Shown: positions 1 to 64,000 of the stretch, piece by piece
Numbering within the stretch: the first letter of the stretch is position 1
How the letters are laid out: each line of letters starts with the position of its first letter
Source of the DNA: Ectothiorhodospiraceae bacterium BW-2
Lineage (GTDB): Bacteria; Pseudomonadota; Gammaproteobacteria; Thiohalomonadales; Thiohalomonadaceae
DNA: 64,000 bases
Reading direction: 5' to 3'
NCBI GenBank assembly: GCA_008375315.1
Contig: CP032507.1
Coordinates: 3,992,071 to 4,056,070 of the forward strand
The notes under the pieces: model-generated
What the model saw: the letters and a program-made list of their open reading frames with translations, nothing else
What the model was told of the DNA's origin: nothing
Database searches by the model: none
Made by a program: the position numbers and the translations under genes

Positions 1-805
1 GATCAAAGCGATTACTCTCATCTATGTTGACTTGGCTATAGAGCGTCCCTTGTTGATCTCTTATCTGCACAAAATAGCCGCTGGCCTCGGCCACACTCAG
101 GCGATACTCCTGATCATTAAGCGCAATGGTGACCTCTCTTGGAGGAGCTGACTCATCGACACCACCGGTGCTATAGAGAGAAGCGGCAAGGCCATTACCT
201 AAGTCAAATTCGGACTCATCTGTTGTGCCTATAGTTAATGGCTGAATCATATAGATCCAAAGGCCGTTATTGCTGTCAAAAGTCGTTAAGGAACCACTTT
301 GGGTACTCATATCACGAAATTGCCATGAACTATTATCAAACGCAAATAGTCGTAGTGGCTGTTGAGAGTATTGGGAAAAGTAGCTGGTTAATGAGGCTAA
401 ATCAGTTACATTAGGCCCCAAACCCACTAAATTCCAACCCGGTTGTAAAGTGGTGCCATCTAAAGTGTATCCCTCACCAATGAGAGTGAGGTTGACTCCC
501 TCTCGGTTCGATTTAATCCATACCCCTCTGTTTCTTAGATAGGAGAGAGACATCTCACCGAGAGAGCCGCTATCACTTATCATATCGTAAAATTGCCAGC
601 CGCCATTAATAAAGGCAAAAATACGCTCAATCCCCTCTTGAGCGATATCTTTTACAAGCGGGTTGGTATCATCTTCTAAACCGTCGGAATAGAATGAAAC
701 CAAATTCCAGCCATTATTCAGTGTAATAATCTGTTCCGCTACCACGGTACGCGATAGAGTAAACAGTGATAAAATAATCAAAAACAAGATATTTCTTTTC
801 ATCAT
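1..805 (-). CDS. Giant secreted protein with tandem GWNLV modules, N-terminal part (cut by window edge)
   Basis: Translating the minus strand from the ATG-ATG at 805-800 gives an uninterrupted frame of 268 codons running off the left edge. It opens with a signal peptide (MMKRNILFLIILSLFTLSR then VVAEQ). Two modules of about 80 residues follow: GWNLVSFYS near residue 32 with RIFAF, WQFYDM and GVWIK further on, then GWNLVGLG near 121 with RLFAF, WQFRDM and GLWIY. After them comes a beta-rich stretch like that following the modules in the giants at 2154-8459 and 13194-21590, so this is a third paralogue whose size cannot be seen. The two ATGs are adjacent and no strong ribosome site decides between them. 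The function of the module is unknown to me; extracellular or surface location is inferred from the signal peptide. Confidence 0.85.
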   Translation of the reverse strand, partial: MMKRNILFLIILSLFTLSRTVVAEQIITLNNGWNLVSFYSDGLEDDTNPLVKDIAQEGIERIFAFINGGWQFYDMISDSGSLGEMSLSYLRNRGVWIKSNREGVNLTLIGEGYTLDGTTLQPGWNLVGLGPNVTDLASLTSYFSQYSQQPLRLFAFDNSSWQFRDMSTQSGSLTTFDSNNGLWIYMIQPLTIGTTDESEFDLGNGLAASLYSTGGVDESAPPREVTIALNDQEYRLSVAEASGYFVQIRDQQGTLYSQVNIDESNRFD

Positions 806-1019
806 AGCTACAATCGTCCCATAAAAAATTAGGCTGAGCTTATACTCGGCGCGACCAGCTGAATAAAGCTTACTTCATTCATTTAAGTTATTAACATAAA
901 ACAATTATCATGTTTTGAACGCTCAAAAGTCCACCGCGAAGACTATAGCCAACTCGGTTCTGTTCATCGCTTGGGTTTTGTGCACAGCTAACCGCTGTAG
1001 CTTAAGAAAACCAAACACA

Positions 1020-1030
1020 GGGGGGGGGGG
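1020..1030. repeat. Homopolymeric tract of 11 G
   Basis: The base before 1021 and the ten that follow are all G. It lies about 215 bases upstream of the start of the minus-strand module protein. Tracts this long are prone to slipped-strand length change in bacteria, but this one is outside any recognised promoter or reading frame. Confidence 0.7.
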
Positions 1031-1190
1031 AGCCCTACTCAAATTTAACTTCCCTAAATATAGCCGTTCAGCTAGCGCTTGTCTAGCTAAATTGACAGCC
1101 ATTAGCTTCTCCGGCTGAGCCATTCTCTCCTTCTCTCGATCCCGCCATACTCCGTACCGCCAGCATTATGACATTTTTAACTTATAAGCT

Positions 1191-1227
1191 ATTGATATAA
1201 AAAATAGTTATCAATCTTTATAAAGAT
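1191..1227. promoter_or_regulatory. Nested AT-rich palindromes, possible operator
   Basis: ATTGATA (1191-1197) is matched by TATCAAT (1209-1215), and overlapping its right arm is a perfect 14-base palindrome ATCTTTATAAAGAT (1214-1227). The arrangement lies about 180 bases before the coiled-coil gene at 1409. No regulator can be assigned; chance palindromy in AT-rich DNA is possible. Confidence 0.3.
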
Positions 1228-1408
1228 CAAAAATGTACAGCATAAAGTATCATTCGTGGAATAAGCGGCTTAAAAGCTGCATAATATCTAGTACAGGCGC
1301 CGGGATTCCTTGAGTGTTCGCCGGTTTTTTTGATCCCTTAAGCCCCACCATAGTCGCTTGCCGTCCTTAATTTTTTGGCGAAGTTAGTGTTAAATAGAGA
1401 GGTGTTAA

Positions 1409-2044
1409 ATGTTAGCTGAAGAAGATATCTCCTTTATTAAAATCCACCTAGGTGGATGGTTAGCTGAGCAGTCACTCGGAAAACCACCAGTTGTCTATGA
1501 AATTGAACTACGAGAACGAATGGTGCGGGTTGAGGAGGCGCTAAAAAATCAGGGAGATGAGCTGAAATCCCAGCGCGAGCTCATTCGTGACCTCATGCTC
1601 CATATTGACAAGCGCTTTGAGCAGGTCGATAAGCGCTTTGAACAGAACGATAGACGCTTTGAAGAGATATTGGCGCAAATGGATAAGCGCTTTGAGCAGG
1701 TTGATAAACGCTTTGAGCAGGTTGATAAACGCTTTGAGCAGGTTGATAAACGCTTTGAGCAGGTTGATAAGCACTTTGAGCAGGTTGATAAACGCTTTGA
1801 GCAGGTTGATAAGCGCTTTGAGCAGATCGATAGGCGCTTTGAGCAGGTTGATAAGCGTTTAGAGCAGATAGCAGAAGAGAATAGACGGCGTTTTGAGCAA
1901 ATCGATAAACGGCTCGATCAACAACATAATGAAATTATAGCGATTCATCTGGAGATTAAGCAGCAGATACGCTGGTTTTTTGCAACGACTGTCGCGGTGG
2001 GTAGCTTAGTGGTAGCGGCACTGCGGCTCTGGCCTATGTCGTAG
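1409..2044 (+). CDS. Heptad-repeat coiled-coil protein with C-terminal membrane anchor
   Basis: A 211-residue protein of unknown function. A short N-terminal part (1-60) is followed by roughly twelve heptads of the type DKRFEQV (residues 67-154), a second coiled stretch (155-185) and one hydrophobic segment (about 189-208, WFFATTVAVGSLVVAAL) with only a few residues after it. The heptads predict a long parallel coiled coil on a tail anchor. The repeat is also a 21-base DNA repeat, so copy number can change in frame. The start is supported by GAGAGG seven bases before ATG. The gene is convergent with the giant protein at 2154-8459 and shares a bidirectional terminator with it. Similar tail-anchored DKRFEQ-type proteins occur in other bacteria without assigned function (general recollection). 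Confidence 0.8.
   Translation: MLAEEDISFIKIHLGGWLAEQSLGKPPVVYEIELRERMVRVEEALKNQGDELKSQRELIRDLMLHIDKRFEQVDKRFEQNDRRFEEILAQMDKRFEQVDKRFEQVDKRFEQVDKRFEQVDKHFEQVDKRFEQVDKRFEQIDRRFEQVDKRLEQIAEENRRRFEQIDKRLDQQHNEIIAIHLEIKQQIRWFFATTVAVGSLVVAALRLWPMS
1607..1870 (+). repeat. 21-base tandem repeat inside the coiled-coil gene
   Basis: Units of gataagcgctttgagcaggt plus one base are repeated about twelve times with few changes, interrupted once by a four-codon insert (LAQM) after the third unit. The near identity of the central units, including synonymous sites, indicates recent expansion. Confidence 0.85.
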
Positions 2045-2094
2045 AATTACGGTTACCGCGCCCTCCCCCCCCCGCGAAGATAATGGGAAGAGAT

Positions 2095-2124
2095 AAAAAA
2101 ACCGGCACCAAGGTGCCGGTTTTT
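2095..2124. terminator. Bidirectional rho-independent terminator
   Basis: ACCGGCACC (2101-2109) and GGTGCCGGT (2112-2120) form a perfect stem, flanked by an A run on the left and a T run on the right, so it can stop transcription both ways. It sits between the convergent ends of the genes at 1409-2044 and 2154-8459. Confidence 0.95.
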
Positions 2125-2153
2125 AAGTTATGAGCAGAACTCAGGCTTTAGCC

Positions 2154-5100
2154 CTACTGCGCCTTAGGCAGGTCGATAGAGCGGAAGAGACCGCTATTGC
2201 CTAAGGTAGTGCGTACCTCTTCAGGGAAGGCGTCACCTGCAGTCATCACCTCAGCACGAACGATTTGGTTATCTACAACCTGAATCAGTAGTGCGGGTTG
2301 TGGATCGTGCGCTTCACCATTGGTGAAGTTAAACGGTCCGAAGGTGAGACGGCCTGCATCCACAGTGCCACCGCCATTAGTTGTAGCCGTTGCTAGCCCC
2401 GGCCCTTCAACAGAGACCGAGACCCCCTGACCATCAATGCGGCTGTAGTCGTCGATAGAGACCAAGTACATCCCATCTGCCACAACTCGTTCGCCACCCC
2501 CTGCATTATGGGTCGCCCAAGTGTGGTGTTCTGGTGCGAAGCGACTGTTCTGCTCGCTACCGCTACAGATGCAATCCCAATCCTGCACTTGGGTTCCCAA
2601 GGCACGACGGTTTGCGTAGTAAACATGGTAGGAGGCTGAGTTAGTAGTCGCAGGCCATGCCGGATAGTAACGGCTATGGAGATCCATATCGTGCCCATGC
2701 GTCCACTGCAGGGTAATGGTCATCGCGCCACTTTGAGGCGGAACCGCTGGCTGTACGGTAATGTCAGTAAAGTCAACCACCTGCTCGTTATAGTTACCGC
2801 CGATAGTCGCTTCAGTGAAGGTGTTATCCCCATCAGCCAGTTCGACATAGTCAGTAAAGCGCACCCGATAACGCAGGTAGTTATCAGCGACCGGTGTCAA
2901 TGTCGGTACTAGAACCGTATTGTCACTTAGCGTGGTCGCTACTGTTGCTGCATCGCCGGTGACGGGACTTCCCATCGTCTGTGGCAGGGTGCTGATCGGC
3001 AGGTTATCGACCCCGCGACCGGAGCTGCGCAGGTACTCTAGCGTTAGAGATAGATCGTTAGGCAGGCGTAAATTGGCCGGTATATCGATGACCAGTTCGC
3101 CATCTATACGCGCTAATGTCTGCCCTGATACCGGCGTAATATGGGTAAAGAGTTGCGCCCAGTCAGCATCCAGACCCGCTTGGGCCAGTTCGATAACTTC
3201 GCTATCGGCCGGTTGGTCCATCTCAAAACTACCAGTTGCGGTCAGGAAGTTGGTTGAGGTGACCTGATAGGTGTAGGGGCCGTAGATGAGATCGGAGACA
3301 TCAACGGTAGTGGTTGAGCCTTCCAATACAACTTGACGCTCAAATACCGGACGACCACTGTAGTCGTACAGTGATAGCATCACGGTTTCACCATAAGCAC
3401 CTGTTGCGTTAAGGGTTATACCCAAATCACCTACGCTAGCGGCTTCATTGGTAATGTAGAGTGGCTGTGATAGAGCCGACTCGCCATTCATGTTAGTCGC
3501 TTGTACCTGCAACTCATTGTCGTAGTGGGTTAGTTGGTAATCGACATCGAAGAACCAGAGGCGGTTACCGGTCTCATCAGTGACCTCATAGAGGGCACGC
3601 GCCTGACGGGTATCGTTACGGCTCACCGGAATATCGATAATGTCGCCATTGAGGATAAATTGTAGCCCATTCGGCGCCTCATTGCCTGGACGAATCGCAT
3701 CGTAGTTACCGGCACGACCATCGAAGCTGATTAAACCGCTCTCTTGATCCATCGAGTAGTTATCGATATGGACAATCGGTGCACCTACTGCCGCTTCAGT
3801 CGTGGTGTAGAGGTAGATATTACCTAAGTCCTGACGAGTACCGGCCGGGGCGACAATCTCTAGCTGCTCGGTGGTGATAAAGTTATTCTCACCGGCATTG
3901 TAGGTCGCATTCAGGCCATACCACTGTCCAGCGGTTAGGCTTGGAATGTTAAATTCACCTGCGGAGTCGGTGACTACGGTGCGGCGATTGCCGGCTAGGT
4001 CGCTCAGGATGACGGTTGCCCCGGCTGCGAGTGTGACTTCGCCGTCACCGGTGATTTGGCTGTCATTGTCGTGGTCGTAGTAAACGACGCCGGTAATGGA
4101 GCCAAAGGAGGGGAAGTAGCTACGAATCGCGGTTTGAGTCTCACCGAGTCCGGCACCGTTACGCGCTTGGACTCGAATTGAGTTGGTCCCTTCACGCAGG
4201 TCGATGGTGGTACGGAAAGTCGAGTCGGGGTTAAGCGCCAGAGGCCGCACCTGCCCATTCAGCACGATAGAGGCGGCATCGCGCACTCGACTCTCGGCTG
4301 TTCCTGCACCGTCAGCGTCGCCATAAGGAACGGGCACTAAAGTACCATCTACATCCTTATATTCGGTAATAGAGCCTTCAACGACAACAACGCCGCCCTC
4401 TTGGACACTGCCGACACTCGCTTCAATGAGTGGTACGACTTGGGAGTCCCACGCGACGGATGGTAGGGCTATGGTGACTTGCTGCGGAGCAGCGCTATAG
4501 ACTAGTTCGGTTATCGTCTCATTCACTGCGGTATCGACTTCGCGCATGACCGTTAATGAGTCGGCATAGAGGCCGTAGTCGTTGCTACCGGCCACAGGGG
4601 TGACGACTAGGTCATATACGCCAACGGGTATCGCGCTAATCGTGATACTGCCCGTCTCATCGGTAGTATAGGCTGTGCCGTTAAGCTCTACCGTAGCACC
4701 AATCGCCGGGTTACTGCCCGCAGTGACAGTCACAGTCACATCGCGAGTCGGAATGCGATCCATATCGATATTGACATCGACAATATCTTCCAGCTCATCG
4801 GTAGTGGCAATATCGCGCTGGAACTTAGGTACCGGCTCTAGGGTGACATAGCGGAAGCCTGCTTTATCAGCATTGACCCGCAGATAGGAGGTGGTCATCT
4901 CCTCTACACTAACGGCACCATAATCCATCCGTAGCTCGCTAAACTGGTAGTAGCCGCCACGGTTAGAGCGGGTTGTCCGCTCCGGTACTCCTTCGCCAGG
5001 AATGACTGCCGCATCTTGTACCATGAGTAGTGCTGAGGGCTGCTGGGTAAAGGGAACTCTAAGATTCCCTGAGGCTTCAAACACAAACGGTACGCGGCTA

Positions 5101-8100
5101 TCGTCGGTATCGCCATCACCATTTAGGTCACCGGCGACAATGGTATTCCCATTTGTGTCAGTGTAGCTCTCTTCGGCATAGATCACGGCCCGAACTTTGA
5201 CCTCGACCCCCTCTGAACCAATGTCATCGATGTAACGCGGGCCAGTGTCAGCCGGGTTGGCGTCAGGGCCAATTGGAGCCGGCTCTAGCAGCGCTTTCAT
5301 CAGCTCTGGATCTGAGAGTTTGGCCACTAGGTGGTTCCAGTTCAGGATGGGGGTCTTAACATTCGGATTGGTTAGGGCGATTGTCATACTATTACTAGGA
5401 TTATCGCTATCATCAACCCACTGATACCCACCATTGCCATCGGGAATCAGGCGCCGAGTCTCGTAGTTGCCGTTACTAAAGTCTGGATCTGTCCAGCGAA
5501 TATCGAGCTCCCAATAGACTGAAGGGGAGACGCTCTCCGGATTAGGTGTGCTGCCTGATACAGTACGGTTATAGACATAGAAGAAGCCCTTCTCCTGACT
5601 ACCGCGAATATCGAACATGCAATCGCGTAAAGCGATACTCCCTTCGCCACCCTCTAGTGTCTCACTCACCGGATAGAAGAGGCGTGCTACACTATCGGTG
5701 GCACAACTACTGCCGCTGATGGTCGTAAAGCTAAGATACTCTGGATTGACGGCTACTTTTAGCTGACCATCCCCCGAGACCTCTTGGTAGTCACGCGTGC
5801 CGTTTTGGTCAATATCGTAGTCGATTTCGAGTTTTAGATCGTAGTTACCGACTAGATAGTAGTCGGCAGCGGCATCTTGCCCCTCATCTAGGTAGGTGAG
5901 TTTACGCACAATTTCATCATGCGTCAGGCGGTGGCCATCTTCAGCGCCTAAGGCCTCTTTCACGGTGACCCAAAGCGGCGCACCATTCTCATCGACATCG
6001 GTGATTAAAATTCTAGCAGCACCGCCGCTATCGGCAACCACGGCACCATCAAGCGTCTCTTGGTTGTCATCCACATGGACTTTTAGCATCCAGCGATAGT
6101 TAGCTTGTGGGTCTTGGTAGGTGATGAACTGTTTGTTCTCTTCGTCGTGATCCAGATTAGCCAATGCAGCTGGGGCGACTAAGCGCACCAATGCCTCGTT
6201 AACCGGGGTGTTGTCATCACCCTCCTCAACATAACCCCGAATCGTTGCGGTACGCGGTACTTCGTTTAACTCAATAGTGTAAGTATCGTTACTACTAATA
6301 TCACCGACTAACAAACTAATAGTGTTGCGATAGTGGTCTGTTCGCAGAGCGTCAATTTGGATCGTTGGATCGCTAAAGGGCAGCGAGACATTGGCAAAGG
6401 TCACTTCGCCATTGATGTCGGTTAGCTGATGGACACCACCGGCCAGAGTCACTAGGGTATAGGGGAGTGGGTTGCCACTCTCTGCATTCACTACTTTGAC
6501 TGTAATATCACGAAGCATTGGGGTAATCTGTTTTAGCACAAAAGCGTAGTCGTGCAGACCACCGCTACCGTCCTTAACCATTAAACTCCCATCTTCCATT
6601 GAGGTCATCACCCAGCGATCTAAGGGTAGCTGCCCCTTAACCGCACGGCTCTCTTGGGCGTTATAACCGTAGAGCGCCTCGGATAGGCTCTCTAGCGGTG
6701 AAGTGTGAACCGCGCTGCCGGGGGCAACCGCTGGGGTTGTGCCGGCACCCAGTTGCGGGTCGATAAACTTTACGCCACGAGAGATACGCTCCCAACCACC
6801 CGGACGACGGGCATAGACATCGATTTCGGTACGATAGGGGGCGTCAACATTGGTGGTACCAAATTCGGCCAAGAGCGATAGATACTCATTCATTGTGCCG
6901 GAGATGAGTTGGCTCTGATAGGGGTCGATGGTGGCGTAGCCGCCTAGTAATCCATTAGCCGTAGCCTCTTCAAGTGTCAGTTCAGCTTCAGTGGTGCTGT
7001 CCATAACTTTTACGCGGCTACCACCAATCACTTTCCAAGCCCAGCCACCGGCACCCTCATCGTTAGTAGCTAACGCCTGTAGTGTCTCTACCGAAGAGGC
7101 AATGGTCGGGTTATCTGCGACAAAATCGGCTGCGACAGCTGCCTCCAGTCCGGTAAGATCATTGACCGCATCAAGGGTGGTATAGGGGGTGACATTGACA
7201 TTAATGCTGACATTGGGATTCTCACGACCGGCTTGGTGGAAAATAACCGAGCCAAACTGATTTCTGCCTAAGGTTGGCATAGTGACCGGACCGGCAGCAT
7301 TTAAGACCCGCGCGGTTACATCATTATCGGTAATCTCTTCATTCGTTAGTAGCCGACTTTGCTCTGGCGCTTCACCATTCATGATGGAGTAGATAACCGG
7401 AGCAGGATCGTTACTCACCACCACCTCTGTAGTGACAAAGCCTTCACGGCGTAGCTCTAGTTTTTGACCAAAGATAGAGACATTATCTAAACTAAGGCGA
7501 AATCCTTCAACCGGGTCAAGAATTGTGCCCATCGACTGCTCGGTGCCATCGCCATTAATTAAAAAGACTTCGACATCTTGCAGTAGTGTTGGCGCACCGA
7601 CTCCTGAGGGAATGCCATAAACAAACAGTACCGGCTCGGAGGTTGCAATCGATAGATCGCTGACATCAAAGCTCCCTTCGCTAGCACGAACTGCTGCGTA
7701 ATTATTACCAAAACTATCGGTAATTTGTAGGTTATAGTCATTGGCCTTAGGTACGGTTACCGTAACGCTATCTTGTCCGGGAATGATGATGGTTAGCTGT
7801 TCGGTTTCAGTTTCTGAGGCGGTTCCCGAGGTATAGATAGTGGCTTCAAAGTCACCGAATAGAGGGATGACTGTTGAAGCGGTGCCATTTATGGTCGCGA
7901 ATAGGGGTTCTGTGGCGTAAATCCAGACGCCCTTATCAGAATCAAGTTCGGTAAGGTTACCTTGTTCGGTTACAAAGTCATATAATTGCCATCCTCCATC
8001 AACATAGGCAAAGATTCGCTGTGGCTTAACATAACCATCTAGCGCATTAACCATTGAAGTGATATCAGTAATACCTTGACCAAGTCCAACCAAGTTCCAT

Positions 8101-8459
8101 CCCAGCTGTAACGAGTTTGCATTAACATTACTGGACGGACCATCTAATGTAATTGAAACATTATCAGAGGCATTAACCCATGCGCCTTTATTTAAAATAC
8201 TAGTGACTTTCCACCCACCTAGTTCACCAGAACCACTACTGAAATCATAAAATTTCCAACCACTATCATAAACAAAAATCCGTTCAACACCGTTTACTGC
8301 AAATGCCTCAGAGACTAACAAATCATCTGTAGAACCCTTAGAGTGAATCGAAACCAAATTCCACCCTTCTGTCAACTCCAACTGTTGGGATGCTGATGCA
8401 TTATTGAAGTTGAGCGCAGAAAGAACTGCCAAAGCAACTGTAGAATACCGAAATTTCAT
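2154..8459 (-). CDS. Giant secreted multidomain protein (2101 aa), two GWNLV modules and a DUF2135-like C-terminal domain
   Basis: Signal peptide (1-24), then module 1 (about 27-106: GWNLVSIHS, RIFVY, WKFYDF, GAWVN) and module 2 (about 116-192: GWNLVGLG, RIFAY, WQLYDF, GVWIY). The long middle holds several carboxypeptidase-regulatory-like beta sandwiches (near 650-700, 735-760, 1233-1286, 1452-1518) and Asp-rich loops that look like calcium sites (DYDIDQNGTRDYQEV, DLNGDGDTDD, DHDNDSQITGDG). Near residue 1912 a domain begins with LQWTHGHDMDLHSRYYP, resembling the DUF2135/YfaP beta fold. About 1500 residues parallel the protein at 13194-21590 (for example LHDYAFVLKQ against LYDYAFVLKQ). A ribosome site AGGGG lies nine bases before the ATG. 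It follows the lipoprotein gene by 84 bases and is probably co-transcribed. The role is unknown; extracellular matrix or adhesion is an inference. Confidence 0.85.
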   Translation of the reverse strand: MKFRYSTVALAVLSALNFNNASASQQLELTEGWNLVSIHSKGSTDDLLVSEAFAVNGVERIFVYDSGWKFYDFSSGSGELGGWKVTSILNKGAWVNASDNVSITLDGPSSNVNANSLQLGWNLVGLGQGITDITSMVNALDGYVKPQRIFAYVDGGWQLYDFVTEQGNLTELDSDKGVWIYATEPLFATINGTASTVIPLFGDFEATIYTSGTASETETEQLTIIIPGQDSVTVTVPKANDYNLQITDSFGNNYAAVRASEGSFDVSDLSIATSEPVLFVYGIPSGVGAPTLLQDVEVFLINGDGTEQSMGTILDPVEGFRLSLDNVSIFGQKLELRREGFVTTEVVVSNDPAPVIYSIMNGEAPEQSRLLTNEEITDNDVTARVLNAAGPVTMPTLGRNQFGSVIFHQAGRENPNVSINVNVTPYTTLDAVNDLTGLEAAVAADFVADNPTIASSVETLQALATNDEGAGGWAWKVIGGSRVKVMDSTTEAELTLEEATANGLLGGYATIDPYQSQLISGTMNEYLSLLAEFGTTNVDAPYRTEIDVYARRPGGWERISRGVKFIDPQLGAGTTPAVAPGSAVHTSPLESLSEALYGYNAQESRAVKGQLPLDRWVMTSMEDGSLMVKDGSGGLHDYAFVLKQITPMLRDITVKVVNAESGNPLPYTLVTLAGGVHQLTDINGEVTFANVSLPFSDPTIQIDALRTDHYRNTISLLVGDISSNDTYTIELNEVPRTATIRGYVEEGDDNTPVNEALVRLVAPAALANLDHDEENKQFITYQDPQANYRWMLKVHVDDNQETLDGAVVADSGGAARILITDVDENGAPLWVTVKEALGAEDGHRLTHDEIVRKLTYLDEGQDAAADYYLVGNYDLKLEIDYDIDQNGTRDYQEVSGDGQLKVAVNPEYLSFTTISGSSCATDSVARLFYPVSETLEGGEGSIALRDCMFDIRGSQEKGFFYVYNRTVSGSTPNPESVSPSVYWELDIRWTDPDFSNGNYETRRLIPDGNGGYQWVDDSDNPSNSMTIALTNPNVKTPILNWNHLVAKLSDPELMKALLEPAPIGPDANPADTGPRYIDDIGSEGVEVKVRAVIYAEESYTDTNGNTIVAGDLNGDGDTDDSRVPFVFEASGNLRVPFTQQPSALLMVQDAAVIPGEGVPERTTRSNRGGYYQFSELRMDYGAVSVEEMTTSYLRVNADKAGFRYVTLEPVPKFQRDIATTDELEDIVDVNIDMDRIPTRDVTVTVTAGSNPAIGATVELNGTAYTTDETGSITISAIPVGVYDLVVTPVAGSNDYGLYADSLTVMREVDTAVNETITELVYSAAPQQVTIALPSVAWDSQVVPLIEASVGSVQEGGVVVVEGSITEYKDVDGTLVPVPYGDADGAGTAESRVRDAASIVLNGQVRPLALNPDSTFRTTIDLREGTNSIRVQARNGAGLGETQTAIRSYFPSFGSITGVVYYDHDNDSQITGDGEVTLAAGATVILSDLAGNRRTVVTDSAGEFNIPSLTAGQWYGLNATYNAGENNFITTEQLEIVAPAGTRQDLGNIYLYTTTEAAVGAPIVHIDNYSMDQESGLISFDGRAGNYDAIRPGNEAPNGLQFILNGDIIDIPVSRNDTRQARALYEVTDETGNRLWFFDVDYQLTHYDNELQVQATNMNGESALSQPLYITNEAASVGDLGITLNATGAYGETVMLSLYDYSGRPVFERQVVLEGSTTTVDVSDLIYGPYTYQVTSTNFLTATGSFEMDQPADSEVIELAQAGLDADWAQLFTHITPVSGQTLARIDGELVIDIPANLRLPNDLSLTLEYLRSSGRGVDNLPISTLPQTMGSPVTGDAATVATTLSDNTVLVPTLTPVADNYLRYRVRFTDYVELADGDNTFTEATIGGNYNEQVVDFTDITVQPAVPPQSGAMTITLQWTHGHDMDLHSRYYPAWPATTNSASYHVYYANRRALGTQVQDWDCICSGSEQNSRFAPEHHTWATHNAGGGERVVADGMYLVSIDDYSRIDGQGVSVSVEGPGLATATTNGGGTVDAGRLTFGPFNFTNGEAHDPQPALLIQVVDNQIVRAEVMTAGDAFPEEVRTTLGNSGLFRSIDLPKAQ

Positions 8460-8543
8460 ATTTTTAAACCCCTAACTATAAATCCAAAATTTACCCAGCT
8501 CATAAAACAAGCGCAACAAGTGCGCTTGCTTACGGAGTTACGC

Positions 8544-11240
8544 TTACTCTGCTGGCGTCATTTCTAACGAATCACTATCATCACTTGTACCAGAGGCATT
8601 CACACCTCCGAATCCAGTGACTGGATCTTGATCAGCCACAAAAGTCACATAATAGTATGTATCGTTGATAGTTAGCTTATACGTAATTTCCTTATTAGCA
8701 TAAAAACCGTTTACAGAAATGGTAAAGTCTCTTTCACCATCAGCATTATAATCAAAATGTGCTAGACCTGGGGCTGACAAATTTGTTCCAGTTTCATCCG
8801 CACAAAGTTGCAAAGTTCCCCCTTCTGGGAAATCATTTGTTGTTAACGTATCAATTTCTTCTTGCTGCTTTCCATCACACGGATCAGGAACGGCATCATC
8901 TGGATGGTTAGTAATCGTAACCACATAGTCGATGGCAGCCCCTTGTTCAAACTCCCCAGCCACATTAGCTGACGGCGTTGCCGACACGGTGAACTGATAA
9001 TCACTGTAGTCATCCGTCGCACCACGAACAGTCTGAATAGTCACTGTCGCCTCGGTAGCACCGGCAGCAAAATTGATGGTAGAGGATTCAGGTTGGGTAT
9101 AGTGGGTACCCGCTTGCGCTGTATCACCCGCTGCACCAAAAGTTAACACCCCTTGCCATGCAATAGGAAGTGCCTCATCAACACTAAAGGTTAGTGTTAT
9201 GGCATCGCCTTCTTGAACCGAAACGGCATCGACAGGAACAAAACCGACATACTCTTCTACAAAATCATCGGAACCGATAGGCTCATCACCCCAAACATAC
9301 TCACCCCAGTCATACCCCTCATCATCACCGATAAAGTCGGGATCATTGGGATCAAACGCAGCAATATTGCCGCTCTCATTTGGATAGTAGCGGTCAATGT
9401 GGGTATCAAACGCCGTAAAGTATGTAAGACCGTCTAAATTCCCAATCGTAGCGAAGTCATCAACCCCTTCAAGTTCAGCAATCAACGCCTCTGCATTTAA
9501 TTTAGCTGACTGAGGAAGACTGGCTGGTAAGCGGCTATTAATACGAGCAACAGTAGTGCGAATATCATCAATAAGTTCATCTCGTAACGCAGCATCAATA
9601 GTTAGCTCTGGATCATTCACCAAATCACTAAACAGCTCAAGCACTTGGCTCAGATATTCCATATCCATACTATACTGATCGGCAGTGGGAATAGCGTCAA
9701 CCAGAGTACCTTCGGCGTTAACAATCTTACCTATCTGACCATTAGCCTGTAGGCCTAGACCCATCATGAAGAGAAAATCCTCTTCGGCCTCGTCACCCAA
9801 CTCAGTTACACGACTACCAGCCCCCCTATCGATAACTTTTACCAAAAAGTCTGCCGCATGGAGCACACGACTGTAGTCTGCTAGGTTATCCAGATTGAGT
9901 TCTGCCGGATCGATACAGACTTCAACCCCATCGCTAACGGAACAGGTTAAACCACCACCAAAACCGGTAATGACCGCTTTTAGTGACTCTTGATAGAGAG
10001 TGTCAAAGGTCTCATCGAAGGTGATATTCTCAAGATCAGCCAAGGTCTTATTTTTATCTTTAATGATGCGTGCAGCCACCATCTCTGTTTGTGGCGTGGC
10101 ATTGGCCTTAACCTCATCACCAGCGGTTCGTATAATAGAGCGCATCTGCTTCAGCTTCGGCGTAGATCCATCCGCTATTGTTCCACCTTCTGCCTTCACC
10201 GTTAACGGGAATTTCGCTTTAGGGATACCGGCAGGGATCGTATATTTACCGTCATCATCAGTGGTAGCGGTATAGGTATGACCCAATCTATCAGTAATAG
10301 TCACCGTTGCACCACGAACCGGCTCGTCGATAATCACCCCTGCGACGGTTGCGCTATCTTGAACGGTAATCACCACCCGATCAGTCGCTGTAGCGCCTTT
10401 ATCATCGGTAACCGTTACACTAAAGGTAAGATCTTCGTTAGCAGCTAAATTCGGTACCGTAAAACTAGGGGTTGCGGTATCTGCACCGGTTAAGGTGACC
10501 GTTGTACCACCAGCCTGAGTCCAAACATAGCTCGCAATCGTACCATCGCTATCTGTAGCAGTTGCTTCAAGATTAACCGTTGCCCCTTCCGCAACCGAAC
10601 TATCATTACCGGCATCGACAGTCGGGTCACTATTCGTTGATGCAGCCGGCTTAACGGTAACAACCACCTCATCTCTCTTCTCGACGCCTTGGTCATCCTT
10701 AGTCACTAAAGTAAAAACCAACTGCTGTTGCGAAGTGATAGACGCAGTTTTAAAGGTAGCGTTTGCCGTATCCGCGTTTTCCAGTGTGACCGGTAGGCCA
10801 CCTGCTTGCACCCACTGATAGGAGACAATATTACGAGTAGTATCGTTAATATTGGCCGCTAGAGTTGCTGTAGCACCTGCGGTGACCACTTGATCTGCAC
10901 CAGCATCACCCGCTGTTGTGGTATCGGTGGCTGTGGCCGTCGTCGTTGCCGTATCGGTAGTGGTGGCAGTGGTCGTCGCCGTGCCGGTAGCCGTTGCCGT
11001 GCCGGTAGCCGTTGCCGTGCCGGTAGCCGTTGTCGTGCCGGTAGCCGTTGTCGTGCTGGTAGCCGTTGTCGTGCCGGTAGCCGTATTAGTACTGGTCGCT
11101 GTCGCGGTATCTGTTGCTGTAGAGGTTGATGGCGAGCTATCCTCATCATCACTACAAGCCGATAGCGTCAGCACAGCACTAATAGCTAGCGCTAAAAACT
11201 TTTGACGGTGTGGAAAATTATGGTGATTACTATTATTCAT
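8544..11240 (-). CDS. Large surface lipoprotein with PKD-like, carboxypeptidase-regulatory and Calx-beta domains
   Basis: I place the start at the ATG at 11240, because the AGGAG ribosome site (11 bases before) lies downstream of the alternative ATG at 11264. The 898-residue product has a lipoprotein signal ending in the lipobox LSAC, an acidic Ser/Asp stretch (SDDEDSS) and a low-complexity Thr/Ala/Gly linker. Then come two PKD/REJ-like domains (each with YxWxQAGG and a VTV end), a carboxypeptidase-regulatory-like domain (AGVIIDEPVRGATVTI), a mostly helical region of unknown family and a Calx-beta domain (SVQEGDAITLTFSV ... GTHYTQPE). Family knowledge suggests an outer-membrane-anchored binding or structural protein. 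It has its own promoter at 11289-11317 and lacks the GWNLV modules of its neighbours. Confidence 0.8.
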   Translation of the reverse strand: MNNSNHHNFPHRQKFLALAISAVLTLSACSDDEDSSPSTSTATDTATATSTNTATGTTTATSTTTATGTTTATGTATATGTATATGTATTTATTTDTATTTATATDTTTAGDAGADQVVTAGATATLAANINDTTRNIVSYQWVQAGGLPVTLENADTANATFKTASITSQQQLVFTLVTKDDQGVEKRDEVVVTVKPAASTNSDPTVDAGNDSSVAEGATVNLEATATDSDGTIASYVWTQAGGTTVTLTGADTATPSFTVPNLAANEDLTFSVTVTDDKGATATDRVVITVQDSATVAGVIIDEPVRGATVTITDRLGHTYTATTDDDGKYTIPAGIPKAKFPLTVKAEGGTIADGSTPKLKQMRSIIRTAGDEVKANATPQTEMVAARIIKDKNKTLADLENITFDETFDTLYQESLKAVITGFGGGLTCSVSDGVEVCIDPAELNLDNLADYSRVLHAADFLVKVIDRGAGSRVTELGDEAEEDFLFMMGLGLQANGQIGKIVNAEGTLVDAIPTADQYSMDMEYLSQVLELFSDLVNDPELTIDAALRDELIDDIRTTVARINSRLPASLPQSAKLNAEALIAELEGVDDFATIGNLDGLTYFTAFDTHIDRYYPNESGNIAAFDPNDPDFIGDDEGYDWGEYVWGDEPIGSDDFVEEYVGFVPVDAVSVQEGDAITLTFSVDEALPIAWQGVLTFGAAGDTAQAGTHYTQPESSTINFAAGATEATVTIQTVRGATDDYSDYQFTVSATPSANVAGEFEQGAAIDYVVTITNHPDDAVPDPCDGKQQEEIDTLTTNDFPEGGTLQLCADETGTNLSAPGLAHFDYNADGERDFTISVNGFYANKEITYKLTINDTYYYVTFVADQDPVTGFGGVNASGTSDDSDSLEMTPAE
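10920..11115 (-). repeat. Low-complexity 18-base repeats encoding a Thr/Ala/Gly linker
   Basis: Units such as gccgtgccggtagccgtt recur with small changes and encode TATATGTATATGT-type sequence just after the lipid-anchor region of the lipoprotein. The linker probably holds the folded domains away from the membrane. An analogous TATETS repeat is found in the 2798-residue protein. Confidence 0.8.
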
Positions 11241-11283
11241 GTAACAAAATACTCCTGATTGCATCTATTGACCTATAAACCAG

Positions 11284-11327
11284 TGGCTAGTGTAGCCAAT
11301 TTTTAAGTGATTGCCAATGACATTGGC
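11284..11327. promoter_or_regulatory. Two palindromes overlapping the lipoprotein promoter, candidate operators
   Basis: GCCAATG-A-CATTGGC (11313-11327) is a perfect palindrome covering the -35 box, and TGGCTA-GTG-TAGCCA (11284-11298) is another covering the -10 box of the minus-strand promoter. Both carry TTGGC/GCCAA-type half sites. Position and symmetry suggest repressor binding; the regulator is unknown. Confidence 0.45.
11289..11317 (-). promoter_or_regulatory. Sigma70-type promoter for the lipoprotein and giant-protein operon
   Basis: On the minus strand, TTGGCA (11317-11312) and TACACT (11294-11289) are separated by exactly 17 bases, matching the -35 and -10 consensus at five and four of six positions. 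The predicted transcript starts near 11282, about 40 bases before the ATG at 11240. Confidence 0.65.
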
Positions 11328-11440
11328 GTGATATTAGCCCATCTAAACAAAACAAAGTGTGACCCACCTCACAAGTCGGACTCTCTTGCAAAAAAAAGAG
11401 CCCTAACCCCAATATCCTAAGATATTAGAGACTAAAAAAC

Positions 11441-13174
11441 CTACTCCAAGTAGAGCCATATCCCCTGCCCCGCCTCAATACTACGCTGGGATCCCACTTG
11501 CCGCTCAAAATCAAAGAAGCTCCAATTTTGATTAAATCGAAATAATCTCTTTGGAGTCAAGCCGGTCGCTTCAACTCTAGTCGCTAACTGCTCGGTATCA
11601 AACGGCTGATCCACCCCAATTAAATTCCACCCTCGGTAGAGAGTCTGCCATAGCTGCGTCTCTGAATCGGCAGCGGTGCCACTAACTATCAGATCAAACG
11701 AACTGCGAGCCTTAATCCATATCCCTCTATAGGGCGGCAGACGCTCACTAGAGGTTAATAGCGGCTCAATAAAGTGCCAAGCGGGTTGGCCTTCACTGTT
11801 TGGCTGATAGAGAAAAATGCGCTCAACCTCTGACTCATTGAAGAGCTCTGCCACCGTACGCGGCTCATCAAGGTGGAGACTAATCAAATTCCACCCCGCA
11901 GCTAGAGAGATTAGCTGTGTTAACTGCGGCGTGCCGTAGTGAACACTCGCCGTAGCAGCCGAGTCGCTAAATAGGCCGATCTCAGCCCCATAGCCACAGC
12001 TCAACTCGCCATCAGAGAGCGACTCACACCCAGGGGCCTGCGTATCCTGCCAAATATGCACCGCGTCGCTTGCGGTCGTTAGGGTTACATCGGCAAGAAA
12101 ACGGCTATAGCGAATCCCATAATGGTTAATCGCAACCGCCCCCTCACCGCTGATCTCATCTTCAAAGCGTCGGCTGCTATCAAATAGATTTCCATCACTA
12201 AAGTAACCAGAAGGGTACTTCGCAGCGTGAATAAAGTCATGAAACAGTTCGGATAAAGAGGTTTGGTAGTCCTGCCGCAGTCGATTATCGATAATCGACT
12301 CCCAGCCATCCTCGGTTGCAAAGCTCTCCAAAATCTGTCGCATAATATCCAGACCAAAGCGCCCCTCTAGGTAGAGAGCAAAAATGGCGGCACCATACTC
12401 TTTAGAACCATTAAAAGTATCCATATCGAGGTGGCACTGGCCATACCAACTATCGACAAAGCGGATATAGTCATCGCCCTCCGGGTAGAGCTGCTCCTCC
12501 ATCGCCGTGGCCGTGGCCTCTAGGAACCAGAGATCGCTATCTAAAAAGTCGCCGCTATCTTTATAGGCAAACTGCACTAAGTGGAACAGTTCGTGCGCTA
12601 GCGTAATCTTTAGTAGCTCCCCCTCTAGCACCGGATTAAAGACCATAAAGCCGGTACCTTCACTATATTGATCAGCAAAGGCGGCATAGTAGGGTTCAAT
12701 TCTGACAGTCCGCCCCGTTTGGGGATTTCTAGCGCCACGATTACCGATGTAGATATCGATATAGTAGCTCTCCGCCCCCACAGGGGCTCTCAAACCGAGG
12801 GAGGTGACATAGAAGTCGTGCACTCGGGCTAACTCCTCACTCAAACTCTCTGCCATAGCGATGGTAGCACTGTCATTGGCGTAGGTTTTGCCATAGATGA
12901 CTCGGTAGGGGGGGGTGTAGCGGTAGATATTGTAGTTATCCGATTCGATAGGTGCGACAGTTAATGCCAGTGGCGCAGGGGAGTTGGTACTATCAAGTGT
13001 CGCCATGAGCACTCTGGCGGTTACCACCTCGGCGGCACTCGGCGCACTCTCCCCTCGTCGTTCGGCGAAGGTTCCCCCCGCACGATGCTCTAATAGTAGC
13101 GAGTCACCCTCCGCTACCGTTGAAGCGTTCGAAGCGGTCGCAATCAACAACAGCGGCAGTAAAATTGCCACCAT
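11441..13174 (-). CDS. Secreted HExxH metallopeptidase with two C-terminal GWNLV modules
   Basis: The start is taken at the ATG at 13174, eight bases after AGGTGG; an upstream in-frame TTG at 13199-13201 would overlap the previous stop. The 577-residue product has a signal peptide (MVAILLPLLLIATASNAS). A zinc-peptidase core carries HELFH at about 194-198 and a downstream Glu in WFLEATATAMEE (about 219), the gluzincin pattern of MXAN_6640/peptidase-MA-like families. Two modules end the protein: GWNLISLHL (about 427) with RIFLY and GIWIK, and GWNLIGVD (about 515) with RLFRF, WSFFDF and GIWLY. The same modules are N-terminal in the three giant neighbours. It directly follows the 2798-residue gene, with which it is probably translationally linked. 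Processing of the giants by this peptidase is an inference. Confidence 0.85.
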   Translation of the reverse strand: MVAILLPLLLIATASNASTVAEGDSLLLEHRAGGTFAERRGESAPSAAEVVTARVLMATLDSTNSPAPLALTVAPIESDNYNIYRYTPPYRVIYGKTYANDSATIAMAESLSEELARVHDFYVTSLGLRAPVGAESYYIDIYIGNRGARNPQTGRTVRIEPYYAAFADQYSEGTGFMVFNPVLEGELLKITLAHELFHLVQFAYKDSGDFLDSDLWFLEATATAMEEQLYPEGDDYIRFVDSWYGQCHLDMDTFNGSKEYGAAIFALYLEGRFGLDIMRQILESFATEDGWESIIDNRLRQDYQTSLSELFHDFIHAAKYPSGYFSDGNLFDSSRRFEDEISGEGAVAINHYGIRYSRFLADVTLTTASDAVHIWQDTQAPGCESLSDGELSCGYGAEIGLFSDSAATASVHYGTPQLTQLISLAAGWNLISLHLDEPRTVAELFNESEVERIFLYQPNSEGQPAWHFIEPLLTSSERLPPYRGIWIKARSSFDLIVSGTAADSETQLWQTLYRGWNLIGVDQPFDTEQLATRVEATGLTPKRLFRFNQNWSFFDFERQVGSQRSIEAGQGIWLYLE

Positions 13175-13193
13175 AGAGTTCACCACCTGACGG

Positions 13194-16100
13194 CTATTCA
13201 AGAGTCACTACAACCTCTTTACCATGGAAGGTGATAGTCGCCACCTCTCCTACCGCACCGAAGGGGATCACCCTGAGGGTATTGGCATCCAATATCTCAA
13301 CCTCAATCGCCTCCATACTGTATTGATAGCCCACTTGGGAGTTGCTATCATCGCCATCTTCTGGCGGCATATAGATAATCAAACTCTCCCCGCTTTGGGC
13401 GCCTATCGACTCCCCAGTTTGAGTCACCGTATAGAGCGGCTCCCCAGGATCACGGGTGGTAAAGCTCCAACTCAACCCCTGCTCAACATCATCCTGACGA
13501 TAATCGACCTCAACCGAATAGCGCTCACCCCAGTTGAGCCGCTCCAGAGGAAAGAGAGCAAACTCACGGGCGGAAAATTGACCATTAGGATCGTTCGCGG
13601 CAGTTAGCAGTCGCACATTAGAGACCAACTCCCCTAGGGCATTATATAGCTCAAAGCGGGTAACTTCAGGATCTCCCCCGATTTCGGGGTTAAACTGAAT
13701 AGAGACAGGGTAGCCAGAGACGCTATAGTCGGGGAGCGGATCGGGAGACTCTTCGAAAAAGACCGGCGGAATATCAACTGCATCCTCAACTGGCCACAGA
13801 ACGATAGCGGGATTAGCTAACGCTACATTCGCCGTAGCCCCCTCATAAAGGGAGGCCTCTATCTGCATCGCGGAATCGGCACAGACATTCGGATAGTAAG
13901 AGCCAAAACCGCTAAAACTGTCACCTAAACAGAGCTCGGCTAAGGTCTGGTTACCCATTTTATAGGTATAGCCATTTAGCCCTGTGGTACTATTCGCCGC
14001 CGCGCCGATACCTACCTCATTGTGGGTAAATGTCAGAAAGCCAAAGCGGTGGTAAATAGCGCTCATGAGACTCTCAATCGAGCTCTCAATAGAGGAGTTG
14101 GCATAGGTATCCGACGACACATTTTCACTCACTGAGCGGCTGGGATAACCGGCATAGAGCGCTCTGTCAATCGGTGCCCTACCGGTAAAGCCAGGTAACC
14201 CCTCCTGCTCATAGTGCCCCGAGATAGCATGGGTCACAAGATAGTTTGAGTGGTTCACTGCCGCCGCCTCTAGCGCTTGATTGGAGGCAAAGGGTACCAT
14301 CCCCACATCGCTACGAACACGGTTTAACAGACCTAAACCATCATCGACCGCAATATCGGTAGCTGTTGAGGTCTCGGTAGCTGTTGATGTCTCGGTAGCT
14401 GTTGATGTCTCGGTAGCTGTTGATGTCTCGGTGGCTGTTGAGGTCTCGGTGGCACTATCAGCCGCTGTCGCCGCAATGGTAACAAACACCCCAATATCGT
14501 TAATTGAACCATCACTCACCAATCGGACGATAATCGTCTCACCCGGAACAGTCAGAGTCTCACTCATCGCACCACTATAGAGACCATACTGCTGACCGGC
14601 ACCATCCTCAATATAGACATAGTCGAAGCCGGCCTCCGTCGCCCCGTTAACGGTCACCGCCAACGCTTCGGCTCCCTCAATCGAGAGCTGCTGTTCAAGC
14701 GTGTCGTTCTCGCTATAGGGGCCACTATTCCAAGAGGTAAGATCGGTCGTGCCGGTATCAGTCGCAGTGGAGGTATCTATCCCACCACTATAGGGCTCCA
14801 CTCTCACCGTTACGCCACTGTCGTTGACTGAGCCATCACTCGTTAGGGTAGCGACAATTGAGGCCCCTTGAACGATCAACGACTCCTCAATGGTACCTGA
14901 GAACACGGCCACCTCAACCCCATAACCATCCGTAATCGTCAGCTGATCAAACCCCTCTTCGGTAGCACCACTGACCGAGACTAACAGAGCGTTCGCCCCG
15001 ACAACACCGAGCTCTTGGGTAAGGGTTGCACTATTCGGATAGGGACCACTGCTCCATTCGGTTACCCTCTGATGACTATTATCGGCAATGGTCACCGTCA
15101 CGCCTGATGCGGTAGTGCTACCATCACTGGTTAACTCAGCTCTAATAGATGACCCACTCACTTCAAGCTGTCGGTCAATCTCCCCGCTCAATTGGGCAAT
15201 TAACTCATCATTAGCGTCATAGAGTGAGACGAGATCCCTCTCAGCCTCTGTCTGCCCGACCAGCGTCACCGAAAGCGAGGTCGCGCCAGTTATCGAGAGC
15301 TGCTGACTCAACTGGGCATTATTGTTATAGGCTCCGCTACTCCAGCTCAGGATATCGTCGCTGCTAGCAATCGTAACCAACACACCGCTATCGGTGACAA
15401 TGTCATCACTCACCAAGTCAACCGAGATAGATGAGCCTTGAACCACAAAGCTAGTGCTAATCTCACCGCTTAGTTGACGAACAAGATTCCCTTCAGCATC
15501 AGTAATAGACACAACATCGAAGTCAGCCTCGGTACGGCCACTCACTGTCACTGTTAGGGCTGAGGCCTCAGGAATACTCAACTCAACCGGATCAACAGCA
15601 TCGTTATTGTCGTAGGGACCGCTATACCATTCGGTCAAGCTGCCGCCGCTATTCGCAGTCGCGCTAGTAATCGTGATATCGACCCCCGCGGCGGAGACAC
15701 TGCTATCACTCACTAGCTGCGCCGTGAGGCTATTACCGTTCAAAAATAGCCGCTCAGAAAGTACCCCGGTGAGTTCAGCAATGCGCTCACCATCGCTATT
15801 GATGATATAGAGATAGTCGTAATTTTGCTCCACCTCACCGGTGATCGTGACCTCCAACTGCTCAGCATCCGGAATCGTCAACACCTGCTCTATCGTGGCG
15901 TTATCGGGATAGGGGCCGCTGCGCCAGTTTGCGCTCTCGGTGTCACTAATCGCCCCCGCAATACCGATTAGGGTGACCGTGACCCCAGCGGCGTTCACAG
16001 AACTATCCGCCGTGAGGGTCGCCGTAATCGTACCACTGGTAATCGTATAGGTTTGATTCATAAAACCACTTAACTCCCCAATCAGCTCGCCCGAACTATC

Positions 16101-19100
16101 ACGCAGCGGCTCGCCATCGGCGTCAAACACCCTGATAAAATCGTACCCCTCCTCAGTCTCACCGACGATAGAGAGCTGATACTCGCTATACTCCAACGGC
16201 AGCGAGAGCCGTTCGCTCCAGTTAGCATTTTCGATATAGGCACCAGTCGTCCAGCTAACTCGGTTGGCTGCCTGAGTCGAGCCGGTCAGATCAAGCAGAT
16301 AGCGCTGATCTAAAGTCGATTGAGGCTCCATCCCGCCATAGAGATCGTACCAACTGTAGTTCCAACTCGCATCCTCAATATTGACGCTAATCTCCCACTG
16401 ACCAGAGGGGATACCCAATGGAAACTGGAGTTGCGCCTCCCAAGTGCCCTCTGTTACCGAGCCATCGACCAAGGTCGCTTCAGCAACAATCGGCTCAAGC
16501 CCGCCGCCGATTGCAGCCATGCTCTGCTCCCACTGTCGCTGCTGACTCTCATCCGCCTCAGCCGGTAGGTGGGGCCAAGCGGTCACCCCCACCCAGCTTA
16601 TCTCGGCGGCGTTATCGCTAAGCTGTAGCCGTAGCATGACCTGGTGGCCGCTACTATTTAAATCTATCGTGGTAATAGACTCACCTGTCACAACATCGGG
16701 ATAACCTATGGAGAGTAGCTGCGGCGATTCGGCATCGGCAACCTCACCGATGAGTTGTGATAGGTCGATAGTAATCGTTGCATCCCCTTGGGCGTCCACC
16801 ACAAACTGACCCGACTGCGGTGGATAGTGGTCGATAAACAGCTCATACGAGTAGCTCCCAGCCGTTAAACCGCTGAAAGGGCCAACAGCGCCGGCAACGG
16901 AACTCCACGGAGTGTCAGCGACTAGCTGCCCATTGGCATTATAGATAGAGAACCACCCCTCACTCACGCTCTCATCCTCTGGCAGAACCACAACGAGTGC
17001 TACCTCGCCCTCACTCTCCCCTAAACCGCCACCTAGCTGCGGGTCGAGTTCAAGATAGATCGGAAAGCGGTCACTCCCTAGGCCGTTGCGGTTAGTCGCG
17101 ATGAGCATCACCTCGGGTGAGGGTAGCTGTGCTGCCGTCAGTGGATAGCTAGTATCAAAATGCCACTCCGTCTCGCTCGTCTGCGAAACCGTTACGGCAA
17201 CGGTAGCGACTGGGCGGTTATCGACATAGAGTTGCAGCGGCTGCACCGCTTCACCCGCGCCACCATCATAATCGAAGACGATACCGCGCAGCTGAAGCTG
17301 ATTATCGCTATCTAGGGTAGCGCTCTCGGTAATCACGACCGGAACTAGGTCGATGTCGATATCCCCTAGCGCATCTAAGCCGCTATCGGTTAGGGTGATT
17401 TGACCGACACCGGTTATGGCCGGATCGATTAAATACCCCTCAGGAAGAGTAAATAGTCGCCCCTCAAACTGATAGGCGGCATTTAAAAAGTAGATCTCGT
17501 TTGCACGCAGCCCCGATAGCTGAAACTGGCCCTCACTATCGGTCTCTATCACGGTGGTCTCGCCATAGATATTGGAGACTACCACCTCAGCACCCGCCGC
17601 TACCCCACGGCTGCTGTCAGAACTATAGAGAAGTTCACCTCTCACCGTACGCAGCTGCGGCTGGTAGTGGCGAATAGCGACCGAAGATTCGGTAAAACCG
17701 GCCTGATTAACCGCCCAGAGCAGGATCTGGTTCTCCCCCTCGTCAAGATTTTGGGTGATGGAGACATTTGAGTTGCTATTGAGTGGAACCGAGAAGCTCT
17801 CGCCGTTAATCTCTAGCGCCACCGCATCGCGAATCCGAGTATCCCCACTCATGCCATAGGGGTAGGTGCTAACCTCGCCATTGGACTCTATATACTCCAC
17901 TACCCGCCCCGTGACCAAAACGGTACCATTCGCTTGGACGGGGGAGACAGAAAACTCTTCGATCATCGGCGGTAACCCGACTCCACTCGTTATCGGGGCT
18001 AGAGTCATCAATACTGGGAGCTCGGCGGCGGTGGCGCTGCGCTGTAGCTGTAGGGTCTCAATCGCCATATCGAACCCACTGTCACTCGGTGGAATGGCGA
18101 CAATTTCGTAGTTTCCTAGCGGTAGATCGGCCAGAGTTCTGCGGCCACTCTCATCGCTCACCCCCTGAGAAGCTCCATTTAGCCAAATCTCGGCCCCTGC
18201 GAGCGGCTGATCCCCAGCCGTGATGCTCACCACGACCGTTCTGGTCGGTCTGTTCTCTAATACTAGCTGCGGATGGGTGACGCTAGCGCTCTCGGGTCTA
18301 AATTTTGCCACCGCTTCAGGGAGTGTGGTGCGGTATCCCGCTTTAGCCGCATAGAGTCTTAATAGCGAGTGGGTAAGAGTCTGATTGGTATATCCCCCTA
18401 GGTTAATATCGATATTATTAAAGTGGTAGTTACCCTCACTATCGGTAGTGGCGATGCGCTCCGGCAAGGTATCGGCAGGCACGGCAGTACCAGCTTGTAG
18501 CGCGACCAACTCCTCTATCGTCGCGCTAAATGTGAAGCGGCGCTCATAGCGCTGCGACGACTCATTAGCCACCGCCCGCAGGACGATACCGACACCCGCA
18601 CCATCAATATAGCGTTGATCGCTCTGATTTTGCCCCACCTCAGCAAACTGTACGAGCTGATTCACCAGCTTATGGTTCGAGAGTGCGGCCACTAGCACGC
18701 CCCAGTTTAGTACTGGGGTATGGCTCTGCGACTCACTCAGTGCAAGAGTTGCCTCGGAGGTAGGCTCGGTTTGCCAGCTAAAATCGCCCGCCGCTGTCGG
18801 TCGCAGATAGCTAGTCTCGTCGCCCCCACCACTTTGCCAGCTAATATCGAGCTGCCAGTAGGTCTGATCGCTCTCCTCCTCTCCCTCTTGCGGCTCAAGA
18901 TAGAAGAAGCCGATCTCTCGCCCCCCTTTGAGCTGGGGGTTGCTGTCAAGAGGCACCGGTACCAATTTAGCCGGATTGAGCTGCACTACCGCCTCTAGCT
19001 GTTGCGATATCTCATCGTAGTCGGGTCTCTCATCACCGTTAAGATCATAACTAATCGCGAGCTCCAGAATGAAGCGCCCAGTATAGTAGGCCTCATCATA

Positions 19101-21590
19101 TTGTGCCGTTGCCACGCTACGACCGAGAATGGTTATCTCTTTAAGCAGCTCGTTCGCGGTCAATATATGCTTATCGTCGCTGCCGAGTTGGGTAAGGGTG
19201 TTCCATTGGCTGCCCCCGTTATCACCGACTAACAGACGCCCAGCTGTCGCTGAGACCGTCTCCGCCGGACGGATTCGCCATTGATAGCTTGCGGCTGGAT
19301 CGTCATCGACCTCAAATTGATTTAACTCATCGTTGTAGCGCAGCGTTGACATAAGCGCCGGAGAGAGCAGATGGACTTCGGCCCCTGCCAGCGGGTGACC
19401 GTTGCTATCAACTAGCTGGCCGGTGATCGTGGCGGTTGTACTCAGTTGTGGCAGGATGAGATTAACATTAACGGCTGCAGCGCTAGCTTGTAATAGGGTA
19501 TCGACGGCGAGGCTCTGGCTAACCCGCTGATAGTCGCCATGCAGGGCTGAGATCGTTAGCGTGCTACTGTCGGAGGGGGGAACAATATCATCAAAAACCG
19601 CCCTACCCTCGCTATCGGTAAGAGCCACATACTGCTCTGCAATAGAGACCCTTGCCCCCTCTATCGGTTGACCTGAACGAGCAGTCACAGTCACTTCAAC
19701 TCTCCGTTTTAGTGAGGTCAACTGCTTTAGTACAAAGGCGTAGTCATAGAGTCCGCCCGCTGTCTCGCCCTGTCTCATTAACGCCCCATCTTCGGCGGTG
19801 GTTAAGAGCCACTTTTGCGGGGAGACCTCCCTAGCGAGGGCATAACTCTCTTCATTGCTGTAGCCGTAGTGGGTGCCCACGCTATCACTCACGCCCGCGC
19901 CGCTATTATTGCCGAGCGCTGGATTGATAAATTTAACGCCCTCGGCAACGCGCTGCCAGCCGTCAGCGCCTCGAAGGTAGAGATCGATATCGGCCCGATC
20001 CCCAAAGTTCGATAGTAGAGCGTAGTACTGCTCCATCTTGCCACTTAAGAGCTGACTCTGGTAAGGAACAACAGTCGCGTAACTGCCTAAGGCGGCGGCG
20101 GTAGTATCGGCGGCGGCGAGGGTCTCGCCACTGGTCATATCTTTCACTTCGACTCGGGAGCCGGCCACCACGCTCCAGCTCCAATCGGGCCGCGCTGTCA
20201 GCGTCTCGGCATCAAGCTGGTGATCGCGAGCAAAGTCGGCCGCAGCCTCTTGAGCTAACTGGTCTATATTCCGAATCGTATCGGCAGAGCGGTAAGGGGT
20301 GACGAGCAGACGGATATCGCGACTAGGGTTACTACGACCGGCCCTATGCAGCAGTACCGCTTTATGCTGCCCACGGCCACGAGTCGGCACTGCGAGGGGG
20401 GCCGCTGCGTTAAATCGATAGAGGGGGCGATTGCTCTCTGACTCCTCCTGCTGCGGTAGCACTCCACGACTCAACAGCTCTCCCCCCTGCTGCACGGCAG
20501 GCTGCATCACCGCATAGAGAGAGGGGCTATTTGGAACGGGAACTTCAATGGTCACATAGCCCGGTTTACGCAGCTCGACACTCTCTCCTGGCACGGCGCT
20601 AATCGTTAATCCCGTCGCAGGGTCGGTAATGGTACCGATTAGACTACCGTCATAGTAAACATCAACCCCTTGAAGCAGTTGTGGCACACTAATGTTGCTA
20701 TCTTCGGGCAGGCCATAACTGCGGACAACAACAGTCCGCGCCTCACCCGGCTGTTGCGGGATCGGCTCATCTAAGAGGAAAGTCGTGGTCTCGGTGATCG
20801 TGCTTGGCGCGTAGTCACCCCCGCTCGCATCGCTTAACTGTAGGGTGTAGCCGGTGGCATCGGCCACTGTTACGCGAGTCGTGGTGCCGTTAAAGATAAT
20901 CTCTAGCGTTTTAGTGGCGCTTGTTGAGACGGCCCCCTCGCTATAGAGGGTCGCAGAGACGCCGTTTGAGAGCGGAATCTCAGTCACTACAGTGCTACCG
21001 CCCTCCAGTTGTACCGCTAGCGGGGTGGCCAGATAGATCCAGTGCCCCGCCCCCGGAGTGAGTAGGGCCAGCGTGCCATTTTGACTTAGTAGATCGTAAA
21101 AAGACCATGAGCCACCCCCAAAGGCAAACAGTCGTTGCGGATAGAGACCGGCACGCCGTAGCTCGGTAGCGAAGCTCTCTGTGGCCAAGGCCTCTGAACC
21201 GGTACCAATTAGATTCCAGCCCGATACCAGCGTATCGACCTGAAACGGTTGAGCCGCACCTGAGAGGGTCAGGGTAGCCGTCGCCTCTGAATCGATCTTC
21301 ACCCAAACCCCTCTATTGACTAGGGAGTTAACCGGCTCATCTTTGAGTGCCCCTTGCCCAGTTACCGCATCGTAGAAGCTCCAGCTACCGTTGCCAAAGG
21401 CAAATATTCGGCTAATGCCATCCTGTTGCCGAAAAAAGTCGCTAACCTTGGTTGAACCATCGCTATCGGCCTGAGAGTGAAGCGTCACCAAATTCCATCC
21501 TGGATTGAGCGTTAGCGTCTGCGCTGCAGAGAGGGTGGATGAGGCAACAACCAGCCATAGAGCAAAGATAAAACGAAGAGAGTTGACCAT
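13194..21590 (-). CDS. Giant secreted multidomain protein (2798 aa): GWNLV modules, CUB-like repeats and CAP/SCP domain
   Basis: A signal peptide (1-23) precedes module 1 (from about 25: GWNLVTLHS, RIFAF, WSFYD, GVWVK) and module 2 (from about 120: GWNLIGTG, RLFAF, WSFYD, HWIY). The scaffold up to about residue 1500 parallels the 2101-residue protein, with carboxypeptidase-regulatory-like domains near 628-676, 720-745, 1115-1165 and 1310-1370 and an Asp-rich loop DLNGDERPDYDE. Residues about 1775-2375 hold six repeats of about 95 residues resembling CUB domains (SGPY ... FDYVYI.D ... SG ... SDGSV..GV.V). A TATETS linker leads to a CAP/SCP domain (about 2417-2570: NHSNYLVTH, SENVSS, THNEVGIGAA) and a final Ig-like part. 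It has a promoter at 21638-21666 and overlaps the reading frame of the peptidase gene closely. Its function is unknown; an extracellular adhesive or matrix protein is likely. Confidence 0.85.
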   Translation of the reverse strand: MVNSLRFIFALWLVVASSTLSAAQTLTLNPGWNLVTLHSQADSDGSTKVSDFFRQQDGISRIFAFGNGSWSFYDAVTGQGALKDEPVNSLVNRGVWVKIDSEATATLTLSGAAQPFQVDTLVSGWNLIGTGSEALATESFATELRRAGLYPQRLFAFGGGSWSFYDLLSQNGTLALLTPGAGHWIYLATPLAVQLEGGSTVVTEIPLSNGVSATLYSEGAVSTSATKTLEIIFNGTTTRVTVADATGYTLQLSDASGGDYAPSTITETTTFLLDEPIPQQPGEARTVVVRSYGLPEDSNISVPQLLQGVDVYYDGSLIGTITDPATGLTISAVPGESVELRKPGYVTIEVPVPNSPSLYAVMQPAVQQGGELLSRGVLPQQEESESNRPLYRFNAAAPLAVPTRGRGQHKAVLLHRAGRSNPSRDIRLLVTPYRSADTIRNIDQLAQEAAADFARDHQLDAETLTARPDWSWSVVAGSRVEVKDMTSGETLAAADTTAAALGSYATVVPYQSQLLSGKMEQYYALLSNFGDRADIDLYLRGADGWQRVAEGVKFINPALGNNSGAGVSDSVGTHYGYSNEESYALAREVSPQKWLLTTAEDGALMRQGETAGGLYDYAFVLKQLTSLKRRVEVTVTARSGQPIEGARVSIAEQYVALTDSEGRAVFDDIVPPSDSSTLTISALHGDYQRVSQSLAVDTLLQASAAAVNVNLILPQLSTTATITGQLVDSNGHPLAGAEVHLLSPALMSTLRYNDELNQFEVDDDPAASYQWRIRPAETVSATAGRLLVGDNGGSQWNTLTQLGSDDKHILTANELLKEITILGRSVATAQYDEAYYTGRFILELAISYDLNGDERPDYDEISQQLEAVVQLNPAKLVPVPLDSNPQLKGGREIGFFYLEPQEGEEESDQTYWQLDISWQSGGGDETSYLRPTAAGDFSWQTEPTSEATLALSESQSHTPVLNWGVLVAALSNHKLVNQLVQFAEVGQNQSDQRYIDGAGVGIVLRAVANESSQRYERRFTFSATIEELVALQAGTAVPADTLPERIATTDSEGNYHFNNIDINLGGYTNQTLTHSLLRLYAAKAGYRTTLPEAVAKFRPESASVTHPQLVLENRPTRTVVVSITAGDQPLAGAEIWLNGASQGVSDESGRRTLADLPLGNYEIVAIPPSDSGFDMAIETLQLQRSATAAELPVLMTLAPITSGVGLPPMIEEFSVSPVQANGTVLVTGRVVEYIESNGEVSTYPYGMSGDTRIRDAVALEINGESFSVPLNSNSNVSITQNLDEGENQILLWAVNQAGFTESSVAIRHYQPQLRTVRGELLYSSDSSRGVAAGAEVVVSNIYGETTVIETDSEGQFQLSGLRANEIYFLNAAYQFEGRLFTLPEGYLIDPAITGVGQITLTDSGLDALGDIDIDLVPVVITESATLDSDNQLQLRGIVFDYDGGAGEAVQPLQLYVDNRPVATVAVTVSQTSETEWHFDTSYPLTAAQLPSPEVMLIATNRNGLGSDRFPIYLELDPQLGGGLGESEGEVALVVVLPEDESVSEGWFSIYNANGQLVADTPWSSVAGAVGPFSGLTAGSYSYELFIDHYPPQSGQFVVDAQGDATITIDLSQLIGEVADAESPQLLSIGYPDVVTGESITTIDLNSSGHQVMLRLQLSDNAAEISWVGVTAWPHLPAEADESQQRQWEQSMAAIGGGLEPIVAEATLVDGSVTEGTWEAQLQFPLGIPSGQWEISVNIEDASWNYSWYDLYGGMEPQSTLDQRYLLDLTGSTQAANRVSWTTGAYIENANWSERLSLPLEYSEYQLSIVGETEEGYDFIRVFDADGEPLRDSSGELIGELSGFMNQTYTITSGTITATLTADSSVNAAGVTVTLIGIAGAISDTESANWRSGPYPDNATIEQVLTIPDAEQLEVTITGEVEQNYDYLYIINSDGERIAELTGVLSERLFLNGNSLTAQLVSDSSVSAAGVDITITSATANSGGSLTEWYSGPYDNNDAVDPVELSIPEASALTVTVSGRTEADFDVVSITDAEGNLVRQLSGEISTSFVVQGSSISVDLVSDDIVTDSGVLVTIASSDDILSWSSGAYNNNAQLSQQLSITGATSLSVTLVGQTEAERDLVSLYDANDELIAQLSGEIDRQLEVSGSSIRAELTSDGSTTASGVTVTIADNSHQRVTEWSSGPYPNSATLTQELGVVGANALLVSVSGATEEGFDQLTITDGYGVEVAVFSGTIEESLIVQGASIVATLTSDGSVNDSGVTVRVEPYSGGIDTSTATDTGTTDLTSWNSGPYSENDTLEQQLSIEGAEALAVTVNGATEAGFDYVYIEDGAGQQYGLYSGAMSETLTVPGETIIVRLVSDGSINDIGVFVTIAATAADSATETSTATETSTATETSTATETSTATETSTATDIAVDDGLGLLNRVRSDVGMVPFASNQALEAAAVNHSNYLVTHAISGHYEQEGLPGFTGRAPIDRALYAGYPSRSVSENVSSDTYANSSIESSIESLMSAIYHRFGFLTFTHNEVGIGAAANSTTGLNGYTYKMGNQTLAELCLGDSFSGFGSYYPNVCADSAMQIEASLYEGATANVALANPAIVLWPVEDAVDIPPVFFEESPDPLPDYSVSGYPVSIQFNPEIGGDPEVTRFELYNALGELVSNVRLLTAANDPNGQFSAREFALFPLERLNWGERYSVEVDYRQDDVEQGLSWSFTTRDPGEPLYTVTQTGESIGAQSGESLIIYMPPEDGDDSNSQVGYQYSMEAIEVEILDANTLRVIPFGAVGEVATITFHGKEVVVTLE
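14357..14451 (-). repeat. 18-base repeats encoding a TATETS linker
   Basis: About five copies of ggtagctgttgatgtctc encode TATETS units between the last CUB-like repeat and the CAP domain. The units are almost identical at DNA level, so linker length can vary in frame. Confidence 0.85.
14466..16280 (-). repeat. Six CUB-like protein repeats
   Basis: Six consecutive units of about 95 codons encode W.SGPY..N...., a FD.V.I.D strand pair, an SG turn and a (T/S)SDGSV...GV.V ending. They are diverged at DNA level, so they are old duplications. CUB domains in other proteins mediate calcium-dependent binding; this assignment rests on motif spacing only. Confidence 0.65.
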
Positions 21591-21637
21591 AACCTTAGAC
21601 TTCCGAGGGTGATAGATAGGGGTTGAGATTGCTGCTA

Positions 21638-21666
21638 AGGATAGACCATTTTTGGCGGTATGGCAA
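21638..21666 (-). promoter_or_regulatory. Sigma70-type promoter for the 2798-aa gene
   Basis: On the minus strand TTGCCA (21666-21661) and TATCCT (21643-21638) are 17 bases apart and match consensus at five and four of six positions. The start codon at 21590 is preceded by GGAAG. The layout closely resembles the lipoprotein promoter at 11289-11317. Confidence 0.6.
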
Positions 21667-21773
21667 ATAGGGTGAAAAACAGACCACCATTAAAAAACGC
21701 AATATAATCAATAGACTATGTAAGCAGCGCACAATTCAACCTAAGATTGTTTGCAAAAAATTATCCGCTTACC

Positions 21774-21905
21774 TTAACTCTCACAGGCGGCAGCGTCGCT
21801 CGGGGTAGCGCCACGACACTCGATAACTTCGCGGTGGTGCTGGCGAATGGTGGCAACTGCCACCCGCTCCCCCCAAGCTCTCGGCCAGTTCAGTGCGGTA
21901 GTCAT
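21774..21905 (-). pseudogene. truD: truD-like N-terminal remnant (43 codons)
   Basis: A 43-codon frame starts at an ATG (21905-21903) that overlaps the ispDF stop in an ATGA arrangement, the coupling often seen between ispF and truD in gammaproteobacteria. Its product begins MTTALNWPRAWGERVAVATI and resembles the beginning of TruD tRNA pseudouridine-13 synthases (PRA.GEP...A.IR), which are about 350 residues long. Similarity fades after about 25 residues and the frame stops at 21774; I find no further TruD sequence before the giant-protein promoter. I read it as a truncated, non-functional truD at the edge of the accessory island. The call depends on short similarity plus synteny. Confidence 0.5.
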
Positions 21906-23095
21906 GCACTCACAAGCAGCGCTACGGCGTGGGTGGCTATCCCCTCTTCGCGGCCGATAAAGCCCATCTTTTCGGTGGTGGTCGCCTTCACGCTCACCTG
22001 TGCTAGCTTTATATCGAGATCAGCGGCAACGGTTCGGCGCATAGCGTCGATATAGGGGGCTAGTTTAGGCTGCTGCGCGATGATAGTGATATCGCAATTG
22101 GCCACCCGCCACGACTGTTGCTGAAGTAGTGTCGCCACACGACGCAGCAGAATGCGGCTATCGATGTGGCGATATGCGGCGGCGCTGTCGGGAAAGTGTT
22201 GGCCAATATCGCCCAGTGCTGCCGCGCCTAACAGGGCATCCGCTAGCGCATGTAGCACCACATCGCCATCGGAGTGGGCCTCTAGCCCCTTCGGATAGTC
22301 GATAGCCACACCGCCTAATTTTAACGGTTTATCGGCCTCAAAGCGGTGGGCATCGTAGCCGTGCCCGATACGAAAGGGGGGGGGCTTCGCCGCTAGTCGC
22401 TGTTGTCGTTGCAAAATCGCTTCGGCACGGGGTAGATCTTGCGGCCAGGTGATTTTAAGATTCTCTTCGCTGCCGACGACCAGTTGCGGTTGCCCCCCTA
22501 GCCGCTCTATCGCTGAGGCCTCATCGGTCATCGCTAGCTTTTCGGCCTTAACCTGCTCTAACGCCTGCCGAAGTAGCCCATAGCGGAACATCTGCGGTGT
22601 TAGGGCACGCCAAATCTTATCGCGCGAGATCGTCTCGATCACACGCTGTTCACCCTCGATCCGTTTGAGAGTATCGGCAACGGCGACCCCTAGTAGCCCG
22701 CCGACCGGGTGGTGTTGCAACGTTTGCAGCAGCGTATTCAGATCGTCCGCACTCAAGCAGGGACGCGCTGCATCGTGAACTAGCACCCAATCCTCTAGTT
22801 CGGCTATCGACTGTAGCCGCGCTAGGCCATTGAGTACCGACTCACTCCGCTCGCTCCCCCCTTGAGCCTGCATCAATTTAGGGTCGGTCAGCGCCAAGTT
22901 AGGCCAGTGGTTATCGGCTGCCGACAGCACCACCACAATCCCGCTTATTAGCGGGTGATCTAAAAAGCGCTGTAGCGTCATCTCCAGCACCGTGCGACCG
23001 CACAGCGGCAGATACTGTTTCGGGGTCTCCCCCCCCATCCGTCTGCCGATACCGGCCGCCGGAATAATTGCCCAATAGCGCACTGACTGACTCAT
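21902..23095 (-). CDS. ispDF: Fused IspD-IspF, bifunctional MEP-pathway enzyme
   Basis: One 397-residue frame carries both enzymes. Residues 1-232 are IspD (MEP cytidylyltransferase), with the CTP loop PAAGIGRRMGGETPKQYL and VHDAARP. Residues about 240-397 are IspF (MECDP synthase), with GHGYDAH metal ligands, HSDGDV and the C-terminal TTTEKMGFIGREEGIA. They make successive but non-adjacent intermediates of isoprenoid precursors in the cytoplasm. In most gammaproteobacteria these are separate adjacent genes; fusion is common in alpha- and epsilonproteobacteria. The linker contains a nine-C run (plus-strand G 22376-22384) exactly between the domains. The start overlaps the ftsB stop by four bases and the stop overlaps the truD stub. 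Confidence 0.95.
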   Translation of the reverse strand: MSQSVRYWAIIPAAGIGRRMGGETPKQYLPLCGRTVLEMTLQRFLDHPLISGIVVVLSAADNHWPNLALTDPKLMQAQGGSERSESVLNGLARLQSIAELEDWVLVHDAARPCLSADDLNTLLQTLQHHPVGGLLGVAVADTLKRIEGEQRVIETISRDKIWRALTPQMFRYGLLRQALEQVKAEKLAMTDEASAIERLGGQPQLVVGSEENLKITWPQDLPRAEAILQRQQRLAAKPPPFRIGHGYDAHRFEADKPLKLGGVAIDYPKGLEAHSDGDVVLHALADALLGAAALGDIGQHFPDSAAAYRHIDSRILLRRVATLLQQQSWRVANCDITIIAQQPKLAPYIDAMRRTVAADLDIKLAQVSVKATTTEKMGFIGREEGIATHAVALLVSA

Positions 23096-23382
23096 GGTGC
23101 TGTGTTTGATTCAATAATGTAGAGGTAGGCTTCACCCGGCTTGACCATGCCCAGTTCGGAGCGGGCTCGCTCCTCAATGGCATCTAGGCCGGTTTTTAGA
23201 TCGATCACCTCGGCGGCAAGCGTCTCGTTGCGTAGCTGTAGCTCGCTATTTTGCTGTAGCTGGTGGCCAATGGCCGCCTCCAGCTCCCACAGACGCAATA
23301 CCCCTCCGGGAGTGAACCAGAGGCGATATTGCATCCAAACCAGCGCTAGCAGCAGCAACAGCGGCAATAGCAGCCGTGGCAA
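23092..23382 (-). CDS. ftsB: Cell division protein FtsB
   Basis: A 96-residue bitopic protein. The N-terminal membrane segment (LLLPLLLLLALVWMQYRLWF) is followed by a periplasmic coiled coil (about 35-75) and the family signature EERARSELGMVKPGE. FtsB joins FtsL and FtsQ in the divisome and helps activate septal wall synthesis. Position between eno and ispD is the usual one. The only start giving a typical N-terminus is TTG at 23382, without a strong ribosome site, so translation may depend on coupling with eno. Confidence 0.93.
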   Translation of the reverse strand: MPRLLLPLLLLLALVWMQYRLWFTPGGVLRLWELEAAIGHQLQQNSELQLRNETLAAEVIDLKTGLDAIEERARSELGMVKPGEAYLYIIESNTAP

Positions 23383-23412
23383 GAGGGCGTTGCCGTTCGG
23401 TAGGAGGAGAAA

Positions 23413-24726
<1,314 letters not shown>

Positions 24727-24798
24727 TTAATCTCCTGTCACAGTGAATGAATTTAGTCGAAAGGTAAGGGTAGAGAGCGCCATTTTACCTGCTGAATG

Positions 24799-25626
24799 TT
24801 ACAGTAGCGGTGTCGCCTTCACGGTGGCATCGACTCTTTGTAGCGTCTCTAACAGCGGCTCTAGCTGGTGCAGCGGCCACATATTCGGGCCATCGCTTAA
24901 CGCTCGATCGGGGTCGGGGTGGGTCTCGATAAATAGTCCAGAGATGCCGGCCGCTACCGCTGCCCGAGCTAACAGCGGCACAAATTGGCGCTGCCCCCCC
25001 GATCGCTCCCCTAGCCCCCCCGGCTGCTGTACTGAGTGGGTGGCGTCAAAGATAACCGGAGCCCCCGTTTGGCGCATAATCTGTAACGAGCGCATATCGC
25101 TAATTAGGGTATGGTAACCGAAGCTCACTCCTCGTTCGCACACCATGATCTGTTCATTACCTACCTGTCGCATCTTTTCGACCACATGCACCATATCGTC
25201 TGGGGCGAGAAACTGCCCCTTTTTGATATTGACCGGCCTACCCTGCCGCGCTACCTGCTGCATAAAGTGGGTCTGGCGGCACAAAAAGGCGGGAGTTTGT
25301 AAAATATCGACCACATCGGCCACCTCATCGAGCGGGGTATTGTCATGCACATCGGTCAGCACCGGTAGGGCTAGTTCGGTGCGCACCCGTTGTAAAATGC
25401 GTAGCCCCGCCTCTATCCCCGGCCCGCGAAAGCTGTTGGCTGAGGTGCGATTGGCCTTATCGAATGAGGCCTTAAAGATAAACGGCAGCGCTAACCGAGT
25501 CGTTATCGCTTTCAGTTCGGTCGCTGTGGCCATGATGAGCGCCTCCGACTCAATCACGCAGGGGCCGGCAATGAGTAGCAGTGGCGCATCGAGCCCTATC
25601 TTAAAATCGAGTAGTCGCATCGCCAT
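24799..25626 (-). CDS. kdsA: 3-deoxy-8-phosphooctulonate synthase
   Basis: A 275-residue enzyme condensing arabinose 5-phosphate and phosphoenolpyruvate to KDO 8-phosphate for lipopolysaccharide. Visible signatures are [59 protein letters not shown] and [11 protein letters not shown]. It starts one base after the pyrG stop, so the two are surely co-transcribed. Presence implies a KDO-containing outer membrane. Confidence 0.98.
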
Positions 25627-25627
25627 C

Positions 25628-27268
<1,641 letters not shown>

Positions 27269-27484
27269 TTAGCTGCCTTCATTCTGAAAACCAAAGAGGG
27301 AGGGGGATAAACGGTTACCGCTAAATAGCTATAGCGCTGCCATTGTGCGCAATTTATCCCCTTTTTGCAATCGGCATCTCGCCTCACACAGCTCTAGGTG
27401 AGCGTGACAGTTCGTGTTAACCTATGGCCCAATTTTGAGAGTGCCAGCTAGTCTTCAACCCCACACCGTGAACTATCAACCCAC

Positions 27485-28276
27485 ATGAGTCACAACGCCG
27501 CCACCATTCGTTTCACCACCTATGAGCACCCCCTCGGGGAGCGTATCCGTACCCTGTTGCGACTAGAACATCTGTTTCGTCAGGCCCATTTTTTTCATCG
27601 CGAATGCCGTAATGGCTGGGATAGCCGGATGCTGGTTGTCTCGCTATTTGAACTGCTCGATCTCTTTAGCCGTACCGATCTAAAAAGTGAAATTATGAAG
27701 GAGATTGATCGCTCCATCGCTAGCCTACAGCCGCTGATTGAAAACCCTAGGGTCGATACCACTCGGCTCAGTATGACCTTAAAACTGCTCAAGCGGATTA
27801 ATGATAATCTGATTGAAACCCCGGGACAACTAGGCCAAGAGCTGCGTGATGATCCCTTTTTAACCTCGATTCGCCAACGAAGCACCATTCCCGGCGGCAC
27901 ATGCGATTTTGATCTGCCCGCCTACCACCAGTGGTTAGAGGGCGATCCAGCGCTACGACTGCGGCTACAGCAGGAGTGGCTAGAGACACTCACCCCTATT
28001 CGTCAGGCGATTGAGGGGCTGTTGCAGATGGTACGAGATAGCGCCACCCCGTGCGCTGTCACCGCCATCAATGGACAGTATCAGCAGCCGCTCGATACTC
28101 AACATGCCTATCAGATGATCCGTATCAAGCTGCCATGCTGTCGGGAGACGCTCTATCCTGAGATAAGCGGTAGCCGCCACCGAATCAATATCCGCTTTAT
28201 GCAACTCAACCAGCTATCCCTCCCCGAACCGGTCAATCTTGATAGGCAGTTCGAGCTCTCACTCTGCCTGCTATGA
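27485..28276 (+). CDS. zapD: Cell division protein ZapD (YacF)
   Basis: The 263-residue protein matches the ZapD/DUF1342 family: an all-helical N-terminal part (FTTYEHPLGERIRTLLRLEHLF) and a beta domain toward the C-terminus (GSRHRINIRFMQ). ZapD binds the FtsZ C-terminal tail and bundles protofilaments. It overlaps yacG by four bases (ATGA), the classic pairing. Upstream spacer 27269-27484 shows no gene; no strong ribosome site was seen before the ATG. Confidence 0.95.
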   Translation: MSHNAATIRFTTYEHPLGERIRTLLRLEHLFRQAHFFHRECRNGWDSRMLVVSLFELLDLFSRTDLKSEIMKEIDRSIASLQPLIENPRVDTTRLSMTLKLLKRINDNLIETPGQLGQELRDDPFLTSIRQRSTIPGGTCDFDLPAYHQWLEGDPALRLRLQQEWLETLTPIRQAIEGLLQMVRDSATPCAVTAINGQYQQPLDTQHAYQMIRIKLPCCRETLYPEISGSRHRINIRFMQLNQLSLPEPVNLDRQFELSLCLL

Positions 28277-28464
28277 TCCGCTGCCCCCTCTGTCACCAAC
28301 CGACAAAGTGGCAAGATAACCCCTCTCGCCCCTTCTGCAGCGAGCGCTGCCGTCTAATCGATTTAGGCGAGTGGTATAGCGAAAACCGTCGCATTGCCGG
28401 TAACACAGAGAGCGCTTGCCACGACGATAAATCGCCACTACAATCGGACCATTACTTCGAGTAA
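28273..28464 (+). CDS. yacG: DNA gyrase inhibitor YacG, zinc protein
   Basis: A 63-residue protein with four zinc-ligand cysteines (C4, C7, C22, C26) in MIRCPLC and FCSERCRLIDLGEW, diagnostic of YacG. In Escherichia coli the protein binds GyrB and blocks DNA binding. Start overlaps the zapD stop. The C-terminal tail is acidic and variable, as usual. Confidence 0.93.
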   Translation: MIRCPLCHQPTKWQDNPSRPFCSERCRLIDLGEWYSENRRIAGNTESACHDDKSPLQSDHYFE

Positions 28465-28541
28465 TAGCTGTTTAAACGATATTTATAACTTCAACCCGCA
28501 ACTACGCAGATGCGTACCAACCAACCATGGAGAGTCTAACT

Positions 28542-28946
28542 ATGGCAGAGATTTTTTCTGATGAGTGGATGAATCAACTTAAAGATGCTTGGAATGCTGA
28601 ACCGGAGGTGAAAGAGGCGCTGGCAAAAATTAACTTCTCTTCGATCATTTGCTGCGGCTTTAAGAACGAAGAGAACCCTAGAGGGGTGTTTGTGGTCGAA
28701 AATGGCGAGGCGGTTCGTGCCGGTGACTGGAGTGGCGAAGAGGCTAACTGGGATATGCGTGCCGATCGCGATAACTGGATGAAGTGGATTCAAAAACCGC
28801 TAGGAATGACCTCAATGGGGATGGCGGTCGCTACCGGTAAGCTCAAATTTGCCAAGGGCGACTTTAAGGCGATGATGAAAGATCCCGGCATGGCCAGCCC
28901 ATTTGTCAAAAGCTTCGCTTTAATGGCCAAAATCGGCGGCGAATAG
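28542..28946 (+). CDS. SCP-2 sterol-transfer family protein
   Basis: A small single-domain protein of 134 residues with the SCP-2 fold pattern (FVVENGEAVRAGDW, then a helix ending WIQKPLGMTSMGMAVATGKLKFAKGDFKAMM). SCP-2-like proteins bind hydrophobic ligands such as lipids. The start is placed at the second ATG (28542), because GGAG lies nine bases before it; an ATG 15 bases upstream overlaps that site. A terminator follows directly, so it ends a transcription unit or is monocistronic. Confidence 0.75.
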   Translation: MAEIFSDEWMNQLKDAWNAEPEVKEALAKINFSSIICCGFKNEENPRGVFVVENGEAVRAGDWSGEEANWDMRADRDNWMKWIQKPLGMTSMGMAVATGKLKFAKGDFKAMMKDPGMASPFVKSFALMAKIGGE

Positions 28947-28973
28947 CCCCCTTTTTGCGGCCACAGTTTAGAT

Positions 28974-29001
28974 AACGCCACCGCTAACGGTGGCGTTTTT
29001 T
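28974..29001 (+). terminator. Rho-independent terminator after the SCP-2 gene
   Basis: AACGCCACCG (28974-28983), a CTAA loop and CGGTGGCGTT (28988-28997) form a ten-pair stem followed by T residues to 29001. Confidence 0.95.
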
Positions 29002-29073
29002 ATCTGTTTAAGTTTTTCAGTCCAACTGACGATAACAGCAGTGACTCCCCCCTTAGCCCGATATGAGAGACCG

Positions 29074-30099
29074 ATGCGTTATCTGATTCTATGTCTGCTA
29101 CCCTTTTCGCTCACCCTGTCAGCAGCGGTGCAGCAGTTTGGCCATACTCTACAGAGCTCAGAGTGGCATAGCAGCGGTGATCGCAACCGCTGTGAGTTTC
29201 GGCAGGATATTCCCGGCTTTGGCAGCGCTATCTTCGCCCGTGAAGCGGGAGAGGAGATTCAGCTAGTCTTTAATACCCACCGCCCTTTTGCTCCAGAACA
29301 TGCGTTAGAGCTCATCGCCCTCCCCCCCTCATGGAACCACCGCTATCTACCGCAACCGATCGAGACTATCGAGCCACAAGAGTTAAAAGAGGGGGCGTTG
29401 CAACTCGCCTCTCCTATCGCCCTAAAAGCGCTCAACGCCTTAGAGAGCGGGCTAAACCCCAGTCTGCGCCACCGTCCGGCCACCACCCATATCGATCTAG
29501 TCGAGGCGCGACTCTCGGCGATTAACCTCCAACCTGACTATAGCCACTTTCTCCTCTGCCTAGAGAACCTCTACCCCTATAAGTTCGAGTTTGTAGAGCT
29601 AAGTAAGATCTACTTCGCTAGCGGCAAGAGTAATCTGACTGCGGATGATAGGGCGCGACTCGATCAAATTATCACCTATGTTAAAGCCGATCCGAGCGTG
29701 CAAGCGATTGAGATTTTCGGCTATACCGATAGTCGCGGTTTTCGGCACAAAAACGCCCTCTTAGGAGAGGAGCGAGCTCAGGCGGTGCGCGACTATTTAG
29801 AGCAGCACGGCATCACCCACCTCACGGTCTATCAACACTCCTTTGGCGAGCGCAAGCCGTTCGCCTCTAACCAGAGTGCCACCGGTCGTTCACAGAACCG
29901 AGTCGTGGTGGCCAAGCTGTTAAAAGAGCTGCGCACCGAGCCGATTATCGAACAGCAGGAGCAGGGGGTACTCCCCGAATTTGAGATTATCAACCGCCCT
30001 AACGCTAGCCGTTTTGGCAGCGAAACCGACAGCAGCGGCGCAGAAGGGGGACTCGATAGCGACGGTAGCGGCGAAGAGTATAGCTACCCCCGATTTTAG
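29074..30099 (+). CDS. motY: MotY-like OmpA-family protein
   Basis: The start at 29074 gives a clean signal peptide (MRYLILCLLPFSLTLSAA). The N-terminal half (FGHTLQSSEWHSSGDRNRCEF, PGFGSAIF) matches the MotY stator-binding domain. The C-terminal half is an OmpA/MotB peptidoglycan-binding domain (YFASGKSNLTADDRARLDQI, GYTDSRGF, ERAQAVRDYL). MotY forms the T ring around the flagellar motor in Vibrio and Pseudomonas, anchoring stators. The last 30 residues are an acidic Ser/Gly/Asp tail not typical of the family. No flagellar genes are near, which is common for motY. A generic OmpA-family protein is the alternative. Confidence 0.8.
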   Translation: MRYLILCLLPFSLTLSAAVQQFGHTLQSSEWHSSGDRNRCEFRQDIPGFGSAIFAREAGEEIQLVFNTHRPFAPEHALELIALPPSWNHRYLPQPIETIEPQELKEGALQLASPIALKALNALESGLNPSLRHRPATTHIDLVEARLSAINLQPDYSHFLLCLENLYPYKFEFVELSKIYFASGKSNLTADDRARLDQIITYVKADPSVQAIEIFGYTDSRGFRHKNALLGEERAQAVRDYLEQHGITHLTVYQHSFGERKPFASNQSATGRSQNRVVVAKLLKELRTEPIIEQQEQGVLPEFEIINRPNASRFGSETDSSGAEGGLDSDGSGEEYSYPRF

Positions 30100-30116
30100 C
30101 TCTCCACCAATTAGGG

Positions 30117-30210
30117 TATAATCCCTCTCAGTCTATCACCACTCACCCACACTAGCCGGCGATAACCCAAAATCAAGCGGTGTGGGGGGGTGCCTTTTTT
30201 GTTTTTAGCG
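30117..30210 (+). promoter_or_regulatory. argG leader: -10 box and possible hairpin
   Basis: A perfect -10 hexamer TATAAT (30117-30122) lacks a good -35 partner. Downstream CCCACAC (30146-30152) can pair with GTGTGGG (30180-30186), followed within 10 bases by T-rich sequence (30194-30206), as in a weak attenuator. No arginine-repressor box was recognised. Confidence 0.3.
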
Positions 30211-30228
30211 GGAGCTTTGATTGTCACT

Positions 30229-31440
30229 ATGTCGAGTATCAAAAAAGTCGTACTTGCCTACTCTGGGGGTCTGGATACCTCTATTATTCTCAAATGGTTA
30301 AAAGATGCGTATCAGTGTGAAATTGTCACCTTTACCGCCGATATCGGCCAAGGCGAGGAGGTCGAACCGGCGCGGCGCAAAGCCGAAAAGGCGGGGATTG
30401 AGGAGATCTATATCGAAGATCTGCGCGAAGAGTTCGCCCGCGACTTCGTCTTTCCGATGTTTCGCGCCAATGCCATCTATGAGGGCGAATATCTGCTCGG
30501 CACCTCCATCGCCCGCCCGCTAATCGCCAAACGCCTCATTGAGATCGCCAATCAGACCGGTGCCGATGCTATCGCCCACGGTGCCACAGGCAAGGGCAAC
30601 GATCAGGTTCGATTTGAGTTAGGTGCCTATGCCCTTAATCCCGATATTAAAATTATCGCCCCTTGGCGAGAGTGGGATCTACTCTCAAGAGAGAGATTGA
30701 TGGCCTATGCCGCCACCCATGGTATTGAGGTCGATTTTCAACAACAGGGCAAAAAATCGCCCTACTCCATGGATGCCAATCTGCTCCATATCTCCTACGA
30801 GGGCGATCTCCTCGAAGATCCATGGCATGAGCCGGAGGAGTCGATGTGGCGCTGGTCGATCTCCCCCGAAGCGGCTCCCGATGAGCCGCTCACCCTAGAG
30901 TTGACCTATCAACAGGGCGATATTGTTGCTATTAACGGTGAGGCGATGTCGCCGGCCACTGTCATGGAATTTTTAAACCGACACGCCGGCGCTCACGGTA
31001 TCGGTCGAGCCGATATTGTCGAAAATCGCTATGTCGGCATGAAATCGCGCGGCTGTTATGAGACCCCAGCGGGCACCGTCATGCTCAAAGCCCACCGCGC
31101 TATCGAATCCCTAACGCTAGATCGCGAAGCGGCCCACCTAAAAGATGAGCTCATGCCTCGCTACGCGACACTTATCTATAACGGCTACTGGTGGAGCCCG
31201 GAGCGAGAGATGTTGCAACAGGCCATTGATGCGAGCCAAACCCATGTCAATGGCACCGTTAGGGTTAAACTCTATAAGGGCAATGTCATCATTAGCGGCC
31301 GAAGATCGGAACACGACTCGCTATTTAATGAGTCACTCTGCACCTTTGAGGAGGATGCCGGTGCCTATGATCACAAAGATGCCGCTGGATTTATCCGCCT
31401 TAACGCTCTGCGGCTGCGGGTAGGGGGGCAGCGCCGTTAA
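30229..31440 (+). CDS. argG: Argininosuccinate synthase
   Basis: The enzyme joins citrulline and aspartate with ATP in arginine synthesis. It has the PP-loop [34 protein letters not shown] and [16 protein letters not shown]. From the chosen ATG (30229) the product has 403 residues, the normal length; the frame extends upstream to a GTG at 30190 but the extra residues are unrelated to the family. GGGAG lies about 15 bases before the ATG, which is rather far. Confidence 0.95.
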
Positions 31441-31472
31441 CTCTCTCGGTAGCGATCAAAAGAGGTATTATC

Positions 31473-34418
31473 GTGACGCTCTCTGACCAACAGCGCTTTG
31501 TGGCTATCTTTATCCTCTTTATCGCCGCCGCCCACACCCTACCTCCCCTCTTCGGCTCCCTATCGCTCAACTATCTCCAACTTGTCGATAGCGCGACAGT
31601 GGCACAGATTATGGAGTCGAATCTCTTTCGGGGCGGAGTGCTGGCCATAGTGGTGTTCAATCTACTCTACTTCTACCAGCGCTTCGCCCACCCTCTCGGA
31701 GAGATTCTTCACACGCGACTCTCCCAGTCACAACAGCTCGAACGCCTCACCCGTCTGCGCCGTTTTTCGCTAGAGTTTTGGTTACTATTTATCCTCTCTA
31801 GCGCCCTACGCTCCTCGCTATTTATGGCCATTGGCGCCTCGCAGCAGGCCGAGCTCTTTTCGCTGGAGATATGCCTACAGATATCTACCATAGCCGTTAT
31901 CGTCACCATTACCCTCGGCCTACCGATCTTTCTGCTACTTAGCGATCACCTCGGCAAACTGGCCCCCCAAATTTACAAAATCACCACCGTTATCTCCATC
32001 CAAAATAAGGGTCTGCTGCTCGGGGCGCTCATGCCGCTGCTGCTCACTCTGATGCTGCTGCTCTACTACTACTCCCGTACCCAATTTTTTGAGCTAGAGA
32101 CGCTCGGGCTGATACTACTGTTAGGGCTACTAGCGCTGCTAGCCTCCTACACTTTTATTCGCAGCTTTCGCCTCTCCCTCTCCCCCCTCAAAGAGGTGAT
32201 TGAGCATAAGTCACGCTCCTTTGAGGTCTTAGCCCGACAGCTACAGCCCCGTTCACTCGACGAGCTAGGGGTATTGACCTGGGAGTATCGCCGGCTGATG
32301 CAGTTCCACCACCAAGCACAGCAGCAGATTGTCGCCTCTGAGCGGGAGCTGACCAAAATTCTCGACAGTATTAGTGAGTTCTTTTTTGTGTTAGATCATC
32401 AAGGGTGCGTGACACAGATCACCAGCGCTGTCGAAGCGACACTCGGCTACCGCCCTGCTGAGCTACGACAGCAGCCCTTTACCTCGCTGCTCATCCATCC
32501 TGATAACTACTCGAAGCTACTACAGACACTAGCGCAGAGCGCCGATCAATCCCACCATAACTACCAGTGCCAGATGCGCCGCCGCGATGGCTCTAGCGTC
32601 TATCTAGCGATGACCGCCCGCCTAATCGGCGATGAGCGGCCCGAGACTCTGCTCGAAGGCTCGGCCCGCGATATTACCAATTTGGTTAAAGCCCAAGAGG
32701 CGCTACAGGAGGAGCAGCAGAAGGCGCTTATCACCCTCAACGCTATTAATGATGGCGTCGTCTCGCTTCGCTGCGACGGTACCATTGAGTATGCTAACCA
32801 AATTGCGCAACACCTCTCCGGCTCCACCCAATCGCTGCTTGATCGCCCCTTTACCGATACTTTTCACATCATGCAGCAGCAGAGTGGCAAACTGCTCTGT
32901 TTTGAGACTATTTTGGCTCATATCTTCAAACATGAGCAGGAGGAGGAGATTCGCTGCACACTAACCCCAAAAGAGAGCGAGGCGCTCATTCTCGATATCT
33001 CGGTCGGCACCCTCTACGATAGTGAGGCCAATATCCGCAGCGTCGTGCTGGTGCTACACGATGTCACCAATACCGTCGCCCTAGCACAAGAGCTCAGTTT
33101 TCAGGCCGCCCATGATCAACTGACCGGTCTGAAAAATCGGCGTGAATTTGAACAGCGGCTCGAAAAGATCATTACCGATGCCCACCAACATCAACACCAC
33201 CATGCGCTACTCTATCTCGATTTAGATCAATTTAAAGTCGTCAACGATACCTGCGGCCACCAGGCCGGAGATGAGCTACTGAAACAGCTAACCTATCAAC
33301 TGCAACCGACGATTCGTACCAGTGACACCCTCGCTAGACTCGGTGGCGACGAGTTCGGGATTATTTTACACCAGTGCTCTATAGAGAAGGCGCTCACCCT
33401 TGGCGATAAGATCCGCCAGATGGTAAGCGACTTCCGCTTCCACTGGGATAACAAAACCTTCGAAATTGGTGCCAGCATCGGCTTAGTCTCGATCGATTCG
33501 ACCACCACCAATAGTCACGATTTAATGCGCTGTGCCGACTCCGCCTGCTATCAGGCCAAAGATTTAGGGCGTAACCGAGTCTATCTCTACCAAGAGGATG
33601 ACACCTCCCTACAGCAGAAGCATGGCGAGATGAGCTGGGTGCACCGCATTAGCGCTGCGCTATCCGACAATCGGTTTATCCTCTATGCCCAAGAGATCCG
33701 CTCCCTGCGCTGTCAAGATGAACCGCCCCACTACGAAATTTTAGTCCGCATGTGCGAAACAGATGGCTCTACCACCCCACCCATGGCCTTTATTCCCGCC
33801 GCTGAGCGCTATAACATGATGGTTCGTATCGATCAGTGGATTATTAACCAGACCTTAACACAGTTAAGCGAAGTACTCGATGAAGAGGGTCGAACGCCGA
33901 TTATCTGCTCCATCAACCTCTCCGGCCAGAGTTTAAGTGATGAGCAGCTACTCGACTATGTGACCGAAAAGCTGCAACACAGCGGCGTTCCGGCCAACAG
34001 CCTCTGCTTCGAGATCACCGAAACTTCAGCGATTACCCACCTAAGCAAGGCGATGGAGCTCTTTACCCATCTTAGAGAGATGGGGTGTAGCTTCTCGCTA
34101 GATGACTTTGGTAGCGGGCTAAGCTCCTTTGGCTACCTAAAGCAGCTCCCTATCGACTGCTTGAAGATCGATGGCAGTTTTATTCGCGATATTCTCGACG
34201 ATCCGATTGATCGCCAGATGGTGGACTCGATTAATAAAATCGGTCATATTATGAACCTACACACCATTGCCGAATTTGTCGAAAATGATGCCAGTATCTC
34301 ACTGCTAAAGGAGCTCGATATCGACTATGTGCAGGGCTATGGTGTCTCTAGGCCCGTCCCACTAGAGGAGGTACTAGCTCGCTACCGTCCCCCCTCCCCA
34401 ACCCAACCAACCCCATAA
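31473..34418 (+). CDS. Membrane PAS-PAS-GGDEF-EAL c-di-GMP enzyme
   Basis: A 981-residue protein with an N-terminal membrane region of about six segments (1-240) and a HAMP-like or linker helix (240-290). Two PAS domains follow (about 290-405 and 415-535). A GGDEF domain (545-700) carries an intact RLGGDEFG near 623, DLDQFKVVND and HQAGDELL. An EAL domain (715-965) has EIL in place of EAL near 755 but keeps SINLSG, FEITET, LDDFGSG, LKIDG and QGYG. Both cyclase and phosphodiesterase activities therefore look possible. The start is GTG, seven to eight bases after AGAGG. It follows argG by 32 bases and precedes an OsmC gene by 17. The input signal is unknown. Confidence 0.92.
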   Translation: MTLSDQQRFVAIFILFIAAAHTLPPLFGSLSLNYLQLVDSATVAQIMESNLFRGGVLAIVVFNLLYFYQRFAHPLGEILHTRLSQSQQLERLTRLRRFSLEFWLLFILSSALRSSLFMAIGASQQAELFSLEICLQISTIAVIVTITLGLPIFLLLSDHLGKLAPQIYKITTVISIQNKGLLLGALMPLLLTLMLLLYYYSRTQFFELETLGLILLLGLLALLASYTFIRSFRLSLSPLKEVIEHKSRSFEVLARQLQPRSLDELGVLTWEYRRLMQFHHQAQQQIVASERELTKILDSISEFFFVLDHQGCVTQITSAVEATLGYRPAELRQQPFTSLLIHPDNYSKLLQTLAQSADQSHHNYQCQMRRRDGSSVYLAMTARLIGDERPETLLEGSARDITNLVKAQEALQEEQQKALITLNAINDGVVSLRCDGTIEYANQIAQHLSGSTQSLLDRPFTDTFHIMQQQSGKLLCFETILAHIFKHEQEEEIRCTLTPKESEALILDISVGTLYDSEANIRSVVLVLHDVTNTVALAQELSFQAAHDQLTGLKNRREFEQRLEKIITDAHQHQHHHALLYLDLDQFKVVNDTCGHQAGDELLKQLTYQLQPTIRTSDTLARLGGDEFGIILHQCSIEKALTLGDKIRQMVSDFRFHWDNKTFEIGASIGLVSIDSTTTNSHDLMRCADSACYQAKDLGRNRVYLYQEDDTSLQQKHGEMSWVHRISAALSDNRFILYAQEIRSLRCQDEPPHYEILVRMCETDGSTTPPMAFIPAAERYNMMVRIDQWIINQTLTQLSEVLDEEGRTPIICSINLSGQSLSDEQLLDYVTEKLQHSGVPANSLCFEITETSAITHLSKAMELFTHLREMGCSFSLDDFGSGLSSFGYLKQLPIDCLKIDGSFIRDILDDPIDRQMVDSINKIGHIMNLHTIAEFVENDASISLLKELDIDYVQGYGVSRPVPLEEVLARYRPPSPTQPTP

Positions 34419-34435
34419 AGAGTAGAACTGAAACG

Positions 34436-34843
34436 ATGCAGGCAACGATTGAGTGGCAACAGAAGATGACCTTTCGGGCCAGTGATGAGCGAGGCCATTC
34501 GCTAATCCTCGACGCACCCGCTATGGTAGGCGGTGACGATAACGGCTTTCGCCCCAAACAGCTACTACTCGACGCCCTCGGTGGCTGTACCGCCATGGAT
34601 GTCATCTCCATCCTGACCAAAATGGGGCAGGTGCCGAAGCAGTTTCGGGTCGAAGTGAGTGCCCAGGAGGCGAGCGAACACCCCAAAGAGTTAAGCCACT
34701 TCCATCTACACTACATTGTCAGCGGTGAGGTGGCTGAAGAGAAGCTAAAACGGGCGATAGAGCTATCGCAACAGCGCTACTGCCCCGTGAGCGCCATGTT
34801 TGGCCGCTTTACCACCATTAGCTACGACATTAGTTACCAATAA
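34436..34843 (+). CDS. OsmC/YhfA family protein
   Basis: A 135-residue single-domain protein with the two reactive cysteines of the OsmC/Ohr fold: C51 in DALGGCTAMD and C116 in QRYCPVSAMFG. OsmC relatives reduce organic hydroperoxides as dimers; the YhfA-like branch has no settled role. It is placed between the c-di-GMP enzyme and guaA with short spacers, suggesting read-through. Confidence 0.88.
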   Translation: MQATIEWQQKMTFRASDERGHSLILDAPAMVGGDDNGFRPKQLLLDALGGCTAMDVISILTKMGQVPKQFRVEVSAQEASEHPKELSHFHLHYIVSGEVAEEKLKRAIELSQQRYCPVSAMFGRFTTISYDISYQ

Positions 34844-34864
34844 CCCTAGGAACCTCTCCCCCTC

Positions 34865-36442
34865 ATGGCCACCGATATTCACGCCCAACGACTCCTTATT
34901 CTCGACTTTGGCTCCCAATATACCCAACTGATCGCCCGCCGAGTACGCGAGGCGGGGGTCTATTGCGAACTCCACCCCTACGATATGGCACTAGAGGCGA
35001 TTAAAGAGTTTAACCCCAACGGCATTATCCTCTCCGGAGGGCCAGAGAGCACCACCGCAACCGCCGCACCACAAGTCGATCCGGCGCTGTTTACCATGGA
35101 TGTTCCCATCCTCGGTATCTGCTACGGTATGCAGACGATGGCAGCTCAACTCGGCGGGCGGGTTGAAAGCAGTGAGAAGCACGAATATGGCTACGCCCAA
35201 GTACGCGCCCACGGCCATACGGCACTATTAAAAGATATCGAAGACCATGTCAGTACCGAAGGGTACGGCCTACTTGATGTCTGGATGAGCCACGGTGACC
35301 GCGTCACCACCCTGCCTGAGGGGTTTATCGTCATGGCCTCGACCGATTCGGCCCCCATTGCCGCGATGGCCGATGAGAGCCGTCAATTTTATGCGCTACA
35401 GTTTCACCCAGAAGTGACCCACACCCCTCAGGGGCAGCGCATTATTGAGCGCTTTGTCCACCAGATCTGCCGCTGCAAACCGCTCTGGACGGCGGGGAAT
35501 ATTATCGAAGATGCCATTGCGACCCTGCGCCACCAAATCGGCACCGAAGAGGTTATTTTAGGACTATCGGGAGGGGTAGATAGCTCCGTCGTCGCCGCCC
35601 TGCTCCACCGCGCTATCGGCGCACAACTTAGCTGCGTCTTTGTCGATAACGGCCTACTGCGCTATCGCGAAGGGGATCAAGTGATGGCCACCTTTGCCGA
35701 CCATCTAGGGGTTAAAGTCATTCGCATCGATGCCGAAGAGCGCTTTTTAACCGCCCTCAAAGGGGAGAGCGATCCGGAAAGAAAACGCAAACTCATCGGC
35801 AACCTCTTTGTGACCATTTTTGAAGAGGAGGCGGCCAAACTAGCCAACGCTACCTGGCTAGCCCAAGGCACGATCTACCCCGATGTGATAGAGTCGGCCG
35901 GTGCCCAGAGCGGCAAAGCCCACCTCATTAAATCGCACCATAATGTCGGCGGCCTACCAGAGTGGATGAATCTAAAGCTGTGTGAGCCACTACGGGAGCT
36001 ATTTAAAGATGAGGTACGAAGAGTCGGCATCGAACTCGGACTCCCCTACGATATGGTCTATCGCCACCCCTTTCCCGGGCCGGGGCTTGGGGTTAGAATT
36101 TTAGGCGAGGTCAAAAAGGAGTATGCCGAGCTGCTCCGCCTTGCAGACCATATCTTCATCGAAGAGCTCCAGCGCCACCAGCTCTACCACAAGACCTCCC
36201 AAGCCTTTGCCGTCTTCCTCCCCATCAAATCGGTAGGGGTCACCGGCGATGGTCGTCGCTACCAATATGTCATCGCCCTTAGAGCAGTTGAGACGATTGA
36301 CTTTATGACCGCTCGCTGGGCTCAGCTACCGTATGAGTTTTTAGATCATGTCTGCCGTCGCATTGTCAACGAAATTGATGGCCTCTCCCGCGTGGTTTAC
36401 GATATTACCGGCAAGCCGCCGGGGACGATTGAGTGGGAGTAG
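34865..36442 (+). CDS. guaA: GMP synthase (glutamine-hydrolysing)
   Basis: The 525-residue enzyme has a class I glutaminase domain ([15 protein letters not shown] with the nucleophile Cys, QFHPEV), an ATP pyrophosphatase domain ([15 protein letters not shown]) and the C-terminal GMP synthetase dimerisation domain ending KPPGTIEWE. It converts XMP to GMP. guaB, its usual partner, is not adjacent. The stop is overlapped by the tadA start. Confidence 0.98.
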
Positions 36443-36921
36443 CCATAAGAGCGCCACTGTCGCTCCCCTCCCCCGATCACTACTGGATGGGGCTCGCCCT
36501 ACAGCAGGCCCACCTTGCCGCCGCCGCCGATGAGGTACCTGTCGGCGCGCTACTGATTCAAGATAATAACCTACTTGCAGCGGGGTATAACCAGCCGATT
36601 CGTCGCTGTGATCCGACCGCTCATGCCGAAATCGTCGTACTGCGCCAAGCGGCAAAGCGAGTCGGTAACTACCGGCTGCCGGCCACCACCCTCTACACCA
36701 CCCTCGAACCGTGCCCGATGTGTGCCGGAGCGATTTTACACGCCCGCATCCGGCGGGTTGTCTTCGCGACCGCCGATCCTCGCAGTGGCTGCGGCGGCTC
36801 GCTCTACTCGCTGCTAGATGATCCCCGCTTTAACCATCGCTGCCAAGTCACCGCGCACATTTTGCAGCCCCAGAGCGCCCAATTATTGCGAGAATTCTTT
36901 CGCAAACGCAGAAAAAATTAA
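36433..36921 (+). CDS. tadA: tRNA adenosine(34) deaminase
   Basis: A zinc deaminase of up to 162 residues. HAEIVVLR supplies the catalytic Glu and first ligand and PCPMCAGA the two Cys ligands. TadA makes inosine at the wobble position of tRNA-Arg(ACG). The frame starts at GTG overlapping guaA by ten bases; this gives about nine residues more than the Escherichia coli protein before the HYWM helix, so the precise start is uncertain. guaA-tadA adjacency is common in gammaproteobacteria. Confidence 0.94.
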
Positions 36922-37012
36922 TTTTTTTTGTAAAACTTTTTGCGCATCAGACAGGGAAAAATCGAATTTTGTAATCAAAGTCACAATTTTTTCATTCACT
37001 TAACGGAATTAA

Positions 37013-37039
37013 TTGGCACTCTCCAGTTTCGAGTGCTAA
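37013..37039. promoter_or_regulatory. CIRCE operator (HrcA site) upstream of rpoH
   Basis: TTGGCACTC, nine bases, GAGTGCTAA. This matches the CIRCE consensus TTAGCACTC-N9-GAGTGCTAA at 17 of 18 positions. CIRCE binds the repressor HrcA, usually before groESL or hrcA-dnaK. Here it lies 82 bases before the rpoH start codon and nothing else in the spacer could use it. Confidence 0.88.
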
Positions 37040-37051
37040 GATAATCACTGC

Positions 37052-37080
37052 TTGCATTTTATTCCTGACTACTTTACTAT
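37052..37080 (+). promoter_or_regulatory. Possible promoter of rpoH
   Basis: TTGCAT (37052-37057) and TACTAT (37075-37080) are 17 bases apart, a moderate sigma70 match, with the transcript starting about 35 bases before ATG. In this arrangement CIRCE would be just upstream of the -35; a promoter further upstream would place CIRCE in the usual downstream position. Confidence 0.35.
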
Positions 37081-37120
37081 GGTATTTAGTTTAAGATGAT
37101 GACTAAAAGGGAGAGACGAG

Positions 37121-37981
37121 ATGAGACAGTTAGAGTTAGCAGTAGGTTCACCTATCGGCAGTATCGATTCCTATACCCACGCCATTAACCAAATTCCGAT
37201 GTTAACGGTAGAGGAGGAGCGAGAGCTAGCCATCCGTCTGCAAGAGAGTGAAGATATTGAGGCGGCTCGCAAGTTGGTGATGTCCCATCTGCGCTTTGTC
37301 GTCCATATTGCTCGCGGCTATAGTGGATATGGGCTCGCGCACGCCGATCTGATTCAAGAGGGGAATGTGGGCTTAATGAAGGCGGTCAAACGCTTCGATC
37401 CTAGCCACAATGTTCGCCTAGTATCGTTTGCCGTCCACTGGATTCGCGCCGAAATTCATGAGTTTATCCTCAAAAACTGGCGCGTGGTTAAAGTGGCGAC
37501 CACAAAGGCGCAACGCAAGCTATTTTTCAATCTGCGTAGCTCCAAAACTCGCCTCGGCTGGTTCTCGCCCGATGAGGTGGAGATGGTCGCTAACGAGCTA
37601 GGGGTAACGCAAAAAGATGTGCTGGAGATGGAGTCTCGTTTAAGCGGCAAAGATATCGGTTTTGATGGCGAAGCGGATGATGATGATGACGATAGCGCCA
37701 TCATCGCCCCCTCTAGCTACCTGCAAGATAGCCGCTACGAACCGGCGGCTCAAATTGAGCAGGAGAACTGGACTGAGCACAACAACAGTCGGCTCTATAG
37801 CGCGATAGAGAATCTTGACGCCCGCAGCCAAGATATCCTCTCCTCGCGCTGGCTGGCCGAAAAGAAGAGCACCTTACAGGAGTTGGCCGATAAGTATGGC
37901 GTCTCTGCCGAGCGTATTCGCCAGTTAGAGAAGAACGCCCTGACCAAACTACAAGGGATGTTAGCCCCCTCGCCGGCCTGA
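37121..37981 (+). CDS. rpoH: Heat-shock sigma factor RpoH
   Basis: The 286-residue sigma factor has region 1.2/2 ([47 protein letters not shown], shown by its parts), the RpoH box QRKLFFNLR and region 4 with the recognition helix [25 protein letters not shown] run of six Asp (about residues 188-193) lies in the flexible segment between domains. It is preceded by GGGAGAG and a long AT-rich leader with a CIRCE site. Its 3' end overlaps the convergent methyltransferase-like gene by 21 bases. Confidence 0.97.
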
Positions 37982-38626
37982 GTCGGCCTCAACAAGTAGC
38001 GCCGCTGCCTCTGCCGTGGAGAGCGTTCTCCCCGGTAGAGGGATAAGTGCCGCCACCCGTTCACGATAGCGGCGATAGCGCTCCCCGTGGGCAGCCATTA
38101 GCTTCCGCTCCTCCAGTCGATATCCTACCAGCAGATAGAGTGTCACCACTACCGTAGCCGTTAGCTGGATCTGATCCATCGGTCGGCACCAGAGCATCAC
38201 CAATAGTAGCGAATACCAAGGGTGGCGCACGAAGCGGTGCAGTGTCGAAATCGAAAATGGCTCCGGCTCAAATAGCCCCCTCTCCCCCTCTCGTAGCTGC
38301 CGTACCCCAGAGAAGTAACCCATATCGTAACAGCGACCCGAGTAGAGCAGCAGTGCCACCGCCCCCCCCAACAGCAGATACCCTAAATAGTGCCACGGTT
38401 CAGGCCACTGATAGACAACCTCCCCTCGCCACTGCCACAGCATCCATACCACCGGCAGCAGTAGTAGCAGCGCCAGCAAATTAAAGCCAAACCGATAGGC
38501 GTGAAACCACGGCGCAAAGCGTCTAGCCACCCACTGTTTACACGCTAACGAGGCTAACAGAGAGTGAAGTAGGCCATAGAGCAGTAGATATCCGGTCAAA
38601 AGTAACGCTTCAACTCCCATCCTCAA
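37961..38626 (-). CDS. NnrU / isoprenylcysteine-methyltransferase-like membrane protein
   Basis: A 221-residue integral membrane protein with about five to six hydrophobic segments and the signature [16 protein letters not shown] ... [21 protein letters not shown]. This is typical of the NnrU/ICMT-like (PEMT-fold) families, which methylate lipids or small thiols using S-adenosylmethionine. The substrate cannot be told from sequence. It is convergent with rpoH, sharing 21 bases, and starts the leftward side of a gene group including a retropepsin and an adaptor. Confidence 0.75.
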
Positions 38627-38650
38627 ACCTACCTCTCTCTAGTTCGCTGT

Positions 38651-39181
38651 TTAGTGCGCCATCGGTCGCAAAATTAACTCATTCCCCCGCTGGGTAAACT
38701 CCAGATAGCGCAGATAGCTCATCCCTAAAAGCACCGATTGCTCGCCACTCATCGCCGGATTGATACTCGCACGAACATCTGTCACCCGTAGTGGCCCGAT
38801 CTCGACGCTATCGAGTTGGGTCTGCCAAGCAGTTATCGGGCCGTTAGCGGTCTGATAGACTCGTCTCGCCCCCTTTGAGAGCCCGATTCGCTCGGCGACT
38901 GCTAACGGTATCGAGACATCGCTCGCCCCAGTATCGAGCATCATCTCGACCGGATAGCCGTTGATTGAACCGCTAACAACATAGTGGCCAAAGCGGTTTC
39001 GTTGCAATATGACCGCCTCAGTCTCATCTGAGCTCAACGCCACCTGTCGATTAGGATTATGCTGTCGCTGTATCAGATCATTAAATAGCAGCGTTAACAG
39101 CCCTAGCAGGAGCAAAAACGCCGCCACCAGCATAGCGGTACCGATAGGTCGGGTCTCATTACTCAATCGCACCCTCCTCAT
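38651..39181 (-). CDS. Membrane-anchored retropepsin-like aspartic protease
   Basis: 176 residues: one N-terminal membrane segment (about 17-35), then a single retropepsin-like domain with the catalytic motif MLDTGASDVSIP and ending GMSYLRYLEF. This matches the clan AA TIGR02281 family. Such proteins act as dimers, probably in the periplasm. The start overlaps the 3' end of the adaptor gene by 23 bases, implying coupling. Substrate unknown. Confidence 0.85.
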   Translation of the reverse strand: MRRVRLSNETRPIGTAMLVAAFLLLLGLLTLLFNDLIQRQHNPNRQVALSSDETEAVILQRNRFGHYVVSGSINGYPVEMMLDTGASDVSIPLAVAERIGLSKGARRVYQTANGPITAWQTQLDSVEIGPLRVTDVRASINPAMSGEQSVLLGMSYLRYLEFTQRGNELILRPMAH

Positions 39182-40352
39182 CGATATCTAAGATGATCTG
39201 CTGTCCGTGCTGTAGCGCGGCGACATCTCGACTCACAATCCTCTCCCCCAGCGCAATATCGCCGCTTACCGCATAGTGCTGATCTAGCCGCTCTAACAAG
39301 AGAACCTGCCGCTGCTGTAGCCGCCGATTCTCATCGACTACAAATAGGAGTGCTCGTCCATCATCGAGCACGACGGCGCTTGAGGGAACCAACATCGAGT
39401 TTTCACGCTGCTGTAGCGGCAGTAAGACCGACATCAACCGCCCCGGGTATAGCCCCGCTGCCTCCGAAAGGGCGAGGGTCACGCGACGGGTGTGAGTGCG
39501 GGGATCGGCCAACGGCTCAACCGATACGACACTTGCCTGATACTCGCCCTGTTGCCCCTCTGCCGTAGCGACCCTCACTCGCTCCCCCACCTGCAACGCC
39601 AACGGCTCTGAGGCAGAGAGGTAGCACACTAACTCATACCCTTGGATATCGACTAACTGCGCGACCCTCTCTCCCGCCTTTACCCACTCGGCTAGCTCAG
39701 GCGTTAACAGTGAGATGATCCCTGTCAAGGGTGCCCGCAGCGTATGACGCTGTTGCTGCCGCTGCTGCTGCGAAAGCTCCATCTGCAACCCCTCTAGCCG
39801 TTGCGGCCCTGTCTGCTGGATGTGTTGCAGACGAGTCACCTCACTCTCTAGCTGCAGTAATCGCTGCCGAGCACTATCGCGCTGCGATTGCGATCCGAGC
39901 GAGTTCGCCCCTAACTGCGTCAGCCGTTCTACCTCTTGGCGCTGTAGCTGTAGCGTCTCGATCGCCTGTTGTAGCAGCTCTCGATCCCGTTCAATCGCCT
40001 GTTGCTCCTGCCGATACTCTAACCGCAACTGCTGTAGCCTATCCGCCACATCACGACTATCGAGTCTGAGCAGCACCACCCCTTCCTCAACCAGCGCCCC
40101 TAGCGATCCCGCTCTCTCAACCACCTTGCCACTCACCTCTGCCACAATATCGACTTGGCGCTGCGGCTGTAGCTCTCCCCAGCTCTTTAAGTAGGGGGTC
40201 ACAGCCGCAGCTACCACTGTCGTGGTAGCGACACTGATTAGGCGCTCGGCGGTAGCAGGGCTCAATTCGACCTCGGGGCGGCTCTGTAACAGCCACCAAC
40301 CGCTCAAAGTCGCGATTCCCACCACCAGTAGTATCAAAAATAGTTGTCGCAT
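39159..40352 (-). CDS. Periplasmic adaptor (membrane fusion) protein without adjacent pump
   Basis: The 397-residue HlyD/AcrA-type protein has an N-terminal anchor (LFLILLVVGIATLSGWWLL), a biotinyl-lipoyl half (VSGKVVERAGSLGALVEEG), a Gln-rich hairpin coiled coil (about 95-205), the second lipoyl half (LRAPLTGIISLLTPE) and a beta-barrel region. Such adaptors link inner-membrane pumps to outer-membrane channels. No permease gene neighbours it; it lies between a retropepsin and an aspartoacylase-like gene. The partner may be encoded elsewhere. Confidence 0.85.
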   Translation of the reverse strand: MRQLFLILLVVGIATLSGWWLLQSRPEVELSPATAERLISVATTTVVAAAVTPYLKSWGELQPQRQVDIVAEVSGKVVERAGSLGALVEEGVVLLRLDSRDVADRLQQLRLEYRQEQQAIERDRELLQQAIETLQLQRQEVERLTQLGANSLGSQSQRDSARQRLLQLESEVTRLQHIQQTGPQRLEGLQMELSQQQRQQQRHTLRAPLTGIISLLTPELAEWVKAGERVAQLVDIQGYELVCYLSASEPLALQVGERVRVATAEGQQGEYQASVVSVEPLADPRTHTRRVTLALSEAAGLYPGRLMSVLLPLQQRENSMLVPSSAVVLDDGRALLFVVDENRRLQQRQVLLLERLDQHYAVSGDIALGERIVSRDVAALQHGQQIILDIDEEGAIE

Positions 40353-40357
40353 AGGGG

Positions 40358-41398
40358 CTATATTATGGGGGGTTCGTTCGCTTCTCCACCACTGACGAGT
40401 GTTTCGGTGAACAGTTCGACCGTCTCATCCGGTTCACTCTTATCAAACCGAGCGATATGAAACAGGGCATCCCCCTCATTGACCAGTGGTAAATTGGTCT
40501 TACCAATAATCAGACCGCTCATAGGGGCGACCACCCCCTGCTCATTGTCGCCAAAAGGGGAGTCGATGATCCCTAGCTGCTCTCGCTTCTCCACCCACTG
40601 CCCCAGCCCCTTAAAGGCCCGAAAGACCCCACTCTCCGGTGCCCTCACCCAGCTAGAGGCGCGAGCCACCAGCGATTCGACCCGCGGCTTCTGTTTACTG
40701 CGGTAGCTGCTTTTAGGCAACATTCCCAGCTCACGCATCACATTTAACACTCCTTTAACCCCGGCACGAATCGATAACTCATCAAATCTTAGCGCCTCGC
40801 CCGCCTCATAGAGCAGCATCGGAATACCGCGCTCGGCCGCCTCCTGTCGGAGGGAGCCGTCACGCAGATCGGAGCCAAGAATCACCGGAACCCCAAAAGC
40901 GTGCGCCAATCCCAGCGCTTCATCATGATCCAAATTGACCCGAATTTGGGGCAAGTTACTGCGATGAACCGCGCCGGTGTGAAGATCGATACCGTGACTA
41001 CAGTTATCGACAATCTCACGCATAAAGATATTGGCCAGCCTTGCCGCGAGTGATCCCCGCTCGCTTCCTGGAAAAGAGCGGTTTAGATCTCGTCGGTCGG
41101 GGAGATAGCGAGAGTGGTGAATGAGCCCAAAGACATTCACCACCGGAATAGTAATGAGGGTGCCACTTAGGCGTGATAAGACCTTCTGCTGCTGCAGACG
41201 GCGGATAATCTCCACCCCATTCAACTCATCGCCATGAATCGCCGCCGAGATAAACAGCGCCGGCCCCGGCCGCTTGCCACGCCGAACCTGCACCGGCATT
41301 CTCAGCGGGGTATGGGTATGGAGTTGAGCAATCGGCAGATCGAACCCAAGCCGTTCACCGGCACCAATGGTGTGGCCCGCAATCGTTAGCGGCGGCAC
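40358..41398 (-). CDS. Succinylglutamate desuccinylase / aspartoacylase family protein
   Basis: A zinc carboxypeptidase-fold hydrolase of 346 residues with ligands H55 and E58 (AAIHGDE) and H140 (GIDLHTG), DLNRSFPG for substrate binding and the catalytic Glu in LLYEAGEA. The C-terminal beta domain (residues about 240-340) resembles the lipoyl-like tail of this family. It starts at GTG after GGGGAT and follows rimK by only four bases. Together with RimK and a RimB-like protein it may remove or edit amino-acid modifications (inference). Confidence 0.88.
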   Translation of the reverse strand: MPPLTIAGHTIGAGERLGFDLPIAQLHTHTPLRMPVQVRRGKRPGPALFISAAIHGDELNGVEIIRRLQQQKVLSRLSGTLITIPVVNVFGLIHHSRYLPDRRDLNRSFPGSERGSLAARLANIFMREIVDNCSHGIDLHTGAVHRSNLPQIRVNLDHDEALGLAHAFGVPVILGSDLRDGSLRQEAAERGIPMLLYEAGEALRFDELSIRAGVKGVLNVMRELGMLPKSSYRSKQKPRVESLVARASSWVRAPESGVFRAFKGLGQWVEKREQLGIIDSPFGDNEQGVVAPMSGLIIGKTNLPLVNEGDALFHIARFDKSEPDETVELFTETLVSGGEANEPPII

Positions 41399-41401
41399 AG
41401 G

Positions 41402-42307
41402 CTATCCCCTACCACGGGTACGGGTGCGATGAGGACGAGCGTTCTGCTCCAAAAACTCGATCACCATCGATGCGATATCGCGGTTAGTCGCTCTCTCGAT
41501 CCCCTCTAGTCCGGGCGAGGAGTTGACCTCCATCACCAATGGCCCCCGCTCTGATCGTAGCAGATCGACCCCAGCCACATTAAGCCCCATCACTTTAGCC
41601 GCTTTAATCGCCGTCGTGCGCTCTTGTGGCGTGATCTTCACTAACTTAGCACTACCACCACGATGAAGGTTGGAGCGAAACTCCCCCTCCTGCGCCTGGC
41701 GCATCATCGATGCGACCACCTTGCTACCGACCACAAAGCAGCGAATATCGCTCCCCGCCGCTTCGCGAATAAACTCCTGAACTAAAATATCGGCTTTAAG
41801 CCCCATAAAGGCCTCTATGACACTCTCTGCCGCTTTGCGCGTCTCGGCTAGCACCACCCCAATCCCCTGCGTCCCCTCCAACAGCTTAATCACTAACGGT
41901 GCCCCACCGACCATGGTAATCAGATCGTGAATATCGCCAGGATAGCTCGCAAAACCGGTTCGTGGCATTCCGACCCCCTCCCTTGACATTAGCTGTAGTG
42001 AGCGCAACTTATCGCGGGAGCGGGAGATTGCCACCGACTCATTGGCTGGAAAGACCCCCATCATCTCAAACTGACGCAAAACAGCGGTACCATAGAAGGT
42101 GATCGAGGCTCCAATTCGGGGAATCACCGCATCAAACCCCTCCAGAAGCTCACCGGCGTAGTGAACCTCCGGCCTATCTGCGGCAATATTCATATAGCAA
42201 CGCAGTGTATCAAGCACACGCATCTCATGGCCGCGCAGCTCTCCAGCCTCCACTAACCGCCGAGTCGAATAGAGACTGCGGTTACGGGAGAGGATGGCAA
42301 TTTTCAT
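41402..42307 (-). CDS. rimK: RimK-type alpha-L-glutamate ligase
   Basis: The start at 42307 (AGGAGA nine bases before) gives [18 protein letters not shown], the standard RimK N-terminus, and 301 residues. ATP-grasp motifs are present ([42 protein letters not shown]). RimK adds glutamates to the C-terminus of ribosomal protein S6. It overlaps the RimB-like gene by 26 bases and is followed by the aspartoacylase-like gene. Confidence 0.95.
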
Positions 42308-42764
42308 AAACGGGTTCTCCTGACAGATAAGATCCATCCGGTTCAATCCGGAACCGGTCGGCCAGAGCGGTGCGCCCTAATAACATTCTAAAGCGCATCG
42401 TATCACGATTGGTCAGGGTAATTTCAATCGGCCAGCAGAGTGCTCCTATCACCACTGGGGTGACAATCACCAACCGCCGCTCCTTATGCCCGCCCGAATC
42501 GGTGACTACCCGCTCATCCTGCACCAAGGCGTGACAAAACTGCTGTTGATCCTGCTGTTGTAGCGGGTGGAGCCCGAATCGAACCCGCAACTCCCCCTTA
42601 TCGTGATAGGTCTCCAACCCAAAGGTATGCAGCGCCGAGGTTCGTGCACCACTATCGACCTTAACCTTAATTCGGCTCACCCCCAGATGGGGCAAAGCGG
42701 CCCATTCGCGCCAACCGATAGCGAGTCGCTCACCGCCCCCTCTGTCCAACACAGCCTCTTTCAC
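42282..42764 (-). CDS. RimB-like retropepsin family protein (PF05618)
   Basis: A 160-residue protein of the family often named ATP-dependent zinc protease or RimB, with the retropepsin-like motif [12 protein letters not shown] and, later, [13 protein letters not shown]. In Pseudomonas, RimB acts with RimK in S6 glutamylation and proteolysis. It starts at GTG just after the gpmI stop and overlaps rimK. Confidence 0.85.
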
Positions 42765-42770
42765 TCAAAC

Positions 42771-44345
42771 TCAGGCGGCACCTGCCAGACGCTCACCCTC
42801 GCGATGGCGTTGAATAACGCCACGACTTCGCAGCAGTAGCGACTCCCCCTCCATCTCCTCCGGCTGCGCTAGCCCCATTAACTGTAGTACCGTCGGCGCG
42901 ACCGAAGAGAGTCCAGCCCCACTAGAGAGTACCCAATAGTGCTCATCAATCACCAAAAGCGGCACCGGAAAGGAGGTATGTTGCGTCTGTGGCCCCCCCG
43001 TTAAGGGATCGACCATCTCCTCGCAGTTACCGTGATCGGCGGTCACAACGACCGAGTAGCCTAGCTCGGTTGCCACATCGAGTAGCCGTCCCACTTCACG
43101 ATCAAGCGTCTCGACCGCCTCAATCACCGCACTCCTCACTGCGGTATGGCCGACCATATCACCATTTGCAAAGTTGACTAGCAGAAAATCATACTGCCCG
43201 CCCTGAAGGGTCTCAATCATAGTATCGGCCACCCTAGCGGCACTCATCTGCGGCATTAAATCGTAAGTGGCGACCTTGGGTGATGGAATTAAGATCCGCT
43301 TCTCCCCTTGGTAGGGCTCCTGCCGCCCGCCGTTAAAAAAGTAGGTTACGTGGGCAAATTTTTCCGTTTCGGCGCAGTGGAACTGGGCGACTCCTGCTCG
43401 ACTTAACACCTCCCCTAAAGAGGTTCTGGCGCTATCGGGTTCAAAGGCGAATGGCAGCGGCAGCTCCCTATCGTAAGGCATCATGCAATAGATAGAGGGG
43501 CAGGGGGTTGTGCCGCGATCAAAGACGGCAAAATCGCGATTATGGAGCGCATAAATGAGCTGTCGCGGCCTATCTTTACGAAAGTTGAAAAATAGCAGCG
43601 GCGTTTTTGCCGTCAAGGGTCGCCAAGCGGGTAGGATGGTCGGCTTAATAAACTCATCCGACTCATTAGCGCTATAGGCCGCCTCAATCGCCTCTTTAGC
43701 GGAGTCAGCTTTACGGCCATACCCTAACATTAACAGCCGCCACGCCTTTTCAGTCCTCTCCCAGCGCTTATCGCGATCCATTGCGTAGTAGCGACCACAG
43801 ACTGAGGCAATCGCCCCTCCGGCCGCCATTAGCGCCTGTTGCAGCGGCGGCAGGTAGTCGAGCGCCGAGTGGGGAGGGGTATCCCGACCATCGGTCACTA
43901 TATGCACCAGCGGCACCACCTGCTGCTGCTGCGCCAGCTCAATGAGTGCTAACAGATGCCTAATATGGCTATGCACGCCGCCATCAGAGACGAGACCTAG
44001 CAGATGGAGCGGCTCATTCTGCTCCCGCGCCTGTGCGCACGCCTTCAAAAAGAGCGGCAGCTCAAAAAACTCTCCCGACTCAATCGCATCATCTATTTTG
44101 ACTAAGTCTTGTCGAATAATCGAACCACTGCCGAGAGTGAGGTGGCCCACCTCCGAATTTCCCATCTGTCCATCAGGCAGCCCTACGGCATGGCCCGAGG
44201 CTTGAATCAGCGTATGTGGGTAGCGACCAAAATAGCGGTCAAGGTTGGGGGTACGAGCCAACTCAACGGCATTATCACTACGAGCCGGATTGGTACCAAA
44301 ACCATCCAAAACCACCAACATAACCTTGCGGCGAGGGGCTGTCAT
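42771..44345 (-). CDS. gpmI: Phosphoglycerate mutase, cofactor-independent
   Basis: The 524-residue alkaline-phosphatase-superfamily enzyme interconverts 3- and 2-phosphoglycerate using manganese. Signatures: MLVVLDGFG, GQMGNSEVGH with the phosphoserine, HIVTDGRDTPP, ADHGNCEEM and HTSFPVPL. A strong ribosome site GGAGGT precedes the ATG. It heads the group rimB-rimK-aspartoacylase, with which it is tightly packed. No terminator was seen in the 163-base gap to the next upstream gene. Confidence 0.97.
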   Translation of the reverse strand: MTAPRRKVMLVVLDGFGTNPARSDNAVELARTPNLDRYFGRYPHTLIQASGHAVGLPDGQMGNSEVGHLTLGSGSIIRQDLVKIDDAIESGEFFELPLFLKACAQAREQNEPLHLLGLVSDGGVHSHIRHLLALIELAQQQQVVPLVHIVTDGRDTPPHSALDYLPPLQQALMAAGGAIASVCGRYYAMDRDKRWERTEKAWRLLMLGYGRKADSAKEAIEAAYSANESDEFIKPTILPAWRPLTAKTPLLFFNFRKDRPRQLIYALHNRDFAVFDRGTTPCPSIYCMMPYDRELPLPFAFEPDSARTSLGEVLSRAGVAQFHCAETEKFAHVTYFFNGGRQEPYQGEKRILIPSPKVATYDLMPQMSAARVADTMIETLQGGQYDFLLVNFANGDMVGHTAVRSAVIEAVETLDREVGRLLDVATELGYSVVVTADHGNCEEMVDPLTGGPQTQHTSFPVPLLVIDEHYWVLSSGAGLSSVAPTVLQLMGLAQPEEMEGESLLLRSRGVIQRHREGERLAGAA

Positions 44346-44508
44346 CTCTACCTCCGATAATTTGGGTTAAAACCCGATTATGCCACAACCCCAGAGCAAT
44401 TCATACGCATATTTTAATCCTAATTGCAATATCACCTTTTATCTTTTTTGCTATCTCTTTTGGGGTAAATGGGCGGCTCTTTCGCTGTTAATGGCTCTCT
44501 AAAGCCCG

Positions 44509-45465
44509 TTAAATCGACCAGCCACGAATCGCCGCCACCCCCTGCCCACCAGCCTCTCTCACCTTCGGTAGATCGCTCTCGGTCAGGCCGCCAAGCGCAT
44601 AGACCGGCAGCGGTAGCTGTCGGCAGATCTCCCCGAAGCGCTGCCATCCGAGCGTTATCGCCCCCGGGTGGCTCTGTGTCGGTAGCACCGGAGAGAGCAA
44701 AATATAGTCCACCCCCAAACTGACCGCCCGCTCAGCCTCAGCTAGCGTATGGCAGGAGGCTCCGAGCCAAGACTCCTCCGGCCGCCGGTTAAGCCCTACC
44801 ACCTCGACTGAGGTTAAATGGCGACCGGTTTCAACCGCCAGTGGCGCCTCTCCATAGCGCAGTAATACCCTATCGGGTTGAGCGACGCGCAATAGCTGCG
44901 CCCCAAGCTCGGCCCAGCGGCGATAGGCCTCGACACCGGTGACTGTGTTAGCACGCAAAATAGCGGTGGCTATCTGTCGCCGCGCCATCTGCTGCTGCAA
45001 AAGTTGCCAATAGTCGGGCCACTTGTCAGCCGACTCTGGCGGCTCTGGCGTTATTAAAATTCGCTCCCCCAACTGTAGCGCGCTAATAATCGCCCGATTC
45101 GCCGCCGGAAAAGGGTACTCCCCGAGCGCTGAGATCGGCACAGCTTGCAACCTCTGCCCCTCGCGCCCCTGCGGCTCCCCTTGATAACGCTCAACTCGCC
45201 ACACCTCCAGCCTAACCCCCCCCTCCTGATAGCGCCACGGGATCTCGATTAAACGACGACAGTCAGCGGGATTCACCTGTAGCGCCAACTCCTCGTAGAG
45301 CTCCCGCTGTAGCGCCTCCATCGCCCCCTCCCCCGGCTCAATCTTGCCGCCGGGAAACTCCCACAACGATCCCTGAGACTGATGTGCCTGGCGTTTAGCC
45401 AGCCAAATATTGCCATCAGAAGCCGAGATTACCCCAACGACGACCCGACGCAAATTCTCAAACAA
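44509..45465 (-). CDS. Nudix (MutT-like) hydrolase fused to a ThiE-like domain
   Basis: Residues 1-135 form a Nudix domain with the box FPGGKIEPGEGAMEALQRELYEEL, as in MutT 8-oxo-dGTP hydrolases. Residues about 165-318 are a TIM-barrel like thiamine-phosphate synthase (LGASCHTLAEAERAVSLGVDYILLSPVLPT, split motif; ALGGLT near the end). This MutT-ThiE fusion is a recognised gammaproteobacterial arrangement whose second domain role is unclear. The start is TTG (45465), six bases after the strong site GGGGGAG. Divergent from yaaA. Confidence 0.92.
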   Translation of the reverse strand: MFENLRRVVVGVISASDGNIWLAKRQAHQSQGSLWEFPGGKIEPGEGAMEALQRELYEELALQVNPADCRRLIEIPWRYQEGGVRLEVWRVERYQGEPQGREGQRLQAVPISALGEYPFPAANRAIISALQLGERILITPEPPESADKWPDYWQLLQQQMARRQIATAILRANTVTGVEAYRRWAELGAQLLRVAQPDRVLLRYGEAPLAVETGRHLTSVEVVGLNRRPEESWLGASCHTLAEAERAVSLGVDYILLSPVLPTQSHPGAITLGWQRFGEICRQLPLPVYALGGLTESDLPKVREAGGQGVAAIRGWSI

Positions 45466-45558
45466 AACCGGCTCCCCCTAGTCGCTCTATAGACAACACG
45501 ACAGCAATAGGCTAAGTTAGAGCCTAACGCCACCCTCAACCCCAACGGTCTCAATGTA

Positions 45559-46338
45559 ATGTTAATCGTCATCTCCCCTGCCAAAAAACTCGATACCGAT
45601 ACCCCCTCTCCCCTACCGCAGTACCATGCCGCCCCCGAACTGCTAACCGAAGCGGAGCAGTTAATCGCCACCTTACGCCAACTCTCCGTTGACGACATCG
45701 CCGAACGGATGAAACTAAGCATGAAACTCGCCCAGCTCAACTTTGAGCGCTACGCTAGCTGGTCTCCCCCCTTTCGCTATCCCGACTCTAAACCGGCTCT
45801 GCTCACCTTTAAAGGCGATGTTTATACTAGCCTTAATGTCGCCCAGCTCACCCCGGCCGATCTAGCATATAGTCAAGATCACCTGCGCATCCTATCGGGA
45901 CTCTACGGACTGTTGCGTCCTTTCGATCTGATCCACCCCTACCGTCTGGAGATGGGAACTTCGCTGCCAACTCCTCGTGGTAAGAATCTATACCAGTTTT
46001 GGGGTGATCGAATCACCACGCTAATTAACCGCGAACTCGCTAAACAGGCTCAACCGGTACTGATTAACCTCGCCTCGCAAGAGTACTGGAAAGTGATCCA
46101 GCCACAGCAGATTGAGGGCACCCTCATCACTCCTCAATTTAAACAGTGTCGAGAGGGCCACTGTCGCACCATCGGCATTCACGCAAAGCGGGCGCGGGGG
46201 CTAATGAGCCGCTACATTCTGCTTAACCGCCTCAAGACCCCACAACAACTACAGCAGTTCAATAGTGACGACTACCACTACAGCGCCGCCCTCTCCTCTG
46301 CTAATGAGTGGATCTTTTGTCGTGATATAGACGGTTAA
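45559..46338 (+). CDS. yaaA: Peroxide stress protein YaaA
   Basis: The 259-residue protein matches the UPF0246/DUF328 family: MLIVISPAKKLD, FKGDVYTSL, LSGLYGLLRPFDLI, YRLEMGT, FWGDRIT. In Escherichia coli YaaA lowers free iron under peroxide stress. It is convergent with pgsA, with a four-base gap, so both stop without a separate terminator. Confidence 0.96.
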   Translation: MLIVISPAKKLDTDTPSPLPQYHAAPELLTEAEQLIATLRQLSVDDIAERMKLSMKLAQLNFERYASWSPPFRYPDSKPALLTFKGDVYTSLNVAQLTPADLAYSQDHLRILSGLYGLLRPFDLIHPYRLEMGTSLPTPRGKNLYQFWGDRITTLINRELAKQAQPVLINLASQEYWKVIQPQQIEGTLITPQFKQCREGHCRTIGIHAKRARGLMSRYILLNRLKTPQQLQQFNSDDYHYSAALSSANEWIFCRDIDG

Positions 46339-46342
46339 TCAC

Positions 46343-46918
46343 TCACTGCTGTTCTGACTGGCGAGCTATCGCCCTTGAGGCGGCGAGCAGATAGTCGATC
46401 ATCGACCAGAGCGTTAACAGCGCGGCCAGATAGAGTAGCGCTAATCCCCACAGCGCCAGATTGATCCCCCATAACGGCTGGCCATAGAGCAGTAGCGCCA
46501 ACGAGACCATCTGCGCGGTCGTCTTCACCTTTCCCAGCCAACTGACCGCCACGGAACCCGACGCCCCAATCGTTGACATCCACTCCCGCAGCGCCGAGAC
46601 CACAATTTCACGCCCAATAATAACCGTTGCCGGCAGCGCGAGCCAAAAGCCGGCATAGGGGGTCGGGTTATGATCCACCACCAACACCAATACCGACGCC
46701 ACCATTAATTTATCGGCCACCGGATCGAGAAAGGCCCCAAAGCGGCTAGTTAACCCCATCCTTCTAGCCAGATAGCCATCTAACCAATCGGTTACAGCGG
46801 CCAGAATAAACAGCAGCGTTGCTAGCAGATGGCTCCACTCAAACGGCAGATAGAACCCCAAGACCAAAAACGGAATCAGTACAATACGCGCCACGGTCAA
46901 CAGATTGGGAAGTGTCAT
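46343..46918 (-). CDS. pgsA: Phosphatidylglycerophosphate synthase
   Basis: The start at 46918 (AGGGG eight bases before) gives [12 protein letters not shown], the normal N-terminus, and 191 residues. The CDP-alcohol phosphotransferase motif D-x2-DG-x2-AR-x8-G-x3-D-x3-D is complete in [10 protein letters not shown] ... [10 protein letters not shown]. It makes phosphatidylglycerophosphate in the inner membrane for phosphatidylglycerol and cardiolipin. It follows uvrC as in many gammaproteobacteria. Confidence 0.96.
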
Positions 46919-46960
46919 GAAAAAAACCCCTACACGCACCCTGCTCCGGCAGGCCATGCT

Positions 46961-48823
46961 CTAATGAAAGTTATGATAGATGCGTTCGGCTAGTGAGCGA
47001 CTGATCCCTTTAACTCGAACAAGATCCTCAATGGTCGCTCGCGAGAGCTGCTGCATCCCACCAAACTGCTGCAGTAACAGCCGTCGCCGTTTCGGGCCTA
47101 ACCCCTCAATCTGCTCCAGCGAGGAGGTGAGGCGCTTTTTAGCTCGCCGTTTACGGTGCCCCTCTATCGCAAAGCGGTGCGCCTCATCTCGCACCCGCTG
47201 CAACAGATGCAGTGCCGCCGACTCTGCTGGCAGTATAATCGGCACACTCTGCTCGGGCAAGAGGAGCTGCTCCAATCCCGGTTTACGCCCCTCCCCTTTA
47301 GCGATACCGACAACCTGCAATGCATACACTAGCTTAAACTCTTTGATCACCTCAAATACTCGGCCGATCTGCCCTCTGCCGCCATCGATTAACAGCAGTT
47401 GCGGCAGCCTCTCCCAGTCGGCAGCGGCCGGCTGCTCAGTAAAGGGGCGCAGCCGTCGCCGGATCACCTGCTCCATAGCCGCATAGTCATCCCCCGGCGC
47501 AATATGATCGATGTGATAGCGGCGATAGTGCGCCGTTTGCGGCCCATCGCGAGTAAACACCACCCCCGAGGCAACCGTCGCCTCCCCTGCCGTGTGGCTA
47601 ATGTCATAACACTCAATGCGCTCAAACGGAGTCGGTATCGGTAGCCGTTGCAGTAGCTGCTCAAACTGCGCCGCCACGCGATTCTGCTGATTAACGCGCT
47701 GCTGCAGCGCCTGCTCGCCGTTGCGCTGCGCTAACTCCAGCCAGTGGCGTAGCTGGCCTCGTTTAGGGGCAACGATCTCAATTTTTCGTCCCGCCTCACG
47801 ACTCAATAGCTCATTTAGCTGCTGCTGATCCGCCACCGTTTCGGTCACAAGAATTCGGGCTGGAATGAGGCCCTCCCCTCCCTGTAGCTGATCTAGATAG
47901 TAGCGCTTCACAAAACTGTTGAGCAGCTCGCCGCTATCACTAAACCGCTCCCCCTCCATAATAAAGCGCCGATTACCGACTAGATGGCCATCCCGAACAT
48001 AGAGTAGCTCAAGCGCGTACTCGCCAGCTAAGGCGGCCACCGCAATGACATCGAGGTTATCCTGCCCCTGAATCACATGCTGCTGCTGCTGTATCTGCCT
48101 TAACGCGGTGATGCGATCTCTCATCACCGCCGCCGTTTCATACTCCAGTGCGGCTGCCGCCTCTGTCATTAAGATCACCAAGTGGTCGATCACAGCGCCG
48201 CTCTCCCCCTGCAAAAAGAGTCTCGTATGCTCCACATCCACGCCATAGGCTTCAGGCGAGATATAGCCGACACAGGGGGCGCTACAGCGCTCAATCTGGT
48301 ACTGTAAACAGGGTCGGGAGCGATGACGATAGGTGGTCTCGTCACATTGGCGCAGCCGAAATAGCCTCTGTAGCAGATAGAGACTCTCACGCACCGCACT
48401 CACCCCAGGATAGGGGCCAAAATAGTCCGCCCCCTGATCTGTGCGCCGTTTACGCACCGAGCCGAGTCGGGGAAAGGGATCTTTTGAAAGATAGAGATAG
48501 GGGTAACTCTTATCATCACGCAGCAAGATATTATAGTGCGGACGATGCTGCTTAATAAGATTATTTTCTAACAGCAGCGCCTCGGCCTCGCTGCGGGTCG
48601 TCATCACCTCAATAGAGGCAATTTGAGCAACCAGACGGGCGGTTTTAGCCGAGAGTGAGCTTTGAGCGCCAAAATAGCTACTTAAACGCCGTTTAAGCTG
48701 ATTGGCCTTACCGACATAGAGCAGCTCACCGTCGGCACCATACATCTGATAGACGCCCGGCTCATTGCCCACTTCGGCCAAAAAGCGGCGGTGATCAAAC
48801 GAAGTCACTGAACTCACCGCCAA
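46961..48823 (-). CDS. uvrC: Excinuclease ABC subunit C
   Basis: A 620-residue nuclease of nucleotide excision repair. Order: GIY-YIG domain (PGVYQMYGADGELLYVGKA), Cys motif (CLQYQIERCSAPCVGYI), UVR helices (about 205-245), RNase H-like domain (ECYDISHTAGE, LLIDGGRGQI) and tandem helix-hairpin-helix (IEGLGPKRRRLLLQQFGG). It cuts on both sides of lesions with UvrAB. It lies between gacA and pgsA. Confidence 0.98.
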   Translation of the reverse strand: MAVSSVTSFDHRRFLAEVGNEPGVYQMYGADGELLYVGKANQLKRRLSSYFGAQSSLSAKTARLVAQIASIEVMTTRSEAEALLLENNLIKQHRPHYNILLRDDKSYPYLYLSKDPFPRLGSVRKRRTDQGADYFGPYPGVSAVRESLYLLQRLFRLRQCDETTYRHRSRPCLQYQIERCSAPCVGYISPEAYGVDVEHTRLFLQGESGAVIDHLVILMTEAAAALEYETAAVMRDRITALRQIQQQQHVIQGQDNLDVIAVAALAGEYALELLYVRDGHLVGNRRFIMEGERFSDSGELLNSFVKRYYLDQLQGGEGLIPARILVTETVADQQQLNELLSREAGRKIEIVAPKRGQLRHWLELAQRNGEQALQQRVNQQNRVAAQFEQLLQRLPIPTPFERIECYDISHTAGEATVASGVVFTRDGPQTAHYRRYHIDHIAPGDDYAAMEQVIRRRLRPFTEQPAAADWERLPQLLLIDGGRGQIGRVFEVIKEFKLVYALQVVGIAKGEGRKPGLEQLLLPEQSVPIILPAESAALHLLQRVRDEAHRFAIEGHRKRRAKKRLTSSLEQIEGLGPKRRRLLLQQFGGMQQLSRATIEDLVRVKGISRSLAERIYHNFH

Positions 48824-48850
48824 CTAACTGAGGTAACACTCGGAGGAGGA

Positions 48851-49525
48851 TTAGCCCAGCTCCTCAAACAGCCCCTGCGGCTCTTTGCCATCAGCATAGA
48901 AGCCGAACTGTTTCGCCAGTTGCAGTAGCTGACGCCGCCCCTTCACCCCTAATTTACCCAAAATTCGGTAACGGTAGGTACTGATCGTTTTAGGGCTAAT
49001 ATCGAGAGTTTCAGCAATAACCGCATTCTTCTCACCCCGAATCATCAGATCCAATACCTCTTTCTCTCGACTTGAGATCTGATCAAAAGGAGAGCCCTCA
49101 TACTCACGCAACATCCGCAACGCCAAAAGACGAGAGACCCCATCACTAATATAGCGCTCACCCCTATGCAGAGTCCGTATGGCGCTCTCCAACTCGCCCA
49201 TATCACACCCTTTGTGGACATACCCAGCTGCCCCCACCTTGAACACATGCATCGGCCCGTCGTAACTCACCGAGGTGATCAGCAACAGCGGAATATCTGC
49301 ATAGGTATTATGGAGCTTGTGAGCCGCATCAAGCCCATCCGCGGCCGGCGAACTTAAATCCAACACGATGACACTGAGCTTCGACTTTCTCTTACCCATC
49401 ATTTCGAGCGCCTCTTTGCTATCAGCCGCATCGGCAACCATCTTCATGTCTCCCATGGACTCAAAGAGCTCTCCAGCGGCTCGACGAACCATCTCGTGCT
49501 CATCAATAAATAGAATATTAATCAT
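48851..49525 (-). CDS. uvrY: GacA/UvrY-type response regulator
   Basis: A receiver domain (1-120) has acidic pocket D8/E9, phospho-acceptor D56 (VIVLDLSSP), T84/S85 and K105. It is followed by a LuxR-type HTH (about 150-210: SSREKEVLDLMIRGEKNAVIAETLDISPKTISTYR, split here). Position before uvrC identifies it as the GacA/UvrY orthologue, which with BarA/GacS activates small RNAs that bind CsrA. The receiver sequence is rather diverged around D56. It directly follows the dynamin-like gene (28-base gap) on the same strand. Confidence 0.88.
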   Translation of the reverse strand: MINILFIDEHEMVRRAAGELFESMGDMKMVADAADSKEALEMMGKRKSKLSVIVLDLSSPAADGLDAAHKLHNTYADIPLLLITSVSYDGPMHVFKVGAAGYVHKGCDMGELESAIRTLHRGERYISDGVSRLLALRMLREYEGSPFDQISSREKEVLDLMIRGEKNAVIAETLDISPKTISTYRYRILGKLGVKGRRQLLQLAKQFGFYADGKEPQGLFEELG

Positions 49526-49553
49526 ATTGTCTCATTTCTCTCCGTCAATTGAG

Positions 49554-51035
49554 TTAGTCAGAGTTCGGCTCCTGTGAGCGGCTCTCTGATGGCATAGCTG
49601 AATGTACGCCAGAAGGGTTGGCGTAGCGGTCGTTTAACATCTGCACATAGCGATCTGTGTCGCTTATGATAGTGTCAAGTCTGCGCTTGACTCCTCTTCC
49701 CCAACCGCAAGGAATCTTTTGAAACACTGAGCGCCAGCTAGCACTACTGCGCATAAATACCCCCCGTAGCTGCTCCTTGTCATTATCGTTGTTGGCCTGC
49801 TGTGCTAGCCACTTCAATACCGGCTTACGCGCCCAGTTGCGCACCACATAGTGAAGATAGAGGATAATAAAGGCAAGTAACGCAACGCTCACCCCGCCCC
49901 ACAGCGGTTGACTACTGAGCGAACTCACCCATGGAGCCAGAGCCATCTCCCCCTGTTGGGTATCGACTGTAGTATAGAATCCTAGCCCCAGCAGTAGTGC
50001 TAACAACAGACCATCGCCGATGAGGGTCAACTTACGCCAGCGCTGCAGCGCCTCTGACATCAACGGCAATAGCCGCTGCTCAAAATTGCGTGCTAACTTC
50101 TCTAAAGCCCCCACGATACGGTAGGCTCGCTCGATCTCGACCTGCTTAATGCGGGAGTGAATGTCGGCCAAATCGTGATCTCGCTTAGAGGAGAAGCGCT
50201 GCCGTAGCGCCTCATCCTCTATCGGCATCGCCGCCTTCTCATTATAGATAGTATAGAAACGCCCCGCAGTCAGCCCCTTCTGCGCCAGCGCCCGTTGCCA
50301 AGCGCCAAAGACCTCTTCAGGGTTATCCTCCCGCGCTGCGGTATCGATTTGGTTCAAAATAAAGAGAAATTTACTCGAATCGGCTCGATGTATCGTCCCC
50401 GAGACGAGATGGTTCAAAGTATCCTGCATCGCCCCTGGTTCAGGGTGGCGTGCATCGAAAAAGACCAAGACTAGATCGGATAGATCGATAATGTGCTCGG
50501 TCAGTTTCAGCGTCGCGGTACGCTGATCATCAGCATCGAATCCTGGCGAGTCGATTAGAATCTTGCCTCGTAATACCTCGCTCGGGCAGGTTTTTAGCTG
50601 AATATAGGAGTCTATCCGCTTCCCTTCGCCATCAGAGACCTTCTCTATCTCCTCACTAATTTGGTAGAAGGGGAAGCGCGGATCGGCATCGAGAGCCAGT
50701 CCGGGGAGCGTATGCACCTGCTGCTCTTTACTGTGGCACATGACGGTAAACTTGTCATCCACGGCTTGGTTACCCGACACCTGTAACTTCATACCGATAT
50801 AGTCATTGATAAAGGTTGACTTACCAGCTGAGAATGTCCCTAGCACTGACACCAGCGGCCACCAAGGAATGAGAGTTGCAAACGACTGATCACGGCGCAA
50901 CATCCCCATGCGGTAGGCGATTTTATCTAACTCACGAAAACTGTTGACCGCCTCAATCAAAATCGGGTTCTCATCCTCTAAATGGCGCTCTAATAGTTGT
51001 AAGCGCTGTATAATTATCGGTTCAGCTCCAAACAT
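49554..51035 (-). CDS. Dynamin-like GTPase with membrane segments
   Basis: The 493-residue protein has a large-GTPase domain with G1 GTFSAGKST (66-74), G3 DSPGFD (about 159) and G4 NQID (about 225), then a helical stalk-like region and two hydrophobic segments (about 337-354 and 376-395) with a basic C-terminal tail. Bacterial dynamin-like proteins remodel or protect membranes. The two membrane helices suggest stable insertion. Neighbours are a membrane coiled-coil protein and a ParA ATPase upstream and gacA downstream, all on one strand. Its specific role is unknown. Confidence 0.82.
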   Translation of the reverse strand: MFGAEPIIIQRLQLLERHLEDENPILIEAVNSFRELDKIAYRMGMLRRDQSFATLIPWWPLVSVLGTFSAGKSTFINDYIGMKLQVSGNQAVDDKFTVMCHSKEQQVHTLPGLALDADPRFPFYQISEEIEKVSDGEGKRIDSYIQLKTCPSEVLRGKILIDSPGFDADDQRTATLKLTEHIIDLSDLVLVFFDARHPEPGAMQDTLNHLVSGTIHRADSSKFLFILNQIDTAAREDNPEEVFGAWQRALAQKGLTAGRFYTIYNEKAAMPIEDEALRQRFSSKRDHDLADIHSRIKQVEIERAYRIVGALEKLARNFEQRLLPLMSEALQRWRKLTLIGDGLLLALLLGLGFYTTVDTQQGEMALAPWVSSLSSQPLWGGVSVALLAFIILYLHYVVRNWARKPVLKWLAQQANNDNDKEQLRGVFMRSSASWRSVFQKIPCGWGRGVKRRLDTIISDTDRYVQMLNDRYANPSGVHSAMPSESRSQEPNSD

Positions 51036-51116
51036 AACAAATCCCTCACATTAATTTGACTCTCCAACCGGCTCCACACTCAGAGCGGCTCCTCCTCTAC
51101 GCTGTCAACGCCCTTT

Positions 51117-51698
51117 TCACCAAGGAAAAAAGCTCGACATCTGGCTAATCGGGCGACCAATATTATGGTTCATCGCCCCCATTTCGTGCCGAATGCTATT
51201 GGTACTGGCAACCATCCCGAGTGTATTGCTATTTAACTGCTCCATGGTCATTCGCATCGGCCCTAAATTCCGCATCTCGTCGGTAATCGTATCCATTCCT
51301 ACCGAAATGTCACCAAGATTAGAGCTCATATAGCTCATTTCTGTCGCGATATTGTCCATGCTAGAGGTCATAATTGACATATCCATAGTAATCGAGTCCA
51401 TATTATCGACCAAACTAGTCTCAATCGTTTTAGTTAACGAATTGACATTCCTCGCTAATGAGGCAACATCATGGGTTAGACTAAAGATGAGATAGAAACC
51501 GTAGCCTGCCAAGATAATAAAGGCAAATAGCGAAGGATAGACCATCAACTCCCAACGACGAGCGCTACTCTCGAATACCGTTGCGAGGCGTTCGATATGT
51601 TCATCGGTCGGATTCACCCGCCGCCGAGATAAACGAGGCTCCGCTCTCTCGCTAACCACCTCATCAGCCACCTGCTGCCGCTTATCACTACTACTCAT
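51117..51698 (-). CDS. Single-pass membrane coiled-coil protein, Met/Ser-rich
   Basis: An unrecognised protein of 193 residues from the ATG at 51698 (AGGTGA five to six bases before); a GTG three codons upstream is possible. A charged cytoplasmic N-terminus (1-50) leads to a membrane helix (about 54-75) and a long coiled coil with repeated MSxM/MDxI units (SMDNIATEMSYMSSNLGDI). Topology suggests a periplasmic or cytoplasmic filamentous partner of the GTPase next door. The gene order with ParA and dynamin-like genes is the only functional clue. Confidence 0.7.
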   Translation of the reverse strand: MSSSDKRQQVADEVVSERAEPRLSRRRVNPTDEHIERLATVFESSARRWELMVYPSLFAFIILAGYGFYLIFSLTHDVASLARNVNSLTKTIETSLVDNMDSITMDMSIMTSSMDNIATEMSYMSSNLGDISVGMDTITDEMRNLGPMRMTMEQLNSNTLGMVASTNSIRHEMGAMNHNIGRPISQMSSFFPW

Positions 51699-51770
51699 GC
51701 CACTCACCTGCCCCTTTTAAAAAAATTTACGACAATTCAATCTCCCCCCCGATTGAAAAATACCCCTAAA

Positions 51771-52412
51771 CTAGAGTTGTGGATAGAGGTGCCCCACTAA
51801 CACCATAAACTCTTTAGCCGCTTTAGAGCCCGGCTGGAGCTCATAGACCGCGAGCCCCTCACTAAACGAGCGCCGATAGGCGGTTCGCTGAAATAGACGG
51901 CACGGCAGCACTCTCCCCCCCGGCAACATTTTTAGCGCCTCCTCGGCCTCATCCGACTCCCGAACATTGTGATGGGTATCGGCGCGATTCACAAACAGCA
52001 GCATCTCCGGCTTCTTACTCTGCTCAGCAACAACTTTATTGATAATGACCAAAAAGCGTTGCGTTGACCAGACATCGGCCTGACTCGGAGCGACCGGAAT
52101 AACCACCCTATCGGCCACACTAAGCGCCGCTCTCATCGCCTCCATATCGGCGGTACCGACATCGACCACCACCTCACCCTCATCAGCTGCCTGCGTTAGC
52201 ACGGCAGCAACCTCTTCGGGTACCGGTTCAACCTCTAGCTCCGGTTCAAAGCCCTCATCACTACGAACCTCTAGCACATCGCTCAAGGTCTTTTGTGGAT
52301 CGAGATCAAAGAGCGACACCTCGCTCTGGTGCCGCGATAGCCACACCGCTAGATTAAAGGCGACGGTACTTTTACCCGATCCCCCCTTTAGATTGCCGAC
52401 AACAGTTATCAT
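51771..52412 (-). CDS. Orphan ParA-family ATPase
   Basis: 213 residues with the deviant Walker A GNLKGGSGKST (signature Lys present), DLDPQ, a VVVDVG Walker B and PVAPSQADVWS. There is no parB nearby, so it is an orphan ParA/MipZ/McdA-like ATPase of the kind that positions protein complexes on the nucleoid or membrane. Neighbouring membrane coiled-coil and dynamin-like genes are possible cargo or partners (inference). Confidence 0.85.
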   Translation of the reverse strand: MITVVGNLKGGSGKSTVAFNLAVWLSRHQSEVSLFDLDPQKTLSDVLEVRSDEGFEPELEVEPVPEEVAAVLTQAADEGEVVVDVGTADMEAMRAALSVADRVVIPVAPSQADVWSTQRFLVIINKVVAEQSKKPEMLLFVNRADTHHNVRESDEAEEALKMLPGGRVLPCRLFQRTAYRRSFSEGLAVYELQPGSKAAKEFMVLVGHLYPQL

Positions 52413-52436
52413 CTTGCTACTCTACCTACCTTCTGG

Positions 52437-52931
52437 TTAATACTCTTCTCGGTACCCGCGATAGCCACTCTGCCGCCGCCGATAACGATCATCGTCATCG
52501 GGATAGGCGTAGAGATACAAGCTATCGAAACGATGACGGCGGTCATAGCGCCTCTCCTTCAGAGAGGTCGGCGGCTCATGGCTAAACAGATAGCGCTCAC
52601 TCTGTTTCAGATAGTCACGACGATAGCCCGCATTGAACTCTGTCGCCCCACTCTCCGGCCAGCGGTACTCGCTAGCAGTCGGAGAGTTATCGTCCCCCCA
52701 CTGCTCACTCAACCGCTGCCATGTCTGTTGGCGTTGGCGTTGGCGACTCTGTTGCCCCTCATCCCCCTCTAGCCACGGATTGTAGCGGCCTCGGTAGCCG
52801 GTTAGCGAGCGTTCGGTCGGTTCTGCTAGCTCAACTCGTCCCCAAGGACGCTCGGTCAGCTCCGAGGCGATCCCCAAAGCACCCCCCGAGAGCGCCCAAA
52901 GCAGTAACAGCGCTGCGGCTAACCGCACCAT
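52437..52931 (-). CDS. Small exported Tyr/Arg-rich protein of unknown function
   Basis: The start at 52931 is chosen because AGGAGG lies 11 bases before it and a signal peptide begins there (MVRLAAALLLLWALSGGALG); an ATG at 52979 would add 16 residues without a ribosome site. The 164-residue product is rich in Tyr, Arg, Asp and Gln (YPDDDDRYRRRQSGYRGYRE at the end), with no recognised fold and probably disordered. It lies between the RND pump and parA with short gaps. Confidence 0.65.
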   Translation of the reverse strand: MVRLAAALLLLWALSGGALGIASELTERPWGRVELAEPTERSLTGYRGRYNPWLEGDEGQQSRQRQRQQTWQRLSEQWGDDNSPTASEYRWPESGATEFNAGYRRDYLKQSERYLFSHEPPTSLKERRYDRRHRFDSLYLYAYPDDDDRYRRRQSGYRGYREEY

Positions 52932-53012
52932 GTCGATATCGACCTCCTGCTCCCCCAGACTATAGCGGCTTATCGCCATTAGCGCACCGGTGGAGAGTCA
53001 CGACGAGTCGCA

Positions 53013-56000
53013 CTACAACTCGGTATCATCGACATCCGACTTCAGCCGAATACCGCGCCGACCCTCGCTGCCGCTACCGCCTCTTTTAGGCGAGACTCGC
53101 CTCTTCTTAGGGGCGACCGTGGTGACGGTAATCGAACCGGCCCCCTCCTTTTTGGCCACCGGGCGCTTGACAGAGGTAGGCTCAATAACCGCGCGGCTCT
53201 CCCCCTGAGGCTCTTTAGGCGAAGGCGTAGGAGCCTCTCCCTCCCTCGTCTCTGAGGCCGAGGGGGCGGCAGGGGGAGGAGGGGGCGGGGGGGGAGTCTT
53301 TCCAGAGCCATTGCCCCCCTTTTTGCGCGAGCTAAATAGACCGAAGATGGCAAATAGCAGATCGACAAAGAGCCGCCACAACTTCAGCAGCAGCGCCGAG
53401 AGCACCATGAGCACCATCTTAAACAGTCCGGTAACGATATCGATAATACCGATCCCGCCTCCCTTATCGTCGTCATCGGCAGAGCTACTCTTGATAGAGC
53501 AGACCGACTCACCCGGCTCACAAAAGACCGCCTTAGCGCTAATACAGCCTAGAGGAATGACAATCAGCGTCAGCAGGGTCGAGACTAGCACGCCGAATAG
53601 TAGCGATATCGCCATCCCCTGAAAGATGTAGTCAGAGAGGATAACGCTCGAACCGGCAACTAGCGCTAAGGCGGTGATAATAATCGGCCGAGTTCGAGTC
53701 TGACAGGCCAAAATAACCGCATCTTGAACGCTACTACCATTGCGTACCTCATGAATCGAAAAATCGACTAATAAAATCGAGTTACGCACAATAATCCCCG
53801 CTAGGGCAATAAAGCCTATCATTGAGGTCGCGGTAAACTCTGCCCCCATCAACCAGTGCCCCGGAATAATCCCAATCAGCGTCAGCGGGATCGGCGCCAT
53901 AATAATTGCCGGAATGGTGAAATTACCAAACTCCCACACCACCAGAATGTAGATGAGAATCAGCGCCACCCCAAAGGCAGCTCCCATATCACGGAAGGTC
54001 TCGTAGGTCACCGTCCACTCACCGGCCCACTCAAAGCCTGAATGGCCATTATCGGGCGGCGGGCCGATGTAGTAGCTTTTAAGTTCGACGCCATCGGGTG
54101 TTATATACCCCTCGTTCGCTAACGCCTCTTCGACATCAAGCATGGCATAGATAGGGGCTGCTAGTCGCCCTACCGCCTCCCCGACCACATACTCAACCGG
54201 GCGCAGATCTTTATGGTAGATGGTCGCATCCTGCTCCATTTTGATAAACCTACCTAACTCAGCTAGCGGTACGATGCCCCCATTCGTAGAGGGAATAGGC
54301 AGATCGGAGAGTCGCGCGACCTGAGCCCGAACCGAGAGGGGAACTTGAAGAACGATACGGATCGGATCGAGGGTATTGCCCTGTTTAATATCGCCTAGCA
54401 AAAAGCCCCCCATCGCCATACTGAGATTGCGATTGATAGTATCGACCGAAATTCCCTGCCGGACAGCCTTTTCGGTATCGACCTCAAAGTGCCAAATGTC
54501 GTACGGCTCGGTCATATAGTTATCGACATCGGCTATCCCCTCAAGCCCATCAAAAATATCGGTGAGTTTAGCCGCAACAGCCCGACGGGTCGCCTCATCC
54601 GGGCCATACACCTCGGCCACTACCGCCTGCATCACCGGTGGGCCGGGGGGCATCTCCACCACAGTCACTCGGCCACCTATCTCTTTTGCCATCGGGGTAA
54701 TAATCCCTCGCACCTCAAGGGCGATATCGTGGCTAGTGCGCTCTCGGTCACCCTTATCGGTTAGCTGTACATGAATCTCCCCCTGCCACGGATAGTGGCG
54801 CAGATAGTAGTGGCGCACCATGCCGTTAAAATCAAACGGCTGCGCGGTGCCGACATAGGACTGCAAGGCAACGATCTCAGGCGTAGTACGAAGCTGCTCA
54901 ACCATATTAGCGATCAAATTGGCAGTCACCGGCAGCGCCGTCCCCTCCGGCATATCGATCACGATACTAAACTCCGGCTTATTATCGAGTGGCAACATCT
55001 TGACCGTCACCGCCGTGGTATAGAACATGGCACACACGGCAAAAAAGAGCACAATAATGGTTATTAGAGTCAGATAACCGATAAATTTATTCTCAATAAT
55101 CGGTGTAAGAACGCGATGGAATAGAACACCGAGCCGTTCATTTGCTTTATGCTCCTTCTCCTCCATTCGTTGCAGTTGACTCATGGAGGGCTTAATTCGC
55201 ATCGCAAACCAAGGGGTAAAGACAAAGGCGGCGAGCACCGACACCAGCATCGCGACCGAACCGAGCGCCGGAATCGGCTCCATATAAGGCCCCATCATAC
55301 CGCTCACAAACCCCATAGGTAACAGTGCGGCAATCACGGTAAAGGTGGCTAAAATCGTCGGGTTACCAACTTCGCGCACCGCATCGATGGCCGTATCGGT
55401 ATCCATCTCTCCCTTCTCTAGCCAGCGACGGTAGATATTCTCCACCACCACAATCGCATCATCGACCAAAATACCGATGGAGAAGATCAGGGCAAACAGA
55501 CTCACCCTATCGATGGTGTAGCCCATAATCCAAGCGGCAAAAACGGTCATTAACAGCACCACCGGAATAACTAGCAGCACCACCATTGCAGGCCGAAAAC
55601 CGAGAAACCACCAAATCAGTACCGCAACGGCACCGGTAGCGATAAAGAGCTTAAAGATAAGCTCGTTAACTTTTTGGTTAGCCGTAAAACCATAGTTACG
55701 GGTAATATCGATCTCGATATTGTCGGGAATTAAGCGCCCCTTCAGCGCCTCTAACTTACCGATCACCGCATTGGCGACAGTGACGCCATTAGAGCCCTCT
55801 TTTTTAGCGATAGCCACCGTCACCGCCGGTGCGCCATCGGCGACCCGACTCTCATCGGGGTAGGCCGGACCGGTATAGAACTGCACAATTTCACTGGTCT
55901 CTTCCAGCACTTTTTCGACATTAGCCACATCGCGGATATAGATTGGCACCCCATTTTGGGTGGTTAGTACCAGTCTGGCGATCTCCTCGGCACTGCGTAG

Positions 56001-56756
56001 AAAGGCACCGGTATTGACAGTAAAGAACTGGCTGCCACTCTCCACACTGCCGGCTCGCTGCTCACTATTGGCGCTACGAATCGTCTGCGCCACCTGATCT
56101 AAGCTAATACCGAAGCCGGAGAGCCGCTCCGGCATCACCTCAATTCGCACCTGTTCACTACGACCACCGACAATAAAGCCCTGCCCCGTATCGGGGATCT
56201 GCTTCACACTCTGTAGCAGCTCCAGCGCTAGCGTATGCAAAATACCGTCATCCACACTGTGTGACCACAAGGTGAAGGTGACCACCGGAACATCGTCAAT
56301 CCCTTTCGGCTTAACCAGCGGCATCTGTACCCCTGGCGGCATTTTGTCTAAGTTAGATTGCAGCTTATCGTGCACCTTAACAATGGAGGGGCCTAAATCT
56401 TCGCCCACATCAAACTGCACCGTCACCATCCCCTCACCACGCATAGCCGCTGAATAGACATGCTTTACTCGCGGAATTTCGCTCATTATCCGCTCTAGCG
56501 GATCGATCGCTTTATTAGAGACCTCGTTAGCGGAGGCCCCCGGGTAGGCAACAAAGATATCGATCATCGGCACCGATATCTGTGGATCCTCCTGTCGTGG
56601 CGTAAAGACCAGCCCCAACAACCCCATTGCCAACATGGCAAAAAAGAGGAGTGGCGATAACGGCGAGTGGATAAAACTCTTAGCTAGCTTACCCGCTAAC
56701 CCGAGGTCAGGTTGAGGTTCGTTGCTCTGATTCTGATTCTGTTGGTGATTAGACAT
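53013..56756 (-). CDS. RND efflux permease with proline-rich C-terminal extension
   Basis: Residues 1-1076 are a complete RND pump: TM1 near 32, periplasmic porter domains, and TM4 with GILVDDAIVVVENIYRR (about 425-441) carrying the proton-relay Asp pair. After the normal end comes an extension of about 171 residues: an acidic patch (ADDDD), an extra amphipathic or membrane segment (about 1106-1141), a run of eight prolines and a basic Ser/Lys/Arg tail (KKRRVSPKRGG). I know no RND family with such a tail. The adaptor gene is 94 bases upstream; no outer-membrane channel gene is visible. Substrate unknown. Confidence 0.92.
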   Translation of the reverse strand: MSNHQQNQNQSNEPQPDLGLAGKLAKSFIHSPLSPLLFFAMLAMGLLGLVFTPRQEDPQISVPMIDIFVAYPGASANEVSNKAIDPLERIMSEIPRVKHVYSAAMRGEGMVTVQFDVGEDLGPSIVKVHDKLQSNLDKMPPGVQMPLVKPKGIDDVPVVTFTLWSHSVDDGILHTLALELLQSVKQIPDTGQGFIVGGRSEQVRIEVMPERLSGFGISLDQVAQTIRSANSEQRAGSVESGSQFFTVNTGAFLRSAEEIARLVLTTQNGVPIYIRDVANVEKVLEETSEIVQFYTGPAYPDESRVADGAPAVTVAIAKKEGSNGVTVANAVIGKLEALKGRLIPDNIEIDITRNYGFTANQKVNELIFKLFIATGAVAVLIWWFLGFRPAMVVLLVIPVVLLMTVFAAWIMGYTIDRVSLFALIFSIGILVDDAIVVVENIYRRWLEKGEMDTDTAIDAVREVGNPTILATFTVIAALLPMGFVSGMMGPYMEPIPALGSVAMLVSVLAAFVFTPWFAMRIKPSMSQLQRMEEKEHKANERLGVLFHRVLTPIIENKFIGYLTLITIIVLFFAVCAMFYTTAVTVKMLPLDNKPEFSIVIDMPEGTALPVTANLIANMVEQLRTTPEIVALQSYVGTAQPFDFNGMVRHYYLRHYPWQGEIHVQLTDKGDRERTSHDIALEVRGIITPMAKEIGGRVTVVEMPPGPPVMQAVVAEVYGPDEATRRAVAAKLTDIFDGLEGIADVDNYMTEPYDIWHFEVDTEKAVRQGISVDTINRNLSMAMGGFLLGDIKQGNTLDPIRIVLQVPLSVRAQVARLSDLPIPSTNGGIVPLAELGRFIKMEQDATIYHKDLRPVEYVVGEAVGRLAAPIYAMLDVEEALANEGYITPDGVELKSYYIGPPPDNGHSGFEWAGEWTVTYETFRDMGAAFGVALILIYILVVWEFGNFTIPAIIMAPIPLTLIGIIPGHWLMGAEFTATSMIGFIALAGIIVRNSILLVDFSIHEVRNGSSVQDAVILACQTRTRPIIITALALVAGSSVILSDYIFQGMAISLLFGVLVSTLLTLIVIPLGCISAKAVFCEPGESVCSIKSSSADDDDKGGGIGIIDIVTGLFKMVLMVLSALLLKLWRLFVDLLFAIFGLFSSRKKGGNGSGKTPPPPPPPPAAPSASETREGEAPTPSPKEPQGESRAVIEPTSVKRPVAKKEGAGSITVTTVAPKKRRVSPKRGGSGSEGRRGIRLKSDVDDTEL

Positions 56757-56850
56757 ATCTGCTCAGCTGCACTGTACGGTTAGAAAACGACAAAATCTGC
56801 TCTTAAAGGCGATGATAGCTAAGAGCAGATCGGGAAATGGTTCAGGAGTT

Positions 56851-57990
56851 CTAGTAGCCGGAACGGCTGCCGATACCCGGCACCGGGTTGTTCAGCACCT
56901 GCTCGCCGGGGCGAAGGCCGGAGAGGATGATGATCCGCTCCCCCTCAACCTGTTGCCCCTTGCGTACCACCCGCATCTCCTTCTCACCACGCTGATTAAT
57001 CACATAGACCAGTGGCAGGCTCCCTCGTTCCACCAGCGCTGAGACGGGGATGATCGGTAGGTTCTGCACCGGCGTATTGACATCACTCACCCTCACCTCA
57101 GCATACATTCCAGGCGCAGCTGGCGCATTGAGCGGTAGGTCGAGCTTGACGGTGACTGTATGCCGAATCGGATCGGCCATCGGAAAGATTTGCGATACCT
57201 TCGCCTTGACTTGAGTATCACGAACATCGAGTTTGGCTTGAAGAATATCGTCCTGACGCACTCCGGGCATCAGACGGGCCGGTACATTAATCTCAATTCG
57301 CAGGGTCTCGGTATCGGCAAACTTCAGCAGCGGCATACCGGGCTGAACCGTATCCCCTACCTCCACTAATTTATCGACGATGACCCCATCAAACGGCGCT
57401 CTACCGACCGCATCCCGCAGTTTAGAGTCGATCTGTTCGAGCTGCGAGCGGGCCTGATCGTACGCGCTACGAGCCTGCTCCATCGCGGTGGTACGGTTAT
57501 AGATATCGGCATGGCGCTCCATCCCCGGATTGTTAATACCCATCATATCGGAAAAGTTGCGGGTAAAGACCTGATCAAACATCCCCGGCATCCCCATCCC
57601 CGACATGGTATTACGGCTCTGCGGCGAGACCAGTTCGCGGTTGAGCTGGGTACCGGCATTACGCCAAGCCGCCTCGGCACTCTGCATGGCGGCAATGGCA
57701 GCGCGTCGCTGGGCTAATAGCTCATCGTCGTCCAGCGCCACCAAAATCGTATCGGCGCTAAAACTGTCGCCCTCACTCCCTGCAAGGTACTCAATCCGCC
57801 CCGGAAGCTGAGCCGAGATCAACACCTCTCTCGCCGGAACTACCGTCCCCCCCAGCACGACCTGGTTTTGGTATTGAATCGTCTCAACCGTTACGATATC
57901 CCCCCGCTGTTCGACAGCCTGTGCTGTCGCAGTCACCAGCAGAGCACACATCAACACGACCAGCATCACCGTTCTATCTAACATCGTCAT
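56851..57990 (-). CDS. RND periplasmic adaptor subunit
   Basis: A 379-residue membrane fusion protein with a signal peptide (LVVLMCALLVTATAQA), lipoyl halves (ISAQLPGRIEYLAGSEGDS and RAPFDGVIVDKLVEVGD, each partly shown), a hairpin with a Met/Gly-rich segment (SGMGMPGMFDQVF) and a beta-barrel plus membrane-proximal domain ending GEQVLNNPVPG. It delivers substrates from the RND permease encoded next. It follows merR by 64 bases; no tRNA-Pro gene, often found here in relatives, is present. Confidence 0.9.
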   Translation of the reverse strand: MTMLDRTVMLVVLMCALLVTATAQAVEQRGDIVTVETIQYQNQVVLGGTVVPAREVLISAQLPGRIEYLAGSEGDSFSADTILVALDDDELLAQRRAAIAAMQSAEAAWRNAGTQLNRELVSPQSRNTMSGMGMPGMFDQVFTRNFSDMMGINNPGMERHADIYNRTTAMEQARSAYDQARSQLEQIDSKLRDAVGRAPFDGVIVDKLVEVGDTVQPGMPLLKFADTETLRIEINVPARLMPGVRQDDILQAKLDVRDTQVKAKVSQIFPMADPIRHTVTVKLDLPLNAPAAPGMYAEVRVSDVNTPVQNLPIIPVSALVERGSLPLVYVINQRGEKEMRVVRKGQQVEGERIIILSGLRPGEQVLNNPVPGIGSRSGY

Positions 57991-58054
57991 TTGCCTATTT
58001 GCTATCTGTTAAAATCAATTATTCTATTTTGCCACAGTTAATTCAGAAAAAGTA

Positions 58055-58408
58055 TCAACTGAGTAACTGCAACAACTCCTCCAACTCATTGCGCAACTTT
58101 GCAATAATCTGTCTTGTCTGCTCGCTATCGTGATGGCCATCCCCGACACTTAGCTGCTGCCTCGCCCCTCCGATGGTAAATCCATGCTCATAGAGCAGCG
58201 AACGAATCTTACGAATAGTCACCACATCTTGGCGCTGATAGTAGCGCCGATTACCGCGTCGCTTAACTGGGCTAAGTTGTTCGAACTCCTGCTCCCAGTA
58301 GCGTAGCACATGGGGCTTGACATCGCACAGCTCACTCACCTCCCCTATCGTGAAGTAGCGTTTGCCCGGAATTGGCGGCAGTTCAGCATTGTTACTCGCT
58401 TCCAGCAT
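58055..58408 (-). CDS. MerR-family regulator following ihfA
   Basis: A 117-residue MerR protein with winged-helix motif [28 protein letters not shown] and a short dimerisation helix (about 80-117). It overlaps ihfA by 17 bases. This small MerR gene after ihfA is conserved in many gammaproteobacteria; its target is not established, and no effector-binding domain is visible. Confidence 0.9.
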
Positions 58409-58688
58409 ACTGCTCTACCCGCTGTTTTAGTTTCTGTCCCGCACGAAAAGTGACCACCCTTCTTGCGCTAATAGGGATATCCTCCCCAGTTTTAGGGTTC
58501 CTTCCCGGCCGTTCGCCCTTATTGCGCAGCTCAAAGTTACCAAAACCGGAGAGTTTAATCTCCTCTCCCCGCTCTAACGCTAGACGCAACTCTTCAAAAA
58601 AGAGCTCCACAAAATCCTTTGCTTCGCGCTTATTGAGTCCAACGCCATCGTGCAAACTCTCTGCGATACCTATTTTGGTTAGTGCCAT
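58392..58688 (-). CDS. ihfA: Integration host factor subunit alpha
   Basis: A 98-residue HU/IHF protein with the beta-arm region [27 protein letters not shown], whose proline intercalates DNA. IHF bends DNA as a heterodimer with IhfB. It lies directly after pheT, the standard position. Confidence 0.97.
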
Positions 58689-58700
58689 CTGTATATATCC

Positions 58701-61085
58701 CTAATCCCGAATGGTTGCACCCAATACCCGTCGAAGGTGGGCGACAATGCGCTCAACCACAGCCTCAACTTCATCATCAGTAAGGGTTTTTGATTCTGCC
58801 TGTAGTGTCAGTCGAATTGCAAGGCTTTTTCTGCCCTCACCGACATTTTCCCCTTGATAGAGATCGAACAGAGTCACGCCGCTCACCTCGGCGACAGCCA
58901 CCTGATTGACCGCCTCCAAAAGCTCTGTCGCCAAGACATCATCGGCCACAATAAAGGCCAAATCGCGCTTAACGGCAGGAAAACGGGAGAGTTCGCTAAA
59001 TCGAGGCAGCTCGCCCTGCAGTAGCGGCTGTAGCTGTAGTTCAAATAGATAGATCTGCTTTGGCAACCCCAATGTTTGGCTAACCGCTGGATGGAGCATC
59101 CCCAGATAGCCCACGCCCTCCCCTTGACGCGACAAAATAGCCGCCGACTGGCCGGGATGGAGGGCAGGATGGGGTTGAGGTGAGAAGAGGAACGCCTCTC
59201 GGCGACCGGTCAAGGCTAACAGCTGCTCCACATCGCCTTTGAGATCAAAAAAATCGACCCGTCGGCTACTCTCCCCCCACTGCTCCGGCACCACACTGCC
59301 GGTCACGACACCAGCAAGCATCTGCTGCTGCTGTAACTCACCGTCACTGTGGTGTAGAAAACGCAGTCCGGTCTCGAACAGTCGCACCCGCTCCTGCTGG
59401 CGGTTAAGGTTATACTGCAATGCGCCTAGCAGGCCGCTCCATAAGCTAGTCCGCATTACCGACATCTCGGCAGAGATCGGATTTTGCAGCGTCATGACTC
59501 GCTGTCCGCCATTGAGTAGCTGCTCTAGCTGTGGCGCGACAAAGCTGTAGCTCACCGCTTCAAAGTAGCCTCGGTCAACTAACAGATCGCAAAACCGCTC
59601 CTTCTCAAGCCGCAGCTCCGATAGGACGGGTAACTCTTTTGGTAGCGGCAGCGTTGCCGTAGGGAGCCGATCGTAGCCGATAATTCGCCCGACCTCCTCA
59701 ATTAGATCGATCTCTTGGGTAATATCGAACCGAAACGGAGGCACTCGCACCCGAAGGCTCTCCCCTTCAAGACGGGGCTGTAGTTCAAGTCGGCGCAAAA
59801 TCGTCTCAACCTGCGCTGCGGGCAGCGACACCCCTAAAATCGCCTCTAAGCGAGACAGTCGTAGCACCACCTCTGGGCTCTTAGGCAGGTGCTCTTCTAG
59901 GATAACTTGCTCAATCGGGCCGGCCTGACCGCCACAGATATCGAGCAGCAGTGCTGTCGCTCGCTCTAGCGCTCGTCGCTGCAAGGTGGGATCGACGCCG
60001 CGCTCAAAACGGTGGGAGGAGTCGGTATGGAGACCGTAGCGCCGTGCTCTACCGGCGATAATCTCTGGGGTGAAGAAGGCGCTCTCTAACAGAATATCGC
60101 CTGTCTGTGCCTCAACCGCACTCTCGCTCCCCCCCATAATGCCCGCTAAGGCCAACGCCCGCTCGCTATCGGCAATGACTAGAGTGTCGTGGTGCAGCTC
60201 GACGGTGGTCTCGTTTAGCAGCGACAAGGTCTCCCCTTCATCCGCTAGGCGAACCACAATTGAGCCCTGTAACGCGGCTAGATTGAAGGCGTGCATCGGC
60301 TGCCCTAGCTCTAGCATCACATAGTTAGTCACATCGACTAGCGGCCCTAGCGAGCGCATACCGCTGCGCCGCAGCCGCTCGACCATCCAGAGGGGGGTCG
60401 ATACGGTTCGATCCAGTCCGCGCACAATACGGCACGCATAGACAGGACAAGCAGCCGGCGCTCTAATATCGACCGCAAACCGCTCATCCAGCTCAACCTC
60501 AACCGGCGTCAACGGGGGCGGGGTTAAGGCGATATCGTTCAGGACCCCCACCTCACGCGCAATCCCCAACAGGCTCAGGCAGTCGCCCCGATTAGGCGTC
60601 AAGCCTAACTCAAGCGTCATATCCTCTAGCTCCAGCGCCTGACGCACCTCCTGACCTACCGCTAACTCAGCGGCAAGAGGCATCAGCCCCCCCCTCTCAT
60701 CACTTAAACCGAGTTCAGAGGCGGAGCAGAGCATCCCCATAGAGACCACACCGCGCAGCTTACTCTTTTTGATTTTAATCTCACCCGGTAAAACAGCGCC
60801 GATGAGCGCGGCCGGAACCTTCATTCCGACCGCGACATTAGGGGCACCACAGACAATGGTCAGTAGCGAGTCGCCACCGACATCGACCTGACAGACCCGC
60901 AGTTTATCGGCATCAGGATGGGGCTCAACCGCCTTTACTTCAGCGACCACGACATGACTGAAGGGCGGAGCCACCGCCTCAATGGCATCCACCTCCAGAC
61001 CGGCCATCGTGAGTTGGTGAGCCAACTCTTCGATTGAGAGAGCCGGATCGACCCAACGACGCAACCACTGTGCACTAAACTTCAT
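58701..61085 (-). CDS. pheT: Phenylalanyl-tRNA synthetase beta subunit
   Basis: 794 residues with full domain order: B1 (MKFSAQWLRRWVD), the EMAP/OB tRNA-binding domain (VVVAEVKAVEPHPDADKLRVCQVD, about 47-70), B3/B4 editing domain, B5, the catalytic-like core and the C-terminal ferredoxin anticodon-binding domain (FPAVKRDLAFIV). It pairs with PheS as an alpha2beta2 enzyme. pheS is 14 bases upstream. Confidence 0.98.
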   Translation of the reverse strand: MKFSAQWLRRWVDPALSIEELAHQLTMAGLEVDAIEAVAPPFSHVVVAEVKAVEPHPDADKLRVCQVDVGGDSLLTIVCGAPNVAVGMKVPAALIGAVLPGEIKIKKSKLRGVVSMGMLCSASELGLSDERGGLMPLAAELAVGQEVRQALELEDMTLELGLTPNRGDCLSLLGIAREVGVLNDIALTPPPLTPVEVELDERFAVDIRAPAACPVYACRIVRGLDRTVSTPLWMVERLRRSGMRSLGPLVDVTNYVMLELGQPMHAFNLAALQGSIVVRLADEGETLSLLNETTVELHHDTLVIADSERALALAGIMGGSESAVEAQTGDILLESAFFTPEIIAGRARRYGLHTDSSHRFERGVDPTLQRRALERATALLLDICGGQAGPIEQVILEEHLPKSPEVVLRLSRLEAILGVSLPAAQVETILRRLELQPRLEGESLRVRVPPFRFDITQEIDLIEEVGRIIGYDRLPTATLPLPKELPVLSELRLEKERFCDLLVDRGYFEAVSYSFVAPQLEQLLNGGQRVMTLQNPISAEMSVMRTSLWSGLLGALQYNLNRQQERVRLFETGLRFLHHSDGELQQQQMLAGVVTGSVVPEQWGESSRRVDFFDLKGDVEQLLALTGRREAFLFSPQPHPALHPGQSAAILSRQGEGVGYLGMLHPAVSQTLGLPKQIYLFELQLQPLLQGELPRFSELSRFPAVKRDLAFIVADDVLATELLEAVNQVAVAEVSGVTLFDLYQGENVGEGRKSLAIRLTLQAESKTLTDDEVEAVVERIVAHLRRVLGATIRD

Positions 61086-61099
61086 CCATTAGCCCTGTA

Positions 61100-62221
<1,122 letters not shown>

Positions 62222-62227
62222 TTAGAG

Positions 62228-62587
62228 TCAGACAGCTAGTGCGTCTTTGGCCTGCTGGGCTAGAGCGGCAAACGCACCCTTGTCGGTCACAGCAATGTCG
62301 GCCAATACTTTTCTATCTAACTCCACTCCCGCCTTCTTCAGACCGTCAATAAAGCGGCTGTAGGAGAGCTCACATTCGCGAGCGGCGGCATTAATTCGCG
62401 CAATCCAGAGAGCACGAAACTGCCGCTTACGCTGACGGCGATCGCGATAGGCGTACTGCCCGGCCTTAATGACCGCCTGCTTAGCGACACGATAGACATT
62501 TTTACGCCGCCCTTTATACCCTTTAGCCTGTTCAATTACCTTTTTGTGCCGCGCACGGGCAGTTACGCCCCGTTTCACTCGTGCCAT
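62228..62587 (-). CDS. rplT: Ribosomal protein L20
   Basis: A 119-residue basic protein with the L20 sequence throughout ([53 protein letters not shown]). L20 is an early 50S assembly protein that also represses its own operon in enterobacteria. It is 17 bases after rpmI. Confidence 0.98.
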
Positions 62588-62604
62588 ATTTAACCTCCTT
62601 GCAA

Positions 62605-62802
62605 CTATTGATAGGGCAGCATACGCTTGACCATTGAGACATCGACCGCAGCTACCTGACTCGGCGAACGAAGCTGACGCTTACGCTTGGTACTCTTTTT
62701 GGTCAAAATATGGCGACGAAACGACTGATTTCGCTTAAACCCGCCAGCTGAGGTGCGCTTAAATCGCTTCGCGGCACCTCGATTGGTTTTCATTTTTGGC
62801 AT
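62605..62802 (-). CDS. rpmI: Ribosomal protein L35
   Basis: The start is the ATG at 62802 (GGAG six bases before), giving the normal 65-residue protein beginning [15 protein letters not shown]; an ATG 18 bases upstream would precede the ribosome site. Small basic 50S protein. Confidence 0.97.
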
Positions 62803-62834
62803 ATCTAACTCCGCATTCATTTAGATAATAATAT

Positions 62835-62884
62835 AAAAAACCGCACTTTAGACCGGACACCTCGTGGTAACACGGGTGGACGGT
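62835..62884 (-). promoter_or_regulatory. Structured leader between infC and rpmI, likely L20 control region
   Basis: On the minus strand a long hairpin begins eight bases after the infC stop: ACCG..CACC-CGTG pairs with CACG-A-GGTG..CGGT around a TTAC loop (62884-62852), followed by CTAAAGTGCGG and six T (62840-62835). The 5' ACCG arm could instead pair with GCGGT next to the T run. In Escherichia coli L20 binds RNA in this spacer; a leaky terminator is another reading. Confidence 0.5.
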
Positions 62885-62891
62885 AGTGTGG

Positions 62892-63416
62892 CTACTTGCG
62901 TTTGACGGGGGCAATCTGCATCACCATCTGTCGGCCTTCCATTTTGGGGAACTGATCTACCTTGCCATACTCTTTCAGATCCTCTTCGACCCGTTTGAGC
63001 AAGTCCCTGCCTAACTCCTGGTGAGCCATCTCACGCCCGCGAAAGCGGAGCGTGACCTTTACCCTGTCCCCATCTTCAAGAAAGCGAATCAGGTTGCGTA
63101 GTTTGACCTGATAATCGCCCTCTTCAGTTCCGGGACGGAACTTAATCTCTTTGACATGAATCTGTTTTTGCTTCTTTTTGGCCGCCTGCTGCTTCTTGCG
63201 CTGCTCAAACTGGTATTTACCATAATCCATCACCCGACAGACGGGGGGGGTAGCATTAGCTGCTAGCTCTACCAGATCGAGTCCCGACTCCTCGGCAATA
63301 CGCAGCGCCTCCTCCAGTGGTACGACGCCGACCTGAGTCTGATCTGCATCAATTAAACGAACCTCTTTAGCCTGAATATCTTCATTGATACGGGCCTGTT
63401 TCTCTTTCGCAGCGAT
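62892..63416 (-). CDS. infC: Translation initiation factor IF-3, AUC start codon
   Basis: The IF-3 frame extends upstream of the internal GTG at 63233, reading [20 protein letters not shown] and [22 protein letters not shown] (in parts). It has no ATG, GTG or TTG at the right place. AAGGAG, seven bases, then ATC at 63416 gives a 174-residue protein of normal IF-3 length. IF-3 genes are known for near-cognate starts (AUU in Escherichia coli), because IF-3 rejects such codons and so represses itself. N- and C-domains are complete. It lies between thrS and rpmI as expected. Confidence 0.95.
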
Positions 63417-63452
63417 GGGCTTACTCCTTACAAAAAACGATAGAATAATAAA

Positions 63453-64000
63453 TCACAATGATACTGCCTGCCGTGCCTCGATTTCAGCCAACAAGCGCCG
63501 ACCTAGCTCGTCCACAGTTAACGAACCAACATCGTCACCCGTGCGGGTACGAAGCGCGACCATACCCTCCTCGACCTCACGATCACCGATAATGGCCAGA
63601 TAGGGAGTTCGTTGCAGTGTGTGCTCGCGGATTTTAAAGCCGATCTTCTCATTTCTCAAGTCCGTTTTCACTCTAATCCCCTGCTGCTGCAAGCTTTTAG
63701 CCGTTTCGAGCGCAAAAGGGTGCTGTCTATCGGTAATGGTTAGCAGAACCAACTGCTCCGGTGCCAGCCAAAGAGGCATCGCTCCGGCGTGGTGTTCGAT
63801 TAAAATGCCGATAAACCGCTCCAGCGAGCCTAAAATCGCCCGATGCAACATCACCGGCGTCTGCCGACTCCCATCTTCGGCCACATAGTCGGCTCCAAGC
63901 CGACCCGGCATCGAAAAATCGACCTGAATCGTACCACACTGCCACACTCTTTCTAAACAGTCTCGGAGCGAAAACTCGATCTTCGGCCCGTAGAAGGCCC
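63453..64000 (-). CDS. thrS: Threonyl-tRNA synthetase, C-terminal part (cut by window edge)
   Basis: The frame is open from the right edge: [28 protein letters not shown], in parts, is class II motif 2/3 region of ThrRS, followed by [28 protein letters not shown] and the anticodon-binding domain ([13 protein letters not shown] ... [13 protein letters not shown]). About 182 residues are visible of some 640. It charges tRNA-Thr. Stop is 36 bases before the infC start. Confidence 0.97.

Follow-up and report, generated by a model that had tools for sequence, protein, structure and literature searches.

Six genes encoding a periplasmic adaptor, an RND pump, an exported Pro/Tyr/Arg-rich protein, a ParA-type ATPase, a membrane coiled-coil protein (CC) and a dynamin/EHD-like protein (DLP) follow each other in that order on the minus strand of Ectothiorhodospiraceae bacterium BW-2, at positions 49554-57990 of the 64,000-nucleotide stretch of DNA that we analyzed (the window). 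The core of this run is conserved among relatives, its pump ends in a long tail with a short motif that disappears together with the ParA gene, and CC and DLP go with genes for sulfur-globule proteins (SGP, PF17228). We propose that these genes encode an envelope machine that serves periplasmic sulfur globules and that ParA positions by way of the pump, a reading to which we give a probability of a little under one half (0.48).

The gene run and its conservation

The features of the run, all on the minus strand, are the following:

56851..57990, minus strand: periplasmic adaptor (MFP) of the RND pump (RND_mfp TIGR01730, 168.7 bits, above cut-off)
53013..56756, minus strand: RND pump, HAE/AcrB-type, 1247 aa (ACR_tran 474 bits, residues 27-1069)
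53016..53549, minus strand: C-terminal tail of the pump, residues 1070-1247, beyond the ACR_tran domain
53040..53060, minus strand: RRGIRLK motif, residues 1233-1239, proposed ParA partner peptide (conservation of RRGI[RQK][LI]K)
52437..52979, minus strand: low-complexity protein, exported or membrane-anchored, 180 aa, Pro/Tyr/Arg-rich (no family match)
51771..52412, minus strand: ParA-type ATPase with deviant Walker A KGGSGKST (CbiA 7e-15)
51117..51707, minus strand: CC, membrane-anchored (alignment of 19 sequences)
49554..51035, minus strand: DLP, nucleotide-binding, dynamin superfamily, EHD-like (Dynamin_N 54.7 bits, cut-off 27)

The intergenic gaps from adaptor to DLP are 94, 33, 24, 63 and 81 bases; the coordinates and the family searches thus bear out the preliminary description of six genes on one strand with all gaps under 100 bases. 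A scan for promoters and terminators gave a result at chance level. The ACR_tran pump beside an MFP adaptor identifies an RND (HAE) pump with its adaptor, as in AcrB-type tripartite pumps, although the pump stays below the NCBIfam subfamily cut-offs. It differs from AcrB-type pumps in its long tail with a motif and in a run without an outer-membrane channel gene: no outer-membrane efflux family matched the six run genes or the gacA-like gene that follows, and a channel could come from elsewhere.

Conservation was studied in 80 loci that were retained after a scan with DLP alone; many are short contigs. ORF clusters of the adaptor recurred in 43 of them, of the pump in 41, of CC in 34 (a count that takes in a few copies outside the run) and of ParA in 33, and therefore the clustering of the run genes exceeds chance. 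The adaptor lies directly upstream of the full pump in all 44 loci with at least 1.5 kb of upstream DNA. Among the 19 loci whose sequence runs on for at least 7 kb past the pump on its downstream side (7 from the DLP scan, 12 fetched for a CC or DLP match), ParA was found in 16 and CC in 18, the CC figure being partly circular because of those 12 fetched loci. The cassette is conserved across families in two layouts, and adaptor, pump, ParA and CC are kept together across Gammaproteobacteria. ParA, CC and DLP had been taken as the unit: the joint conservation of ParA and CC stands, within the four-gene set that is the most constant unit, while DLP proved a looser companion. It occurs without the others (21 of the 66 DLP-positive genomes have no CC), and its gene is often divergent or elsewhere relative to the cassette.

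The gacA-like gene lies 28 bases past DLP (best NCBIfam match UvrY/SirA/GacA, 148.9 bits, below the cut-off), followed by what we take, from their translations, to be uvrC and pgsA. We place gacA outside the unit, since among the 80 loci a gacA-type gene stands beside DLP only in L063-L066. Relatives have further conserved members that are absent from the window run, namely a LolA-fold DUF4412 protein, TPR and DUF302 proteins and more exported low-complexity proteins. The conserved flanks of the divergent layout included, among those tested, one NadA and one GAF-GGDEF protein, which were taken as clade-specific neighbors and set aside. Next to the adaptor, a conserved protein of 131 aa had been considered as SCP2; this label was dropped because the tested members had no Pfam match and a search of solved structures found nothing similar to the family. 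Two contigs are duplicates, L190 of L135 (identical pumps) and L214 of L132 (contigs of equal length).

In an alignment of 19 CC sequences the N-terminus is variable, the membrane region conserved, and the coiled coil comes last; a DUF948 identity was rejected, its score lying only below the cut-off. CC alone is no proof of a cassette, because homologues occur outside: tandem pairs were found in L144, L145 and L149, copies at about 5-10 kb from dsrA in L142-L144, and one homologue beside gatC in L184. DLP belongs to the dynamin superfamily by its Dynamin_N domain and fold. Its predicted model (pLDDT 80.9) gave EHD4 (9e-11) and EHD2 as best Foldseek matches, and EHD proteins are also its best profile matches. 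Unlike these, no EH domain was found in DLP, the C-terminal half has hydrophobic stretches, and N-Q-I-D stands at the place of the EHD motif N-K-x-D. A paper on SUP05 describes this clade as having no dynamin.

The tail of the pump and the ParA-type ATPase

The tail comprises a hydrophobic segment and a Pro-rich and Lys/Arg-rich linker, and its length varies from 172 to 355 residues among long-tailed relatives with a complete C-end. The sequence RRGI[RQK][LI]K is present at or near the tail end in 44 of the 49 pumps with a complete C-end; L088, L084 and L116, cut at this end, were left out of the motif counts, and L212, with its pump in two frames, was set aside. Of 13505 ORFs in the analyzed loci, 49 have the motif, all of them labelled as pump. 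Most long tails include the hydrophobic segment, and if this spanned the membrane it would put the motif into the periplasm, out of reach of ParA; L198 keeps both motif and ParA with a tail lacking the segment.

The ATPase scores above the cut-off for CbiA and below that for the NCBIfam family ParA_partition (NF041546; 138.6 bits, cut-off 180). KGGxGKST is invariant in 19 ParA sequences (K9, G10, G11, G13, K14, S15, T16), which assigns it to the ParA/MinD type. Its nearest solved structure is plasmid ParF of TP228 (E 3.4e-15, positions 7-203 of 212); unlike in that system, no ParG or centromere was recognized, and the cassette is chromosomal and envelope-related.

Tail and ATPase are absent together. 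The five tail-less pumps, which represent four distinct loci (L130, L135 with its duplicate L190, L189 and L193), have no neighboring ParA, and L205 is also tail-less with no ParA at the locus. Searches with E up to 1e-20 found no such ParA in the genomes G099, G223, G121 and G237 (L189, L190, L193 and L205). The sole long-tailed pump without a neighboring ParA, that of L186 (G103), has a related ParA on another contig of the same genome, with 195 bits versus 267-342 for most and no cassette gene beside it. Over the distinct judgeable loci, 38 have tail and ParA, 1 the tail only, 0 ParA only and 4 neither (Fisher 4e-5, a value that overstates independence because the genomes are related). Long-tailed pumps with less than 4 kb downstream (L078, L110, L133, L114, L099) are left out of this table; a larger one (41, 1, 0, 5) is partly circular, because ParA itself was what brought in L209, L211 and L213. 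The joint loss concerns few lineages, G099 and G223 belonging to one family and G121 and G237 to another.

The absence of ParA beside tail-less pumps, together with a ParA elsewhere in the long-tailed exception, suggests that the pump is probably the cargo of ParA and the tail its partner peptide. The preliminary description had suggested that the pump could be the cargo, and a conserved basic motif that is lost together with ParA gives this idea support at the level of sequence. According to two papers, known ParA/MinD partners act via a short basic disordered end and the partner may be part of the cargo (PMC10241942, PMC12204374). McdA/McdB and other ParA/MinD cargo systems also have a ParA-type ATPase beside presumed cargo genes. 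Here, unlike in McdA/McdB, the proposed cargo is an RND pump embedded in the membrane, with the motif at its C-terminal end, and the organelle would be periplasmic; no McdB-like gene or carboxysome genes were recognized in the run.

Sulfur-globule protein genes and lifestyle

Between the pump and ParA or CC we found 74 low-complexity ORFs at 36 loci. A composition limit was passed by 69, five were dropped (that of L071 and four short overlapping frames) and the window protein was added, leaving 65 proteins for the scan, two of which, from L190, repeat L135. PF17228 was matched by 13 of the 65. Cassette proteins of L153 and L141 match it, and NCBIfam gave no useful match for the low-complexity proteins. 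Neither Pfam, PF17228 included, nor NCBIfam gave a match for the protein of the window (52437-52979), in which it is unlike SgpA-D of Allochromatium vinosum; it occupies the position where relatives have sulfur-globule-like proteins. The likeness to SgpA-D lies in exported repetitive proteins and in the PF17228 members of the relatives' cassettes. In A. vinosum sgpD likewise adjoins a hydrophobic/amphiphilic exporter, and deletion of sgpD alone gave no phenotype (PMC10386293).

Across genomes, PF17228 was above the cut-off in 42 of 274. DLP is present in 38 of these, CC in 39 and one or the other in all 42, and SGP genes occur in none of the 196 genomes that have neither. The reverse association is weaker, with SGP genes in 39 of 57 CC genomes and 38 of 66 DLP genomes, and none detectable in the remaining 18 and 28, respectively; the Thiohalomonas-type relatives G010 and G016 have DLP and neither CC nor SGP. 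In 10 of the 42 genomes an SGP gene and a cassette gene are less than 5 kb apart, where a rough estimate would give about 0.7 such genomes, and in several families SGP genes are inside the cassette. Elsewhere the genome of the window carries soxB, two dsrA genes and three SGP genes, the last of these far from the run.

Both DLP and CC associate with soxB. As the explanation sox was rejected, since the SGP association persists within soxB-positive genomes: of 112, 39 have CC and SGP, 13 CC only, 2 SGP only and 58 neither (Fisher 1.6e-16, which again overstates independence). In a 75-family subset dsrA was found in 12 of 16 versus 10 of 59 families (dsrA was examined in 95 relatives only). RuBisCO goes with DLP as well (13 of 16 versus 18 of 59 families, counted by eye), and lifestyle is therefore a confounder.

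A proposed machine for sulfur globules and its alternatives

The pump with its possible positioning tag, the probable reader ATPase and the co-occurrence with globule genes suggest that the cassette may place sulfur-storage sites, a context that the window sequence alone does not reveal. The adaptor and RND pump would form an inner-membrane transport unit that handles a hydrophobic periplasmic substrate. In the periplasm the exported low-complexity proteins, some of them recognizable SGPs in relatives, would coat sulfur globules or nucleate them, and in relatives a LolA-fold carrier would be added. The pump would double as ParA cargo, RRGI[RQK][LI]K in its cytoplasmic tail binding nucleoid ParA and triggering its ATPase, and ParA action would spread pump clusters and globule sites over the cell and share them at division. 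CC may span the membrane and scaffold the pump cluster on the periplasmic side, and DLP may shape the inner membrane around the globule. The link to sulfur globules and the pump tail with its motif are supported by the associations above; ParA binding, the direction of transport, its substrate, positioning and membrane shaping are what we infer from them. The missing SGP match of the window protein, the distant SGP genes of its genome, the frequent occurrence of CC or DLP without SGP genes and the lack of a phenotype in the sgpD deletion weigh against the reading. More tentatively, and at somewhat less than even odds, the whole may be a partition machine for a periplasmic storage organelle that combines a nucleoid ParA, an RND pump as peptide-tagged membrane-spanning handle and EHD-like membrane shaping.

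The strongest competitor, which we consider rather unlikely, is an ordinary efflux pump of sulfur oxidizers for sulfide by-products, metals, biocides or hydrophobic toxins, organized by ParA and tied to globules only indirectly via habitat and ancestry. The HAE type of the pump and the soxB and RuBisCO associations fit such a pump, and so does the rise of RND transporters during sulfide oxidation in Azospira, perhaps for metal efflux (PMC5358917). The association of CC with SGP inside soxB-positive genomes and the SGP genes within cassettes of several families speak against it, as does the set of exported coat-like proteins that the cassette carries. To our knowledge such sets are not usual in efflux operons. 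Transport of lipids or hopanoids by pump, adaptor and LolA-fold carrier with membrane remodelling, in which lipid sheathes the globules or forms an internal membrane that the EHD-like protein bends, appears improbable. It would agree with the EHD-like DLP and with the predicted LolA/RseB/ependymin-like fold of the extra DUF4412 member. In VIA-align, however, EPDR1, RseB and LolA share their rank with a Thermus protein and with VioE (Z 12.7), and Foldseek TM-scores are low (about 0.2-0.4 of the query), so that the fold class is fair and the carrier role putative. Moreover, neither the window run nor 6 of the 19 loci with enough DNA contain this member, no lipid gene was recognized in the run, and SGP-type proteins indicate the globule itself.

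We rate lowest, as quite improbable, that the tail motif binds DNA, the membrane or another member instead of ParA, with ParA and tail sharing another partner. Lys and Ala abound in the linker, in which it resembles DNA-binding tails; yet tail-less pumps keep the CC, TPR and DUF4412 proteins and are without ParA, and short basic disordered ends are, as cited above, the known route of ParA/MinD partners.

Returning to the ParA-positioned sulfur-globule machine, we found no description of such a cassette in the papers searched: those combining sulfur globules and ParA use the word otherwise in the texts examined, and those on sulfur globules and RND refer, in the parts available, to other pumps. 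How periplasmic sulfur globules are built, coated, placed and inherited in sulfur-oxidizing bacteria is little understood beyond the coat proteins. The cassette supplies a defined set of genes and carries its own prediction, that the 7-residue pump motif is absent where the ATPase is absent. If the proposal is true, a membrane transporter joins the list of ParA cargos, and ParA would here act on a cargo beyond the cytoplasm, with the transporter doubling as its partner. ParA genes of the same type with no pump in the surrounding DNA examined were found in L204, L206, L207 and L210, a finding that counts against the proposal; if it holds, such orphans would gain a proposed partner.

The cassette and the tail of its pump

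In the window genome, a single contig of 4.07 Mb, one run of genes forms the cassette under study:

49554-57990, (-) strand: adaptor, RND pump, small exported protein, ParA, membrane coiled-coil protein (CC), dynamin/EHD-like protein (DLP)

The six-gene run of the preliminary description, with gaps of less than 100 bases, was borne out: the genes follow in the order listed, all on the (-) strand, separated by 94, 33, 24, 63 and 81 bases, and a gacA-like gene lies 28 bases from the DLP end. Genome contigs were scanned with a profile of the DLP alignment and the best 80 of at least 529 confirmed relatives were taken; ORF clustering at these loci, many on short contigs, recovered the adaptor in 43, the pump in 41, CC in 34 and ParA in 33. 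Two layouts were found, either on a single strand as in the window or with adaptor-pump-ParA-CC divergent from DLP, the adaptor being upstream of the full pump in 44/44 loci.

Among the 19 loci with at least 7 kb downstream of the pump, all of which were entered via DLP or CC, we found CC in 18, ParA and a TPR protein in 16 each, a same-strand DLP in 14, a DUF4412 protein in 13 and DUF302 in 7. ParA and CC mostly stay with the pump, and DLP is the loosest member. In a survey of 274 Gammaproteobacteria (limits set by us, DLP E 1e-30 and CC E 1e-6), CC was present in 45 of the 66 DLP-positive genomes; both genes lie at most 8 kb apart in 24 of these 45, including G264, whose CC copy is outside the standard cassette, and in the remaining genomes they are on separate contigs or far apart (G103).

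At one locus (L100, 8332-11377) DLP seems to be flanked by the cassette's usual outer neighbours and the adaptor-to-CC block is absent, as if lost in one piece. Loci of the divergent layout, and several collinear ones, have next to the adaptor a very conserved 131-aa protein of no known family, with no evident signal peptide (for example L070, 8948-9340, (-) strand).

The window pump extends 178 residues beyond its ACR_tran domain, and long-tailed relatives with a complete C-end 172-355 residues. This tail comprises a hydrophobic segment (in most pumps), a long Lys/Ala/Pro-rich stretch and then a motif starting 7 to 28 residues from the C-end. Of the 49 pumps whose C-end is complete, 40 have RRGI[RK][LI]K and four more have RRGIQLK in or near the end; the combined pattern RRGI[RQK][LI]K occurs in 49 of the 13505 ORFs of the loci analysed, all 49 labelled as cassette pump. 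Five pumps are tail-less, with 28-37 residues after ACR_tran (L130, L135 and its duplicate L190, L189, L193).

Association of the tail with ParA

No ParA was found at the loci of these five tail-less pumps, and L205 is alike. When the ParA profile was run against 32 whole genomes, the owners of L189, L190, L193 and L205 (G099, G223, G121, G237) gave no match at E <=1e-20. The majority of cassette ParAs have scores of 267-342 bits, and no other ParA scores above 108; in five genomes without CC and DLP (G008, G020, G038, G045, G080) nothing exceeded 88 bits at E <=1e-20. The long-tailed pump of L186 (G103) has no ParA beside it; the ParA of G103 (195 bits) is on another contig, where no cassette gene was recognised in its surroundings (L204).

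Over the distinct loci that allow ParA to be scored, the counts were 38 (tail and ParA), 1 (tail only), 0 (ParA only) and 4 (neither), with a Fisher value of 4e-5 whose true weight is smaller, because the losses sit in few lineages. Against a strict pairing, G061, G195 and G051 carry ParA in stretches without a recognised pump (L206, L207, L210). In L206, ParA keeps its TPR and DUF302 companions.

According to the available parts of two reports (PMC10241942, PMC12204374), partners of ParA/MinD ATPases bind via short, basic, disordered N-termini, and such a partner may itself be a cargo component. The pump fits this picture, since its long, probably disordered tail carries a basic peptide at its end, although this peptide is C-terminal and theirs are N-terminal. 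We consider it likely that the pump tail is a ParA partner.

Exported proteins and sulfur globules

Between the pump and ParA or CC, 36 loci hold 74 exported ORFs rich in Pro, Tyr, Gly, Asn and Arg (signal peptides called by a simple hydrophobicity rule), with a median P, Y, G, N, R, Q, W, S fraction of 0.62, versus 0.37 in other cassette proteins. The Pfam sulfur-globule protein family (SGP, PF17228) was matched at E <=1e-3 by 13 of 65 scanned low-complexity proteins, 64 of them chosen by composition and two being repeats; two proteins checked singly were above the curated cut-off (L153, E 7.2e-15; L141, E 1.9e-8). The window's own low-complexity protein has no Pfam SGP match. The window genome codes for soxB, two dsrA over cut-off and three SGP genes, all away from the window cassette.

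Among the 274 Gammaproteobacteria, SGP was over cut-off in 42, of which 38 have DLP, 39 have CC and 42 either one, and in 0 of the 196 genomes with neither CC nor DLP.

Co-occurrence of cassette genes with SGP (genomes with both, cassette gene only, SGP only, neither; Fisher values in brackets)
CC, 112 soxB-positive genomes: 39, 13, 2, 58 (1.6e-16)
DLP, 112 soxB-positive genomes: 37, 18, 4, 53 (8.5e-12)
DLP, 75 genomes of different families (overlapping set): 10, 6, 1, 58

The lone exception in the 75-family set, G062, has a cassette without an adjoining DLP (L146). Of the 42 SGP genomes, 10 have an SGP gene at a distance of 0.1-4.7 kb from a cassette gene, against about 0.7 expected on a rough estimate. 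No SGP gene was detectable in 18 of 57 CC genomes and 28 of 66 DLP genomes, absences that are weak evidence, given the low complexity of the SGP profile. In Allochromatium vinosum, sgpD adjoins the gene of a hydrophobic/amphiphilic exporter, and deletion of sgpD alone had no phenotype, according to the available parts of one report (PMC10386293).

A link of the cassette to globule storage is probable (about 0.7). The most economical account would be a ParA-positioned envelope complex serving periplasmic sulfur globules, in which the pump would be the cargo of ParA and its tail peptide the putative ParA partner; that globule sites are themselves positioned by this ParA-pump route is a tentative extension, which we rate slightly below even.

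In three genomes, each from a different family, CC homologues were located at a distance of about 5-10 kb from dsrA, which we read as a second tie of the CC family to sulfur oxidation:

L142, 11035-11637: CC homologue
L143, 9719-10258: CC homologue
L144, 6569-7740: CC homologue

The individual proteins and their relatives elsewhere

LolA carries a hydrophobic ligand in the periplasm. The DUF4412 member, absent from the window run, matched DUF4412 in 10 of 18 cases at E <=0.01, and its structure model (pLDDT 85.8) resembles LolA3, RseB, LolA and EPDR1 (Foldseek E ~1e-5, TM-scores low); VIA-align gave Z 10-12 over ~150 residues for RseB, LolA and EPDR1, and likewise 12.7 for a Thermus protein and VioE.

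The nearest solved structure to the cassette ParA is plasmid ParF. The best matches of DLP, by profile (EHD4 7e-6) as well as by fold (Foldseek 9e-11; model pLDDT 80.9), are EHD4 and EHD2, remodellers of eukaryotic membranes. In CC, a variable N-terminus is followed by a strongly conserved membrane region and then the coiled coil, which is predicted to be periplasmic.

Tandem CC homologues adjoining a sigma-70-family factor were found outside the cassette in the window genome (L145, C1:773000-792000; 10356-10934 and 10938-11591), and similar pairs in L144 and L149. A close DLP relative (55-57% identity) is present in five records labelled Magnetococcales (L112, L124, L127, L136, L139), and no cassette gene was recognised around it (within 6 kb only for L139). 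At the DLP-only loci L102, L104, L107 and L119 a glnD-type gene lies upstream of DLP, and DLP in L102 is followed by a gene for an outer-membrane efflux protein. Finally, in L195 (9280-13419) DLP is near another CC homologue and a ParA/MinD-like protein of larger size (415 aa), possibly a second version of the cassette layout; the same genome has adaptor-pump-ParA elsewhere (L211).
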